This document shows positions 1-64,000 of a DNA stretch of 64,000 bases, piece after piece (position 1 is the stretch's first letter; every line of letters begins with the position of its first letter). The stretch lies in NCBI GenBank assembly GCA_030295235.1, contig AP026130.1, positions 1,364,001-1,428,000 of the forward strand, in the 5' to 3' direction. The DNA is from Fistulifera solaris. Its lineage: Eukaryota > Bacillariophyta > Bacillariophyceae > Naviculales > Stauroneidaceae. Under the pieces are notes generated by a model that worked only from the letters and a program-made list of their open reading frames with translations, made no database searches and was not told the origin of the DNA. The position numbers and the translations under genes are program-made.

Positions 1-446
1 ATTGGGTGCTTCTTTCGTATGTAATGAAAAGTCTCGTACACACAAGAGTTCCCATGTCTTCTCTTTATCAATGCAACGAAACACTTGCTCACAACGAGCG
101 ACGTCTTGAAATGTCAAGAAGGAAAGGAAATGATGCGTCCATAGTTCGGGAACACCCAAAACGTCCGTTGCATCCAGTGGTTTCGAAGGACGGTTATCGA
201 GGTTCGTATCGTTCGCGAATGAATGTGGCATCTTTAGAGATGTTCAAATGAAGAGAAAAGGATGTTTCGAAAGGAGGAAGGAATGAAAGAAGAAGGGAAG
301 AACGACAAAAGAGAGAGGTTCGTCAACGAATGATGCATGCATGCAATGAAGTGTGAAGAAAATACATAAACGTGGATAGGACTTAAAATATAACATTGAA
401 TTATTATCTTATTATTATTACATAAAATAATACGCGGGTATAATAG
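1..446. other. No recognisable gene
   Basis: An 81-codon open frame on the plus strand (6-251) begins near the window edge, but it has no recognisable domain, and its composition does not separate it from chance. It could be the edge of a gene lying to the left. AT-rich sequence follows up to the repeat that starts near 447. Confidence 0.4.
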
Positions 447-690
447 GATCGATGCAGTCTGATGACTGCAATCCAGTCGTGGATTCATACAACCAACTGT
501 TTGGATCATAGTAAAAACATGAAGGTCAGGATTCGAGAGCATTGCCGGCTGAAATCGCAATTGCGCGATATTTCCAAGTTGAGAGCATAATAAGCTTAGA
601 TTTATTAATGTAATGAGTTTATAATCAAACGCGAAAAAGACAAGAAAAACTCGCGCTGCAGGCTGCATTTACAAAAGGATCGATGCATCT
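447..690 (-). repeat. Dispersed ~235-bp repeat, single monomer
   Basis: Read on the minus strand, this segment matches the tandem copies at 12594-12957 through most of its length. Shared blocks include TTCAGCCGGCAATGCTCTCG, ATCCAAACAGTTGGTT and TTCGCGTTTGATTATA. The segment is bounded on both sides by the same short word, GGATCGATGCA (near 448 and near 678). This fits either one excised monomer of a tandem array or an element with a duplicated target. No coding potential is seen. The lone copy here is inverted relative to the tandem pair 12 kb away. Confidence 0.75.
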
Positions 691-982
691 CGTTTTTTCG
701 CCGTGAGACGTACCGGTACTTGGAATCATGGTAAGGCTATTTCGTCATCGGTCACGCCTGGGTCACGCAATGCATGACAGGATTAAAGAAAACCGTCCGT
801 CTATCCGGTCGCAGGAGGAAAAACTCCAGCCGACGCGACGAAAAGACGACGATGAAACGATGATCGACGAGGACGAGAGGAGGAGAAAGAAAATGATTTC
901 ATCACACACCCACACAAATATACGAAAGTAAAGCCCATCTTTCTCTTTATTAGAAAACTAAAGAATCAACTCACGCTTAAAG
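691..982. promoter_or_regulatory. Upstream region of the IF-2 gene
   Basis: This 292-bp stretch precedes the IF-2 start codon. A 67-codon highly charged open frame (728-931) lies here. It lacks any recognisable domain and is more likely 5' untranslated sequence or chance than a separate gene. No clear TATA box was identified. Confidence 0.3.
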
Positions 983-3900
983 ATGATACGGCAATGCTTA
1001 CCGTCGTCACGTCATGCAAAAGCGATAGCAAATCACCGACGCATTCTTTCGAAACGACCGCTCGCGGCTTCCAGTAATCACAATCACAATCGTCACAAAG
1101 ATAATCACTCGGATAACAACCGAAGAATTCCTTCAAATACAGTCTCGAAGGATGGAGACGACAACAAGCAGAAAGAATTGAATCATGTTATGAAAGCATT
1201 CTTTCAAAATCGTAACACCGCACCAAATACTTCCGACAAATCAAGTCTTCGCCCTTTCCACCACAACAATAACAGACATCACAATAACAGGAATAGAACA
1301 AATGAACAGCAGAATTGGCGGCCTTTATTTCCCAAGCAACAGCAAAACAATCAGACGTCATCCTTGCAGAAGGATACGACGCCTCCTTTGACTCAAACGA
1401 CAAACTCCAACAATACGAATGATTCGATACGAGCCTTCTTTCAAAGCACTTCGGCACGTAAGAATGCTGCGTCGCAGCCACAGCAGCAGCAGCAGCCGCC
1501 GCAGCAACCTTCGTCTTTATCCAGCAGCCGAGGGAAATTTCCTTGGGATCTCAAACCTTTACAAAGGACGTCGACCGATACGACTACTCCTCGAACCGAC
1601 TTTGCATCCGTTTTGGATAAATACAAGACGTCTTCTTCGAACATGGAAAGGAAAACCGAGCCATCATCTTCAGTAACACCGCCGGCTACGAATACGACAA
1701 CATCGCTACCGAGACCCCCGCCGCGTTCTGGGGTCGGATTGGCGGCACCAGCAAACCCACAGCCGTTCACGTCACCGCTCTCCGAAATGATTCGTAAGAT
1801 GCAGTTGGCACAGCAACAGAAGCAGCAACAGCAGGAAAGTGGGAATGCAATGAATCCTTTGGCGAATGAACCGCGTTGGCGTACCAGTCCGCTGCGTGCG
1901 TTGCGTCAGTCGTCGCGCATAAACAACCAACAGCATTCAAACAACGGCCATAATATCAGTGTCAACAAAGCGAATGATTTCTTGAAAGCTGCCGACACGG
2001 ACCGAACACGGCGACGTCGACCACGTAAACGACAACCTCTTCAAGTCGTACTGCCTTCCTACAGTTTGTCTATTACGGAAACATCGCTACTGTTTCGACA
2101 GCCCAAACGTCACATTGAACGAATCTTGCGTCAATTGGGTGCGGCGCAAGTCACTTCACTGGATCGTGAGCTGCTGGAGTTGGTGGCGAGTGAATGTTCG
2201 CATTTGCAAATTGTTGATCAACTGCAAGACAAGGAACATGATTCCGATGAGGATGAGGCCATTCGCATGAGTTGGCCGGCACGACCTCCGGTAGTCACCG
2301 TCATGGGGCATGTTGATCATGGTAAGACGACGCTGATGGATGCTCTACGGCGGAGGGCACCCGGTAATAAGATGACGACGGGATCTTCGAAAAATAACAT
2401 CAAGTCCGGAAAGAAAAAAGGAGCACCAGCCAATGTTGGAGATATTGCCGGTACGGAAGCAGGAGGTATTACCCAAGTCATTACTGCGTTTCAAGTAGCA
2501 CTGGAAGGTTCAGATGCGGCGGTTACTTTTTTGGATACACCGGGACATGCTGCTTTTCGGAATATGCGAGAATCGGGTTTGGAAGCCGCCGATGTTATTG
2601 TTCTAGTTGTCGCTGCCGAAGACGGACTGGCTGCACAATCTCTGGAAATACTCCAATTCTATAAGAGTCTTTTGGAACAAAATGTAGACATCTCCTTGGT
2701 GGTTGCCATGAACAAAATCGATCAACCAGGAATCAATCTTGAAGAATGCCAATATCGTTTAGAAAACCAACTTCTTCAAGAAGGCATTTTGGTCGAAGGA
2801 ATGCCACAGACCGATGGAGATTTTTTCGGGTCGCCAGTACCTCTGTATCCCATTTCTGCAAAAGAAGGGACTGGTTTAGATGATATGATTGAAGGTCTTA
2901 TTCTTCAAAGTGAAATAATGGATCTTCGTGCTCCAAAGGAAGAACCAGCGAGCGGAATCTTGCTTGATGCACGAATTGAGAAGGGGCTGGGGGTTGTAGT
3001 TGATGCTATTGTACGCAGTGGCGATCTGAAGAAGGGCGATGTGGTAGTGAGCGGTGAGCACAAGGGTCGAGTGCGAATTTTGAAATCGACACAAGGCAAC
3101 ACACAGGTCAGTGAGGCGTCAGCATCTCAACCTGTGCGTATCATGGGGTTTGACAGTTTACCGACCGCCGGCGATCTTTTCCGCGTTGTGGAATCCGAAG
3201 AAATCGCACAAGAATTAGTAGAAAAAGCTGCCGCGATAAAGGATACTGCGGAAAATAAACCAGCGATGATGGCCGCCGTTGAAATACAAGGTTCCGGTAA
3301 AGACACACTGGACAAAAATTGGCAAAGCAATCTTAAAGAAAAGTATGAAATTGGGGAGGCAGATTCTAGCATCATTCGTGTACCAATGGTGCTCAAAGCA
3401 AGTGCAGATGGCACTCTTATGGCACTTCATGAAGCATTGCAGACCTTAATGGCAACTTCAAAGTATAAGCTGCATCTCGATATAGTTCAAATGGCAGTGG
3501 GACCTGTATCGGAGAACGACATGCAACTCGCTGGTGAGAGCGGAGCTATGGTACTGGGTTTCGACGTGAAAGTTCCTTCTTCGAACGAAACAGAAATTCC
3601 TGTCTTTCAGAGTAAAGTTATATATTCCTTGCTCGACAGTGCTCGTGATGCTATGGCTGAACGCTACCTACCACCTAAGATGGTCGAACAAATTCACGGC
3701 AAGGCGGACGTACAAGCTGTGTTTTCTATTGGCGGTGTCAAAACTAAGGTCGCTGGTCTGCGCGTGCTTCAGGGGCGGCTGCATCGCCAGAAAGTAAACG
3801 GGGTAGCAATCCAATATCGTGTATTGGGGAAAGACAAAACGGTGAAAGTTGCCAATGGAAAAGTACTTAGTCTGAAGCAATTCAAACAGGACGTAGACGA

Positions 3901-4009
3901 GGTTGGAAGTGGTCAAGAATGTGGCTTGGCATTGGAAGGATATGATCAATACGAAGACGGCGACATCGTAGAATGTTTCTCTGTTTCCTCAAAGTATGAG
4001 TTCTGCTAA
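983..4009 (+). CDS. Translation initiation factor IF-2, organellar (probably mitochondrial)
   Basis: This is the GTPase that brings initiator tRNA to the small ribosomal subunit in bacteria-type translation. The protein is 1008 aa in one uninterrupted frame. The first ~40 residues are rich in Arg, Ser and Ala with few acids, which suits a mitochondrial presequence. No signal peptide with an ASAF-type site is seen, so plastid import is less likely. Residues ~40-340 are an Asn/Gln/Ser-rich low-complexity region. An IF2_N-like segment lies at ~355-405. The G domain follows: GHVDHGKTT (~442-450), GGITQVI (switch I), DTPGHAAF (~519), NKID (~577) and SAKEG (~625). Domains II, III and IV follow to the end. 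A ~20-residue basic insertion lies between the P-loop and switch I. The gene converges on the carbonic anhydrase gene, with about 100 bp between the stop codons. Confidence 0.93.
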   Translation: MIRQCLPSSRHAKAIANHRRILSKRPLAASSNHNHNRHKDNHSDNNRRIPSNTVSKDGDDNKQKELNHVMKAFFQNRNTAPNTSDKSSLRPFHHNNNRHHNNRNRTNEQQNWRPLFPKQQQNNQTSSLQKDTTPPLTQTTNSNNTNDSIRAFFQSTSARKNAASQPQQQQQPPQQPSSLSSSRGKFPWDLKPLQRTSTDTTTPRTDFASVLDKYKTSSSNMERKTEPSSSVTPPATNTTTSLPRPPPRSGVGLAAPANPQPFTSPLSEMIRKMQLAQQQKQQQQESGNAMNPLANEPRWRTSPLRALRQSSRINNQQHSNNGHNISVNKANDFLKAADTDRTRRRRPRKRQPLQVVLPSYSLSITETSLLFRQPKRHIERILRQLGAAQVTSLDRELLELVASECSHLQIVDQLQDKEHDSDEDEAIRMSWPARPPVVTVMGHVDHGKTTLMDALRRRAPGNKMTTGSSKNNIKSGKKKGAPANVGDIAGTEAGGITQVITAFQVALEGSDAAVTFLDTPGHAAFRNMRESGLEAADVIVLVVAAEDGLAAQSLEILQFYKSLLEQNVDISLVVAMNKIDQPGINLEECQYRLENQLLQEGILVEGMPQTDGDFFGSPVPLYPISAKEGTGLDDMIEGLILQSEIMDLRAPKEEPASGILLDARIEKGLGVVVDAIVRSGDLKKGDVVVSGEHKGRVRILKSTQGNTQVSEASASQPVRIMGFDSLPTAGDLFRVVESEEIAQELVEKAAAIKDTAENKPAMMAAVEIQGSGKDTLDKNWQSNLKEKYEIGEADSSIIRVPMVLKASADGTLMALHEALQTLMATSKYKLHLDIVQMAVGPVSENDMQLAGESGAMVLGFDVKVPSSNETEIPVFQSKVIYSLLDSARDAMAERYLPPKMVEQIHGKADVQAVFSIGGVKTKVAGLRVLQGRLHRQKVNGVAIQYRVLGKDKTVKVANGKVLSLKQFKQDVDEVGSGQECGLALEGYDQYEDGDIVECFSVSSKYEFC

Positions 4010-4108
4010 GTTTTAAACCGTTAAAGGTTAAACAGCGGATGAATTCGTACTATTGTGATTTAGAACGTTGTGCAAAACGGTTGACATATATTTGATGTTA
4101 TTCTTTAA

Positions 4109-5645
4109 CTAAGATTCTTCGTCAGAGGACGTATCGGCGACGGTGTTGCTCGATTTGAAGACAGTGATGAGAGAACGAACCTCTGCTACACTTGCCGATC
4201 CATTTCCAAGATCCAAAGCAGCAAACAATGCGTTGAAGTCTCCATCTGACATGGTTCCCATTTTGCCAGAGTCGACAATATTTTTCAGCTGAGCCCGACT
4301 AATGTGTTCACCGTACTGAGAGAGTTCATCCTTCATTCCGGCGGCCGAAAGTTGGTTGGCCGACTTTCCAACTGTAATACCTTGAGCAACGCGACGTGCG
4401 AAATCCTTTCGCGATCCTTCTTTGGCGGATTTCATTGCGTACATGTGATACGCGGCAAATGCGATGAACAGAGCTCCAACACCGATGGCAAACATGCCTA
4501 CAGCGAAACCGGCACTCTTCTCGTCACTGCTTTCCGACTTCTGTTCTTCAACAGGCTCACTCTCTCCAGCGGGGGCACTCGCTGGCTCATCAGCGGGCGA
4601 TTCAGCCGGCTCGTCGTCAGAGGTTTCGACAGTTTCACCTTCAGCTAAGACCTTGTAGATAGGAGAAGAGTCGACGATAGTTTCGCAGTTATCGCATGTG
4701 CGGCATCGGTGAATGATTTCACGGCCAAGCAACATTTGGGAGGACGAGATGTAGAGCCTTCGTAGGACGCAACCGTGGCGTGATTGCACGTTTCAGTGTC
4801 AACGTAGCAAAGGATCAATTTCAGCAATCGGTCCATCTGACTTGTAGAGATCATCATCGGAGCATCGAGCAAGTTCCAGTTCACGGCTTCCGTGCAGGGA
4901 GGGGTAGTCAGACCTCCCTTGTATGTAGACACCGAAGTCCTGGTTTGTGGGAAGATCGTACACGTTCACGGCTGAGGTAGCGTCCACCATGGCGAGCTCT
5001 TCAACGGCACCTGTTCCTACCGCCGGGCAAGTGACCTTTTGTTGAACGGCAACAAAGTCGTCTTGCAAACGACGTCCTTCGGGCACTGCGCAAGTAGTTT
5101 CAGCGGCGTTAGCAACCCTCTCCAACCGCGAAGGAAGTTCTCGAAAAGGGCATGATCCGCGACGTCAGCTCCAGAGGAGATCATCGTTCCGAACACGGCG
5201 AAAGACTCGCCGGTCGACTCTTAGTGAACAACGTGAAGCTCTGCTTCGTAATAGTCTCCTTCGATAGTGTGTTCCGAAGAGGCATGAACGTGAAACTGAA
5301 GAGCGTTGAACTCGTTATAGTACCGAAAGAGCAGTTATCGCCCTTGACGACTTCGACACCGTTCTTGGTGATGCCGTACTTGAGGTCTTCCCAGGTGCAG
5401 TCTCCTCCGGTGAATGTGTAAGCACTCATGTCGGTATCGCACTGCGCCTTGTTGTAGATAGGCACGGGAGATTGCCCAAAGCCGCTCGTCATGTAGGTGC
5501 TTCCGCACTGATTATCTTCGGTGTCGACGAAGGCCCAGTGATTGGGGCCGAAGCCGCTCTCTTCGAAATACGTGTAGAATCCTTGCGCAGCGTTAGTGTG
5601 TTTAGCGGCGACAGCCGCAAGAAGAACAGAGAACTGGAGCTTCAT
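4109..5645 (-). CDS. Alpha carbonic anhydrase, membrane-anchored, copy 1
   Basis: Hydrates CO2 to bicarbonate. It starts with a signal peptide (MKLQFSVLLAAVAAKHTNA), so it acts in the secretory pathway, at the cell surface or in a plastid-surrounding compartment. The zinc ligands of the alpha class are visible: FHVHASSEHTIEG (two His) and ELHVVH (third His). The substrate-pocket motif YKGGLTTPPCTEAVNW is also present. After the catalytic domain come an acidic Pro/Ser/Glu-rich linker, a transmembrane segment (VGMFAIGVGALFIAFAAYHM) and an EF-hand-like tail (SDGDFNALFAALDLGNGSAS). The reading frame is interrupted: an in-frame TAA after ELHVVH and several 1-2 base losses in short runs are shared with copy 2, and a 19-base loss just before the zinc-ligand block is private to this copy. 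Whether these are consensus errors in a hard-to-polish palindrome or real decay is open. The family call is secure. Confidence 0.85.
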
Positions 5646-7258
5646 GGTGAAAAATGAAGGAAACGATGAGAAAATAACGATAGTGCGAGTAGCGACGACT
5701 TGTGAGAAAAAATGTGCGCCGAATTGCGGATGCACAAGGTAGGGAAGTTGCGTGAATGCATAAGTATGTCGTATCTTCCGGAGTGTGATGTAAAGTGTAG
5801 GCCAGCAAGAGACCTCGCGGACTTGATGACGTCTGAGGTTGAATTTCGTGGCCGTACGTCAGCCGAGTTGTCAAGCCAGATGTATCACCATAGGTATTCA
5901 TCTGGCTCACAATTCTAGCCTATACTCATTCGAGAAATTGATACTGACGTCTTTACCTGAGTTTCGGATCGAAGTTTCGTAGCCACTCAACTTTGGGTGA
6001 CGTGTCGAGATAGCAATCAACTCGCCATCCATCTTTGTCTACGTAAGTTCCACGAAGTTCAACCTCAGACGTCATCAAGTCCGCGAGGTCTCTTGCTGGC
6101 CTACACTTTACATCACACTCCGGAAGATACGACATACTTATGCATTCACGCAACTTCCCTACCTTGTGCATCCGCAATTCGGCGCACATTTTTTCTCACA
6201 AGTCGTCGCTACTCGCACTATCGTTATTTTCTCATCGTTTCCTTCATTTTCACCATGAAGCTCCAGTTCTCGTTCTTCTTGCGGCTGTCGCCGCTAAACA
6301 CACTAACGCTGCGCAAGGATTCTACACGTATTTCGAAGAGAGCGGCTTCGGCCCCAATCACTGGGCCTTCGTCGACACCGAAGATAATCAGTGCGGAAGC
6401 ACCTACATGACGAGCGGCTTTGGGCAATCTCCCGTGCCTATCTACAACAAGGCGCAGTGCGATACCGACATGAGTGCTTACACATTCACCGGAGGAGACT
6501 GCACCTGGGAAGACCTCAAGTACGGCATCACCAAGAACGGTGTCGAAGTCGTCAAGGGCGATAACTGCTCTTTCGGTACTATGAAGATCCCCCACACTCC
6601 CAACGAGTTCAACGCTCTTCAGTTTCACGTTCATGCCTCTTCGGAACACACTATCGAAGGAGACTATTACGAAGCAGAGCTTCACGTTGTTCACTAAGAG
6701 TCGACCGGCGAGTCTTTCGCCGTGTTCGGAACGATGATCTCCTCTGGAGCTGACGTCGCGGATCATGCCCTTTCGAGAACTTCCTTCGCGGCTGGAGAGG
6801 GTTGCTAACGCCGCTGAAACTACTTGCGCAGTGCCCGAAGGACGTCGTTTGCAAGACGACTTTGTTGCCGTTCAACAAAAGGTCACTTGCCCGGCGGTAG
6901 GAACAGGTGCCGTTGAAGAGCTCGCCATGGTGGACGCTACCTCAGCCGTGAACGTGTACGATCTTCCCACAAACCAGGACTTCGGTGTCTACACACAAGG
7001 GAGGTCTGACTACCTCCCTGCACGGAAGCCGTGAACTGGAACTTGCTCGATGCTCCGATGATGATCTCTACAAGTCAGATGGACCGATTGCTGAAATTGA
7101 TCCTTTGCTACGTTGACACTGAAACGTGCAATCACGCCACGGTTGCGTCCTACGAAGGCTCTACATCTCGTCCTCCCAAATGTTGCTCGGCCGTGAAATC
7201 ATTCACCGATGCCGCACATGCGATAACTGCGAAACTATCGTCGACTCTGCCCCTATCT
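4657..7258. repeat. 2.6-kb inverted duplication of the carbonic anhydrase gene and its promoter
   Basis: The left arm (about 4657-5855) and right arm (about 6048-7258) are near-identical in opposite orientation, separated by ~190 bp of unique sequence. Each arm holds ~210 bp of promoter, the signal peptide and the catalytic domain. The right arm stops just after the codons for ETIVDS. The left copy continues from that point into its linker, membrane anchor and EF-hand-like tail. Few substitutions separate the arms, which implies a recent duplication or ongoing gene conversion. Most differences are small length changes. Confidence 0.9.
5827..6075. promoter_or_regulatory. Shared bidirectional promoter with five CRE-like TGACGT cores
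   Basis: TGACGT or its complement ACGTCA occurs at 5827-5832, 5856-5861, 5945-5950, 5998-6003 and 6070-6075. The outermost two are the same site in the two arms. The inner three lie in or at the edge of the unique spacer. About 0.1 such sites would be expected by chance over this length. In Phaeodactylum, TGACGT-type elements mediate CO2/cAMP repression of the beta carbonic anhydrase gene PtCA1. The resemblance to that system is inference, but the position is right, about 180-430 bp upstream of both start codons. Confidence 0.55.
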
Positions 7259-7272
7259 GGGTTCTAGCCTAA
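6255..7272 (+). CDS. Alpha carbonic anhydrase, copy 2, lacking the membrane anchor
   Basis: This is the plus-strand arm of the inverted duplication. It encodes the same signal peptide and alpha carbonic anhydrase catalytic domain, including the three zinc His residues (FHVHASSEHTIEG, ELHVVH). Unlike copy 1 it retains the 19-base block encoding MKIPHTPN. After ETIVDSAPI the homology ends, and the frame closes at once with WVLA and TAA. This copy therefore has no acidic linker, transmembrane helix or EF-hand-like tail and would give a soluble, secreted enzyme. The frame carries a one-base loss in the signal peptide, the TAA shared with copy 1, and several short-run losses, some shared and some private. 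As with copy 1, sequencing error and decay cannot be separated from one sequence. Confidence 0.8.
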
Positions 7273-7574
7273 TTTTTAAACTTGATTTCTATACACAAAT
7301 ATCTTCAATATTTTCATACAGCTTTCTCCTCGTAATTACTCCCTCTAGTTTGTCGTGCTTGGCATCTTGCCTTGAAGGAAAACTGTTTGTTTTTTATTTT
7401 ATTAAAAAGTGCACCAGCTAGTTTCGGTGGCCGGGTCAAAGCCCCATGAAAGAAGCTTCATCGTCAGACCTGAATTTTTTATCTTGAGGTCTCGTTTTGT
7501 ATGAACGGATCGAATGAGTTCCTTTAGACTTCGCTTATTGAGTTATTCTCTTTGTTACATACTTCATACTATCT
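7273..7574. other. Intergenic, nothing recognised
   Basis: About 300 bp of AT-rich sequence between the 3' end of carbonic anhydrase copy 2 and the 3' end of the MDR-like gene on the opposite strand. No repeat or open frame of note was seen. Confidence 0.5.
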
Positions 7575-9143
7575 TTACACATAATCGCGTTCTTTCTCTG
7601 AATGCATTTTTCCTGGCGGCTCATTACGGATATGCCTGCTTGCTAGCTCACACACAACAGCTCCTGTCAGTGGCTTCTTTATTGCCTCGCTGCTTATCGA
7701 CGATAGCTCTTCCAAGGTTACGTATCGATCGATCTTGGGCCTTATGTATCGCGAGGAAAGCATTTCCAGCAAGTACTTCATATCGGCCCTTACTTGTTCA
7801 CCATTTACGCGAACATGCTCCGCAAAATCGAGCATGGTAGCTCTTTTCATCTTGGATATTTTTAGTTGTTCGACCATTGAACTGATTCCTTGAGCTTCGT
7901 CCTGCTGCTTGGATACACAAACAAGGCGACCGTGCTTAGCTAACGCTTTTCGAAGTGCTTTGAATTTATTAGGAAAGCAATAATCCACCACAATATCAAT
8001 CGATCCCTCTACGACCCATCCCCAATCATCTAGCATATGCACTTGTTGATCCTTCATTTCGCCTTTACCGTGTACAAAGATTTCCTCCACACCCGCCAGT
8101 TTAGCCATGCGTATTAATGCTCGTGATTCTACAGTCAGTCCTCCTGTTATCAAAAGTCTTCTTCCCGTCAGGCAGGTGATGCTGTAGCAATAAGGACGTG
8201 CTCTACCGTGATGCAATGCCGTGAAGGCAGGCAGGTAAGCTGACATCAGACTTGCTACGTCTGACAAATCCACTTGATCTGGCACGGGCCACAATCGATC
8301 CGAAGGTATGGATACAAGTTGCGAATTCACTGTCCACCTGGCAATTGCCGCAACCCGTTTGCCTACCTCCAAGCCGTACTGCTCTGCTAATGCTGCATCA
8401 CATTGCCGAATGACACCGACAAAGTTGGTGCCATACTTTTCACTCGACGATGATGCCGAAAATGAGTCATCAAACGAAGTGAACGCCGTAGCTTCGACGG
8501 CCACAATAACATCTTGATTCGCTGCTATGGTGTCTTCCCGCTCTCCGTGTAAATTGCCGAAAAAGGAGCTCCAATCGCAAAATACACTCGTGCAATCGTG
8601 AGGTTGCGATAGCTCTTGTGTCGGCGCTACATTTTCAAAGACTTCTGGTTCTGGTACAATTTCCTCTGGAAGAACTTCTCGTACGTCTTGTCGTTGCTCA
8701 TCTATTTGTGCCTCTTCTTTTCGTTCTATAATACCGTCATCCTGCTGTTGTTGGTTTTGTTCACGTAGATCTTGTTCTAAATCACAGAGAAACGAGCCCC
8801 AATCACACATCATATTTGTGCAGTCATGTGAGTTTGCGAGATCTTCGTCGACGACCTCCTCTTCCTCAAACTCTTCCGATGAAAGGGAGTCTACATCGTC
8901 GTCGTCGTCCTCTTCCGACGATGACGAGGCAGAGGAGCATGAAGACGAGGAGTATGTCGTTTCACTGTCTGCTCGTGCACGATATCGATAACGCGATGAA
9001 GATGGCTGTGCCGTGACTCGTCGATGCTTGACAATATCTCGCTCATCGTAAGAATTGGATCGATCAAAGGATGAATAGTTTTCTTCTCCGTAATTTCTCC
9101 CTGACCTGTTGCTGAGCGTGTAATGATTCTGTCGTGACGGCAT
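7575..9143 (-). CDS. MDR-family (quinone oxidoreductase-like) protein with duplicated HDCT motif
   Basis: A 522-aa protein in one frame. Residues 1-~200 are Ser/Glu/Asp-rich and carry two copies of a short motif, HDCTNMMCDWGSF (~105) and HDCTSVFCDWSSF (~180). Residues ~205-300 fit the GroES-like fold of medium-chain dehydrogenases/reductases (YGTNFVGVIRQCD, GKRVAAIARW). Residues ~310-440 fit the Rossmann half: RRLLITGGLTVESRALIRMA sits where the dinucleotide-binding glycine loop belongs, but the usual GxGxxG pattern is degraded. NADPH binding and catalysis are therefore doubtful, and a scaffold or sensor role is possible. Its start lies 449 bp from that of the divergent thioesterase-like gene. 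The HDCT motif is not one I can assign to a named domain. Confidence 0.65.
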   Translation of the reverse strand: MPSRQNHYTLSNRSGRNYGEENYSSFDRSNSYDERDIVKHRRVTAQPSSSRYRYRARADSETTYSSSSCSSASSSSEEDDDDDVDSLSSEEFEEEEVVDEDLANSHDCTNMMCDWGSFLCDLEQDLREQNQQQQDDGIIERKEEAQIDEQRQDVREVLPEEIVPEPEVFENVAPTQELSQPHDCTSVFCDWSSFFGNLHGEREDTIAANQDVIVAVEATAFTSFDDSFSASSSSEKYGTNFVGVIRQCDAALAEQYGLEVGKRVAAIARWTVNSQLVSIPSDRLWPVPDQVDLSDVASLMSAYLPAFTALHHGRARPYCYSITCLTGRRLLITGGLTVESRALIRMAKLAGVEEIFVHGKGEMKDQQVHMLDDWGWVVEGSIDIVVDYCFPNKFKALRKALAKHGRLVCVSKQQDEAQGISSMVEQLKISKMKRATMLDFAEHVRVNGEQVRADMKYLLEMLSSRYIRPKIDRYVTLEELSSISSEAIKKPLTGAVVCELASRHIRNEPPGKMHSEKERDYV

Positions 9144-9591
9144 TTTGGCAGGTTATTGCGTAATAATCGTTCTTGTTATCCCACCAAGTTGTTGCTACCG
9201 GATTACTTCACTGCTTTGAAATCAAATGGATGACTTCTTTGTTCGACGTTTGTTGGTAATGATGATTCTTATGTCTCTTGATGGAACGTTGAGAAATCTT
9301 CCATTATTATGGTGGAGTTTCAAAATTTGAACGTTCCAACGGACGAATTTCGCGGTGGCGTTCGGACACGGAACTCTGCATTTAAGCTATATGCGAAACG
9401 TAAAGATCTCTTAGCGTTAACCTTACAGTGATTCAAGCACGCAACAACATGCAACTCGATCGAAAAATTAAAGACGCGACGACGATGGCGTTCATTACAA
9501 ATCAATGTTCTTCTTTCTTATTACCTGTTGCCGTGTTATAACTCGCAATCAGCTCCCATTCAATACAATAAAGCGCACAGAGTAATACATC
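9144..9591. promoter_or_regulatory. Divergent promoter region
   Basis: This 448-bp region lies between the start codons of the MDR-like gene (minus strand) and the hotdog gene (plus strand), so it must hold both promoters. No distinct conserved element was recognised. Confidence 0.4.
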
Positions 9592-10514
9592 ATGTCACTC
9601 TACTACAAACAAAAGTTTCTAGACGTGTTGAAACTGATACACAAATTGGAACCGTCACCCGGCTTTTCGCAAGCTCTCGGAACTACCTTTCATGATTTAA
9701 CTTCTTCTTCTTCAGCGTCGTCATCTTCCATACAAGTCGAAGACAAAGGGTCGACAGTACGCGTAGAATTACCCGTCAACAGTTCCTTATATATAGAAAG
9801 TAAATCAATTACGCTTTCGACGTACATGGCGATTATGGATGATTTGACAACTTACTCTCTCATGACAGTCGATGGAGGCCGTCCGGGAGTCTCTGTATTT
9901 ATGAACATGGAAACAACGGGTTCCTTGCTGTCATCCGTCGAACGACTGGCGATTACGGCACGGACACGTAAAGTAGGACGGAATTTAGGTTTCACGTCCG
10001 CCGAAATTCGAGATGCGGCAACGAATCGCATGATCTGTCACGGATCACACATCAAATTTTGCCCATGGGTTTTCTAGCAGATTATTTATTACAGTACGGA
10101 TGGCCAGTCATTCAATGGTGGTATGGATTGTCGCACTTTCAGCCGCCTGTGTCAGCGAAGGAACGACTTTCCCTACACGAAGTCATGTCGTCCTTTGATA
10201 CCAACACTGGATCTTTTCGTGTGAAGCCACATCATGCAAGTTTAGGAGGACCTATTCATGGAGGCTGTCAAGCCGTCTTGATGGAAATGGCAGCGTCTAC
10301 AGCGGCCGAATCCACATTGCCGGGATGTTATCTGCAAAGTATTTCCATTGAATATCTGGCCAAACCATCCTGTCCGCTGGTCGATACACAAGTACGAGTT
10401 GTGCATCAAGATTCGTATTCTTTGACGTTAGAGGTTCTGCTGCTATGTAACGGCAAAACAAAAGCGGAAGGAATACTCAAATACATGAAGATGGATGCGT
10501 CTTCGAAATTATAA
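9592..10514 (+). CDS. Double-hotdog acyl-CoA thioesterase-like protein
   Basis: Two PaaI/4HBT-type hotdog halves follow each other. The first covers ~9592-10050 (TLSTYMAIMDDLTTYSLM, a degenerate helix region). The second covers ~10150-10500 with the canonical pattern LGGPIHGGCQAVLMEMAA, where the HGG loop and following acidic residue form the active-site region. The likely role is hydrolysis of acyl-CoA thioesters. The first half lacks an obvious catalytic set, as is common in tandem hotdog proteins. The frame breaks at a run of four T (10057-10060). One further T gives a continuous 307-aa protein reading through HIKFLPMGF. No transit peptide is evident. Confidence 0.7.
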
Positions 10515-10616
10515 TGGCTTTATTTGTAGAAGTATTGTATAAAAATATCATTATTAAATGCGAATCAATGCCTTGTAAAAGCCATTACAAGTCAAAAAAA
10601 GAAACGTGTGTTTCGA

Positions 10617-12162
10617 TTAGGATTGGTAGCGATCGGCACAATACTGTCGACAATACGACGGCAGCTTGCGACTCAGTGAGTTTTTATCTTCCAGCGAAAA
10701 CTGCCCTTCCGGCAACTGGATGATTTCCACTTCATTGTTGGGACATTCCAAACTAATTCGACTATAGAATTCGTCTTCTCGATACAAATCGGCCGTGACT
10801 CTGTCGCAGTCATCACAATACCACCACTTGTCTTCGCCGAAAGGAAAAGGGATGCAACTTATGTAGCGACATCCAGGACACGGCCCCGCTTGTTCCATGT
10901 CCATATTTGCCAATAATCCCGTCGTCACAATAATCATGACGAGCGACACAATTAATCCTAGAAAGCGAACAATCAGACGCTGTGTTTGTTTCATCTTGGA
11001 AGCGTCGACACCGAAGAAATTGACTTTGAGGGGTTCAATGATCGACCACCCACACGCCAAACCATATACCAAGCCACCCAGATGTGAAAAGTTATCCACA
11101 TAAGGCTGTATTGAGAGTATTAGCGTTGTGAGTTCAGCTTGTTTCGACAGCATCACAATTGTCGGGACGGCCCTGAATGACGTACCGTAAAGCCAATCAG
11201 TGCATTGACGACAATGTCCACCACCAACCAAATCAACGCCCGTACATGTTGCCGCTTCGAAATTTCATCATTCTGTTCCGTAGTTATGAATAGCAAAGGC
11301 CAGTTCATGGTTATATCGGCAACACACCCTCCGATTAAACCAAAGATCCCACCAGAAGCTCCGACACTGACATATTGCGGTAAGAAAATGGCACTCAATA
11401 TATTTCCACCCACACCCGGAATCAAGAAGAGTAAAACAGTATAAAGAGCACCGTGACTTTCTTCAAAGGCGCCCCCGATGAACCATAGCGCCGCCATATT
11501 GACGACATAATGTATCAAACCGGCATGCAGCACGAGAGGCGTAAAAGACGAAACCATTGCCCTTCTACCACAATTTTGGACGTTTCTCGTGCTCCCGCAC
11601 GAACGAGAGCTTCCGCCGAAGGCCCTATCAAAGGATTGACACTCAGCGGTTCTACGTTCCAGTCATTGAGTCCAAATTCGACGACCATCATAATTGCACA
11701 CACCGCAATCAAAGCCCACGTAAAGTACGGTCGTACCACTTGCGGACGCGCCTCGACGTAATCACTCCACGCCAAATAAGGCGCTTGATGTTGTCGTCGC
11801 CATGCGGCATCTTGCGCCCATTCTAAATCCATGCGGGTTTGTGCTAAATGATGATAGAGACCGAAAATCCCTCCCGTGACTTGAGAATCGCCGTATTTCT
11901 GACGACGCTTTTGTTGTGCTAAACGAAAATCGAGGACGCGGCGTTCTAATTCGGGATCGACAAAGTGAGCGGATGTCGTGCTTTCTTGTGATAAGACGTG
12001 AATGAGATCTTGTAGTGAATAGGTGCGAGGAGGTTCGGAAGAATCAGCACGACTTGACGCAGTTGTCATTCTTTTGGGTTCTCGTTTGATAGAATTGTTA
12101 TGCGTATTATAGTGTTCTTCTTGCCATTCATGTATGCTACGAGAATACGGATGACTCGGCAT
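10617..12162 (-). CDS. Rhomboid-family intramembrane serine protease
   Basis: Cleaves substrates inside the membrane with a Ser-His dyad. The Ser motif GASGGIFGLIGG and the His motif DNFSHLGGLVYGLACGW are both present, as are GQWFRL and HAGLIHYVVNM typical of the family. An ~130-residue charged cytosolic region precedes the first membrane helix. After the last helix comes a ~90-residue tail with spaced cysteines (CPGCRYISC, CDDC), possibly metal-binding. One intron (11106-11185, 80 nt, GT-AG) lies between the Ser and His exons and joins GFT to PYVDN. A frame break at the four-base A run 11543-11546 (T on the coding strand) disappears with one extra base, giving 488 aa. The start is uncertain: Met at 12162 was chosen, but in-frame Mets at 12279 and 12069 are alternatives. 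Confidence 0.85.
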
Positions 12163-12593
12163 GATTCTTTGAGTTTGAAACGGAGCAAAGGAAGAAGCGA
12201 CTTTCAAGTGATCATTCGCCGGCAAACCTTTTCTGTAAAAATGACACACATGTGTTTGGCAGCACCGCGCAAAACGCAACCGTTGGATCGAGATTTTGCT
12301 GCGAACGCTACGATTAACCCCTTTTAAGTACTAAACGTGTTCCATTACATTATGTCGTATAGTAAGTATTCGGGAAATTCCAAGGACTAAGGACGTATAC
12401 AATTACCAATTACAATAAACAAATCCCTAATAATCCTAAATATTTATTCCTAATTTTCCTGAAATGCGGATGCATTTTCGACATTTGACTGAATTTTCCA
12501 CTGGTTTTTCTCTTTTGTCACAAATATCGTTTTTTCTTTCTTTCAGAAACTCCGATTTCTGAATCACTGTAGACAGTTAGACAATTAATTCAT

Positions 12594-12957
12594 GCTCTCA
12601 CCTTGGAAAAATTACGCGCAATGGCGATAACCTTATTTCAGCCGGCAATGCTCTCGAATCCTGACATTCATGTTTTGACTATGATCCAAACAGTTGGTTC
12701 TACGAATCCACGACTGGATTTCAGTCATCAGACTGCATCGATCCTTTTGTATATGCAGCCTGCAGAGCCAATTGTTTGTCCTTTTCGCGTTTGATTATAG
12801 TCTCAATACAATAATAGATCTAAAGTTAATTATGCTCTCACCTTGGAAAAATTTCGCGCAATGGCGATTTCAGCCGGCAATGCTCTCGAATCATCCTGAC
12901 ATTCATGTTTTTACTATCATCCAAACAGTTGGTTCTACGAATCCACGACTGGATACA
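12594..12957 (+). repeat. Tandem pair of the ~239-bp dispersed repeat
   Basis: A first unit (12594-12832) and a truncated second (12833-~12957) both begin GCTCTCACCTTGGAAAAATT. Both contain the TTCAGCCGGCAATGCTCTCG block also found, inverted, at 447-690. The unit junction carries TGCATCGATCCTTTTGTA, the same word that bounds the lone copy. The surrounding intergenic DNA (about 12.3-13.27 kb) shows no gene. Confidence 0.75.
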
Positions 12958-13271
12958 AAGTACCCCGCAACGATGACTTGAGCGGGAGCTTTGTCAGCAT
13001 TTGTAGTAAGGTTTAATTATTCGTGTATCTATCCATAGCAGTCTTCAAAGAAGACTAAAGCGGCGTACTAACAGAGATGCCACAAATAATAAAAAAGGTT
13101 AACTTGTGATAACATGTTGTAGTGAAGCATTATAGCGTTACCTTATAAAATTGTAAGCCTCTGAATAAAGTAGTTTGTTACCTTGATCATTGATTCGAAT
13201 TGCGTGAATGATGCCGTCCGTTCATGGAAAACGAAATGTGTGCCTTCTATGGTAGTATATCGACAACCTCT

Positions 13272-14839
13272 TTAGAGTTGCATGGGATCCAGTCTCGGTT
13301 CGGTCACAATGCCGATTCCACGAGCCCCATTCTTGCATTTATGAAGTGCTTCAGGATCACAATTCAGAGCGAGCCACGGGTGGGTCAGAGCTTGATCGGC
13401 TGTGTAACGGTACTCGATATTGTAAGAAAGCAAGGTTGAAACAAACGCCATGGCTTCATCCGACACGTCACGGAATAGTTCGTGGGGAAAGGTATATTCA
13501 CCCTGAACAATGGACGCTTTGATGGCTTCGTCGTTCTTTCCGTAGAATGGAGGAGCGCCACTCAGCAACATATAGACAATGACGCCCAGACTCCACAAAT
13601 CACACGCTTCGGTGTACGATTTCTTTAAGACTTCGGGTGCCACATAGTAAGAGGATCCTACCACTCGACTTAATCGTTGCCCGGCCGTAAAGTGCGTCGA
13701 CAAACCAAAGTCGATCAGCTTGAGTGGACTCCAAACGTCTTTTCCAGACTCCAGTACCCAATTCTCCAACTTCAAGTCACGATGACAAATGTTCCGTGAA
13801 TGGAGAAAGGCCACCGCGGAAAGCATCTCGCTGACGGTTTTGGCTGTAACAAACGAAAATCTAAGTGAGCAAAGAATCAAGAGAGAAAAGCCAAATGGTC
13901 CGTGTCAAGAGATTTCTTACCTGCATAGGACTCTGTAACACCGTGTTTGGGATGCGTTGTCAATAGATGAAACAAGTCACCTCCGCGACCCAACTCCGTG
14001 ATAATGAATAGCTCATTGTCTACGCAAAAGACGTCGTAAAGTCGAATCACATTGTCATGCCCTCGAAGTTCTCTTAGGACATTGACTTCTTCTTGTAGCT
14101 TGGCAATGTATTTGGGATCATTCCGCAGCATGACACATTTGCAGGCGAATTTCTTTCGTTTGCCCGATCTTCCGGAGCTGTGCCCTTCTGGTTCCCCTCT
14201 TGAAGCAATACATACTTGCCCATACGAGCCCTTTCCAATGACCAAATCGCGATGTAGTAAGTATGCCGGCCGACGTGGCACTACTTCGGAAGAAGGCTGG
14301 GGAGAATCCGCAGTTACTGCCGGAGGCGGCGATGAAGGCTGTATCGAGTCCGGCGGCGTCGATGATCCGAGCATCGGACCCTTGAAGGGCGACACACCAA
14401 ACGGATCGGGAGCATGCATTGCTCCGTGTCTTCCGTATTCCGTGTGTTGCTGTTGCGGACGAGAACGCCGATCTCGCGAAGATCCGGATAGACGGTTGCG
14501 GTTGTGGTGATCATCCATTACAACCCGCCCCATCGGATCGTAATGACTTTGCGGCCCCGACTGCTGTGAATGGTACGGCGAAGTCTGCCCATACTTGCTA
14601 GAACGTGGAGGTTGTCCGTCTACGTCCATAGGCATTGTAGAAGGTGGCGGAGCTCCGTATCCGCCGATAGGACTTTGTTGTGGTGGCGGCGGCTGATGAT
14701 GATAAACAGCGGAGGAAGCGCTAGGAGGCATTTCGTTGCGAGGAGGCTGCGGAAAATCGCTCGGATGCGACTGTTGGCCTGCAGAAGGAACAAAATTATT
14801 CGACGTCGATGCTTGCCCCCGTCTTAGCCACTTGCTCAT
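13272..14839 (-). CDS. Ser/Thr protein kinase, CaMK/CDPK-like catalytic domain
   Basis: A 496-aa protein from two exons joined across a 77-nt intron (13844-13920, GT-AG), reading SYAAKTVSEM at the junction. Residues 1-~195 are a Pro/Gln/Ser-rich disordered region. The kinase domain starts at ~200: glycine loop GKGSYGQV, the VAIK-type Lys in FACKCV, catalytic loop HRDLKLEN, DFG in LIDFGLSTHF, and APEVLKK. The activation segment and the ending TADQALTHPWL resemble Ca2+/calmodulin-dependent and CDPK kinases. No EF-hands follow, and the protein stops ~25 residues after the domain, so it is not a CDPK itself. All catalytic residues are present, so it should be active. Confidence 0.88.
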
Positions 14840-16377
14840 GTCTGTTGAAGAGAACGTGGTGTTGCTTCGCGAAAGAAGGAGACTTTCGCGCGGATGATTA
14901 TGTCCTCAAAGTCGAAAAGAACTCGAGAACTGCCGAAACAGAAGAAGAATCCGAGGAATCGAGAAATATCAATACAGTTGACTGATCCAAATCGGTCGGT
15001 ATCGATCGCTTTTCTCCGTTTGGCTAACAAATTAACGTCTGCTCCGATTCGTAGATCTTAGAGGTGCAGAAACGTGTCAATTTCTCTCACAAACGGAAGC
15101 CGACGAGTAATCCAGAAACGCCGAAAGCACGCGTAGCGCCTGTGCAGCAATTTATATTGTTGTTATTCAAGAAATAACTCTGCTTTTTCGTCATTCACTT
15201 GCTCGTAAAAGTCTATCGGTGTAAACAGACTTCGAACAATGATGGACGGATGCGAGAGGAAGACCAAAGCTGTGTGTGCGGAGTGCGTGTAAAAGGGTGA
15301 GTGTTTCTGTTGGGCGAATAATAACTGTTGTTTCCTCGACTTTGCGACAAACTGTACAATTAGGGGACAAGATTGCGCAACAGGATCGCGGGTATCGCTG
15401 ATTGTCGCATGTGCGAGCCGTCATACTTGGGTATTTACGGAGTGGCGGACGATAATAATCGATGAGCGAGCGCAAATGACATTATACTATGCCAATTGTA
15501 GTAGTGTCGTCCGGATCGCTCGTAGGCGAGGCATCTGTCCGTTTTCGCACGCAACGGTACTCACAAATAGAAAATCAAAACCGGTTTGCGATGCAGTGGG
15601 AAAACGCGAATGAAATCGCCCTCAACAAGACTCGATTCTCGATTTTCGCCGACCATGGACGACCGGTGAACGGACGCCACAAGCAAACAATGTCAACACG
15701 ATGTTGTTTTTTTATGATAGAAACGAAACAAAAGTAAACGATGCACATTTTTGTTTCCAACGAGCAGGTGGAGACGTACCTCTTTGCTTGCAAGAAAAGA
15801 TCAAGAAAAATATTGTTGCTGTCGGTCCATGGTCGATGAACCCCCGGCCTTGAACAAGAGCTTGGAAGATGTTTCATCCGACGGTTAAAAGATCTTTAAG
15901 TAATCATACCTGATCTTGGTTTGATAGGTGAGAATCAGTCCCCGCGAACTTTCTTAAGAAATAAATAAGACAATGGCGAGCAAACTTGCCAGTTGGAACC
16001 TAAATACTCGTCCAATGACACTCTAACCGAAAGAGACCACGTTTAACAATTATGTCCAACGCAGACTAGTCTATAGAGTACTTTACAAAAATACCGGTGT
16101 TCGACTCCGACCACCGACGTGGTTTGCAGCCTGAACAATGGCAGACGTCACTTTTACCCGTAACCCTGACGTAAAAGATTCAGTGATCAAAACTATGGCT
16201 TGCATTGGGGAAAAAACAACGGTAGGTTACAGTTTACAACTCCTTCGAATCATTATACATGCAATTCCTTCAAGCTCTATTTTCAGCACAAAAGAAAAGT
16301 CAGTTTATTCATTGTAACCGTTAAACTACGCAGTTTTCTCGAATCTGTAATGGTGTCGTGCTTAGTTGACTTAACAC
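14840..16377. other. 1.5-kb intergenic region, no supported gene
   Basis: This lies between the kinase start and the CDC45 3' end. It contains only short open frames without recognisable domains, for example a 59-codon frame beginning at 16138 in a good start context and a 94-codon frame at 15191-15475 on the minus strand. No repeat shared with other parts of the window was found. It probably holds the kinase promoter. Confidence 0.45.
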
Positions 16378-18383
16378 TCATGCCGAATCCATTAGATAAT
16401 GAAGCTGTTCCAGGAAACGCTGCACATCATCGGATCCAACTCGAATCACGTGACTGTCATGCCCAAAGGAAAAGGTTCCTGTCATAGATTGTGCGGCAAG
16501 CGCAAAATGCTGTCCCCATCTATTTCGTACCCAATCACCTGCTTTTTCCGTGTACTCGTACCCTGCCACAGTGTAGAAATCATCGTCTTTCGCCAGCAAG
16601 ATCAAAGGACGACCGACCCATTTGCCGTTAACACGATGCAGTTGGAAAAGATACTGGGCCAAGCGCGTCAAGACCGCCGGTTTGGCCAAGACAGGTTCGT
16701 CACCGACGTAGGCGTACCGGAAGTGAGCCAGAGACGTGATCGCATTCCGTTCCATCAAGCTAGCCGCAGCAGCAAAAATCTTTTTCTGTAGTTTCATTGC
16801 TAAATGTAATCCATACCCTAATGGATTCCCTGTCAGGCTTCCACCGTTCACTAGATTGTCTTCGTTTTGTAGATCCATCACACGAGGGCGGTGCATTGGA
16901 TTGCAAGGCATCGAGTGCGCGATTGAACATGTCGTCCTTGTCACTTCCGAAATCGAGTAAGGCAGCTGCCGCATGAGCGGCATCGGCCGCCGAAAGCACC
17001 GACTGATACCCCGTGATACGAAGAAAGCTGGTGTATTCCAAGTTCTCCAATCCATATTCCTCGGCATACTCTTGAAGTTTGGACGCTAACATGCGCCGCA
17101 ATGCCGGCTTCATAAAGGCGTACGGTTGCTGGCATTCCGTCAAGGGGAATCCCATCTTGGCGAGTAACTCCTTGAGTTTGTTCATGCCCGCCGGTCGATA
17201 CAATTGAAGTTGTGTACTGACCGTGTCGGAATACATCATGGCATCCAACAACGATGAGAATCGCAGCAAGAAGAATTTATAGTCCGGCTGAGAAAAGACG
17301 CGTCCGGTTCCCCGCAAAGATAGTTTCGTTCGCTCACCGGTGGCTCCGCTGGAAGAAAGTTGCTCGGCATAGACAGTGTTTCGAGCCCGCATCGCGATAT
17401 CATCACTGTCATCCGCATCGAGTTTTTGACAGGCTTGTCGCAACTGTAACGCCAATGTCGAATATCCCGTCAAATCCAATCGTCCGTGCCAGTAAGCATC
17501 CGTGACTCCGACACAAGCCAACCAAAGCAGCGTCGTGTGGTCTCCAAACCGCAATTGCGTGGCCAACTGGTACGCCACAAAGGCCGCCGGCGCCCCGTAA
17601 TAACTTCCGGCCGAATAATATCGTTCGATGCGCTGTCGACGGTCTTGTTGCCACTGTCGCGGTGTCAAGAGCGACGATGTTGACTCGGCCGTCGGTTCGG
17701 TCGTTGGCTCCGTTTCTTCCATTGTGTCGGTGTCGCGTTCTTGTTCGTGCGATTCTTCCTCGTCTTCCCTGCGAGGCTTTTTTCGTTCGAGCCACCGACG
17801 AATCGTCGTCGTCGTCACTGTCGTCTTGATTCTCTTCTCGGTGTTGCTGTGGATCTCCGGCGTTTTCATCATTTTCATCTTGATATTCGAATTCTCCTTC
17901 ATCGTGATCGGACGATGCCACGGATGGTTCATCTTCCTCCGATGATTCATCATCATCTTCCGACTCGGACGATTCATTTCCACTGAGATTTTCTCCATCA
18001 CTGGGTATTTCCGTTTCATCAATATCCCAAAAGACGACAATATCCCGATTGGCGTGAATATTGGCCAAATGCACGGGCCGTGCCGGATCCAGTACATAAA
18101 TTTGTCGTCCTTGATACCATTTGGTTAAATTCTGCGGCGCACCCATATGCAACAACACCACACACGTCGCGACGGCCGAAGCTTGTTTCAAATCTTCTTC
18201 TAAATTGGTACAACACTGCAAATGATGCGCGACATGATCGGCGCGCAACAAGAACGACAGAATGCGGGCCGCACACAAGGCATCGACCGTCGGACGACAC
18301 AGAATCCAAACGGAACCGTCTTGTCCGCAATCTCGCAAGATTTGTTGATAGCCGCGGTGCCAGTATTCTATTTCTAATTTCAT
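16378..18383 (-). CDS. CDC45: DNA replication initiation factor CDC45
   Basis: CDC45 joins MCM2-7 and GINS to form the replicative CMG helicase. The N-terminal part matches the DHH-derived fold (ILCRPTVDALCAARILSFLL, YVLDPARPVHLAN, VVFWDIDE). A very acidic Ser/Asp/Glu region follows (about residues 120-260), as in all CDC45 proteins but long here. Then come the conserved blocks YYSAGSYYGAPAAFVAYQLA, GVTDAYWHGRLDLTGY and LRLSSLLDAM-like sequence. The C-terminus has FRYAYVGDE and GNRF-like WGQHFALAAQ. The frame changes twice: at a six-base A run on the coding strand (17778-17783, inside the acidic linker) and at a GTGTG tract near 16890. Two extra bases at each restore one frame of ~669 aa. Confidence 0.9.
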
Positions 18384-18833
18384 TCTTGTTTGATATTGTG
18401 TTGTGAGTTGTGATGACAATGCGATCGATTGATGCACTCTCTTTTCGTGCTGTGCGCCGAAAGGACGAGAAAAAAATGAGCGCGAAGATCGTCATTTTGA
18501 AAAAAATAACTCGTTGTGGCGCGCCGTCGGGGAAGCAACTGACATGTAACAATAACTCGTGATCGGCGTCTTTCCACCACTGGAACGTTCGGGAAAAAGT
18601 GTACACTCACGTAGCCCCCGTAGAAAACGTACAAAGCCGAGGTGCGTTCCCGGGTCTCCTTATTATTTTTTGACACCACCCAAGTTCTTTTGAATGCGAA
18701 GAATGTATTTTGTGCAATTTTGTGTTGTTCTGTTTTTCGCACGAGTCAGTCGTCAAGTTTTTTGAAGTTGCTCATCAGTTGCTCATTTTTTCAACTCTGT
18801 CTTCGTCTTCACTCCAGTCATAAGGCCCACGCA
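18384..18833. promoter_or_regulatory. Divergent promoter between CDC45 and the MscS-like gene
   Basis: This 450-bp region lies between two start codons on opposite strands. An in-frame extension of the channel reading frame reaches back to 18642, but that segment looks like untranslated leader, and the Met at 18834 has the better context. Confidence 0.4.
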
Positions 18834-20943
18834 ATGGACCGAGTCCCCGTTCGGACAACGTCTCACCCCCTGGAACAAAGATCATCTATTTCCGTGGAAG
18901 AAACACTAGCTGATTTGATTGGCAAAACATATGAATTAAATCACGAGGATTTCCTTCTCATTGGGGACGGATTTCGTGGTAATATTCATAGGGAAGATAT
19001 CTGCACTCGAGAGCCGCTCGCGTTTGCGATTCTTTACTTAGGCTTCCTTATTGCTCTACCTGTCGGAATAGCCGTGATCTTGTTCAATACTATTGACAAG
19101 TCGATGGATGAAGATACCGAAGGACCGTCCGCCAGCTACATATTTCTATTCATCGCCCGCCAATTTGTCGGGCTAGCGGTAGCCATCATCTTACAAAGTC
19201 TGACAAAAATTGCAGTGCGTGGAATTGATACATGGCTTTCCAAACGCAAATTCTCATCTTTTGACTTGTTGCCATCGCTCCTTCCTGTTGTGGGCTCAAC
19301 ACTGAGTCTCTTCATTACTCAAGCTTTCGGGCGACCTCTCATCCTATTCTTTTGGAGCCTTTTTAGCAAACGATGGGTAAGCGGACCACAGCCCTCGGCG
19401 CATCACTGGCTTCATGGGCAGGACCGCCTGGAGATATTCAACGCTTCTAATCCCTCCGGTAACCTCGTGGAGAATGAGTTGTATTTGAACATACTGAACG
19501 TCGCCCTGTTCCTGAGCATACTGATATTTGTCAAGCGATCGGTAGTGCGAGTGTACCTTTACAGACAAGCATTCCTGTCTTATGGACTCAAGCTCATACA
19601 AGTCATGAAGAAAACAATTATGGTCAGAGACCTATTAAAGCTCAGCGATTTCTACAATAAATCCAGGCGCAACCATTGGTATATCCAAACCATGCCTACC
19701 AGGCACCTTAAGGGTGAACAAATCATCAATGTTCCTTATCGGATACCAGTAACCCCTGAAGGTATCAAACAAGCAATTCAATTTGTTTACAAAGATTTCA
19801 CTGTTACCGACCAGCGGCATGAGGACAGTTCAATGTGCACACTGTGGCTATTTCGGAGGGCCATGGAACTTATGAAGGTAGCCCCCTGGCTGGAACCTGC
19901 CGAAGAAGTTTACAGTGATGCACATGGGATGCAGCGAGAACCGGGAGGAAAAGACTTTGTCAACTTTTTTGAGACTGTTGCGTACCTCGCCGTTGATCAT
20001 GAAGGTTACCTTGTTGAATCGCAAGTCAGAGAACTAGTATCTGTGTTTCAACCCGATCGTAATGGATGCATTCCCGAACGTGATTTCGTCCGCATAATCC
20101 GCGTTATCTACCGAGAGCGCCAATCGCTAAGAGAAATGATTCATTGGATTGCGCACACTCATAGGCAGTTTGAACAATTGATCAACGTTGTATTCTACGT
20201 TGCGGTAGTCATCACAATCCCCTTTTTCTAAAATTTGACCACAAGGATCTCCTCTTACCAATGGGGGCTATCATTGCTACTTGTACTTTTGTGATTGGAA
20301 GTGCCTGTTCGGACTATACCAAAGGTTGTTTGTTTATTCTGATGCGACTGCCTTACAGCATCGGCGATTTTATACAAATCAATCCATCTGAGAACGTACC
20401 CTTTTCAAAAGAAAACATCTGTCGCGTGACAGAAATCACTTTGTTCAATACAAAGGCAGTCGGACTTTCAGACAACGTGGAGAAAAGTTTGTCAAACGGA
20501 AGTCACTACGGGGATCAGATACTAAACTGGAGTCAGCATCCACCAAAATTTCAAATCGTGCTTGAATTTCCGGGGAATACAAAGGACGCCTTGTTGATAT
20601 GTAAAAACTTTCAGATGAAGGTACAGGAATACATCGAGGCACACCCTCGAGCATGGCACCCGAAGAACGTTACTTCTCTTTATTCAAGACGTGTGGAAGA
20701 TAAAGACGAGTATCGATTTGAGATCGAGTGAGTGGAAACGCGTTGGCATTGTGATGGATTGCGCCGATTTCTCTGACGTTTTCTCCTTGTTGCTGTTGCT
20801 ATCACAGACACCGCTGCTTGTGGCTGGAGCTGGACCACATTTTGGAATGCAAAGAACAGCTTTTCAATTACTGCCAAAATGTCGATGTCGCTGACGTTCG
20901 AGCGCCGGACTCTAGCAGTACGTTCCAAATTTATGTACGATAA
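18834..20943 (+). CDS. MscS-type mechanosensitive channel with EF-hand-like segment
   Basis: The protein opens under membrane tension to release ions. It is 676 aa after removal of an 80-nt intron (20728-20807, GT-AG; junction reads EIEHRCLW). At least four hydrophobic segments precede a region with an EF-hand-like loop (DRNGCIPERDFVRII, ~residues 400-415). The pore-lining helix follows (GAIIATCTFVIGSACSDYTKG), then the MscS beta domain (PYSIGDFIQI, ITLFNTKAV, NWSQHPPKFQIVLEF). This order, with an EF-hand before the pore helix, matches the plant/fungal MSL-Msy group. The frame breaks in the five-T run 20223-20227, and one more T restores ...IPFFLKFDHKDLLLPMGA.... Its membrane location cannot be decided, as no targeting peptide is obvious. 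Confidence 0.85.
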
Positions 20944-21494
20944 CCCAGAGGAAAACTGAGGTGCGATTGACAATGGCGGTTTGACAAGAAATTGCGTGGC
21001 TGCATACGTGTCCCGTGACACGAGACTCATGATGTAGAGTCAAGTAAGATGCGCGATAACCCACCCATTCTCTTCGGAGAGCCCTTTTGAATGATGCTCA
21101 TAGTATGCCTCTTGATTTAAAGTTCCCTATTCGGCGCCTTGAAGGGGAAAACGGTTCCAAAAAGTCTCTTTCCTCGATAATAAGAATATGCGATGGTTTG
21201 CTGGACTTCATCGTAGTGATCCTTCATTCATTCTCATTGCATTTAAATGAAGTCTGCGTCATGTTGCTCGTGGCGGTGAAAACTAATAGTTGATTACAAG
21301 TAGATCATTGATTGGATGGCAACGAGCCTCAAATCATTGGAAATCAACGAAACCATGATGCGCGTGACCTCAGTAAGAACGTTTGCGTGTAATTCATTCG
21401 ATTATTGCTTTGAAGAAGAATACAGAATTGAAGTAGCCGCCATGACGTGTAGCCCGTTCTATCTTTCCACTGTTTCATGTTTACTGTTCTAAAG

Positions 21495-21795
21495 AATGTC
21501 GATGATTGTTTCATGGCCCGCATAAACGATGTTGGGCGAAGTTATGATGTTGACAAGGGCGTCCAAAAACACGCGGAAAATGGTGTCATCAAAATTACAC
21601 AATATCCGGGTTGCCCTCTGTCGATAAATTTCCTTACGAGAGCTACGTGAAAATACGTAGAAATTCGAAGCGATGCAGCATTCGTTCCATCGACGTTTTG
21701 TTTTCAAATCGAAAGCGTTCATTGTTTCCTGATACAAATATGATCAGGTGGACAAGGAACCAATGACACCTGGGCACTGTAAATGCGACAATTGG
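21495..21795 (-). repeat. Stray copy of the 47.8-52.5 kb satellite, inverted
   Basis: Read on the minus strand, this matches about 300 bp of the 425-bp satellite unit. It includes the TTTTGATGACACCATTTTCCGCG-like block, the AGGGCAACCCGGATATTGTG-like block, the ACGTAG hairpin and the TTTCGATTTGAAAACAAAA block. It is clearly diverged from the array copies. The rest of the 956-bp gap between the channel and the ankyrin-AAA gene shows no gene. Confidence 0.8.
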
Positions 21796-21899
21796 ACGAT
21801 GGTGAAACACATCGTCAATACCTAGTACAAGTAACCTTACAGAGCACATCATTGCTATTTTGTTTCTATTCCCTTCTTAGACTACGGCAAATTACAATG

Positions 21900-23819
21900 T
21901 TACATTCCATTCACAATGGCATTTTGAATATCTTCAAACGTGACAAGGACTTCCATAGGTGCCAAAACAGGCATACGCGTCGATCCGGGGCCACCACCAT
22001 TGGGACTCATCAGTTTGAAAGGACTGAGACTGCCCTTAGAAGCAGCATCGTCCCAAGTCACCCGTTTGCGCAGTTCTGATTGCACGCCCGTCAAGAGCAA
22101 GTTCGCGATGCGTCCATTGCGTTCCGTCATCCAATCCGGATCCAAATTCTTGCGCAACAATTCGGCAATAGCTTCGACGCGGACACCTTCCGCGGGGACC
22201 AAACCCTTCTCTTGCAACATGGCCAAGAACATAAAGGCAATGTCTTCGGCGGTGGGTTCGAAGAATTCAAGTCGCGTCAAGAAACGGCCTTTGAAACCAA
22301 TATCCGATACGAGGATACGCTGCAAGTCGACAGGAGCCCCGATCAATATAACCACCGGTGCATTGTCTTGTGCCAGTGCCTTGGCCATTTCACGGAGAGC
22401 TGCCGCACCATGATCACGCCCCCGCGGTCGAGCCGTCGATGGCAACAGCGTGTAGGGTTCATTCCACACCAAGACACCTCCCGCCGCGCGCTCCAGCAAA
22501 CGACGGACACAAAAGACAGTTTTGGCTTCACTACGAGGATCCACGAGATCCGCTCGACTGCATTCTACAACGTTGCGCGTTTGCACGGCTCCCATGTCGT
22601 ACAGGAGCGAGGCGGCGAGTTTCGCGGCCGTGCTACGACCTGTTCCTGGACTTCCCGTCAAACAGAAATGACGCGGAATGTGACGCGGCTGCAATTCCAG
22701 AGTCCGACGGTAACCGCGCATTTGGTTCTTGAAGGTTTCGAGTCCGACGATTTGTGCGAGGGCCTTTTCGAGAGGATCATCGGCAGGACATAGCGCATCT
22801 TGAACCATTTGTGCTTCAATTTCTTCTTCACTGAGAGAAGCTTGCGGTGCGGATTCTTCTTGATGCGCCTTGCGGACTTGTTCAAGTAGTGTATCCAAGT
22901 CATGCACTTGCTGAGGATTGATACCAGCACTGTACAAGGCATGCGGTTGTCGTTCGGCAATGTCCAAAAGTAGTCCTAGCACAATATCTCTATCTTCATG
23001 CATACCGTCATGTTGCTCCATACTCCTTTGCAGTTCCTTTTCCAATCGTTCACACGCGGCTTGTGCACTCGCCAGAACTTCATCATCGGTCGGTGGAAGT
23101 TTCTGTCCTTGTAGCAAAGCAATCACATTGGGACTGGCTCCATCGGCAATCGCGAGATCCAACGGCGTGTTATTGTCATTGTTCTTTTGCAAAGCACCTT
23201 CCGGATAAGCATTGTACAAGGCTTCGACGACCTCGAGCGGTGCATTGTAGTGCGCCGCATAATGCAAGGGCAAATTTCCGTGATTGTTCTTTTGGCAGCT
23301 CCTTCCGGATATACTTTCAACAACAATTTCTCTACATCGAGCGGTCCTTTCTTCCATGCCGTAAAGTGCAATGCCAGGTTTCCGTAGTTATTCGTCATAC
23401 TGGCTGCTTCAGGATACGCTTCGAGAAGTGCTTCGGTAACTTCGAGAGGAGCCCGAAAGGAAGCCGCCGAATGAAGAGGCAAGTTGCCGCGATCATTTTT
23501 GATTTGTGCTTCGTGTCTGTAATAGTGAGATAAACAAGATGTGTGTGAGATTAAAGTATTTGTTGTATCGAAGAATTGCAAAGGTTAAAGTGTTCTCTTG
23601 ACGACGAATGCTAACAATGAATAGCAATCGAGGGTAATCTCTCGCTCAAATTAAGCGCAATCCTCCTCAAGCAAGGGTGAATACAGACACGAATATCGGA
23701 AAGGCAACGCACCTTGTAGCTGGATCTTTCGCTCTCGCAATCGCCGCTTTCCATCCTTTTGCTAGATCATGCAAATCAACATATTCGCCGCCACTTCCTG
23801 CGACAGCTCGACTGGTCAT
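21900..23819 (-). CDS. Ankyrin-repeat CbxX/CfqX-type AAA protein with altered Walker motifs
   Basis: A 574-aa protein from two exons joined across a 196-nt intron (23517-23712; junction reads ATRHEAQIK). At least three ankyrin repeats (NDRGNLPLHSAA, NYGNLALHFTA, NHGNLPLHYAA) occupy ~residues 45-150. A ~120-residue linker is followed by the AAA module. The P-loop is GSPGTGRST, with Arg in place of the invariant Lys, and Walker B reads GGVLVWNEPYTL instead of a VLLIDEAYTL-type sequence. The arginine finger region and C-terminal lid (RNGRIANLLLTG) remain. ATP hydrolysis is probably lost or weak. One frame break at the T run 23290-23293 (A on the coding strand) disappears with one extra base. It is head to head with the canonical paralogue. 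The CbxX family includes the red-type Rubisco activase CbbX, but the ankyrin versions have no established role known to me. Confidence 0.8.
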
Positions 23820-24460
23820 GTTGTTGTGATGATTTGTGTGTTGTTGCTTTTATCAGAAGATTTTCAAGAAGGTCAGTTGTATTGAATAAATAGCACACAA
23901 GTCTTGCTACTGCTGCGTTGAGGTTCTGTTACAACAACAATAAAAACGCACTTGCTGTAGGGTCGTTGCTGATTGTTATTGTTGTTATTATTGCTGTTGT
24001 TGTTGAAAGAGGCGTGATGCCGCGCTTTTTCTCTCGACACGCAAGAGACGCGCGATCGAGGAAGATTTCCCTCCCTAAATTTTTCAGTCTCAACGGATCC
24101 ATTTTCTCGTCCATAGGCCGTTGAGTACCGTTTCAGTCACATGATTAGAAATTTCGTCTACTACAAAAATGAGAGTCGTGTAAACACAAAGAGAGGGTTC
24201 AACGGGCGCGCTTGTGCGGCGCGGTCCTCTCTTTTGCGGCAAATGCGGGTCGGCGGATTTCGCAACAACAACAATACCAAGAGCAACAAACTACAACAGT
24301 CTTTCTCTTGCTGCGCTGCTGCTCGTATCGATATCGTCCTTCTCTTGAGTTTTGTCACTAGAAAAGGCTGCATCTTATCTGTTTCGAAAGGCATCAAGTC
24401 GAAGCGCGCTCCAAGTTTAGTTTCAATTAGATTCATTCATTTTGAATTCAAATTGAAAAT
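23820..24460. promoter_or_regulatory. Divergent promoter of the two ankyrin-AAA paralogues
   Basis: This 641-bp region separates the two start codons. It has AAC-rich (CAACAACAA) tracts near both ends and a CT-rich stretch before the plus-strand start. Shared control of the pair is plausible, but no specific operator was recognised. Confidence 0.4.
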
Positions 24461-26264
24461 ATGTCAACGGATACAATAATGCACGATTTGTGCAAAGGCT
24501 TTGGTGCCTTGTTGATGCGCAGTAAGGTGAGTTTAAAGAAAAGGAAAAAAGTGAAGAGCCGATACTCTGATTTACTATCCGCTTCACTCAATCTGCATTC
24601 AAAATCGCTCGTCACTCAAACTACCAATCTTTCATTTATCGCAGGAACCGTCTTTTCCTGAAGAAGCTTCGCGTGTCAATGATCGCGGAAATTTGCCTTT
24701 GCATGCAGCTTGTAGTTATCAAGCTTCGCCGGATATTCTAGAAGCTTTAATTCGAGCGTATCCGGCCGGTTGCAGTCATCCGAATAGTACAGGAAATTTA
24801 CCCATTCATCAAGCTTGCATGTGGCAAATTCCTTCGGAATCGCTGGAACTATTATTGCACAAATATCCTGCCGGAGCGGCCGTGCGCAATCAGTACGGAA
24901 GTCTTCCTCTTCATATGGCTGCTTCCAATCAAGCATCGCCCGAAAACATTCGTCTTCTCATTGATGCGTATCCCGATGCATTGCATTTGCAGAATGATGA
25001 CGGCATGACACCCTTGGATTTGGCACTGGCGGATCAAGAGGCCGTGAGTGATGCGGTCATTGCACTCTTGGAGGGACGTCCGGCACCTCCGGAACTCACC
25101 AGACGTCAAAAAGCGGAAAAGTATCAAGAACGGGCGGCCGCCATAGAACGCAAATTGGCTTCCTTACAGAACACCGGATCGCGTCGTGACAATGATGTCA
25201 AGGTTGTACTGGCTGCCGTGCGACGCTTGGCCGATCGGATTCCGCATGCTCTCTATGTCGCTGGTGTCGATCCCAATCAATTGGAAGTGGCTCTTTCGGA
25301 AGCATCGCCACAGAGTGATCCGGATATCATTCTGCTCGAAACGATCCGTAAACGTGGCAGTGGTGTTCGTGATCGCGTTGAAGATCTTTTGGGTACCATT
25401 GTCGGACTCGAGCACATTAAATCACAAGTTCGTGGTTTGCGTCGTTCCGCGGAATTGAGTGACTTGCGTACGTCTCTCATGCCCTCGAAGAATTTGGTGC
25501 ACTTGTTGCCACCCGCGTTAGCACAAGAGACTGCGCGACCGGCTGCGAGTGCCATGGTCTTTTGTGGAAATCCGGGTACTGGTAAAACAGCTGTTGCGCG
25601 TTTACTGGCCAAAGTATACCACGAGCTGGGTGTCCTGCGCAAACCGAAATTTCTAGAAGTGGAACGAATGGATCTTGTGGGAAAAGATGTCGAGCAAACC
25701 AAGCTGAAGACGAAAGAAGTGCTAGAAGAAGCGGCGGGAGGTGTGCTGTTGATTGATGAAGCATACACGTTGGGGATGGCTAGTCGTCGGAACAAGGTGG
25801 ATGCGGGTGCATCGGCCATGGCAGAACTCGTGTACGCGATGCAAGACAATTCCAACAATCCCAGCTTCCCTTTGATTATATTGGCGGGCTTTACTTTGGA
25901 AATGCAAGCCTTCTTGGCATTCCAACCCGAATTACGAAAATGTTTTCCAGCTGTGTACGAATTCCCAGACTACTCATGCGCGGAGTTGGGCCAAATCTTT
26001 GGTGATTTGGCTGCTTCGAAAGGCTTTGATGTAGAAGAATCGTTGACATCATCGTTCATTGCAGGCCTTTTGGAACGCGAAACGACTCCAGCATGGCGGT
26101 CCGAACGAAATGGCCGTGTATGTGAAATGTTACTGACAGGTGTGCGTACACAAGTGCGCAAACGTATGCGTGTCGCACAAATGGAAGGAACGGATGACCA
26201 GTTTGATCCGCACTTGATATTGAAAGAAGATGTGGAGAATGTGATGAAGAGTGATTTCAAGTAG
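24461..26264 (+). CDS. Ankyrin-repeat CbxX/CfqX-type AAA+ ATPase, canonical
   Basis: A 561-aa protein from two exons (24461-24526 and 24645-26264) joined across a 118-nt GT-AG intron; the junction reads RSKEPSFPE. Ankyrin repeats NDRGNLPLHAAC, NSTGNLPIHQAC, NQYGSLPLHMAA and NDDGMTPLDLAL cover ~residues 30-160. The AAA+ domain has an intact P-loop GNPGTGKTAVARLL, intact Walker B GGVLLIDEAYTL, sensor region PLIILAGFTLEM and the lid RNGRVCEMLLTGV. It is expected to be an active hexameric ATPase. The ankyrin repeats would select the partner. The reading frame is clean. The lack of a signal peptide points to a cytosolic or nuclear location rather than the plastid, so it is not the plastid CbbX itself. 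Confidence 0.87.
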
Positions 26265-26491
26265 TAGTAACTGATTTTTAAAAAAACTTGACAACGATAT
26301 ATGTTTGTTTACCCCTTTCAAATACTCGTCAGCTTTGAAAGTCCGGCAATATGACCGAGAGCTGATGGATCAGAAACGAATAAAGCAGCGAAAAATAATC
26401 GCATCAGCAGAAATGGGTTATTGTCATTAAACCGCGAACTTTTAAAAAAAATCTAGGGGAATATAATCTTTTCCGCGTAGAGTCAACCTGG

Positions 26492-26870
26492 CCATGATGT
26501 GTAATTCAAACGCTGCTAAAGACTGTTTCATTGCAACAGCGACAAAGAGGTTCATGATGTTTTGCTGAACGAACGAATTGTCGGCAGCACTGTAGCCCAA
26601 AAGAATATGCATTCATGACTGAAGTGCAGTCGTGGCGAATACGAACAACACTTTTATCCATAGTAAATACGGAAAGACGACGTTTCGCAAGATTCTTCGA
26701 CGTAAAATATCATGGCGTGTAATGAAAAGGCTGCTAAAGACTGTTTCATTGCAACAGCGACAAAGGGGTTCATGATGTTTTGCTGAACGAACGAATCGTA
26801 GGCAGCGCTGTAGCTCAAAAGCATATGCATCCATGACTGAAGAGCAGTCAGGGATAATTTGCGCTCATAC
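26492..26870. repeat. 219-bp direct duplication
   Basis: Two copies of ~155 bp start near 26492 and 26711. They share GCTGCTAAAGACTGTTTCAT, GAGGTTCATGATGTTTTGCT (GGGGTTC in the second) and a CATGACTGAAG end, with about 10 percent divergence. The copies lie tandemly at a 218-219 bp step. No coding sense is evident. The remainder of the 846-bp intergenic gap shows no gene. Confidence 0.8.
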
Positions 26871-27110
26871 ACTTTCGACCATAATACTGTTTTGGTAGTT
26901 TGAGGCAGACGGAAATTCCGCCTTATGCCTAAGATGTCAAACCTTTTATAGTTCAATAAACAATGTCAATTCATTCATTCATGTTCATGTTCATGTATAC
27001 CAAAGTCGATAATTATTCGATTTTATTTCCTTTATAGCGCATCTTTGTATTTCGTTTATTAAGACTAAAGTTTGCTTATTCCGAAAGACGACGCCGTTTA
27101 CAACATAAAC

Positions 27111-28537
27111 ATGACAACGAACGACTCTCCGCAGCAGGTGATGCAAATCATTGCAAATTCCGACTTGTGGTCGCATCATTTCCTTCCCTTTTTAACATTT
27201 CAAGACGTCGCTCATTGCGAGCAAGTGTTTCGTTGCATTGATAAAGAAAGAACATGGGAACGTTTGTGTGCTCGAGACTTTTCATTGCATACACAAGAAG
27301 CACCAGATAATTCCTTTCGAGCAATTCGTCGAGACATTAAGGAGTGGAAACAAATCTATCGACGCTGGCGGGCTTGGCACATTCATACGCATCACGTGAC
27401 AACAACTCAACAAGGATATGATGCGATACAACTGTATCAGGACATACAAGCTTTCTACATCAGGCAACAGCAACAACAAAGACAACCAAGGTCTTATCAA
27501 GAGTCCCTGGCTCCTGCCTTAAACAAGAAAACGCTGCAATCGTGGGCGGAGCACCCGCTTGTACCATCGGATCTCGTTGCTTGGTATGCCGTATGTGGAG
27601 GACAGCACACGCTTTCGAGGAATAACAGTGATGAGGACTTCTGGGCAGCATTTCTGGGCTGTTACACATGCTATGATGCTTATTATGCTATGCGTCTTGT
27701 TGATGCAAAAATGGTTGGACCCATGGGTGTGCACAGCCAATCCAATTATCCCAACATTCATGTCTTGGTAGCTGTTTGCGTCGGGAATCCCAGGCTGTGT
27801 TTGTCGGTGAAAAAGATCCTGTGAACGATCCGCATGGTCGCCAAGTGCGGATGCATCCCTTTGGTGAAACCGACCAGAACTTTATCGTTGTTGGGGATCA
27901 AGGCATTTTGCATTATTTACAAGAGTACGTGAAACGATTGACAACGGGAATGTTTCCGATTGCGCCCCCACCACAAGGACCAGGTTTCGTGCTCTTTCCA
28001 GATACTGGAGATGCTGTGTCCGTTTCTATCACTCACGGAATTGAAATCCGAGCAAGCGCACGGTGGTTTCCTACATTCAGCGACAACAATAATCAGCCAT
28101 GGCAAGAAGACGAGGAAGGATTGAACTTTGGCTACAGTTTTCGTATGCGAAAGGTGGATTCTTCCTTCGGAGGAACTTGTCAACTTGTATCGCGGCATTT
28201 TGAGTTCGTCAATGGCCACGGTGTAGTGCGGCGCATTGACGGAGACGCAGTGGTGGGGAAACAACCTCTCCTCTTTTATACCGGATCTGACGGCAGGGAT
28301 TCGTTTGGGTATCATGATATAGGACCTGCCGGAGACAATCTAGTTTATTTGGATACGGTGTTTACCTATCAGAGTCAAACAGGCCCCACCGCTGGAACCA
28401 CGCGTCAAGATACGCACGGAGCACACGTAAGGGGATACTTTCGTTTTATTCCAGGAACTATCGAAAAACCCAATGGTCCAACGTATGACGTTCCTTTCAA
28501 TCCTTTTCCTTTGACAGTTCCATTTCCCTTTTACTGA
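27111..28537 (+). CDS. F-box protein with SUKH-like and C-terminal ApaG domains (FBXO3/SKIP16-like)
   Basis: Probably the substrate receptor of an SCF ubiquitin ligase. It has an N-terminal F-box-like helix set (LWSHHFLPFLTFQDVAHCEQV, ~residues 18-60). A middle SMI1/KNR4-like region follows (~145-290: ALNKKTLQSWAEHPLVPSDL, DEDFWAAFLGCYTCYDAYYA). The C-terminal ApaG domain covers ~350-475 (YSFRMRKV, CQLVSRHFEFVNGHGVVRRI, VVGKQPLLF, GAHVRGYFRF). That order is the one found in FBXO3 of animals and SKIP16 of plants. The frame breaks at the T run 27775-27777, and one more T joins the halves into 475 aa. The protein ends in a Pro/Phe-rich tail and is tail to tail with the next gene, 146 bp apart. 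Confidence 0.82.
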
Positions 28538-28683
28538 GGTTACCGTGCTGATGCTTTACCTGCTCTTGCTTGTCTGGAGTCTGGAGCACCCCCAACGAAC
28601 TAAGAGTGTCTTCGATCGAAAGGACAAATTTTTGAATATGCAAGTAAATATCTTTGATTATGTATTAGAAATCGTTTCAGCCT

Positions 28684-29904
28684 TCACTGTAGATCTTGAA
28701 CAGCTGGGTGTCGCTCATGGTCATTCAGTTCGTTCCAGAGTTTCACAAGCGAATCAGCTCCCCATACCACGGAATTCCACGCCATCTCCACCGTTTCTAC
28801 TGGATGAGTGACCCGATCGAGTGCGAAACCCCCAACGTTTTGCAAGATTGTCCCGACTCCTCCATGACGCTCCAATTGCCTCAAAAGAAGTCGTTGAGCC
28901 TGTCGACGAAGTAGTTTATTGCTGATATGCATCAATCGAGTTGTATGATACAACTGAGCTACAACGCGCTCCAGTCCTACCATGAGCGGAGCATCCTCAA
29001 AGTTGCTGTACACGTGTTGAACTAAGCCGTCTACAAGTATGATCGGACAGCCGATGAGTGCTGTCATAGCAGCAACGGGCCAAAGAGTCATCCCTAATGC
29101 AACAGCTAAGAGAGGTCGATCTTTGGCAGCATCTGTACCCCATTGTAGTGTAGAAGCAACAGCAGGGCCCAATGGAGGCCATAGAACTTTCATACGATCC
29201 TTTCTCCTTTTCGTCTGTTTTGCTTGTGGCTTCCCATCATGTGTCTTCTGACCAGAGCTCGTGGATGATGGTGAAGCATCTGTTTCATCAAGAAATTCGA
29301 TATTCGACGATCCCTCAATCGGTTGCCGCATCATGAGATCAGCTGGAGTGACTGTCGACACAAAGGATTGCAACGAAGCGATAAAGATTTGTGCAACAGT
29401 CAAAGCCACGTCCGCAAGCTCTTCAGCTTCATCTCTTTCGATCGCCCGCAATGTTCCCTCAACATCTTTGAGTAGTGACGCTGCTGCGTGTATTGCCTTG
29501 GTAATGTCGCTTTCTGTAACTTCGCTCATCTTATTCCATTGTGGTGTCATTTCCGTGTCCATTTCACGACCATCTACTCCATCAACTTCTAACAGTAAAG
29601 AATGATGTTGTCGCATATCTTGTAAGCAAGCTTGTGCGAGTAATTTTCGTTCATCGTCCGTCTGATTATTTAACTGTGTCGCAACGTGCCCGACGGCATC
29701 TGCTAAACTCTCGGTCGTTCGCATAATTGCCTCTCCCAGCTTGCCGTTACTTTCAATCTCATTTAACGTACGATCCGCATGATGTAAGAAGTTCGCTGCT
29801 TCTTCGATGATTCTTTCTGCAACGTTTTCGCGCTCCTTTTCCATGTGAGCGGCTTGCTCCAAATCGGACCTCATGAGGGAGCTTGTGTATAAAGGTCTAT
29901 TCAT
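28684..29904 (-). CDS. Unknown protein with one hydrophobic hairpin
   Basis: 406 aa in one frame, not recognised. Residues 1-~185 are acidic and predicted helical, with heptad-like spacing of Leu/Ala (possible coiled coil). A Lys/Arg cluster (KQTKRRKDRMK, ~230) precedes a hydrophobic stretch at ~260-295 (LLAVALGMTLWPVAAMTALI then GCPIILVDGLV) that could form one long or two short membrane helices. The C-terminal ~100 residues are amphipathic with many Arg and Gln. No signal peptide. It may be lineage-specific. Confidence 0.55.
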   Translation of the reverse strand: MNRPLYTSSLMRSDLEQAAHMEKERENVAERIIEEAANFLHHADRTLNEIESNGKLGEAIMRTTESLADAVGHVATQLNNQTDDERKLLAQACLQDMRQHHSLLLEVDGVDGREMDTEMTPQWNKMSEVTESDITKAIHAAASLLKDVEGTLRAIERDEAEELADVALTVAQIFIASLQSFVSTVTPADLMMRQPIEGSSNIEFLDETDASPSSTSSGQKTHDGKPQAKQTKRRKDRMKVLWPPLGPAVASTLQWGTDAAKDRPLLAVALGMTLWPVAAMTALIGCPIILVDGLVQHVYSNFEDAPLMVGLERVVAQLYHTTRLMHISNKLLRRQAQRLLLRQLERHGGVGTILQNVGGFALDRVTHPVETVEMAWNSVVWGADSLVKLWNELNDHERHPAVQDLQ

Positions 29905-30530
29905 AGCGTATTGTTAACGTCTATCTTTCTGCTTCAAAAATGGTTGTGTTTTTCTTGGAGAGATCGACGATCGACGCGAGAAATAAAGCGCGAGAGAAAA
30001 TTTGAGAGAACTGCGTCTTTCGTCGTCATCATCGTGACTAATTCGAATCTCTGTGACCCAAAGTGTATGTTACTTTTTGCACGACTACAGTTCAGTCACA
30101 AGTTTATTTTTTCTTCCGAGCTAGGCAGCTTCGTGACCTTTCTTTATTTATGCATAAATCATAATTTAGATGTTTCCTTACAGAAAGGAAACACTCTTTT
30201 GTAGCATTTGGATTGCACCAAAGGTTTGAATGATGGCAAATTCTTACCAATACTAAGTAATTACCTGGTAGGATCGTCGTCATGTTATTTCAGTCATGAC
30301 CTGATGATGTGATCATTCCGGCACTCGAGTGTTACCCTTAATGTAGGTAGTCAGTACCGCTTCTCCCGAATTATCGACTGACTTGTTTTCTCGTTTTCTC
30401 TTTCTCTTCGACCCGCCAGCATCGTCATTATTTCGATCGATCGTATTGCCCATCGGATGCTTTTATAATATCATCTCTTCTTCCTTTCACTTGTTTATAA
30501 CACAAATACTGTGTGATTCTCCTGTAAAAA
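29905..30530. other. Intergenic, probable divergent promoters
   Basis: About 625 bp between the unknown minus-strand gene and the ABCC transporter. No recognisable gene or shared repeat. The 3' part is pyrimidine-rich (TTTCTCTTTCTCTTCG) just upstream of the transporter start, as expected for a leader. Confidence 0.4.
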
Positions 30531-33500
30531 ATGTGCCCGAATCCTCCCGAGTCGCTCGACGCAGTGCCTGCAAACGAAAGCAAAAGGAATGTAATGTTTC
30601 GTCTCCATCTATTTCAAACAAAAATGAAGGACGCGAAACTGCTGCTTTCCATAACAACAACAACGACGACGACGACAACCGAGCCGTGCGATCACCCAAT
30701 CCTCTGCAATCAGCTTCCTTTGTATCGAAATTGTTCTTTTCCTGGCCATATCCCTTATTGCAACTGGGAATGAAGCGTCCTCTAGAAGACGCCGATCTAA
30801 GTGAGATTATGGAAGTCGATTCAAGCGCATTCAATGGAGCTTACTTCCAGCGTATGTGGCAGCGCGAAAAGAAGTCAGCAATACAAGCAGCACGATAGCG
30901 CGATTGCATCACGCCTTCTTTTGGGACTTTCTACGAACCTTGTGGTATGTGCAGCCATTCATGGCGTTGGGTTGTGCGGCACGAGTCGTACAAGCCGTAG
31001 CGCTCGGATTCTTTATCGATTCGCTGGAAGACAACACTCGCGATAATGACACTCAAGTTATTGGATACGCAGCGCTCATCTTGGCTTGCGGGTGTATAGT
31101 GTTGATGGAGCATCATCATGTATTCTTCTGGAACTGGAGGAGAGGCATGCAATATCGACTGTCAGCAGTGGCTGCTATTTACGAGAAAAGTCTTCGTTTG
31201 CCTTCGCTTTCCTCGTCGGAAAGCAAAGTCTCAATATTGAATTTGGCTTCAAATGATGTCGACCGGTTCCTTTTAGCATCTCTTTTGCCGGGCATTTGTT
31301 TTGGGCACCGTTGCAGTCCCTCGCTATCTTAGCAACAGGTGTGGCTTTGATGGGTGTCGCTTTTCTAGCGGGATTTGTACTACTCCTTGTGGTATTTGTG
31401 CCTCTGCAATTCTATTTGAGTCGAAGATTCGCGTCGTTGCGACAACACATTGCAGGTTTCACTGATCAGCGCGTTCATCAAGTCAAAAATGCACTGAAAG
31501 GGATTCGCGTCATTAAATGGCAAGCGATGGAGTATGCATGGCAAAAAAGAATTCAAGCGACGCGAGCGCAAGAAATGGAAAAGATTATTTACGCTAATCA
31601 TCTCAAAGCATGGAACGAAGCGCTGTTTTTGTTACCAACATTGTCGTGGCGATGACTATCTTCTTTGTGCATGTCATCGTGTTGGGGAAAACGCTTGAAC
31701 CTGGGCATGTTTTTACAGTTTATTCGTTGATGAATATCCTTCAGTTAGAAATGACCAAGCACGTCTCGCTAGGCGTCATGGGCGTGAGTGAACTGTCGGT
31801 GAGTCTGACGCGACTGCAAGCCTTTTTCGAACTGCCGGAGTGGTCTAGTAGCGCGCAAGCTGTTACAAATAGGGAGAAAGACGACGGCAGTCACGTCGGC
31901 AATGCTGACAACAACAAAGAAGTAAACGATGCGACAAGTCAAAGTAGTTTGGTCTTGTCGTTGCGCAATGTTACGTGCCATTGGAATCATAACTTTTCTA
32001 ATGATCTCGCATTGGGCGACCCCGTGGTTGCATTGCACAATATTACCTTGGATTTTCCAGCTGACTCTCTAACCGTCATTTTGGGAGCAGTCGGTGCTGG
32101 CAAGAGTGCGTTGCTACAATGTTTAATTCAGGAGTTACCAGTGGCCAGTGGAACTTTTCGACGGCAACAACGACACGATTTGACCATGGCGTACGCAGCG
32201 CAGGATCCGTGGATGATGGATGGAACTGTTCGGGACAACGTTTGTATGGGATTGCCGTACGATCATGAATTTTATGACGAAGTCATGACAGCTTGTGCAT
32301 TGCAAGAAGATCTTCGACAATGGCCGAAGGGAGATTTCACGTGGGTGGGTGATCGAGGTGTACAGTGTAGTGGAGGACAACGTGCACGTATTTCGTTAGC
32401 TCGGGCACTTTATCGTCGAGCGCAGCTACTCATTTTGGACGACCCTTTAGCTGCTGTCGATGCTGCAACAGGATTTCATTTGTTTCAATATGCGATCTTG
32501 AAAGTCGCTCGACAACATTCTTTATGTGTTGTCTTGGCAACTCATCAACATCAGCATTTGATGACCACATCATCCTCATCAGATTCAATGGACTATTGCC
32601 GCTGCGTGTGGATGAAGCAAGGAACAATTGAATGCGTCGGAACATACGATGAATGCATGGCTAAAGCGTATGGTACCGAAATAGAGACAAAAGCCGTCGT
32701 ATTCGAAGCCGAAGCCAAACAGATCACTCGATCGAAAGCTATTGATGATGAGAGCGATCACCTTTCACGAAATAAAGACGATGGCGACGAGGACGAAATA
32801 GCAGACCATCCTTCGAGCGCAGAAGAAGATGGCGCAACGAAAGAGAGAGAAGGGGACGAGGATGATATGAAGGAAGCCAATGTTCAAGGATTGGTTCGTC
32901 TAGATACTTACACTCGGTACATCAAAGCAATGGGCGGTTTGTGGGTTGGTGCCTTTCTTTTATTTTGTTTAGCATCACGCAGGGCAGTGTCTTGGTCACT
33001 GTTGCGACTTTCGGACGATGGGCGGAGAGCAATGACCAAGATTCGTGGGATATTGTAGGTTTAGCGTTAGGTTTGACTGGAGCTGTGGTTGTATTGGGCA
33101 TTTTCCGGGCATTTTTGTCGCTTAACTTGACAGTTAAAGCATCGCAACGTTTGCATGATCAGATGACCGAGTCTGTATTACGCGCCCAGATTTCATTTTT
33201 TGATACCAACCCACTCGGTCGGATTTTGAATCGCTTCAGCGCCGATGTCGGTTCAAATGATGACATGCTACCACCTACTCTCTTCGACTTTAGTGTTGTT
33301 CTGTTCATTGTTCTTGGTGCTTTGGCCACCACCGTAACCACGCTGCCCTTCACGCTAATTGCTATCCCACCGCTGCTGTGGTATTTCTGGTGGGTTCGAC
33401 GCATTTTCGTGACAAGCACCCGTGAATTGAAACGTCTCGAAGGCTTGGCACGTTCCCCACTTTTGCCATGCTAAATGAAAGTGCCAGTGGCATCGCCACA

Positions 33501-34664
33501 TTACGTTCTAATCACGGTGCGGTGGACTTTTTTCGTCGCAAATTTCAAGATGCACACGATGGACATACACGGGCGTTCTTCGCGTTCATTGCGGCTTCTC
33601 GATGGCTTGGTTTTCGTATGGACGCGATCCTGTTTCTCTTCCTGTGCATAGTCACAATTTTGTCGGTTGTTTGTTTTCTGACTGGTTTTCTATCGATTGA
33701 CCCTTTGATTTTGGGACTGACCTTGAGTTTGCTGTTACAACTGGCTGGCTTGTTTCAGTGGTGCATTCGACAAAGTGCGGAAGTAGAGAATCAGATGGTG
33801 AGCGTCGAGCGCGTTTTGGCTTTTGGGCAATTGCAATCTGAGGCACCGCTAGAGCAAGGGAAAGATGCTGAGCTTTTGCGCCAGGGCTGGCCTTCAGCAG
33901 GCTCCTTGGAATACAAAAATGTGACGGTGCGCTATCGACCCAGTCTGCCTCCAGCGTTGCACGGTGTGTCTTTTAAGGTTCCAGCAGGTGCGAGAGTAGG
34001 AATTGTGGGGAGAACAGGAGCAGGAAAGAGTAGCTTAGTACAGTCTCTCTTCCGATTGCTGGAAGCTGAAGATGGTCAAATTTTGATTGATGGTGTAGAT
34101 ATTCGGCCGCTTGGTTTGCATGCTTTACGAAAACGCGTCTCGGTCATCCCTCAGGCACCGACTTTGTTTAGCGGGTGTTCCGTGCGTGAGAATGTGGACA
34201 CAGAAGGCACTTGCAGCGAGACAGAATTGATTCAAGTGATGGAGACGTGCCATTTATCACATGCGATCTCAAAATTGCCGAATGGTTTGGACTCTCTGGT
34301 AGAAGAGAATGGTGCGAATTTTTCCGTTGGTCAGAGACAGTTGCTCTGCTTGGCTCGGGCTCTCTTGAAACGCAATCCGATATTAGTGCTAGACGAAGCA
34401 ACAGCGTCGGTCGATCGAAAGACTGATCAGTACATACAGGAGGCTTTGAAAAAGTTCTACAAAGGGACGGTTTTGGCAGTAGCCCATCGTCTTGATACAG
34501 TCATCGAATGTGACTTAATTCTGGTACTGGGACAGGGGCGTGTACTCGAATTCGGAGCGCCGGTAGAGCTGCTTGACAAGATTAATGGCGTGTTCACTCA
34601 GATGGTGCAAGACACAGGAGATCGGATGGCTCAAGAATTACGATCGCGAGCGTTACATAGGTAG
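30531..34664 (+). CDS. ABCC-type (MRP) full ABC transporter
   Basis: An ATP-driven exporter of conjugates or other organic anions, ~1379 aa. Order: a short N-terminus with the ABCC signature NPLQSASFVSKLFFSWPYPL, TMD1, NBD1, an acidic linker, TMD2 and NBD2. NBD1 has Walker A GAVGAGKSALL, signature CSGGQRARISLARAL and Walker B LLILDDPLAA. The linker is near 32,700-32,890. NBD2 has GRTGAGKSSLV, the degenerate signature FSVGQRQLLCLARAL, and ILVLDEATAS. The Asp after Walker B in NBD1 in place of Glu is the usual ABCC asymmetry. There is no TMD0. Five located frame breaks (30867-30870, 31290-31292, 31626-31630, 32963-32966, 33461-33464) each fall in a homopolymer and vanish with one more base, and a sixth is implied near the N-terminus. 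The start at 30531 is therefore provisional. I treat it as one intact gene, not as fragments. Confidence 0.88.
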
Positions 34665-34871
34665 AGTTAAGGCTGAATAAAGGAACACTAGATTGTTTAT
34701 TTTTAAATTTGGGTAGTACTTTTTCACTTCGCCACTTCTGTTTTCGACTGACAATTTTCAAACACCGAGTCGGACCAGCTAAGTTTCGATAGCAGTAAAC
34801 AATAGAGCGAATCGTGCTTAAGTCTGCCTCAATCAGCATTCAGTGCTCTCCTGTACGTCTACACTGGCGGG

Positions 34872-35123
34872 TTGTTGATTGATGAGATCTACGCCTTCAA
34901 TTGCTTTTATCGGGAAGCCCCGGGCTTGGTACACGTGCCGCCGTCCGAAATACCATTGCTCATGGCCACCGTCTTGCTACAAAGCGCCACGAACTACTTT
35001 CAGCTTTCGGCCCTTTTGTTAGCAAATCTCCCGGATGCCTTGCTCGAGCTCATTGATGTTGAGCCTAAGGACGACGCAGGCGGCGGGGACGAGTCGTCTT
35101 TGCAAGCGGAAGATAGTCGGTAA
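34872..35123 (+). CDS. Small open frame, unknown (doubtful gene)
   Basis: 83 codons with a hydrophobic centre (IPLLMATVLLQSATNYFQLS) and an acidic end. Not recognised. It lies in the 665-bp gap between the ABCC gene and the RING gene. It could be an unrelated small protein, a remnant, or chance. Confidence 0.2.
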   Translation: MLIDEIYAFNCFYREAPGLVHVPPSEIPLLMATVLLQSATNYFQLSALLLANLPDALLELIDVEPKDDAGGGDESSLQAEDSR

Positions 35124-35329
35124 TGGCGAGGGAGATTGTAGCTCCAATAGTGATTACTTTTGCAAGTCAACCGCCGAGATCGGTGACATTGCCATTCGAA
35201 AGAAGAGTGATTTGCCAAGCTACAACTTTTCGAGTTCTTGTAAGAAATGCCATTCCCAATGTCTTTAGAAACGATACTTTGTATTATATGATGTAGACTA
35301 TTCTATACAAGATTTATGTGCATCTATTT

Positions 35330-35878
35330 CTATACTGCCACAGGAACGAACTTGACATTTTTGGTAGCGCAGACAGGACAGGTTTCCCCGAGTCCTTCCG
35401 TGACGCAAGCTTCGCAAAACGCGTAATGCATGCAGGGTGCCGCGATGTGAGAGCGCGTACCGAGTCCGCATACTACACAAGGTGGCAGCGCACCGGATTT
35501 CGTGGAGGACATGGTAGACATGTCGTGTGCGATATCGTTATGAGCAGCTTCTTTTGACTTCTTTTCAATGAGACCCGGTGGTCGCTGTTCGAGCGCTCTT
35601 TGCCGCGCCAGATATTCTTGACGCTTCTTCTCGATCCGTTGAAACTCTTCTAGTTCCTTTTGTTGCATTTTCTTTTGCAGTGCACTATCCGATAGTTCCT
35701 CTTGCAAAACTTTCTCCGCCGCATCCGATTTGCTCTGCTTGAAAATCCCCAGGAACGAACTGCGATGTTTCGAGTTAGTTGCACTGTCACTCGTCGTCTT
35801 TTGCTCCGTCGGAACCGTTTTTGACTGGGCCGCTGGAAACATTCGTGACGTAAATCCTGGTTTCGTCCCCGATTCCAT
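35330..35878 (-). CDS. RING-finger protein, probable E3 ubiquitin ligase
   Basis: 182 aa. The C-terminal ~45 residues form a compact C3HC4-like RING: CVVCG, then CMHYAFCEAC, then CPVC. This type is shared with the RINGs of IAP and MGRN-like ligases. Residues 65-125 are a Lys/Glu/Gln-rich helix (QKKMQQKELEEFQRIEKKRQ) that should form a coiled coil for dimerisation or substrate contact. The N-terminus is Ser/Thr-rich and disordered. The frame is clean. It is likely cytosolic, as no membrane segment is present. Confidence 0.75.
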   Translation of the reverse strand: MESGTKPGFTSRMFPAAQSKTVPTEQKTTSDSATNSKHRSSFLGIFKQSKSDAAEKVLQEELSDSALQKKMQQKELEEFQRIEKKRQEYLARQRALEQRPPGLIEKKSKEAAHNDIAHDMSTMSSTKSGALPPCVVCGLGTRSHIAAPCMHYAFCEACVTEGLGETCPVCATKNVKFVPVAV

Positions 35879-35934
35879 TCTTTGCCGTCTTTGATGACGA
35901 TACCATTGTCGTTCCGCTTGCTCTTGTTTGATGA

Positions 35935-36963
35935 CTAAAAGCTTATCTGTCGTCTTTTGGGTTCTCGAAAGGTTTTTCGTTCGTGTGCTTTCAAGCCATC
36001 TTCCGTGAGACGCATGACACCCCGAACCGGGCCATTGACAAGCTCTGCATCTTGAACACCCTTGGGTTGCAACGACTCGGACATTGTCGTAACCGTATCA
36101 TCTTCTTCAGGACCCAGCAGCTTCAGTCCCACTAGCGGACTGAATTCAGATCCCTCACTGCAATAGGATGAATTATCTCGTGCTTTGGGAGTCGTCACAT
36201 GTTCGGGTAATACAAATGGCGCTTTGGGTGATTTGACGTCGGCTCCGAATCGTAATTTTGATGCATTACTTCCGCGCTTGTTGTTGTTTGAGTCTTCCGA
36301 TGCCGTTCGTGGTCTCAGAATACTAGGAAGTGATTTCGAAGATGCCGTGAATGGCTTGACAGGCTCATCCCGTGACGGCTCCGAAAATTGAGCCGAGCGA
36401 GACATTGAAGACGCTTTCGCAGGCGCAGTTGAGTCGTCTTTAATTGAAGCGTAAACATCCCGAAGAGGTTGCTGCTGGTTCTTTTTGGGTGAATCACAAA
36501 CAGGTTCGAAGCGACTGTAGGAACAATTCTTGTGTTCTGTAGGCAGATCATTCGGTTCCGCATTACTATTCTTTGCGTCATCTGCGTCCAGAGAACGCAA
36601 AGGAATGACTTTGTTTCGTTTTTGAGAAGCAGAGGAGGAAGCAGGAGACGGAGAAGGCTTTTCGTTGGGACTATTACCGATTCCCAAGCGCACATTTTGT
36701 TTGTAAGCGTTTAATTGATCTTCGATATCTGTGACATCCAAAAGATTGCGTCCGCTGGCTCTCGTGTTTGCCTCCGAACGTCCCGTACATGTCACTGCAT
36801 CAGGACTTGTGAATATAGATCCAGCTCCGACGGTATCGTCATCTAAAAGTTCAAAAAGACCCTTTCGAGTTGTCGTATTGTTGTGACGATTGTGTTTCTT
36901 CGAACTTTTTCCTTGTGAAGATTCTTTCCCTTTTCGAGATCGACTGCCGTTTTGAAACCACAT
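35935..36963 (-). CDS. Ser-rich unknown protein
   Basis: 342 aa in one frame with no recognisable fold. It is rich in Ser, Asn, Lys and Asp, with basic clusters near the N-terminus (SRSRKGKESSQGKSSKKHNR) and C-terminus (RKTFREPKRRQISF). These could serve as nuclear localisation signals or phosphorylation sites. SRSAQFSEPSRDEP and PSILRPRTAS resemble RxxS kinase target contexts. Mostly disordered. The same strand and close spacing to the RING gene (56 bp) are noted, but a functional link is not shown. Confidence 0.5.
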   Translation of the reverse strand: MWFQNGSRSRKGKESSQGKSSKKHNRHNNTTTRKGLFELLDDDTVGAGSIFTSPDAVTCTGRSEANTRASGRNLLDVTDIEDQLNAYKQNVRLGIGNSPNEKPSPSPASSSASQKRNKVIPLRSLDADDAKNSNAEPNDLPTEHKNCSYSRFEPVCDSPKKNQQQPLRDVYASIKDDSTAPAKASSMSRSAQFSEPSRDEPVKPFTASSKSLPSILRPRTASEDSNNNKRGSNASKLRFGADVKSPKAPFVLPEHVTTPKARDNSSYCSEGSEFSPLVGLKLLGPEEDDTVTTMSESLQPKGVQDAELVNGPVRGVMRLTEDGLKAHERKTFREPKRRQISF

Positions 36964-37410
36964 AACTATTGTAAATGCTGAGTAGAATGTTAAATATGAT
37001 TATAACAAGGCATTAAGAGAGGTGATGATAAAGAAGAAGAAGTTGAATGATGGAGTTGCACATTCGACCGACGCGAAAGACAAAACGGTGGCCGAAAAAT
37101 CATTCGGTGGTTTTTCACTTTCGCAATGAGGGCAGAAGGAGCATTTTGCGGACAAATTTGTGTCACACAAACAGGCCTAGCACGCCGTCACGGCCGAACG
37201 ACTCAGTTACTATGAAACATTCACAAGTAGACGTTTCCTGTTTAATAGATGTTTGAGTCTTGTTTGCTAAGTAGAAAGGGGTAGAAAACTTGAATCACGA
37301 TAATCTGTGATATCATTGGTCGCCCGCCCCTTCCCAAATAAGAGCACGACTGAGATGACGTGACACAGAAAGTTCCAAATTACTCGGAGTCTCATGTCGC
37401 TCCGGGTCCT

Positions 37411-37495
37411 CTGATATCCGGGTTACCCTCTGTCGATAAATTTCCCTACGGAGCCTACGTGAAATGCACGTAGGCATTCGCAACAGTGCATTATT
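37411..37495 (-). repeat. Short relic of the 425-bp satellite
   Basis: About 85 bp matching the hairpin portion of the satellite unit. On the plus strand it reads ATCCGGGTTACCCTCTGTCG, then AAATTTCCCTACGG, then the stem-loop CCTACGTGAAATGCACGTAGG-like palindrome (stem CCTACGTG / CACGTAGG) at 37458-37478. The stem is longer than in the arrays although the flanks have diverged. The rest of 36964-37725 shows no gene. Confidence 0.7.
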
Positions 37496-38127
37496 CCTTT
37501 TCTCTCTGTTTCTGCACCAAATCAATTTACTAAACCTAGCTTATAGTTGTTGGGAATGGCTAGCAGAAATAATAATATGACTTCATAGTTTGTAAACGCA
37601 TTGATTGGATTATGTAGAATTACACATTATCCGGGTCTCCTTTGATCTGCGCTAACCTTAGTCTACCTGGTCGGCGCGCGGCGGGACGACACGACACCAC
37701 CATCGCACGCTTTTATTTATTTTTTGGCAGTTGAACCATGCTGGTGGACCTTTTTGGACCGTACGTCGTCCGATTTACATAGGAAAACGACATGCCAGAG
37801 CGACATTGCCATCCAAATACTTTTTGGATCCAGCCAATCAGATGGCTTACATCCAAAAAGTCGAGCCAATCCAGCCAATCACAAGCGTCCCATCCAAAAG
37901 AGACTTTTAGCCGTCTGCTAGTTTTCCGCGTTGAGCAATCGATAGCCTACCGGTACTCACTGTACAGTAAATCGAGGTTTAACCTTAAGCACTCTCAATG
38001 TAGCTGGCCAAAAGAATGCATCCGTTCCAATTTTTGGCCGATAATTATTTCTGCAAAAGAATGACATCGGCACAAACGAGAATAACTCGTCTCATCTTTT
38101 CGATTGCAAAGTTATCACACGAAAAGA

Positions 38128-41100
38128 ATGCCAGGAACATCAAAAAGAGGTCGGGGCCCCGACAAAGTCCAGCGAAGTCGCTCGTCAAACAAAAAGATTA
38201 GTTTGAAAAGATGGAGCTCGAAAAAGCAAAGAGAAAAGAGCAAGCTAGTGTGGATGCCACGTCCGCTGTAATGCACTCTTTTTTAGGCATAAAGGTTCCC
38301 GAAAAGGCCACCCCTGTAGAAGAAGAAGTCTGTGAAGATGTTGACATGACTGGCGAAGAACTAGAAAAGCAATTTACTGAGCGTCTTGTGATCGATGATA
38401 CAACAGGTCAACCTGGCGACGTCGGCGTCGGCGATGATGACGACGACGCTCTTGGCTTCCGAGGGAAGACGGGGACTATAATGAGGATAGCAATGAGTTG
38501 AACGACGGCCGGCATCATGTCAAATTATCTTTCTAAGATTCAGACGAGGCTGAGAGATGAAACGCGTTGTCACTTCAAAAGGGGAGACGAGAAAATTCCT
38601 GACGATCAGAAATGGCTTCTGAAAATGCTTGAGGAGCACCAGTTCTCTCTTCCGTGGCAGCTTGCTTCAACACTGTGCAACAAGCTTGGGATAAATTCGG
38701 CTCCTTCTGCGTACTATTGCACTGTACATGTGTGGTTACCAGATGTCCAATTCAACAAAATGCCACCTTGCGGAGAATGCAAGTCAAATGCCCATGTTGG
38801 TCGTCATGCATTTGATTCCAGTTATCCTGGGCTGCCGATATCTGGCTTAAAAAAGGACGAGAATGCGTTATGACAATGCGGTATTGTTGTTCGAGGTGCA
38901 AGAGCGGAGAAAAGTCCTACACGTTTCGCGGATACAATCTGAAAAGTTTGGAATTGATGCCGCTTAGTCGAAAGATTTGCTTCCCGGCTCTCTTAACGCA
39001 CAAAAGCGGGGTCACTATGGAGCTAGCTCGACTCGTTCGCTCACTTGTATCGAAAAATGTGCGTTCGAATTCTCTTGCTGCAATAATTGCGGAAATGCAC
39101 CAGCTCGAGCACAAGCAGCAAATGTTGCTCTATGAGTTGGAGGTAGCAGCTTCGCTTCTACCCGAACAGATGACAATAAAGCACCATTGTTTAGCGACTT
39201 CAATGATCGGAAAGGATACAATGGCCGATTGATTACCGGGAAGTACATTCAGAGCATCTATCAACGCCTCATTCACTCCTTCCGGGAACTGGCTGACGAC
39301 ACGAAGAAGAGGGATTCTGAGATGATTAAGATTGACGCATCTTATAAATTCTGAGGCGTTTGAAACGGGTTGGCGGCGAAAGTGTTTGATGGTCTAGTCA
39401 CAGTGATGAATGAATTTAAAGAGATTCGTTCGCATTTTGTAATCTTTGGAGAGAGCCACGACCAGATGCGGCCGCCGCTACAAGCCATGAAGGCGACAAT
39501 GGATTCAAATGGCCAAGCCGGCCCCAAACTTGCTTTCACTGACAGCCCCAAGCGAGACGGCCGACATGCTTATTTCCGTTTTCGATTCCTTGGCAGTAAC
39601 TCAAGAGGCTTATAATACAATTGCAGAGGAGGAAAATAAGCAGCTAGGAGACAAGTCGGAACCCACTGAGTTGCTCAAGTCAGCATGGCAACGTCTTCTC
39701 ACGACCGTCGCTTCCAATCTGTTCGATTAAGCATCATAATTATTCAGTTATTGAGGCTGATAAGGACATTACAATGTTTGCAGGAACCGCCATGGATCTG
39801 ATGAAAGACAGGCAGGCAGAAAAGCGTATCATGGCGCTTGATCTTGAATGGCCGGTCCACTTCAATAACAACGGTCGCATCAAAGGACAGGGAAAAGTTG
39901 CGACCATACAATTGTCATATCACACCTGTCAGGGCAACCTGGATAACGACATTTGTACTACAGTCATTCGCGTTCAACAGACAACAACTAAATTGAATGC
40001 AACACTTGTGCGTCTACTGAGCGAAGACTCTATCCGATTTGTGGGTGTGAATGTTGCTGGTGATGTGACCAAGCTAAAAAAAGATTTCGCCAACATGAAC
40101 AATGTGTCTGTAAACAAGATTGACTTGAGGGTCATGGCAAGGCGTCGTGGTGTTGTGCCACGGAATGGATCGTATAGTCTTGTTGCACTAGTCGAAGCCC
40201 AGCTGAAGGAATCGATGGAAAAGGATCAGAGAATGTCCGATTGGTCGGGTCCACTACAACCAAAACAGCAGGACTATGCCGCCTTAGATGCAATCAAAAG
40301 TCTGCAAGTATACGATTCTCTCGATAAACTGCCAGATTTAACAAGGGAACTTCAGCAAGGAGATTTTAGCTGGAACTAAGGTCACTATTGTTGCAAGTAA
40401 GGGCAGTAAGGCATCCATTCCGACGCCCGGTGCAGAGGGGGAGATACTTTCTCAAAAACAGATCTGGACAGCACCAAAAACATTTACATTCGTTGAAGGC
40501 CGGAAGCAAACCAGGCGGTCAATTTGTACTTGTTCGAATTAAAAGGTTCTGGCGCCGGGCTTGATAATGGATGGTTATAGGAAAGGCAGGAAAGGTGTCT
40601 CGCTGGGAGATTTTGTAAAAACCTTTGCAGATGGCGATTTCGTGATGATGGTTAATCTTTCACAGTTGCGCTCTCAGCACCAGCAGGAATCATCGTCCAG
40701 CTCATCAGACGCTATCAACCCGAATCCGGTGATCCATACTACAGAGCTCAACGAGGTGAATGCGAGTATAGTGAACGCTGACAACGAAACAGCTACAACG
40801 ACCGGTTTCGCGAGAAGATGATTTGTTTACCCACGATTACATATTTGAACACGAGAATGAAGAAGATATCAGCCCTGATCCTGATTCTACGGATGCTTTT
40901 GACGACTTCTCAGAACTTACCCCTGCTAAAATCCGAGAAATCGATGATATCATAAGGCGCGGTCGATAAGATGGGCCCTCTTACTGCACAGGACGGAGAA
41001 AAATACCTGGATCCGCCGCCGAAATCGATACCGATTTGCTACTCCGCTGTGCTCGGAGACATTATACACGCAATTATGCGAATAAAGGTTCCAGCAAAGC

Positions 41101-42570
41101 ACGAATGCCGCAAAGCTTACTCTGCTGCGCTTGTACGAGCGTTTTTAGAATGGGATCCTGAACGGTTAAAAGAGGTCAAAGAAGCATTGGTCAAATTAGG
41201 TGTTTCCGAAAGGAGATAGAGGCACGATTGTACTACAACATACAGTGGTTCGCAGCATGTGTCGGCGAGCCCTTCCTCCGCATCTCCTTTATTGGCGTGT
41301 TCGTGCCGTTCTATCATACTTTGGCGACAAAATCGACAGCGTGTCCAAGAAGCCTCTCTTCGGAAAAAATGAATGGAACAAGGCCAAAAGTCTGCTCTCC
41401 GACATACGGAAAGGATATTATTCCGACCCACCCGGTGTATCATTCTACCGATATAGAGTGGATGGTCGGGGACAAATAATTCGCGACCGGAAAGGATTTG
41501 CGCTTCTTACGTGTACCAGAGGAACAAACGATGTCGAGAACGAACATAGGAATCTCCTTGGGCCGATCGGAAACTCGCCAGTGGGACTTGAAATGATGGA
41601 CTGTCTTTTGACCGATATACGTCTCCGAAGAAACATGATTTCAGCCCGAAAGTACCGACTGAACTTTCCAGACATTCGACATTTTGATCCCTGGTTAGTA
41701 GACGAATTACAGATTCACGGGTAGAAGAGGGTCGCAAAGTACTATTGTACCCGAACTGGATAAACTCATGTGATCTTGCAGAGACCCCGGAACGTTTTGG
41801 TTTCGTCGGTCTTCCCAGATCAGAGCTGACCGACGCAATAAATGAACGCGCTGCAACAATTGAGAACCTTGAGAATTGTGTTATCGAGAAACGTCTTTCG
41901 AAAGACATGCAGTATATAGCCAAATGCATTGGAACAAAATTGCCGTATCAACCTTTTTCGACTGCCGAGGAAATATCGATGTACGCACAACTGCGAATCA
42001 ATGTAACCGAAAATCAACGAATCAAGCCAGATGACCCGAACTTTGAGCTAGCTATTTGTCATGCCATTGTACCCCGTGTCGATGGAATTCGGATTTTTCC
42101 AAAGACGCCCCATTTATGTTCGGCAAATGGAAAAGAGATATCTTGAGAGGAAACGGATAGGCTCAGCCGTGAAGTATGTACAGTGCATTGGACGCACTCA
42201 GTAGTCTGAATGAAGCCACATCTACCATAGCAATCAACGCTTTGTCCGCCTCAAATGCATTGCAGAGCGGTGAACATATCGAAAAGGACGACAGCACCCA
42301 GATGCGAAAACTCTGCCCTCCTATCTTGCTGCCGAGACCAATCTTCGGCGTGAGTGGAAACATGATACAACGGGCGTGAATCTGTACCAATCGCACAGAA
42401 AAGGCAAAGCCGACCCCCAAAACGTGGCCGGTGTGGATAAGAAACCACGTCAAGGAAGACATTGCAAAACTTGTAAGCGTCCACTTGCCCAATGCCCTGC
42501 TGCCGCAGTAAGTAAGTCGGCTAAAAGGGTGTGCACTTACATCGAAAACACAGAAGCACAACAAATATAA
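38128..42570 (+). CDS. Transposase-like protein: zinc-binding N-terminal domain, DDE core, exonuclease insert (frame interrupted)
   Basis: The same family pattern runs through three plus-strand frames. Order: acidic N-terminus (38211-38500); a Cys-rich domain with CGEC (~38770) and CCSRCKSG (~38885) followed by LSRKICFPALLTHKSGVTME, resembling the domain catalogued as DUF6729 in eukaryotic exonuclease-containing proteins; IDASYK (Asp codon 39334); VFDGLVTVMNEF; LAFTDSPKRD (Asp codon 39541); the exonuclease (39774-40379); then LTCTRGTNDVENEHRN (Glu near 41540) and HFDPWLVDELQ; and a C-terminal CKTCKRPLAQC cysteine knuckle. Asp to Asp is ~69 codons and Asp to Glu ~670, so the exonuclease sits in the usual insertion position of a DDE fold. 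At least seven frame changes occur, several at short runs. Introns were not convincingly found. DDE assignment is inference. Confidence 0.6.
39774..40379 (+). CDS. WRN-type DEDDy 3'-5' exonuclease domain within the transposon
   Basis: A 201-codon stretch with no interruption. Exo I is MALDLEWPV (Asp and Glu metal ligands), Exo II is FVGVNVAGDVTKL (Asp), and Exo III is QQDYAALDAIKSLQVYD (Tyr and Asp). So all DEDDy catalytic residues are present. The fold matches the Werner/RNase D group that trims 3' ends of DNA or RNA. It is part of the longer transposase-like protein rather than a separate gene, since family sequence continues on both sides. It is the best preserved segment of the element. 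Confidence 0.8.
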   Translation: MFAGTAMDLMKDRQAEKRIMALDLEWPVHFNNNGRIKGQGKVATIQLSYHTCQGNLDNDICTTVIRVQQTTTKLNATLVRLLSEDSIRFVGVNVAGDVTKLKKDFANMNNVSVNKIDLRVMARRRGVVPRNGSYSLVALVEAQLKESMEKDQRMSDWSGPLQPKQQDYAALDAIKSLQVYDSLDKLPDLTRELQQGDFSWN

Positions 42571-42997
42571 TCATTAATGGCTGCATGTTAAATAAAAATA
42601 TCGTTTCAATTTTCATTGACGTATTCCTAACACTGGCGGCATTCCTATGATGCAAATCGTGGACTTTACTGAAGGTCCCGTGAGGGTCGCTACCGCACTC
42701 ATCGTGTACATAGAGACTACTATCTCGGAAAGGGATAAAGCATTTTTGCGTCTGAAGTCGCTCGCTCCGCTCGCGACTTTTAAAATTTCCAAATGGTCCA
42801 CCAGCATGGTTCAACTGCCTATTTTTTTGTTCCGTGTTCTTTTTGCACAGTTCGCTCTCACGACGATAAGGAAGTGTGAAAGTGATGGTCATTATTGTTA
42901 CAAAGTCTTCATCATTAAACGCATAACTTCTCCCTCGTTTCATTCACTGATCTTCACAGCTCATCTTTCAACTAAAACGAACGAAAGAAATAGGCAA

Positions 42998-44437
42998 ATG
43001 GACGAAAAACTCTTGAATAACCATCTCGAAGGAGACGAGTACTTTTTACAAGAACAACACGGCAATTTGCTTTCCCCGTCGCCTCTTTTGACAGTACGAA
43101 CTGATGTATCTTATCCAAATACACAAGAAAAACCCGCTCGTGCGTATCGCAATCAAGGAGCGGCTTTGTTATTTCTGATGCACATGGCGGTCGTTTTTTA
43201 TTGCGCTTTACAAGGAGGATGGCCCGTCGCCGTCGAACAACGATTGTTGGGTCTTTTGTTCCTCACAGGATGCACGGCTGTCGCTCTTTCGACAATAGCG
43301 TGGTATGCTATGACGCAGTATTCACAACACTTTGTTGTCGTGGCGTTAAGTTCGACTTTTGCGGGGCATTTCTTTGCTGCCGGTGTCTTGATTTATTTTC
43401 GTTGGTGGTCGGGTGTGCTTCTAGCTATCGCATTTGCCGCGGTTACGTTAATTTACTTACGGACTGTATGGGATCGGACGCATGTAGCGGCAGCACAGTT
43501 GCAAGTTGCGCTGCAAGCCATTGAACGTAATAAAGCAGTGCTGTCCCTGACCTATTTCATATTACTTTCACTGCAATTGTGGGTGTTGATATGGCTCATG
43601 GCTTGGCTAGGATTTTATAATTTGACTTATGGAGAAAACTGTTCGGATAATAATGACAACGACGATCAAGGCTATTACTGCATAGTTCGATTGGGAGGAC
43701 ATGGTGGTGTTCTATTTTTCTTTTGGCTGTCTTTTTTCTGGACGACTCAAGTCCTCCGCAACGTGTTGCGTGTGACCGTAGCAGGTGTGGTGGGCTCTTT
43801 TGTCTGTCGTCCCGAATATCCAGCGGTAGGGGAAGCGTTTCGGCATGCAACGACGTCTTCCTTTGGTTCAATATGCTTCGGAAGTCTTCTGACGGCATTA
43901 ATTCAAGCGTTGTATCAAATTTGCCGCATGCTTCAGAGGACGTCATCTTCCTCATCAGGAAACTTTCTCGTTTGCATCGTCGACTGTATTGTGGGGTTTT
44001 TAGAGCGACTAACGGTTTACTTCCACAAATGGAGTTACATCTACATTGGCCTTTATGGGGACGACTACTTAACCGCAGGACAGAATGTGCTGCAACTTTT
44101 TCGGGAACGTGGTTGGGATACGATCATTACCGATCAACTCGTTGTAAGAACGCTGCAGTTGTTTGCGACAATGGTAGGCGTTAGTACAGGTGCAGTTGCA
44201 CTGTTGATGGGGCCGTCTTTGCATTGGTCGAAACTTGTTACATTTGCTATACCGGCGCTACTGGGAGGAACTCTGTCTTACATTTTATTTCTCAGTGTCG
44301 TCGGAGCGGCTGTAGACTCCATCATAGTTCTCTTTGCGGAAGCGCCGCTCGAACTCGAGCGAAATCATCCAGGGCTCTATCGGCAGATGGTAACAGCTTG
44401 GTCCCAGCTGTATCCCGACGAATTCCGTGCCCCCTGA
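42998..44437 (+). CDS. Choline transporter-like protein (CTL/SLC44, PNS1-like)
   Basis: A 479-aa polytopic membrane protein in one clean frame. About ten hydrophobic segments are visible. The C-terminal half has the family pattern QVLRNVLRVTVAGVVGSFVC, then SFGSICFGSLLTALIQAL, then HKWSYIYIGLYGDDYLTAGQ and LLMGP, all typical of CTL proteins. The N-terminus (~1-55) is hydrophilic. Met at 42998 was chosen because upstream in-frame codons run into the transposon end and lack similarity. CTL proteins carry choline or related substrates across the plasma or organelle membranes; the substrate here is not shown. The transposon insertion lies 178 bp upstream, inside the expected promoter. Confidence 0.85.
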   Translation: MDEKLLNNHLEGDEYFLQEQHGNLLSPSPLLTVRTDVSYPNTQEKPARAYRNQGAALLFLMHMAVVFYCALQGGWPVAVEQRLLGLLFLTGCTAVALSTIAWYAMTQYSQHFVVVALSSTFAGHFFAAGVLIYFRWWSGVLLAIAFAAVTLIYLRTVWDRTHVAAAQLQVALQAIERNKAVLSLTYFILLSLQLWVLIWLMAWLGFYNLTYGENCSDNNDNDDQGYYCIVRLGGHGGVLFFFWLSFFWTTQVLRNVLRVTVAGVVGSFVCRPEYPAVGEAFRHATTSSFGSICFGSLLTALIQALYQICRMLQRTSSSSSGNFLVCIVDCIVGFLERLTVYFHKWSYIYIGLYGDDYLTAGQNVLQLFRERGWDTIITDQLVVRTLQLFATMVGVSTGAVALLMGPSLHWSKLVTFAIPALLGGTLSYILFLSVVGAAVDSIIVLFAEAPLELERNHPGLYRQMVTAWSQLYPDEFRAP

Positions 44438-44703
44438 ATGCATCAAACAAGGTTGGATATAATGTAAAATTATATTGTCTACAACAATCGTTGCAATTGA
44501 AGACTCCGTTCATCATATCTTGCTTCTCCCGTCGAAAAGTACTAGCGAAGGAAAATGTACTTGCTAACAGTTCATCCACGACACAACTCTAGTAGGCACA
44601 AAATGTTGAAGTTTCGATTCGGCAGGAAATTGCGGTTATACTTTGTTATATTTCCCAACCTTGAATTGTTTTAGCAACGAATCTCTAATCATTGATGCAA
44701 TCT

Positions 44704-47355
44704 TTATTGTCGTTTCTTCAGCTCGACATCTATATTGTGACGAATGAGACCCAAGTCGGCACTGACCATTGCCCACCACGCCGCTATGGTGGTGCATAAG
44801 ACTAAGATCGGTGGGAAACCGAAAAGGTTTCTTTGACCGTCTAATTCTTCGACATGTAGCAAGTCCAATGTCTTGTTCAAGAAAGATACGAGGAAAGCGG
44901 CACTTCCACCGCCCCAACGATTTGCTAGTGTGTCCACGATAGGCTTTGCCTCATACCGTGCTTCGTTCGACAGCCCTCGCCATAACGATTCTCGAACAGG
45001 TTTTGCAACGGCCATGTTCATCACTTTACAGAACTCGTCAACAATCAGGAACATGTACAGATTGGGCGGTTTTCCATTGTACGCATTGTGCCACCAAGCT
45101 AGATAAAGCGCCCCCGCAAGACGTGCCATGGGCATCAGCGATAGCGTTCCCCTCGGGCCAAACGTGGCAGCAACAAAAGAGCCTGCACCTGTAGCTTGTA
45201 ATACAAAAATAGCCACGGAAGACGCCATGTTTATATTTGCTAAGAAAGCTGTGTCTTCTTGAACACTGCTTTCTTTTGTACGACCTGCAACAAGCTCAGC
45301 GCGCTGAAAACTGAGGAGCACGTTGGTGCTCGCATAAAGCGCATTATAGGTGAAGATTGCCATCAATAGCCGCGAGCGAAGAATCGTTTTAGCTCCTCGT
45401 AAAAGGCGTTGTGAGAACGTATTGTCCTCAAGGTCATTAGAGTTGTTTTGTGAGTGATTGGATGAAAGGTCAGAAGCGGACTTTACCCGTGCAATGGAAT
45501 TCCCGGACGCAACGCGTTTCATGGTGCCTAGCGACGACGATCTCTTCATACTGGAATCTAGGGATGTCAGGTCGTTGTTCGATTGGAACAACTGTTGTTC
45601 TTCCCAGTGTTTCTGCATTACTCGACCTAATTCTATTGATAATTCAGCTGATACCTCGAGCAAGGCTGCCGATATCAACAATAGACCGGACAGTCTGAGA
45701 AGCTTGGCGAAAATAGACGTCACGAAGCTGTAATAAGCAACGGAATTGTAAGATTGAGACAGTACTGGATACTCCAAATCGTCAACAAATACGTTTTCTC
45801 ACCTTCCTAGAATGCCACCCACCGTTCCACCAAAACTGACAAGCGCCATTCTTTGAAGCCGCGTTTTAGTCTGTTCCACCACTGTCTTCTTTTGTGCAAC
45901 TTCCTCATATTCCATGGCTTCCGTAGTAACGCCCCACATTAACGAAATAGAGTGCAGCTTCATCAAGTGCACAATGAGGAAGAAGGCTACATACATTGCA
46001 AGTGCCAGAGTCTGCAACACCGGAACCGGAAGATTATTTAATACAGGTCTCATCCATGCATTTATTTTACCACGGTTCTCTCCGTTCGAATCTAGCAGAT
46101 GCATTAATTCAAATACAGCGGCATACGAAACCAGAACGAAAGCAAAGCAACGGTAAAATAGCGCGAGCGAGGTTCCTTGCGTTTCTCCACGAGTCAGTCC
46201 CATTTTCTTCCATAATCTCCGACGAGACGGATCTGGTGCTTCAAACAACCATCCAATTGGCACGGAACTGCAAAATGCCATAAGCATACTTAATAATGTC
46301 AGTTTCGGAACGTGGGCGACACCTATTTGCAGAGCAATAGCATCTCGCATTGGAGTCAGCACATGATTGGCACAGGTGACATGTAAAAGAGCCCAAAAGC
46401 CGATCCAAGTAGCGGTGGTGAATGGTGTATAGTGTAGCCGTAACAAGTATTTCGAGAGTGTTGCATAAAGATATGTTGACTTGTACTGCGGGATGAAAGC
46501 AGCAGAGTCATCCTCTTTCTTTCTTCGAAGAGGACTGTTTGGTTTGAGTTTCGTTGCTTCTTCTATCCTCTCCGCTTCTTGAAGCAGGGCCTGCATATTG
46601 TCCCAGCTTTTGATGGTTGGCGGTAGCGGTAGTTGCGTTTTCTCTGCTGCTTTTGCCAGGCGCTTATGATGGTCGCTGTCTCCTTCTTCAGTGAGATCCT
46701 TTTCTTCGGCAATGATGCTGGGTTGTCGGGCATGTTGACGATGTAATTGTAGCTGTTGCTTAAGCCAAGTATCTGTTTCGCTTTCGACCGCAGAAGAAGA
46801 TAATAACTGGGGTTGAGAAGGCGGCATTGAAGTTGATGATGCATTTTGAGTTCGTAAAATCGATCTTTCCATCTCTAATGGAAAAGGGAGGAAAGAAGAT
46901 GAGGAAGATAACTCCATTTCTTCCATTTTGCGTCGAAGCTCATCGTCCTGATTGTCGAATGATGACGTCTGATTCGATTCGAAAAGCGACGCATGCTCTC
47001 CGGTCGACTCTGAGCAATTCCTGGCAACATCATCGGAAGTGTATGTAATTGTTGTATCTGCAACAGGCGAATTTATAGTTTCATTCACTAGCGAACTCTC
47101 TTGCGCGCGCTCATTAGAGACAGTATTGTCAGGAGTAATTTTAATGAGCACCGTGTCGCGAATTAATTCCAGAGCAGTTAGTTCCTCATTCTCTGTGACT
47201 TTAGAGCACGTTTGATGTTCCACATTATCTTTTATGCGAGTCTCATCGTTTGCAATTGTGCTGTGGTGAAACGCCGGATTTTCCGGGGAAATGCTGCCCG
47301 ATGTCGCGGTCGTCCATTCCTCTTCGTCGCTTGTTTTTTGCGTCGTGTCTACCAT
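44704..47355 (-). CDS. NTT/TLC-like nucleotide transporter (MFS-like membrane protein)
   Basis: An 858-aa protein from two exons joined across a 75-nt intron (45728-45802, GT-AG). The junction reads GGILGSFVTSIF, as in TLC/NTT carriers. Residues 1-~300 are acidic, Ser/Thr/Gln-rich and without known fold. The membrane domain begins with WIGFWALLHVTCANHVLTPM and RDAIALQIGVAHVPKL, matching the first helices of plastid/bacterial ATP/ADP-type translocases and their NTP/NDP exchanger relatives. Later segments include FGGTVGGILG, SVAIFVLQATGAGSF and the C-terminal FCKVMNMAVAKPVRESLWRG with KPIVDTLANRWGG, both family hallmarks. Diatoms have several NTT paralogues; which compartment this one serves is unknown, since the N-terminal region shows no signal peptide. 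The start at 47355 was chosen over an upstream Met at 47415. Confidence 0.82.
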
Positions 47356-47794
47356 AGTGCATAAAAACCAAAAATCAAAGCGTGAATCTAGGAGCTTGAA
47401 ACGCTCACAAATCATATTGCAACAGCAAAGACACTGAGTAAGGTTTCTCTCGACTAATTATGTTGTTTCGATCAATTTTTTCATTGCACCGCAAGAAGCA
47501 ACTGATGTGCGGAGTATCATGTTAAAGGCTTACCGGTACTGAAACGTACGTACGTTCTATAACGAAATACGTCCAACACGTCGACCTCTTGCATTGACAA
47601 TCGACAGAAAAGCTTTGAGAACGCGAGGTCAAGAGTCATCAGTTTTGAAAATAAAACCTAGTAGGTAATCCTTCATTTTAAAAGGACATGGATATTATGT
47701 GCCAGGAACGATAATCAAAATCAAAACATTACAAGAACGAATGATGCAACGGTTCCACGTTCCACTGCACCGTCAACGCGTACTGTGGTTTACG

Positions 47795-49092
47795 TAGCCG
47801 CCGTGGGAAATTTATCTCTGTAGGGGTACCCGGAGATTGTGTTTTCCGACATCACACAATTACTGGATTTCCAGTGCACAGATGTCAACGTTTCCTTGTC
47901 CAACATATTTGCTTCGTATCGAGAAGCAATAATCGCTTTCGATTTGAAAACAAAATGTTGATGGAACGATTGATGCAACGCTTCGAATGTCTACGTGATA
48001 TCACGTAGCTCTCGTAGGGAAATTTATCGACAGAGGGAAAACCCGGATATTGCGCAATTTTGATGACACGATTTTCCGCGTCTTTTGGACACCCATGTCA
48101 CCAATACTTTGCCCATTATCGCTTATGCGTGCCATGAAACATTCATCGACCTTGATCTGACAGCGATACATGAAACAATAAAAGGATACAACGCTTCCAA
48201 TGTCTACGCGTAATGTACGTAGCAGCCGTGGGAAATTTATCTCTGTAGGGGTACCCGGATATTGTGTTTTCCGACATCACACAATTACTGGATTTCCAGT
48301 GCACAGATGTCAACGTTTCCTTGTCCAACATATATGCTTCGTATCGAGAAGCAATAATCGCTTTCGATTTGAAAACAAAATGTTGATGGAACGATTGATG
48401 CAACGCTTCGAATGTCTACGTGATATCACGTAGCTCTCGTAGGGAAATTTATCGACAGAGGGAAAACCCGGATATTGCGCAATTTTGATGACACGATTTT
48501 CCGCGTCTTTTGGACACCCATGTCACCAATACTTTGCCGATTCTCGCTTATGCGTGCCATTTAACATTCATCGTTTTTGATCTGACAGCGATACATGAAA
48601 CAATAAAAGGATACAACGCTTCCAATGTCTACGCGTAATGTACGTAGGAGCCGTGGGAAATTTATCTCTGTAGGGGTACCCGGATATTGTGTTTTCCGAC
48701 ATCACACAATTACTGGATTTCCAGTGCACAGATGTCAACGTTTCCTTGTCCAACATATATGCTTCGTATCGAGAAGCAATAATCGCTTTCGATTTGAAAA
48801 CAAAATGTTGATGGAACGATTGATGCAACGCTTCGAATGTCTACGTGATATCACGTAGCTCTCGTAGGGAAATTTATCGACAGAGGGAAAACCCGGATAT
48901 CGCGCAATTTTGATGACACGATTTTCCGCGTTTTTGGACACCCATGTCACCAATACTTTGCCCATTCTCGCTTATGCGTGCCATTAAACATCCATCGTTT
49001 TTGATCTGACAGCGATACATGAAACAATATAAGGATACAACGCTTCCAATGTCTACGCGTAATGTACGTAGGAGCCGTGGGAAATTTATCTC
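47795..49092. repeat. Dimeric ~425-bp satellite array, left part
   Basis: About three units. The landmark TAGGGGTACCCGG recurs at 47821, 48247 and 48671, steps of 424-426 bp. Each unit contains two diverged halves of ~212 bp: one has CGCTTCGAATGTCTACG followed by a hairpin and AAATTTATCGACAGAGGG, the other CGCTTCCAATGTCTACG followed by AAATTTATCTCTGTAGGGG. The first half carries a perfect 18-bp palindrome, CTACGTGATATCACGTAG (e.g. 47990-48010). The array stops at the TIR element at 49096. Divergence between units is only a few percent. Confidence 0.92.
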
Positions 49093-49095
49093 TGT

Positions 49096-50974
49096 GGGTC
49101 GATCTTATCGAAATTTTTTCTGGCCATCTGGCCAGCCATTTCTCCACATGGCCGTCGAAATGGCTCGATGCGTTTTACCGGAAAATTTTTGCCGGCCACA
49201 AGCCATCTGAACAGTTTCTATACGACATCGTAATGACTAAGTAAAGATTTTCGTTTTTACCTTACAATTGCTTTGGAAATCAAGACACATTCTCATCGAA
49301 AGACGTCGACCTACATATGTTGATATGAAACTCATTTTGATGTCTTATAAATCATAAATACTCTCTTGTAATCAAGAATCAATCAAGCTGCATGATGAAG
49401 GGGTATGTCGCAGGAGCGAAGAGCGACCCGTTAGCGGGAACGACGAAAAGAAGCATGTAAATTATCGACGAGATCAATATGTTTATTGCGAATCAGTTGC
49501 GGTGGCATTGAACGAGGAACTTTACTCTTGCGTATCGTAGGAAGGAACACTTAGAGTCAATATTCATGTCTTATTTTTGGCTTTTCATTTATCGGACAGA
49601 GCTGTGAGCGACACCTAATCCTCCGTGAGGAGAGCGCGGTACTTTTATATGTCGGCTTATATCGCCGACGCTGACTTTATGCCCTCAATCTTCATTAATC
49701 TATTCGATAAAAATACTACCTCGAATACTTGTTATAATATGTAGTCACACAAAGTGCTTCGTGAGCGCAATATCAAAGCAGAATACTAGAACTTCCATCT
49801 TGATCGCTTTGCGATTTAATCACTAGAAATCTTGCAAGCAATCTTACAGTAAAGTAACTAGCTAGATCTTGCAGCTAGATCTTGCAATCGCGCCCCTTTC
49901 CCACATGAGGCATACGAACGACGCAAGCTCTATCCAGTTAAGTCAACAGTAGAGGCTGAGAAATAGTTTAGCTTTGCAAAAGAATATCTTGTCAAAATCT
50001 CAGGACCATTACTCTTCAGAACCAATAGCACATGTATAACGAAGCATCTGGCACAATATCGAAGAGCCCGAGATGATAGGAAGCTCCATTTCATCGTTTT
50101 TTCGCCTAAAATAGGCGAAAATAATCGAAGTTTTGAAAAACGCGGCGGCGTCACAATCCATCATTTCTTTGACGGCCAGATCAGATTGAGCGTCATAGCC
50201 GGAACCAGTAGTGAGATCCTTGTTGCAATGTTTACATCACAGAGAGAAAGGCTAACACTTGGCTCTGTTGGCGGCTGTCTAATTTATGGTCGGCCGGCGA
50301 AAAAGATTCCATCGTCGTCGTTGATTGCGCTTTTTATTCTCCCGCCCCCGCTTCCTCTTGTACGACGGACATGCCTTCTACATGTAGCTGCATATTTATC
50401 TGTATCTTTTTTCGATCACTGGTATGAGAAAGATTTCATAATTCTCAGAAGAAACAAGTTGACGGTAGACCAAGAGCTCTTTTGATCCTCCGCTTGAGCG
50501 CCTTAAAGCGCGTATCGCAAAGCCACTGACTCCATGGGATCCAACACACTTTAAAAGTATGCTTCTGAGCCTTATTGATGGATATACATGCAGAAGCGAT
50601 GAAAAAAGTTGAATAATGATAACGGTCTGCAGGAGATACGAGACCAAAAGACGGTTGTTTGTCGGGAATAATATGGGCAGGAAGACGCAGTCTTTTCCCG
50701 ATTGCTCCCTATAACGGATAGAACATTTGTAAAGCAAAATTCTGGCGGAAGATTCATTGATCGAAACATTTGATGACAATGGTAACAAATGGTCGTGTTG
50801 AAAAAGATGAAAAATCTTGAAATGGCCGCATGGATGCGAGATGGCCGAGAAAATGGACATGTCCAAAATCTCGTCCATGTGGCTCGGCAGAAATGACCGG
50901 AACGGTTGAGAACAGACGATTTTTGGTGGCTAGTGGCCAGATGGCCGGGGTTTTTTGTCCGACAAGATCGACCC
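49096..50974. mobile_element. 1.88-kb TIR element inserted in the satellite (PIF/Harbinger-like, probably non-autonomous)
   Basis: The ends match as inverted repeats: GGGTCGATCTTATCG at the left and, read from the right end, GGGTCGATCTTGTCG (14 of 15). The trinucleotide TGT occurs immediately outside both ends (49093-49095 and 50975-50977). Removing the element plus one TGT restores the uninterrupted satellite sequence CTCTGTAGGGGTACCC. A 3-bp duplication with GGG-starting TIRs fits PIF/Harbinger; CACTA is less likely because the ends lack CACTA/G. Subterminal GGCCA-rich words (TGGCCATCTGGCCA) recur at both ends. The interior holds only short open frames, with no transposase recognised, so it is probably non-autonomous. 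Confidence 0.82.
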
Positions 50975-52520
50975 TGTAGGGGTACCCGGAGATTGTGTTT
51001 TCCGACATCACACAATTACTGGATTTCCAGTGCACAGATGTCAACGTTTCCTTGTCCAACGTATTTGCTTCGTATCGGAAAGCATTAATCGCCTTCGACT
51101 TGAAAACAAAATGTTGATGGAACGATTGATGCAACGCTTCGAATGTCTACGTGATATCACGTAGCTCTCGTAGGGAAATTTATCGACAGAGGGAAAACCC
51201 GGATATCGCGCAATTTTGATGACACGATTTTCCGCGTTTTTGGACACCCATGTCACCAATACTTTGCCCATTCTCGCTTATGCGTGCCATGAAACATCCA
51301 TCGTTTTTGATCTGACAGCGATACATGAAACAATAAAAGGATAAAAACGCTTCCAATGTCTACGCGTAATGTACGTAGCAGCCGTGGGAAATTTATCTCT
51401 GTAGGGGTACCCGGATATTGTGTTTTCCGACATCACACAATTACTGGATTTCCAGTGCACAGATGTCAACGTTTCCTTGTCCAACATATATGCTTCGTAT
51501 CGAGAAGCAATAATCGCTTTCGATTTGAAAACAAAATGTTGATGGAACGATTGATGCAACGCTTCGAATGTCTACGTACTTTCACGTAGCTCTCATAGGG
51601 AAATTTATCGACAGAGGGTAAATCCGGATATTGCGCAATTTTGATGACACGATTTTCCGCGTTTTTGGACACCCATGTCACCAATACTTTGCCCATTATC
51701 GCTTATGCGTGCCATGAAACATTCATCGACCTTGATCTGACAGCGATACATGAAACAATATAAGGATACAACGCTTCCAATGTCTACGCGTAATGTACGT
51801 AGCAGCCGTGGGAAATTTATCTCTGTAGGGGTACCCGGAGATTGTGTTTTCCGACATCACACAATTACTGGATTTCCAGTGCACAGATGTCAACGTTTCC
51901 TTGTCCAACATATATGCTTCGTATCGAGAAGCAATAATCGCCTTCGACTTGAAAACAAAATGTTGATGGAACGATTGATGCAACGCTTCGAATGTCTACG
52001 TGATATCACGTAGCTCTCGTAGGGAAATTTATCGACAGAGGGAAAACCCGGATATCGCGCAATTTTGATGACACGATTTTCCGCGTTTTTGGACACCCAT
52101 GTCACCAATACTTTGCCCATTCTCGCTTATGCGTGCCATGAAACATCCATCGTTTTTGATCTGACAGCGATACATGAAACAATAAAAGGATAAAAACGCT
52201 TCCAATGTCTACGCGTAATGTACGTAGCAGCCGTGGGAAATTTATCTCTGTAGGGGTACCCGGATATTGTGTTTTCCGACATCACACAATTACTGGATTT
52301 CCAGTGCACAGATGTCAACGTTTCCTTGTCCAACATATATGCTTCGTATCGAGAAGCAATAATCGCTTTCGATTTGAAAACAAAATGTTGATGGAACGAT
52401 TGATGCAACGCTTCGAATGTCTACGTACTTTCACGTAGCTCTCATAGGGAAATTTATCGACAGAGGGAAAACCCGGATATCGCGCAATTTTGATGACACG
52501 ATTTTCCGCGTTTTTTGGAT
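50975..52520. repeat. Dimeric ~425-bp satellite array, right part
   Basis: The array resumes directly after the element's target duplication. TAGGGGTACCCGG lies at 50977, 51402, 51826 and 52251 (steps 424-425 bp). Two units carry CTACGTACTTTCACGTAG in place of the perfect palindrome (51571-51590, 52419-52437): stem arms kept, loop changed. The array ends near 52520 with TTTTCCGCGTTTTTTGGA, after which unique sequence begins. Confidence 0.92.
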
Positions 52521-52740
52521 GTTTTGAAGTAGTTATCAACTTTGACTTGCGGAAGGTTTGAATAGCAGCACCAGTTAAATGCACTTTTATTTGTCGATTG
52601 AAAGGACCAGCAATGTAACAGAACTACTTATCATAGCCACGTTGCAAAATAATTCGTAGCTAATAGTAAAATTATTGACCTAAGTGTTGGCAGTGTACAG
52701 GGGCAAGACGAGCCGGAGAAGGCGTCTTCTCGGTGTATGT

Positions 52741-53722
52741 TCATTGTTTGGTAAAAGGAGAGCTCAGCTTTCCAAGTCCAATTTTCATTTTAGACAGCTG
52801 TCGTAAATGACGATACCGTGCAAGAGCGCTTCGGGCTTCATTAGGATTGTTTTGCACGAAGCTCATCACGTTTTCATCGTGATGAACGGGGTTGAAAAGC
52901 AAGTTTTGCATGTCGTTCTCAAGTTGTTGCGTGATGCGTTGGAGATCTTCGGATGAGAGGTTGCCGCGCTTGTTGGGACTTTTGTTGATGCACAAGTGAT
53001 CAACCATAGCATTCGTAGCGCAAGCTCTTTCTAAAATTTTTGACCGATTTTCGCAGCAATCACTTCTTCTTCGCAGTCTCGCGACGCCTCTACATCCAAT
53101 GCAGCAGCATACTTCTCCCAGACTTGCTCGTAAGACATGCCTTGCGTTTGAAATTTGCCGTACTTGCGGTACTGACGAAAGCCATCGTACAACGAAGCTG
53201 CTAAACGATACGGCCAGTAGCTGCGCTCACGTGCATATAGTTTCGCAGCCACCCGTGCTTGATACGCCAGGGGAGCAAGATCTGTCGCAGCCGAGCTCCC
53301 TTGTTGATGTGAATAATAGCGATGCAATTCTAACAACGCCTTGGGTAACAAAGACTTATAAAGAAGCCGCGCACTCGATGCATCCAAGTCTCCCCAAACA
53401 CTGTTACGATTGCCTCCGAATGTTTCTCGTAAAGCATCAACACTCGCATATTTCCGAGCCCATGCTTCAGCGGGTTGCCCAGGCCCTAAAAACTTCCATT
53501 CCGTTTCTTGCTTTTGTCTTAAATCTTTCTCAGTTTGCAGTTCTTTATAAAGGTCCGGATAATCGTGAAAAAGGGCCGAGAAACACTTAAACTCGGTATC
53601 ATGAAAGCCTGACTCCGGTGTAATAAGCATAAGGTAACAAGCATCAACAGAGAAGGAAATCTCCCGCGAAATGATGTGCTCGCGGGAGACGAAGTTGTTC
53701 GAGGACGTTTGCAGTTTGTCAT
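52741..53722 (-). CDS. Probable plastid-targeted protein of unknown function
   Basis: About 327 aa. The N-terminus has a basic start and then a hydrophobic core (SLLMLVTLCLLHRSQA) ending at SQA-FMIP. This matches the signal peptide plus Phe at +1 that directs proteins into complex plastids of red-algal origin. The mature part is helical and rich in Tyr, Arg and Lys (LHRYYSHQQG, RERSYWPYRLAASLYDGFRQ), without a domain I recognise. A C-terminal Gln/Asn-rich helix region follows. Frame breaks at the A run 53568-53572 and the T run 53037-53041 each need one base; with both, signal peptide, body and tail form one frame. Reading the body from an upstream Met without the shift would lose the signal peptide. 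Confidence 0.6.
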
Positions 53723-54834
53723 GTTGTTTCGTAATGCGCCCCTTTCTATGCTTTCGTTGCGTGGTTGCACTAACTCTGGCTTTGCTTGTCAAAAGCAGTC
53801 GAATGTAGAGATTATGAAAGGAAGAAACGAAACGAAAAGCCCGATGAACGAAGTGATGTTTGCCCGATCCGATCAGCTCTCTTTTGTCAGAATTTGAGAC
53901 GGAGTTTTTAGTGAGAAATAGTTGCGGAGCGAAAGCAAGAAAATCTGCGTAGAAAATCTACTTGAAGTCAGTACCGCGTCACCACCGACCAACCAGTCAG
54001 CTCGGAATTTGATGCAGCTGTCCTCCCAGCGGACAACTGACTGAATCTGGGTGTCAACAACACGTGGTAAACAAGTGTCTTAGTGGTTCATTTACTTAAT
54101 CCAAATAATGACGACCTCGGTTTATAGATAGGGAGAATGTTGAAGCGAAAATGACTGCAGTCGAAGAACTGCTTCGTCATGCTTCGGCCGGTTTTCTCCG
54201 TGCAATTGCATGGATTTTTTGGAAGTCCCCACAAGATTCAAGACTCAAGTTAGTTGCTCGGACGCGCACATTGATCGCGATAAAAAAGATCTTCAACGAA
54301 GGACCCGGAGACTGATGCAGTCACGCAACCACATCCACACTCGGGACTGGGGATTTAAAAAAAGATTTACATGAAAGCCTGAAAATGTTCGATGAGCGCC
54401 GAACGTGAAATGAGCAGTCGTCTTTATTACACGTCAATCGTTACTTGTAGTCATCAACACATCGGTACTTCGCATCCGTAGTTTCAAAGCTGTTTGAAGC
54501 ATTGGGATTCGTTCAATGAAGACAGAGTGCTCCTTCATACCATCGACTTTTTTTCTTTCTGACAAATGGATACGGAGTATCGATCAAGACTACCCCGTTG
54601 AACTTTCTACCGGTCTATGCTAAATTGGTAGAATACAAAGTAGATATCAAAATCTTTTCATGTTTTTTAAATGATGTTACTACAGAACAGTGGATGCCGT
54701 CAAACAGCCGCAAATCATGTTACGTCACATAATACGGAATGGCTTAATAAAAGTCTCAAGCGATATTAAGGGTTGGTACTTTGACCACTTTGACCGTAAG
54801 GTTCGCAAACTAGATGGTTGTTATGGCTAGCTAC
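53723..54834. other. 1.1-kb intergenic region, no supported gene
   Basis: Only short open frames lie here. No match to any of the repeats elsewhere in the window was found. It contains the likely promoter of the plastid-targeted gene. Confidence 0.45.
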
Positions 54835-57800
54835 CTAGCGTCGGCGCGATGTTTTAGATGGCTTGGAAGATTTGCGTTGCATACGGTCGGCCTGGCGTCT
54901 TTCACGAGCATTTTGTATCTCGGTATCAATCCAAGCTTCTTCCAAACAAAAGTCTTCGTCCAGCTCGGAGCGTTTAAGTCTGTGCACGCGAGGCGGTGGC
55001 ATCTTGTAGTAATAGGTGGAACTCACTTCACTTGAAACCGTTTCACCATCCTCGTGTCTCGACTCTTTGCTCTTTGTACCACGGTGTTTAATGAGTCGGC
55101 CCTGACGAATAAATGCAACCCCGCGATATTCTTCTGGGACAGCAATCATGTGAGGGTCATTCGATGCTTTGACAAAGTTGTGAGGAGTGGATTGGTCCGG
55201 GGGTCGAGTCTTATTTGCCGGACTAGCCGCCACATTCTTGAATACATTTTCAAGAAGTGCATCTTCTTCATCGTCTCTCTTGCTCCTCTTCTGCCGCCTC
55301 TTGAGCTTTCGCTGAAGACGTTTCTCTTGGTGACGAATCTCGCGATCAACTTCGGCTTTCACCCACAAAAAGAATCTTTGTATTTTACGCGCAGCATTCT
55401 CTCGCTCCTGCTGACGCACTAAAACTTCAAAATCTGGGTTGTCGCCGGCGATAATATTTCGCGCCTGCTCAAAGATACGTTTGAGAACACGTCGATTTTC
55501 ATATTCTTTCAAAGCCAAATACTTGCGAGCGACGGTTTGAACGACAATGACGGAGCCAATAAACTCAAGATATTTCATCTCCGCAAAAAATCGTCTGGAC
55601 TGTCTTTGGATTTTGATACAGGCGAGATTAGTACGCGCAGAGTCCACAACTTGCTCTCTATAGGTCGAGCGCACCGAATACCCTCGCCAGGATCGTTGTA
55701 TAGTACGAGCCGCTGCGTACTTGTGGAACGGCTTGGTGCATAGATATGCCCGAGCGTAACGTTGAATGATCCGTGCTGCAGCACGCTTCCAGAAGCAAAA
55801 GCGAATCAAATAGCCACGGACCATAGCCTGAATTTTGCTGGCTGCAAGGTACTCTTTGTACGCTATTCGAACAACGTATGCTCTCCACGAAGCTTGAATC
55901 AATTGGGCCGCCATGAATTGACCATAGGCTTTTCGGACTACGTATGCCCTCCAAGTCTTTTGTATAGCCGTACTGGTTGCGACCTGACCCTCGCCGAGAG
56001 CAGAGACTGCCAGCAAAACATTGTCGCTGGTGTGACTTGCACGCTCGCCATTGCCACGAAGAACAGCTTGGATCTTAGACGCTGCTAAACTCTCGAGATC
56101 CAACCGTTGCTTAGCAAGATGACTTCTCCAAAATGTTTGGATTTTTCGAGCCGCCAAGTAAGTCAAGAATGCTTCCCGGCCTTTTTTGTACGCTGTTCGA
56201 ATCACATGGCCGCGGAAATGGGCCTGAATTAAGCGACAAGCCAGATAGTCGACGCATAATCGGCGCACAGTGGCGCCTCTCCATCTCGTTTGAATCACAC
56301 AAGCTGCCCTGTTGTCATCGACCTTAGAATACAAAATTTCTTTTGCGGATTGACTGACACGTTGAGTTTGTCGTAGTTGAAACGCTTTGATGGCATGTTG
56401 AATAGCAATCACTCCCGATAAAATTGAAGCGTAGCGTTGTTTGGCCTTAAAGCCACGAAAGGTAGACTGAATTGTCATTGCACTGTCGAGAGAGATAATG
56501 AAATTGGAGAAATGCCAAAATCGCCTCCACTGTGCCTGAATTAGAGTCGCGGCTCGATGTTCGTATTTCATGATCAAGTACTCCGTCTCCGCAACGAACC
56601 GGCGCCAATACCGCTGGATTGTGACTGCTGCATCATGGCGCTGCTGCTCTTGCATGTCACGACGGCGCCTGATTGCTAACCATCTGCGTGCAACACTTTG
56701 AACAATCACAACATCAGCGATTGCAAACATGTAGTCTGCATACGCGACAAACCCTCTCCAAACCTTTTGAATCCGCACAGCAGCCTGCAGGCGCTGCAGC
56801 TTCGTCTTGCAAAGCCACATCCTTACACCTGCTTGTAGCGTAATAGCGTGCCGATGACGCAGCGTGTTGGTTACTCTTCGTGCTTTCCATCTACGAACAG
56901 CAGACTGAGCGATCAATACATCAGCCAGGAAGTGCAAGTAGTTCATTGTGCAATCGTAAGATCTCCACTGAGTTTGGATAGCAACGGCTGCCTGGTATTC
57001 ACGCTCATAGCGCTTCGCATTGGCCAGTTTCTGTGCTTTTCTTCTTAGCCAAACACTCTGGATTATTATGATATCCAATAAATCAAGTTGATAGTGGAAT
57101 CTTCCAATGAAAGAGCGGTATGACGTTTGGATTTTGGTGGCTGCAGCCCGCTTGACCGCTAGCTCTTTACGAACTAAAAACGTTCGTGCCACCGATTGAA
57201 TTTGAATAATGGAAACCATCCGATCCATGGCTTTGTTCATTGCCAAGAACTTCCGAACTGCAGTTTGTATTATAGTGATGTTGTAAATTTTCTCGTAGAC
57301 ATCGAGCGTCGCCAACAGACCTCGAACATGGCGTTGGATTTCGATCGCACAACACTGTTGCAACAGTAACTGGTCTCGCTGAACACCGGCGCGATATAGC
57401 GCTTGGATCTTGGTCGCAGCATCATGTTTTACTTTCATATCTGATTGAACAAACCAACGTCGTGCACATGCTTGTATCATGACAATGGCCCACATCCGCG
57501 TCAGAGCTTCGCGGAGCGCCAAATGTTTGCGCACAATGCATTGAATAGGAATAACGGCCGCCGATAGCAAGCGCAGTCCTGCTCTTTGCATGGGGTCGTT
57601 CTCGTCGAATGACATGGCTGTAGAATGCACCTGCACAGCGCTTTCTACCGATGGCCTGCCATTTCTTCGTAAAATGCTTCTCAGTCTACGGATGTCCGAG
57701 CCCACTGACGATAGCCTTTCGGGTGCATTACGTTGTTTGGTGACCGAATCGGTCTCCAACAATGAAGTCGCCAAAATTCCGCTCGGTTCTGATCGACGAT

Positions 57801-59320
57801 TAATTGACTTCTTGACTAAGGGAGGTTCCATGGCCTCAGACGCTCGAGAGGGTACATTCCGTTGATTGAACAAACCACGACGAGCGGCCATAACTTTTCC
57901 GTGATCCTGTCCACGAAAACGATCAAGTCTAGGCTCCGGTGGCTTGGGAACTATCGGAGAGGCGGGAGTTGCTCGTGATTTTATCGCGGGTGAAGTGGGC
58001 ACAGGAGATGATCGCGGTGAAAAGCGGTGCGCAATACTATTCCGTGAAGTTCCTACCATAGTCAAGGAACTATTTCTCGATGGAGAATCACTCATCCTAC
58101 GTCTTGCTGGAGAAGCATCAGCCACTTTCATCGAATGGAATGTGCTAGGTGACGGGGACCTTGTACGATGGCTTTCGGGTTTGGGTTCGGCTCGAGATTG
58201 ACGTCTCTTCCGGACCATATCTTGCTTTGATATTTCCTGTTTTCTTACGTCGTCGCCTTCGTCTTCATCAGAAGTAACATCGACACAATCGAGGGCAGGA
58301 TCATCGGCTGCGTTCCTTTCGCTCACGATAATATGGTTGTGAAAGTGTTCAGCGAAAGGGTCTGCAAATATTTCCAGAGTCTCCGGATCAGATGATGTGT
58401 CGAATCGGTCAGCAGTGAACGGCGATATGCTAAAAGGGTCAACCGTTCTAGGGGCGAGCGTTATTCTCTTTTTGTTTTGAAAGAAGGAAGGATTTGTTAA
58501 ACCACTGACTTCTGTTTGATTTGCAGGAGAAGTGGGTCTTTTCAAGAAGAAGCCGGATGCTTCCGGAAAAACGTCATCTTCCTCTGATACGGCCGTGTCT
58601 GAAGAATAAAGACGTTGCTGCGCTGAATTTGAAATGAAAATAGAGTGATGTGCGACCTCTCGCTAAGAATGGTTGAAAAAACACCCGTGAGAAATTGATG
58701 ACAAAGTCGTGTCGTTTCTCTGTCGTGAAAATACGTACCCCAAACGTGCTTCTGCTTGCTACTTGCTGTGCGAATCCACGAGATCGCTGGTCATGTTGCT
58801 TCTGCTGCCTCGCTAATATATCTTTTTCTCGCGTACGCAAAGGATCCTCTTCGACTGCAATAGGATTTTCACGTGAGCCGACTCCATCCCAGCTATCGGT
58901 AAAACGACCCTGCCAGGGATCCGTCAGATCAGCTGGAACAGCCCATTCCGTGGTGTTGATTGCTTGATTTCTTGGTTTCAAGAAGAAACCGTCATCTTCC
59001 TCTGGCCAGGTAGCTTGCGACCACGGATCCGAGGTTGTTGAGAGAGGAAACCTTTGATTGCGAGACTGAGCTGCAGCTGTTTCGTGGACTTGCTGGTTCA
59101 CGCAGCTTCCCGCGGATACACTGTTCGAAACTAATTTACTCTTGTTGACTGGGAGCCCGTGATTATTATCTTTTCCGTGGCTTATTGCTCGTTCAGTACG
59201 CTTATTGCTGATAATATTTCGAACTTCGGGCTGCACGACACTACGTCCGTTGCTTTTGCTTCTTACTGTTGAACGTGTGCTCCTTTCTTTTTTGCCCCCT
59301 AGAGCAGAGAAGAACTTCAT
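54835..59320 (-). CDS. 1454-aa protein with about 29 IQ calmodulin-binding motifs
   Basis: Two exons joined across a 121-nt intron (58618-58738, GT-AG; junction STFGQRLYSSD). Residues 1-~540 are disordered and Ser/Arg/Pro-rich, with a short repeated motif: DGFFLKPRNQ in exon 1 and SGFFLKRPTS just after the junction. From ~residue 560 to ~1290 come about 29 IQ or IQ-like motifs at 20-25 residue spacing (e.g. AATKIQALYRAGVQRDQL, AAVRIQKVWRGFVAYADY, AARTIQRSWRGYSVRSTY). The C-terminus is highly basic. No myosin motor, CH domain or kinase domain is present. The array resembles ASPM (abnormal spindle), which also has calponin-homology domains missing here. It is expected to form a long helix loaded with calmodulin. 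The frame is intact in both exons. Confidence 0.8.
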
Positions 59321-59898
59321 TGCTTAATTCGAGGATAATAGCAATGGCGTTTCAAGTTGTCTATTTCACTGTCATTGACTTTCCTCTTGCTTCAATTGAG
59401 GACGAGAGATGCACGGCTCCGTGAATGCGGATTTGTATTCGTTCCACACCAGCGAGAGCGATTCACGGCGACTTTCCGTTAATCAATACATAGAAAATCA
59501 AACTACTTCCTTTCTTATTGTCATGAGTGAGTCTGTGTATACTTAAACTGTTCGTTCTTAATTATTCGTAAATTTAGCGAACTAGATAGTGGTACCGGCG
59601 ACCAACGGATATCCGTTGAAACTAATTTTCGATTACTTCGTCTAAATAGCACCTTTGTGAAATCGTTCAAACTCAGTATTCAGAAACATTGAATTTTCGA
59701 AATTAATAAACCTTTCGACTGTAGCGTTGAATGTAGAATTGTTTAGTGACCGAATTACACCTCAGTCCCGGATTACTATTAATCACAACCACGACCACAA
59801 CTTTTACCAATTTAACTTGCCAATAGGATACTTGTAATGGACCATGTTTCACTGCTCATTGTGTCCCGTGAAAGTTATGTTTGTTGCTGGTAACACCT

Positions 59899-60190
59899 GT
59901 CTATGAACAAGTGGTGTTAATTTCAATTTTGCTGGACTGTCTGTGAACAAGTGGTCTTTTACAGCAAGCTTGTATGTTCACTACAAATAAAAGCACGGAA
60001 AATTCATTTGTTGCTAATAAATAAAGGACAGAAAATTCAATGGTTGCTAGTATAGAATGTCTATGAACAAATAATGGTGTTCATTACTTCAAAATAAAAA
60101 ATTCTTGGCGTCTGTTCTGCCAATAGTAGTTGTTCACTACAAAATAATGGACGGAAAATTCGATGGTTACTGGTATTGGTATAGGGTATA
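59899..60190. repeat. Diverged short repeats
   Basis: GTCTRTGAACAARTGGT-like words occur at 59899, 59939 and 60059. GGACRGAAAATTCRATGGTT-like words occur near 59990, 60022 and 60143. They look like remnants of a minisatellite next to the palindromic array at 60266. The 59321-59898 stretch upstream of it shows no gene. Confidence 0.55.
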
Positions 60191-60265
60191 GGCAAATAGT
60201 AATGATTAAAACACAGATCCCAAATATCTGAAATGCCCACAATATCTCCGTTAAATACAAAAAAA

Positions 60266-60790
60266 ACGATTCCAGAATTTTTGGAACGACTGCAGTATCT
60301 TGTTATGACCCAAACTTACGATTCCAGAATTTCTGGAACAACCACAGAAATTCGGTGAGACCCAAAACAATGATATTGATTTTGATATTCCAGAATTTTT
60401 CTGGAATGACCCAAGAATCTCCGTTAGGTACCATATACCATATAACGATTCCTTCCAGAATATCTGGAACGACTAAAGAATCTTGGATGTCCCAAACTTA
60501 CATTTCCAGAATATCTGGAACGACTGCAGTATCTTGTTATGACCCAAACTTACGATTCCAGAATTTCTGGAACAACAACAGAATCTCGGTTTGACCCAAA
60601 ACGATGATTTCAGAATTTCTGGACTGACCCAAGAATCTTTGTTAGGTACCAAAAACCGATTCCAGAATATCTGGAACGACTACAGAATCTTGGTATATCC
60701 ATACTTACGATTCCAGAATTTCTGGAACAACCACAGAATCTCGGTTTGACCCAAAACAATGATTTCAGAATTTCTGGAAATGATCACAAA
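60266..60790. repeat. Palindromic minisatellite with three-monomer higher-order structure
   Basis: Ten monomers have the palindromic core TTCCAGAATTTCTGGAA, at 60272, 60324, 60390, 60455, 60506, 60558, 60611, 60662, 60714 and 60766. The usual step is 51-53 bp, with two of ~65. Three flank types alternate: A (AACGACTGCAGTATCTTG...), B (AACAACCACAGAATCTCGG...) and C (TGACCCAAGAATCT...). The order is A B C A A B C A B C, a ~156-bp higher-order unit. Every monomer also carries GACCCAAA or a close form. Confidence 0.85.
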
Positions 60791-61249
60791 CTTTCCGTTT
60801 GACCCAAACTAACGGCTAGTGATGCATAATGGTGTGCTCGATGCTTGTTGTTTTCGTTGGAACAGATAGTCCGGCCGGCGGCCGGCAGGCGCAGGGCGTT
60901 TGACGAAAGACGAAAATGAACAGTGCCCGGTCGACGGGACTGATGACGTCAAAGCGACGCGACAAAGGGGTGTAGTGTGTAGTTGTAGTGTGTAGCAATG
61001 AGTTATAACAGTAGGTGTGTAACTCTGTCCTCCGTCCTCCTTTATCATGTCCTTAACCTTAACTTTTCCGCGTCTCATCCATCATTTATGGCTCTGTACG
61101 TCTCACGTCTCTATCGCATCATTGCTGCGCTACGGATTTTTGCCGCTCCGCGACCATCGCAAACTTTGACTGCAAGTATTACGTAGACCTACTCCGTATC
61201 ATACTACTTGGTATTATCTTTTTGTGATTTCTTCTTTTTTATAACAACA
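60791..61249. promoter_or_regulatory. Upstream region of the NUP188-like gene
   Basis: This 459-bp stretch runs from the minisatellite to the start codon. It includes a GC-rich near-palindrome (CCGGCCGGCGGCCGG, ~60872) and CRE-like TGACGTCA at 60944-60951. No gene is supported here. Confidence 0.35.
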
Positions 61250-64000
61250 ATGTCGGTGTTACCGTCACAGACACTTGCAGTCTTTCACGACGATGAAGAA
61301 TGGCTATCGCGCATCATCGCTGACGCACAAGCTCTCGAAGAGTTTCCTTCATCTGTTTTCATCGACCGTTTCTTGAAGGATCGATATTCTGAAACAACTT
61401 GCTGGACCGAATGGGTTACACAAGCGGAAGCGTACGGATTCGTCATACCCCGTGATATCTCGTTTATTCAATCATATGATGTTCCTTCGTCTGCATCGAC
61501 AGAAACGCCGCTTCCTGCGCGTTTATCTGAGTCTTTGTCCGAGCGATAACGATCTTGCTGAATGTGTCTCGCGACACCGCGATAGAACTCACTACGACAA
61601 CTTTGGCGACGTCTTCCGTCGATATTTCAAATGATGAGTTTGAAGCTGGCTTAGATCTTGTTTTAAAGGTAGTCGAGTGCTACCACCGTCAACGCATAGC
61701 TCGCTTGGGTGTGCTTACAGAACTGTTGCGAATCGAGCAAGCGGCTAACTCAGATAGTACCAAACAGCAACATGCTCATTCTACCCCGAGCCGCTCAAAA
61801 GCCGAAGGAATTGTTCAACAGCTTGAACCCTTCAACCTATTTGCGATTCTCCTCATGGCAGCCGTTTCACAGAAAGATAATGAAGTGCCCTCAACTTCTC
61901 TTTCTCGATCCCAACGTGACGCACTACGAGATTTGCCTAAAACAACCACATTTGCTTCTTTTATTACCAATCTGATGCAAGTTCAAAACATGTTTGCGAA
62001 AGAGCAGCAAAGCAAGGCCATGGAAGCACTCGTCGCTCTATGTTACGAGCGTGTCACCATACAACGCGCTCATTTGATCGTTTTGTCCGTAGCGTGTTCC
62101 GAAACAACTGACCATTTGGTAGGAATGTTGGGAGTTGAAGGGCTGGCACTCTGGAAGGAAACACCAGATCATCCACTCCTGCAAGGCGCTCAGGCACACG
62201 AGGAGCTAAGGGCACTCGCAAAAGTGTGGCAGCGACAATGTCTCGTATCGAAACCCTTCACGCTCATGGTGCTGGGTCTCGGTCTACTCGTGCAGGCAGC
62301 AAAATTGCCGGAGAGTTCAACTTTATTGGAAACAGCGAATGAGCAAGACGCCTTTGGTTATTTGTATGAAGTTTTGAGGCAACTTGTTCGGCCTGCTTGC
62401 TCGTCTCCTGATGAAAACGCAGAATTGGATGCGTCGAGCCTTATGTATGCTGGCATTGGGCGGGAAGTTGTCTCGGCGGCAATAACGGCATTTTCCCAAA
62501 ATTTGGAAAATGCCAACAATGTCGACATCTTTTGTATGTTAGCGGCCATTATTACGCAAAATAGTCCTACCATGACACAGCAATTCTGGGTCGATTGGTC
62601 TGTCTACACAAAAATGTCCGAAGAGAGACCTTTTTGTGTGCTTTTGGATCACGCCCATCAACTTGCTCAACGAATGTACCCTTTGCCCTTGTTAAGAATG
62701 GTCACTTCCCTTGTCTCGACTGCAGAATCGGTCCGCGTCGTCTTAGAGGACTTTGTTCCGCCAAATCTATTTTCTCAGGCTCTGTTAGGCAAAGAGAAGA
62801 ATGAAGACTCTCTGGTAGTAGTTATTGAGTGCGTCCGCGTATTTGCTCATCATGCTAATACTGCCTCAGCGCGGCGTTTGTTGTGTCGAGCGATTGACCC
62901 AAAGCTGCTTTGCCAAGCTGTGCTGGAGACTTCCAGCGAAAATGCCGGTGCAGCCGGAATGGAATCGCTTTCAATGCTGTTGCATGACAATGCTGAATGG
63001 ACCCGAGTTATTGCAGACTCTTTTCACTGGATCGTGGGCGAACGTTGGCAAAACTTGGTGTTCCGCGGGAACCTGACCGCTGGAGCGGCCGCTCAGTTTT
63101 TGAGTCGTTTCTTTCGGAATATGACAGCGGTGTTTTTGCTCACGATACGGATGAAACGTTTGTTCTTAGTTTTTTAAGTTGCTTCTACCAGGCACTCATG
63201 ACACTCGTATCATTACTGGCTTCGTCTGTTCCAGTGCTTTCGAAGCCGGCCTTGGTCGGACAGAAGCAACTGACGTACAAAAGCGCCATTTCTATAATGG
63301 AATGCGTACACACCACCTTGCAATATGCCGGGCCCATGGAAGCGCTGCACCCGTCTTTTGCCGTAACACAAGCTGTTTCTGATTTTCGTTGGAACATCAT
63401 TTCATCGATACCTGGGAAATCTATCATTTTCTACGCAACAGTACCTGTCTCATTGAGCATTGCCCGCTTTTTAGATGAAGAGATCCGTGACGCGCAATTT
63501 ATTCGGTTAAAAAGACATTCTAATTTGTTCCAGACTTGGCTCTCCACCGCAAGCACGGACGCTCTACCGAATGGCGAATTTCAGTCCTTAGTGATGGAGT
63601 TGCTGGAGAATTCCGACCTATTGTCCTTCGACTTTTCGGATATGACATTTCAAGACGGTGATACATTGAATATGCCCATACAAGCGGCTTCGACTGCCAT
63701 CAATATACTTATTATATGGTGTAGTGTGGTGGACTCAAGGCGTCAACGTAATGCAGAGGCTGTAGACTCGGAGTACCCTCATGTTCTCTTGTCGGCACGA
63801 GGGGATCTCCCACACCTGAGCCCTACTACGTCCCGAGCAGTTACCGCGGTTTGGAATGCAGCGTCCATATCATATGCAGACGTATTTACTGGATATATTC
63901 AGGTGCAATCAATGTCTGACGGTGATACGTCAATTTCCGAGAAAGGAATGAATCTTCTCGCTGTTTTGTCTAAGCGCGCAGCATTGGTAAAGGACGATTC
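61250..64000 (+). CDS. Probable NUP188-like nucleoporin, 5' part (runs off the window)
   Basis: A long alpha-helical protein, at least 900 residues in this window and open at its right end. The succession of helical repeats parallels the N-terminal half of NUP188, a scaffold of the inner ring of the nuclear pore: YHRQRIARLGVLTELLRIEQ, VKPFTLMVLGLGLL-like sequence, FGYLYEVLRQL, REVVSAAITAFSQ and CVLLDHAHQLAQRMYPLPLL. No catalytic motif is present. A frame break at the T run 63133-63137 is removed by one T, after which the frame continues to the window end (AHDTDETFVLSFLSCFYQAL). Another break near 61549 is not resolved. NUP205 or another alpha-solenoid protein is an alternative. Confidence 0.55.

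Follow-up and report, generated by a model that had tools for sequence, protein, structure and literature searches.

The window, a 64,000-nucleotide stretch of the Fistulifera solaris genome, contains a genuine cut-and-paste transposon, as the initial annotation had observed (Table 1). Its terminal inverted repeats (TIRs) are identical over all 25 bp, as claimed there, and the only matches to the TIR in the window at up to three mismatches are the two element ends themselves, against a mean of 0.00 in shuffled sequence (n = 100). The 8-bp sequence TATTTTTT directly adjoins each TIR. To the left of the element lies an open reading frame of 354 codons on the minus strand (35935-36999), and on the right side, with its likely start codon at 42998, a choline-transporter-like gene (Pfam E 1.2e-55).

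Table 1. Features of the transposon, with positions in the window
Feature	Position	Strand	Basis
Whole element, 5094 bp	37726..42819	+	TIRs, target duplications and copies
Left target duplication TATTTTTT	37718..37725	.	read from sequence
Left terminal inverted repeat, 25 bp	37726..37750	+	repeat search
Two CxxC pairs (zinc finger)	38769..38899 (CxxC at 38769, 38888)	+	read across frame change
DASYK block, proposed first catalytic Asp	39334..39348	+	motif; catalytic role inferred
DSPKRD block, proposed second catalytic Asp	39541..39558	+	motif; catalytic role inferred
DEDDy 3'-5' exonuclease domain, WRN-like	about 39825..40328	+	Pfam, PDB, aligned residues
GDIIHAI, candidate DxxH motif	41055..41075	+	four-letter motif match only
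RGTNDVENEH block, proposed catalytic Glu	41518..41547	+	motif; catalytic role inferred
C-terminal cysteine knuckle CKTCKRPLAQC	42463..42495	+	motif
Right terminal inverted repeat, 25 bp	42795..42819	-	repeat search
Right target duplication TATTTTTT	42820..42827	.	read from sequence

All sequence blocks quoted in the initial annotation are present in the element. They follow one another in the order CxxC, CxxC, DASYK, DSPKRD, exonuclease, linker, GDIIHAI, RGTNDVENEH and CKTCKRPLAQC. The exonuclease matches the Pfam model DNA_pol_A_exo1 (E 2.7e-11) and, in the PDB, the WRN exonuclease (E 2.9e-8), and all five DEDDy residues are invariant when it is aligned with two host homologues. The Pfam match, the motif positions and the aligned residues thus bear out the claim that a complete DEDDy exonuclease follows the second Asp block and precedes the RGTNxVE block. 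A domain scan of one host homologue showed a tRNA-editing domain as well. AF2 predictions gave a pLDDT of 36.8 for the exonuclease with its two host relatives and 39.9 for the piece containing both Asp blocks, too low for a usable model; the sole PDB match to the two-Asp part, a glucosyltransferase at E 0.12, was rejected. None of the 20 open pieces matched a Pfam transposase model (E up to 1 or 5), the hAT transposase and dimerisation models and the KDZ/Zisupton models included. From about 38885 on, around the second CxxC, there is a weak match to DUF6729 (20.5 and 22.1 bits, below the cut-off of 27). DUF6729 proteins often carry an exonuclease. No mention of DUF6729 was found in the literature searched.

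Across the genome (51.7 Mb, 61 contigs), the 25-bp TIR has nine matches at up to three mismatches, and its reversed control has none. These matches belong to the window copy, two copies on C39, one element on C30 and a lone end on C3. The C39 copies (C39:7272-12358 and C39:12366-17450; 5087 and 5085 bp) are near full length and lie head to tail, separated by AAATTTT, with AAAATTTT as the left outer flank and CAAAATTTT as the right one. Over aligned columns, their identity to the window copy is 97.6 and 98.0%, and the two share 99.1% with each other. The C30 element (C30:581625-582826) is a 1202-bp derivative that has kept both ends and is flanked by GAAAAAAA. A looser terminal pattern found 35 matches genome-wide against none in the control, six of the 35 being ends of the three full copies. 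When the whole element was used as a DNA query, the best candidates comprised at least 24 matches; among them, short relatives have as much as 192 bp of its left end and 39-70 bp of its right end. Both C39 copies were missing from these candidates, so that counts from this search are lower bounds. The piece containing the Glu block had nine matches in the genome, seven within the three full copies and two weak (E 0.35 and 0.48), and the exonuclease piece had eight, six within the full copies and two in a pair of host genes. The DUF6729 profile had three, one in a C39 copy and two weak (E 0.38 and 0.41); the weak ones lie in frames without transposase-like content and were rejected as relatives.

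Copies sharing these TIRs and 8-bp duplications, on whose existence the initial annotation had made its reading depend, therefore exist, and the duplication holds across the family. In seven of the ten elements with both ends readable, the 8-bp flanks agree at every position (TATTTTTT, GAAAAAAA, AAAAAAAC, GTAAAAGT, CATTTTTT, GGTACTGG and CACCAAAC), while left and right flanks taken from different elements agreed at 8/8 in none of 90 pairings and at 7/8 in three. The flanks of C8 are imperfect (7/8), and those of C5 and C10 disagree (2/8 and 5/8). The tandem pairs on C39 and at C11:545109-547530 were judged separately from these ten since their inner flanks are each other, and the remaining ends among the 35 loose-pattern matches are single or fall outside the count. 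The seven duplications are rich in A or T (42/56, 75%) compared with the window (54%). Some termini, those of C8 and of the tandem pairs on C39 and C11, show one-base irregularities, which could reflect either end processing or sequence error.

The element is clearly absent from the homoeologous region on C12, where flank identity is 86% on the left and 89% and 87% on the right. The precise pre-insertion site is visible on one side only: on the right, homology begins at the junction, inside the duplication, whereas on the left the final 316 bases before the junction have no BLAST alignment. No RNA gene matched Rfam at the gathering score in 98,638 bases from 10 sources around the elements, and no tRNA gene was found at 10 loci and in the window, both scans covering elements other than those of C5, C10 and C11.

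The gene is broken in every full copy. Most blocks of the window copy lie in different frames, a point on which the initial annotation was silent, and in none of the full copies does an open frame run through the gene, the longest open pieces being 243, 180 and 199 aa. The Asp and Glu blocks never fall within one open piece in any of the three. Private indels number 25 in the window copy, 32 in the first C39 copy and 18 in the second, alongside 84, 32 and 12 private substitutions, respectively; this ratio is odd for plain decay and may reflect assembly error. The reading is under coding constraint although all three full copies are frame-broken. With piece edges and columns within four of a gap set aside, the window copy differs from both C39 copies at 43 positions: 19 of these differences are silent, 24 alter the residue and none creates a stop, against a silent expectation of 25% with transitions weighted twice (binomial p = 0.005).

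The order of the blocks has a published counterpart. Kojima and Jurka (2013) described Dada as DDE transposons whose protein has a CCCC finger at its N-terminus, a CCHC finger at its C-terminus and a DxxH motif; in the Dada families of Laccaria bicolor and Ectocarpus siliculosus a DEDDy exonuclease sits between the second Asp and DxxH (PMC3706591). They suggest that this exonuclease processes cleaved 3' ends (PMC3706591). The architecture was therefore already known, and the statement in the initial annotation that no described superfamily combined these features is not supported as regards domain order. No other paper with this architecture was found among those looked into.

The likeness to the Laccaria and Ectocarpus families, read from motif order and spacing against the published description, comprises the zinc finger, the order of the proposed DDE residues, the placement of the exonuclease and, possibly, the C-terminal cysteine knuckle. 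The element falls inside the Dada length range of 4.7-11 kb, and the CCCC finger is matched by the two CxxC pairs when these are read across the frame change. Compared with Dada-U6_DR, the Asp-Asp spacing is 69-70 residues (68 in Dada-U6_DR), and the CxxC pairs are about 37 codons apart and about 146 before the first Asp (35 and 135; PMC3706591). GDIIHAI precedes the proposed Glu by about 159 residues, where 176 separate the second Asp from the Glu in Dada-U6_DR (PMC3706591); the candidate DxxH and Glu were chosen by motif and could be chance matches. Tandem copies separated by target-like sequence, as on C39, are likewise reported for Dada-U1 (PMC3706591).

Dada elements as described lack TIRs, duplicate 6-7 bp of target sequence and are found inside snRNA or tRNA genes (PMC3706591), and a second source likewise gives 6-7-bp duplications, with many families in RNA genes (PMC8869645). 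The family studied here instead has perfect 25-bp TIRs in the window copy, 8-bp duplications (7/10 elements) and A/T-rich sites, with no RNA genes at the scanned loci. The C-terminal knuckle, CxxCx6C, also has no evident His, whereas the Dada finger is CCHC. The available portion of the Dada description reports termini and duplications solely for families that target RNA genes, none of which is said to carry the exonuclease (PMC3706591). On account of its ends, its targets and the length of its duplications, the element is classed here as a Dada-like variant rather than placed within Dada. The combination of long TIRs and an 8-bp duplication with an exonuclease-bearing architecture was not found in the literature searched, whose scope did not extend to Repbase.

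Among other known systems, KolobokD is likewise a DDE transposon encoding a 3'-5' exonuclease, although its exonuclease is of the DEDDh type (PMC9587614), and Kolobok duplications are the 4-bp TTAA, whereas those seen here are 8 bp and none is TTAA. Beyond the genome, the Glu-block piece fitted two stretches of viral contigs and nine of a collection of genome contigs, and the exonuclease piece fitted one stretch of viral contigs; none of these was confirmed. A DNA pattern for the two Asp blocks, with the first Asp in the GAC-GCN form only, had no match in viral contigs, and tblastn found no match in plasmids. Three matches to RGT[NS]xVExxH were discarded, all lying in frames of 66-97 aa that show no further resemblance.

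Taken together, the element is a cut-and-paste DNA transposon whose one large transposase is probably of the exonuclease-bearing Dada type. Counted for this reading are the copies with TIRs and duplications, the empty C12 site, the coding constraint, the complete DEDDy set, and the same order and similar spacings of blocks; counted against it are the missing Pfam transposase match, the knuckle without His, the TIRs, the 8-bp duplication and the absence of RNA genes. Some of these latter points would also suit a distinct DDE superfamily with kinship to Dada, hAT or KDZ, in which the exonuclease was either gained independently or shared by descent. An 8-bp duplication is usual for hAT and Zisupton (PMC12730594), and the 25-bp TIRs and the failure to find RNA-gene targeting fit such a superfamily as well. 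However, the hAT and KDZ Pfam models have no match in the 20 pieces, even though the duplication length is common to hAT, Zisupton/KDZ and this family, and the same unusual insert occupies the same place at similar spacing in two Dada families, which makes a separate superfamily rather unlikely.

It is far less probable still that the exonuclease was captured as a fragment of a host gene, or became nested in a transposon that was dying, and is no functional part of the transposase. Three of three full copies are frame-broken and the genome does hold a host exonuclease gene pair, but the window exonuclease shares only 26% identity with that pair. All three full copies contain the insert, whose DEDDy residues the window copy retains, the reading carries an excess of silent changes, and the same insert is published for fungal and brown-algal Dada (PMC3706591).

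For a transposase of the Dada type, the proposed layout would be a zinc finger, an RNase H-like DDE core and a C-terminal cysteine knuckle, with the DEDDy exonuclease interrupting the core after the second Asp and ahead of DxxH. This core would bind the 25-bp TIRs, cut the element out and insert it with an 8-bp stagger, mostly into A/T runs. The built-in exonuclease would most likely trim 3' ends exposed in excision, in line with the proposal of Kojima and Jurka for Dada (PMC3706591). Strand transfer depends on the 3' ends of the element itself, so the likelier substrate would be the broken donor flanks or any extra bases on the element. A more tentative suggestion, on which we place limited confidence, is that the branch with the exonuclease forms a separate lineage, distinct from the Dada elements that target RNA genes and marked by long TIRs and by 8-bp duplications in A/T runs. 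One enzyme might then couple 3'-end trimming to excision and strand transfer, and the one-base irregularities on C39, C11 and C8 might be its footprint.

For an exonuclease-bearing transposase, the family described here supplies ends and target duplications, along with short derivatives and a homoeologous site that is empty, and with these known the role of the embedded exonuclease is testable with defined substrates. The Dada group may also be broader in its ends and targets than has been described.

The private indels of one or two bases that distinguish the three full copies of the element are abundant (25, 32 and 18) and frequently adjoin substitutions. In contrast to these indel-rich transposon copies, the adjoining choline-transporter ORF in the window is open across 605 codons. 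The indels are possibly a sequencing artefact limited to the transposon.

Short elements of approximately 0.8–1.8 kb, flanked by 8-bp duplications, carry related TIRs (GGCANNNNNNCCATGCTGGTGGACC), and a terminal pattern search of the genome recovered 35 ends of this type, the majority of which were not linked to the subfamily of the window element. Two of these short relatives (L016 and L019) form a tandem pair with a unit of approximately 1215 bp, resembling the pair of full copies on contig C39 in that 7 bases separate the units in both.

Coordinates of the element copies, their short relatives and adjacent features (C, contigs; L, loci of the same genome)
Feature	Location	Loci
Full copies	window 37726-42819; C39:7272-17450	
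Short related elements	C2, C3, C5, C8, C9, C10, C11, C30	L012, L016-L034
Tandem short pair	C11:545109-547530	L016, L019
Repeat adjoining element	window 37414-37512	
Arrays of repeat (examples)	C1:1991762-1993466; C5:893578-895379	
Element to likely gene start	window 42820-42998	

The short stretch adjoining the element is a dispersed repeat or satellite, with at least 78 matches in the genome (78 of the 80 places listed in the search), partly in arrays with a step of approximately 215 bp. Elsewhere, the host gene pair L052 (C26) and L053 (C25) encodes a DEDDy exonuclease, which in the L052 protein is accompanied by a domain for aminoacyl-tRNA editing (Pfam matches at E 1.5e-16 and 8.4e-14).

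The element lies upstream of the choline-transporter-like gene, approximately 180 bp from its likely start; the homoeologue on contig C12 lacks the element. The two genes offer a naturally occurring comparison in which effects on expression could be tested.
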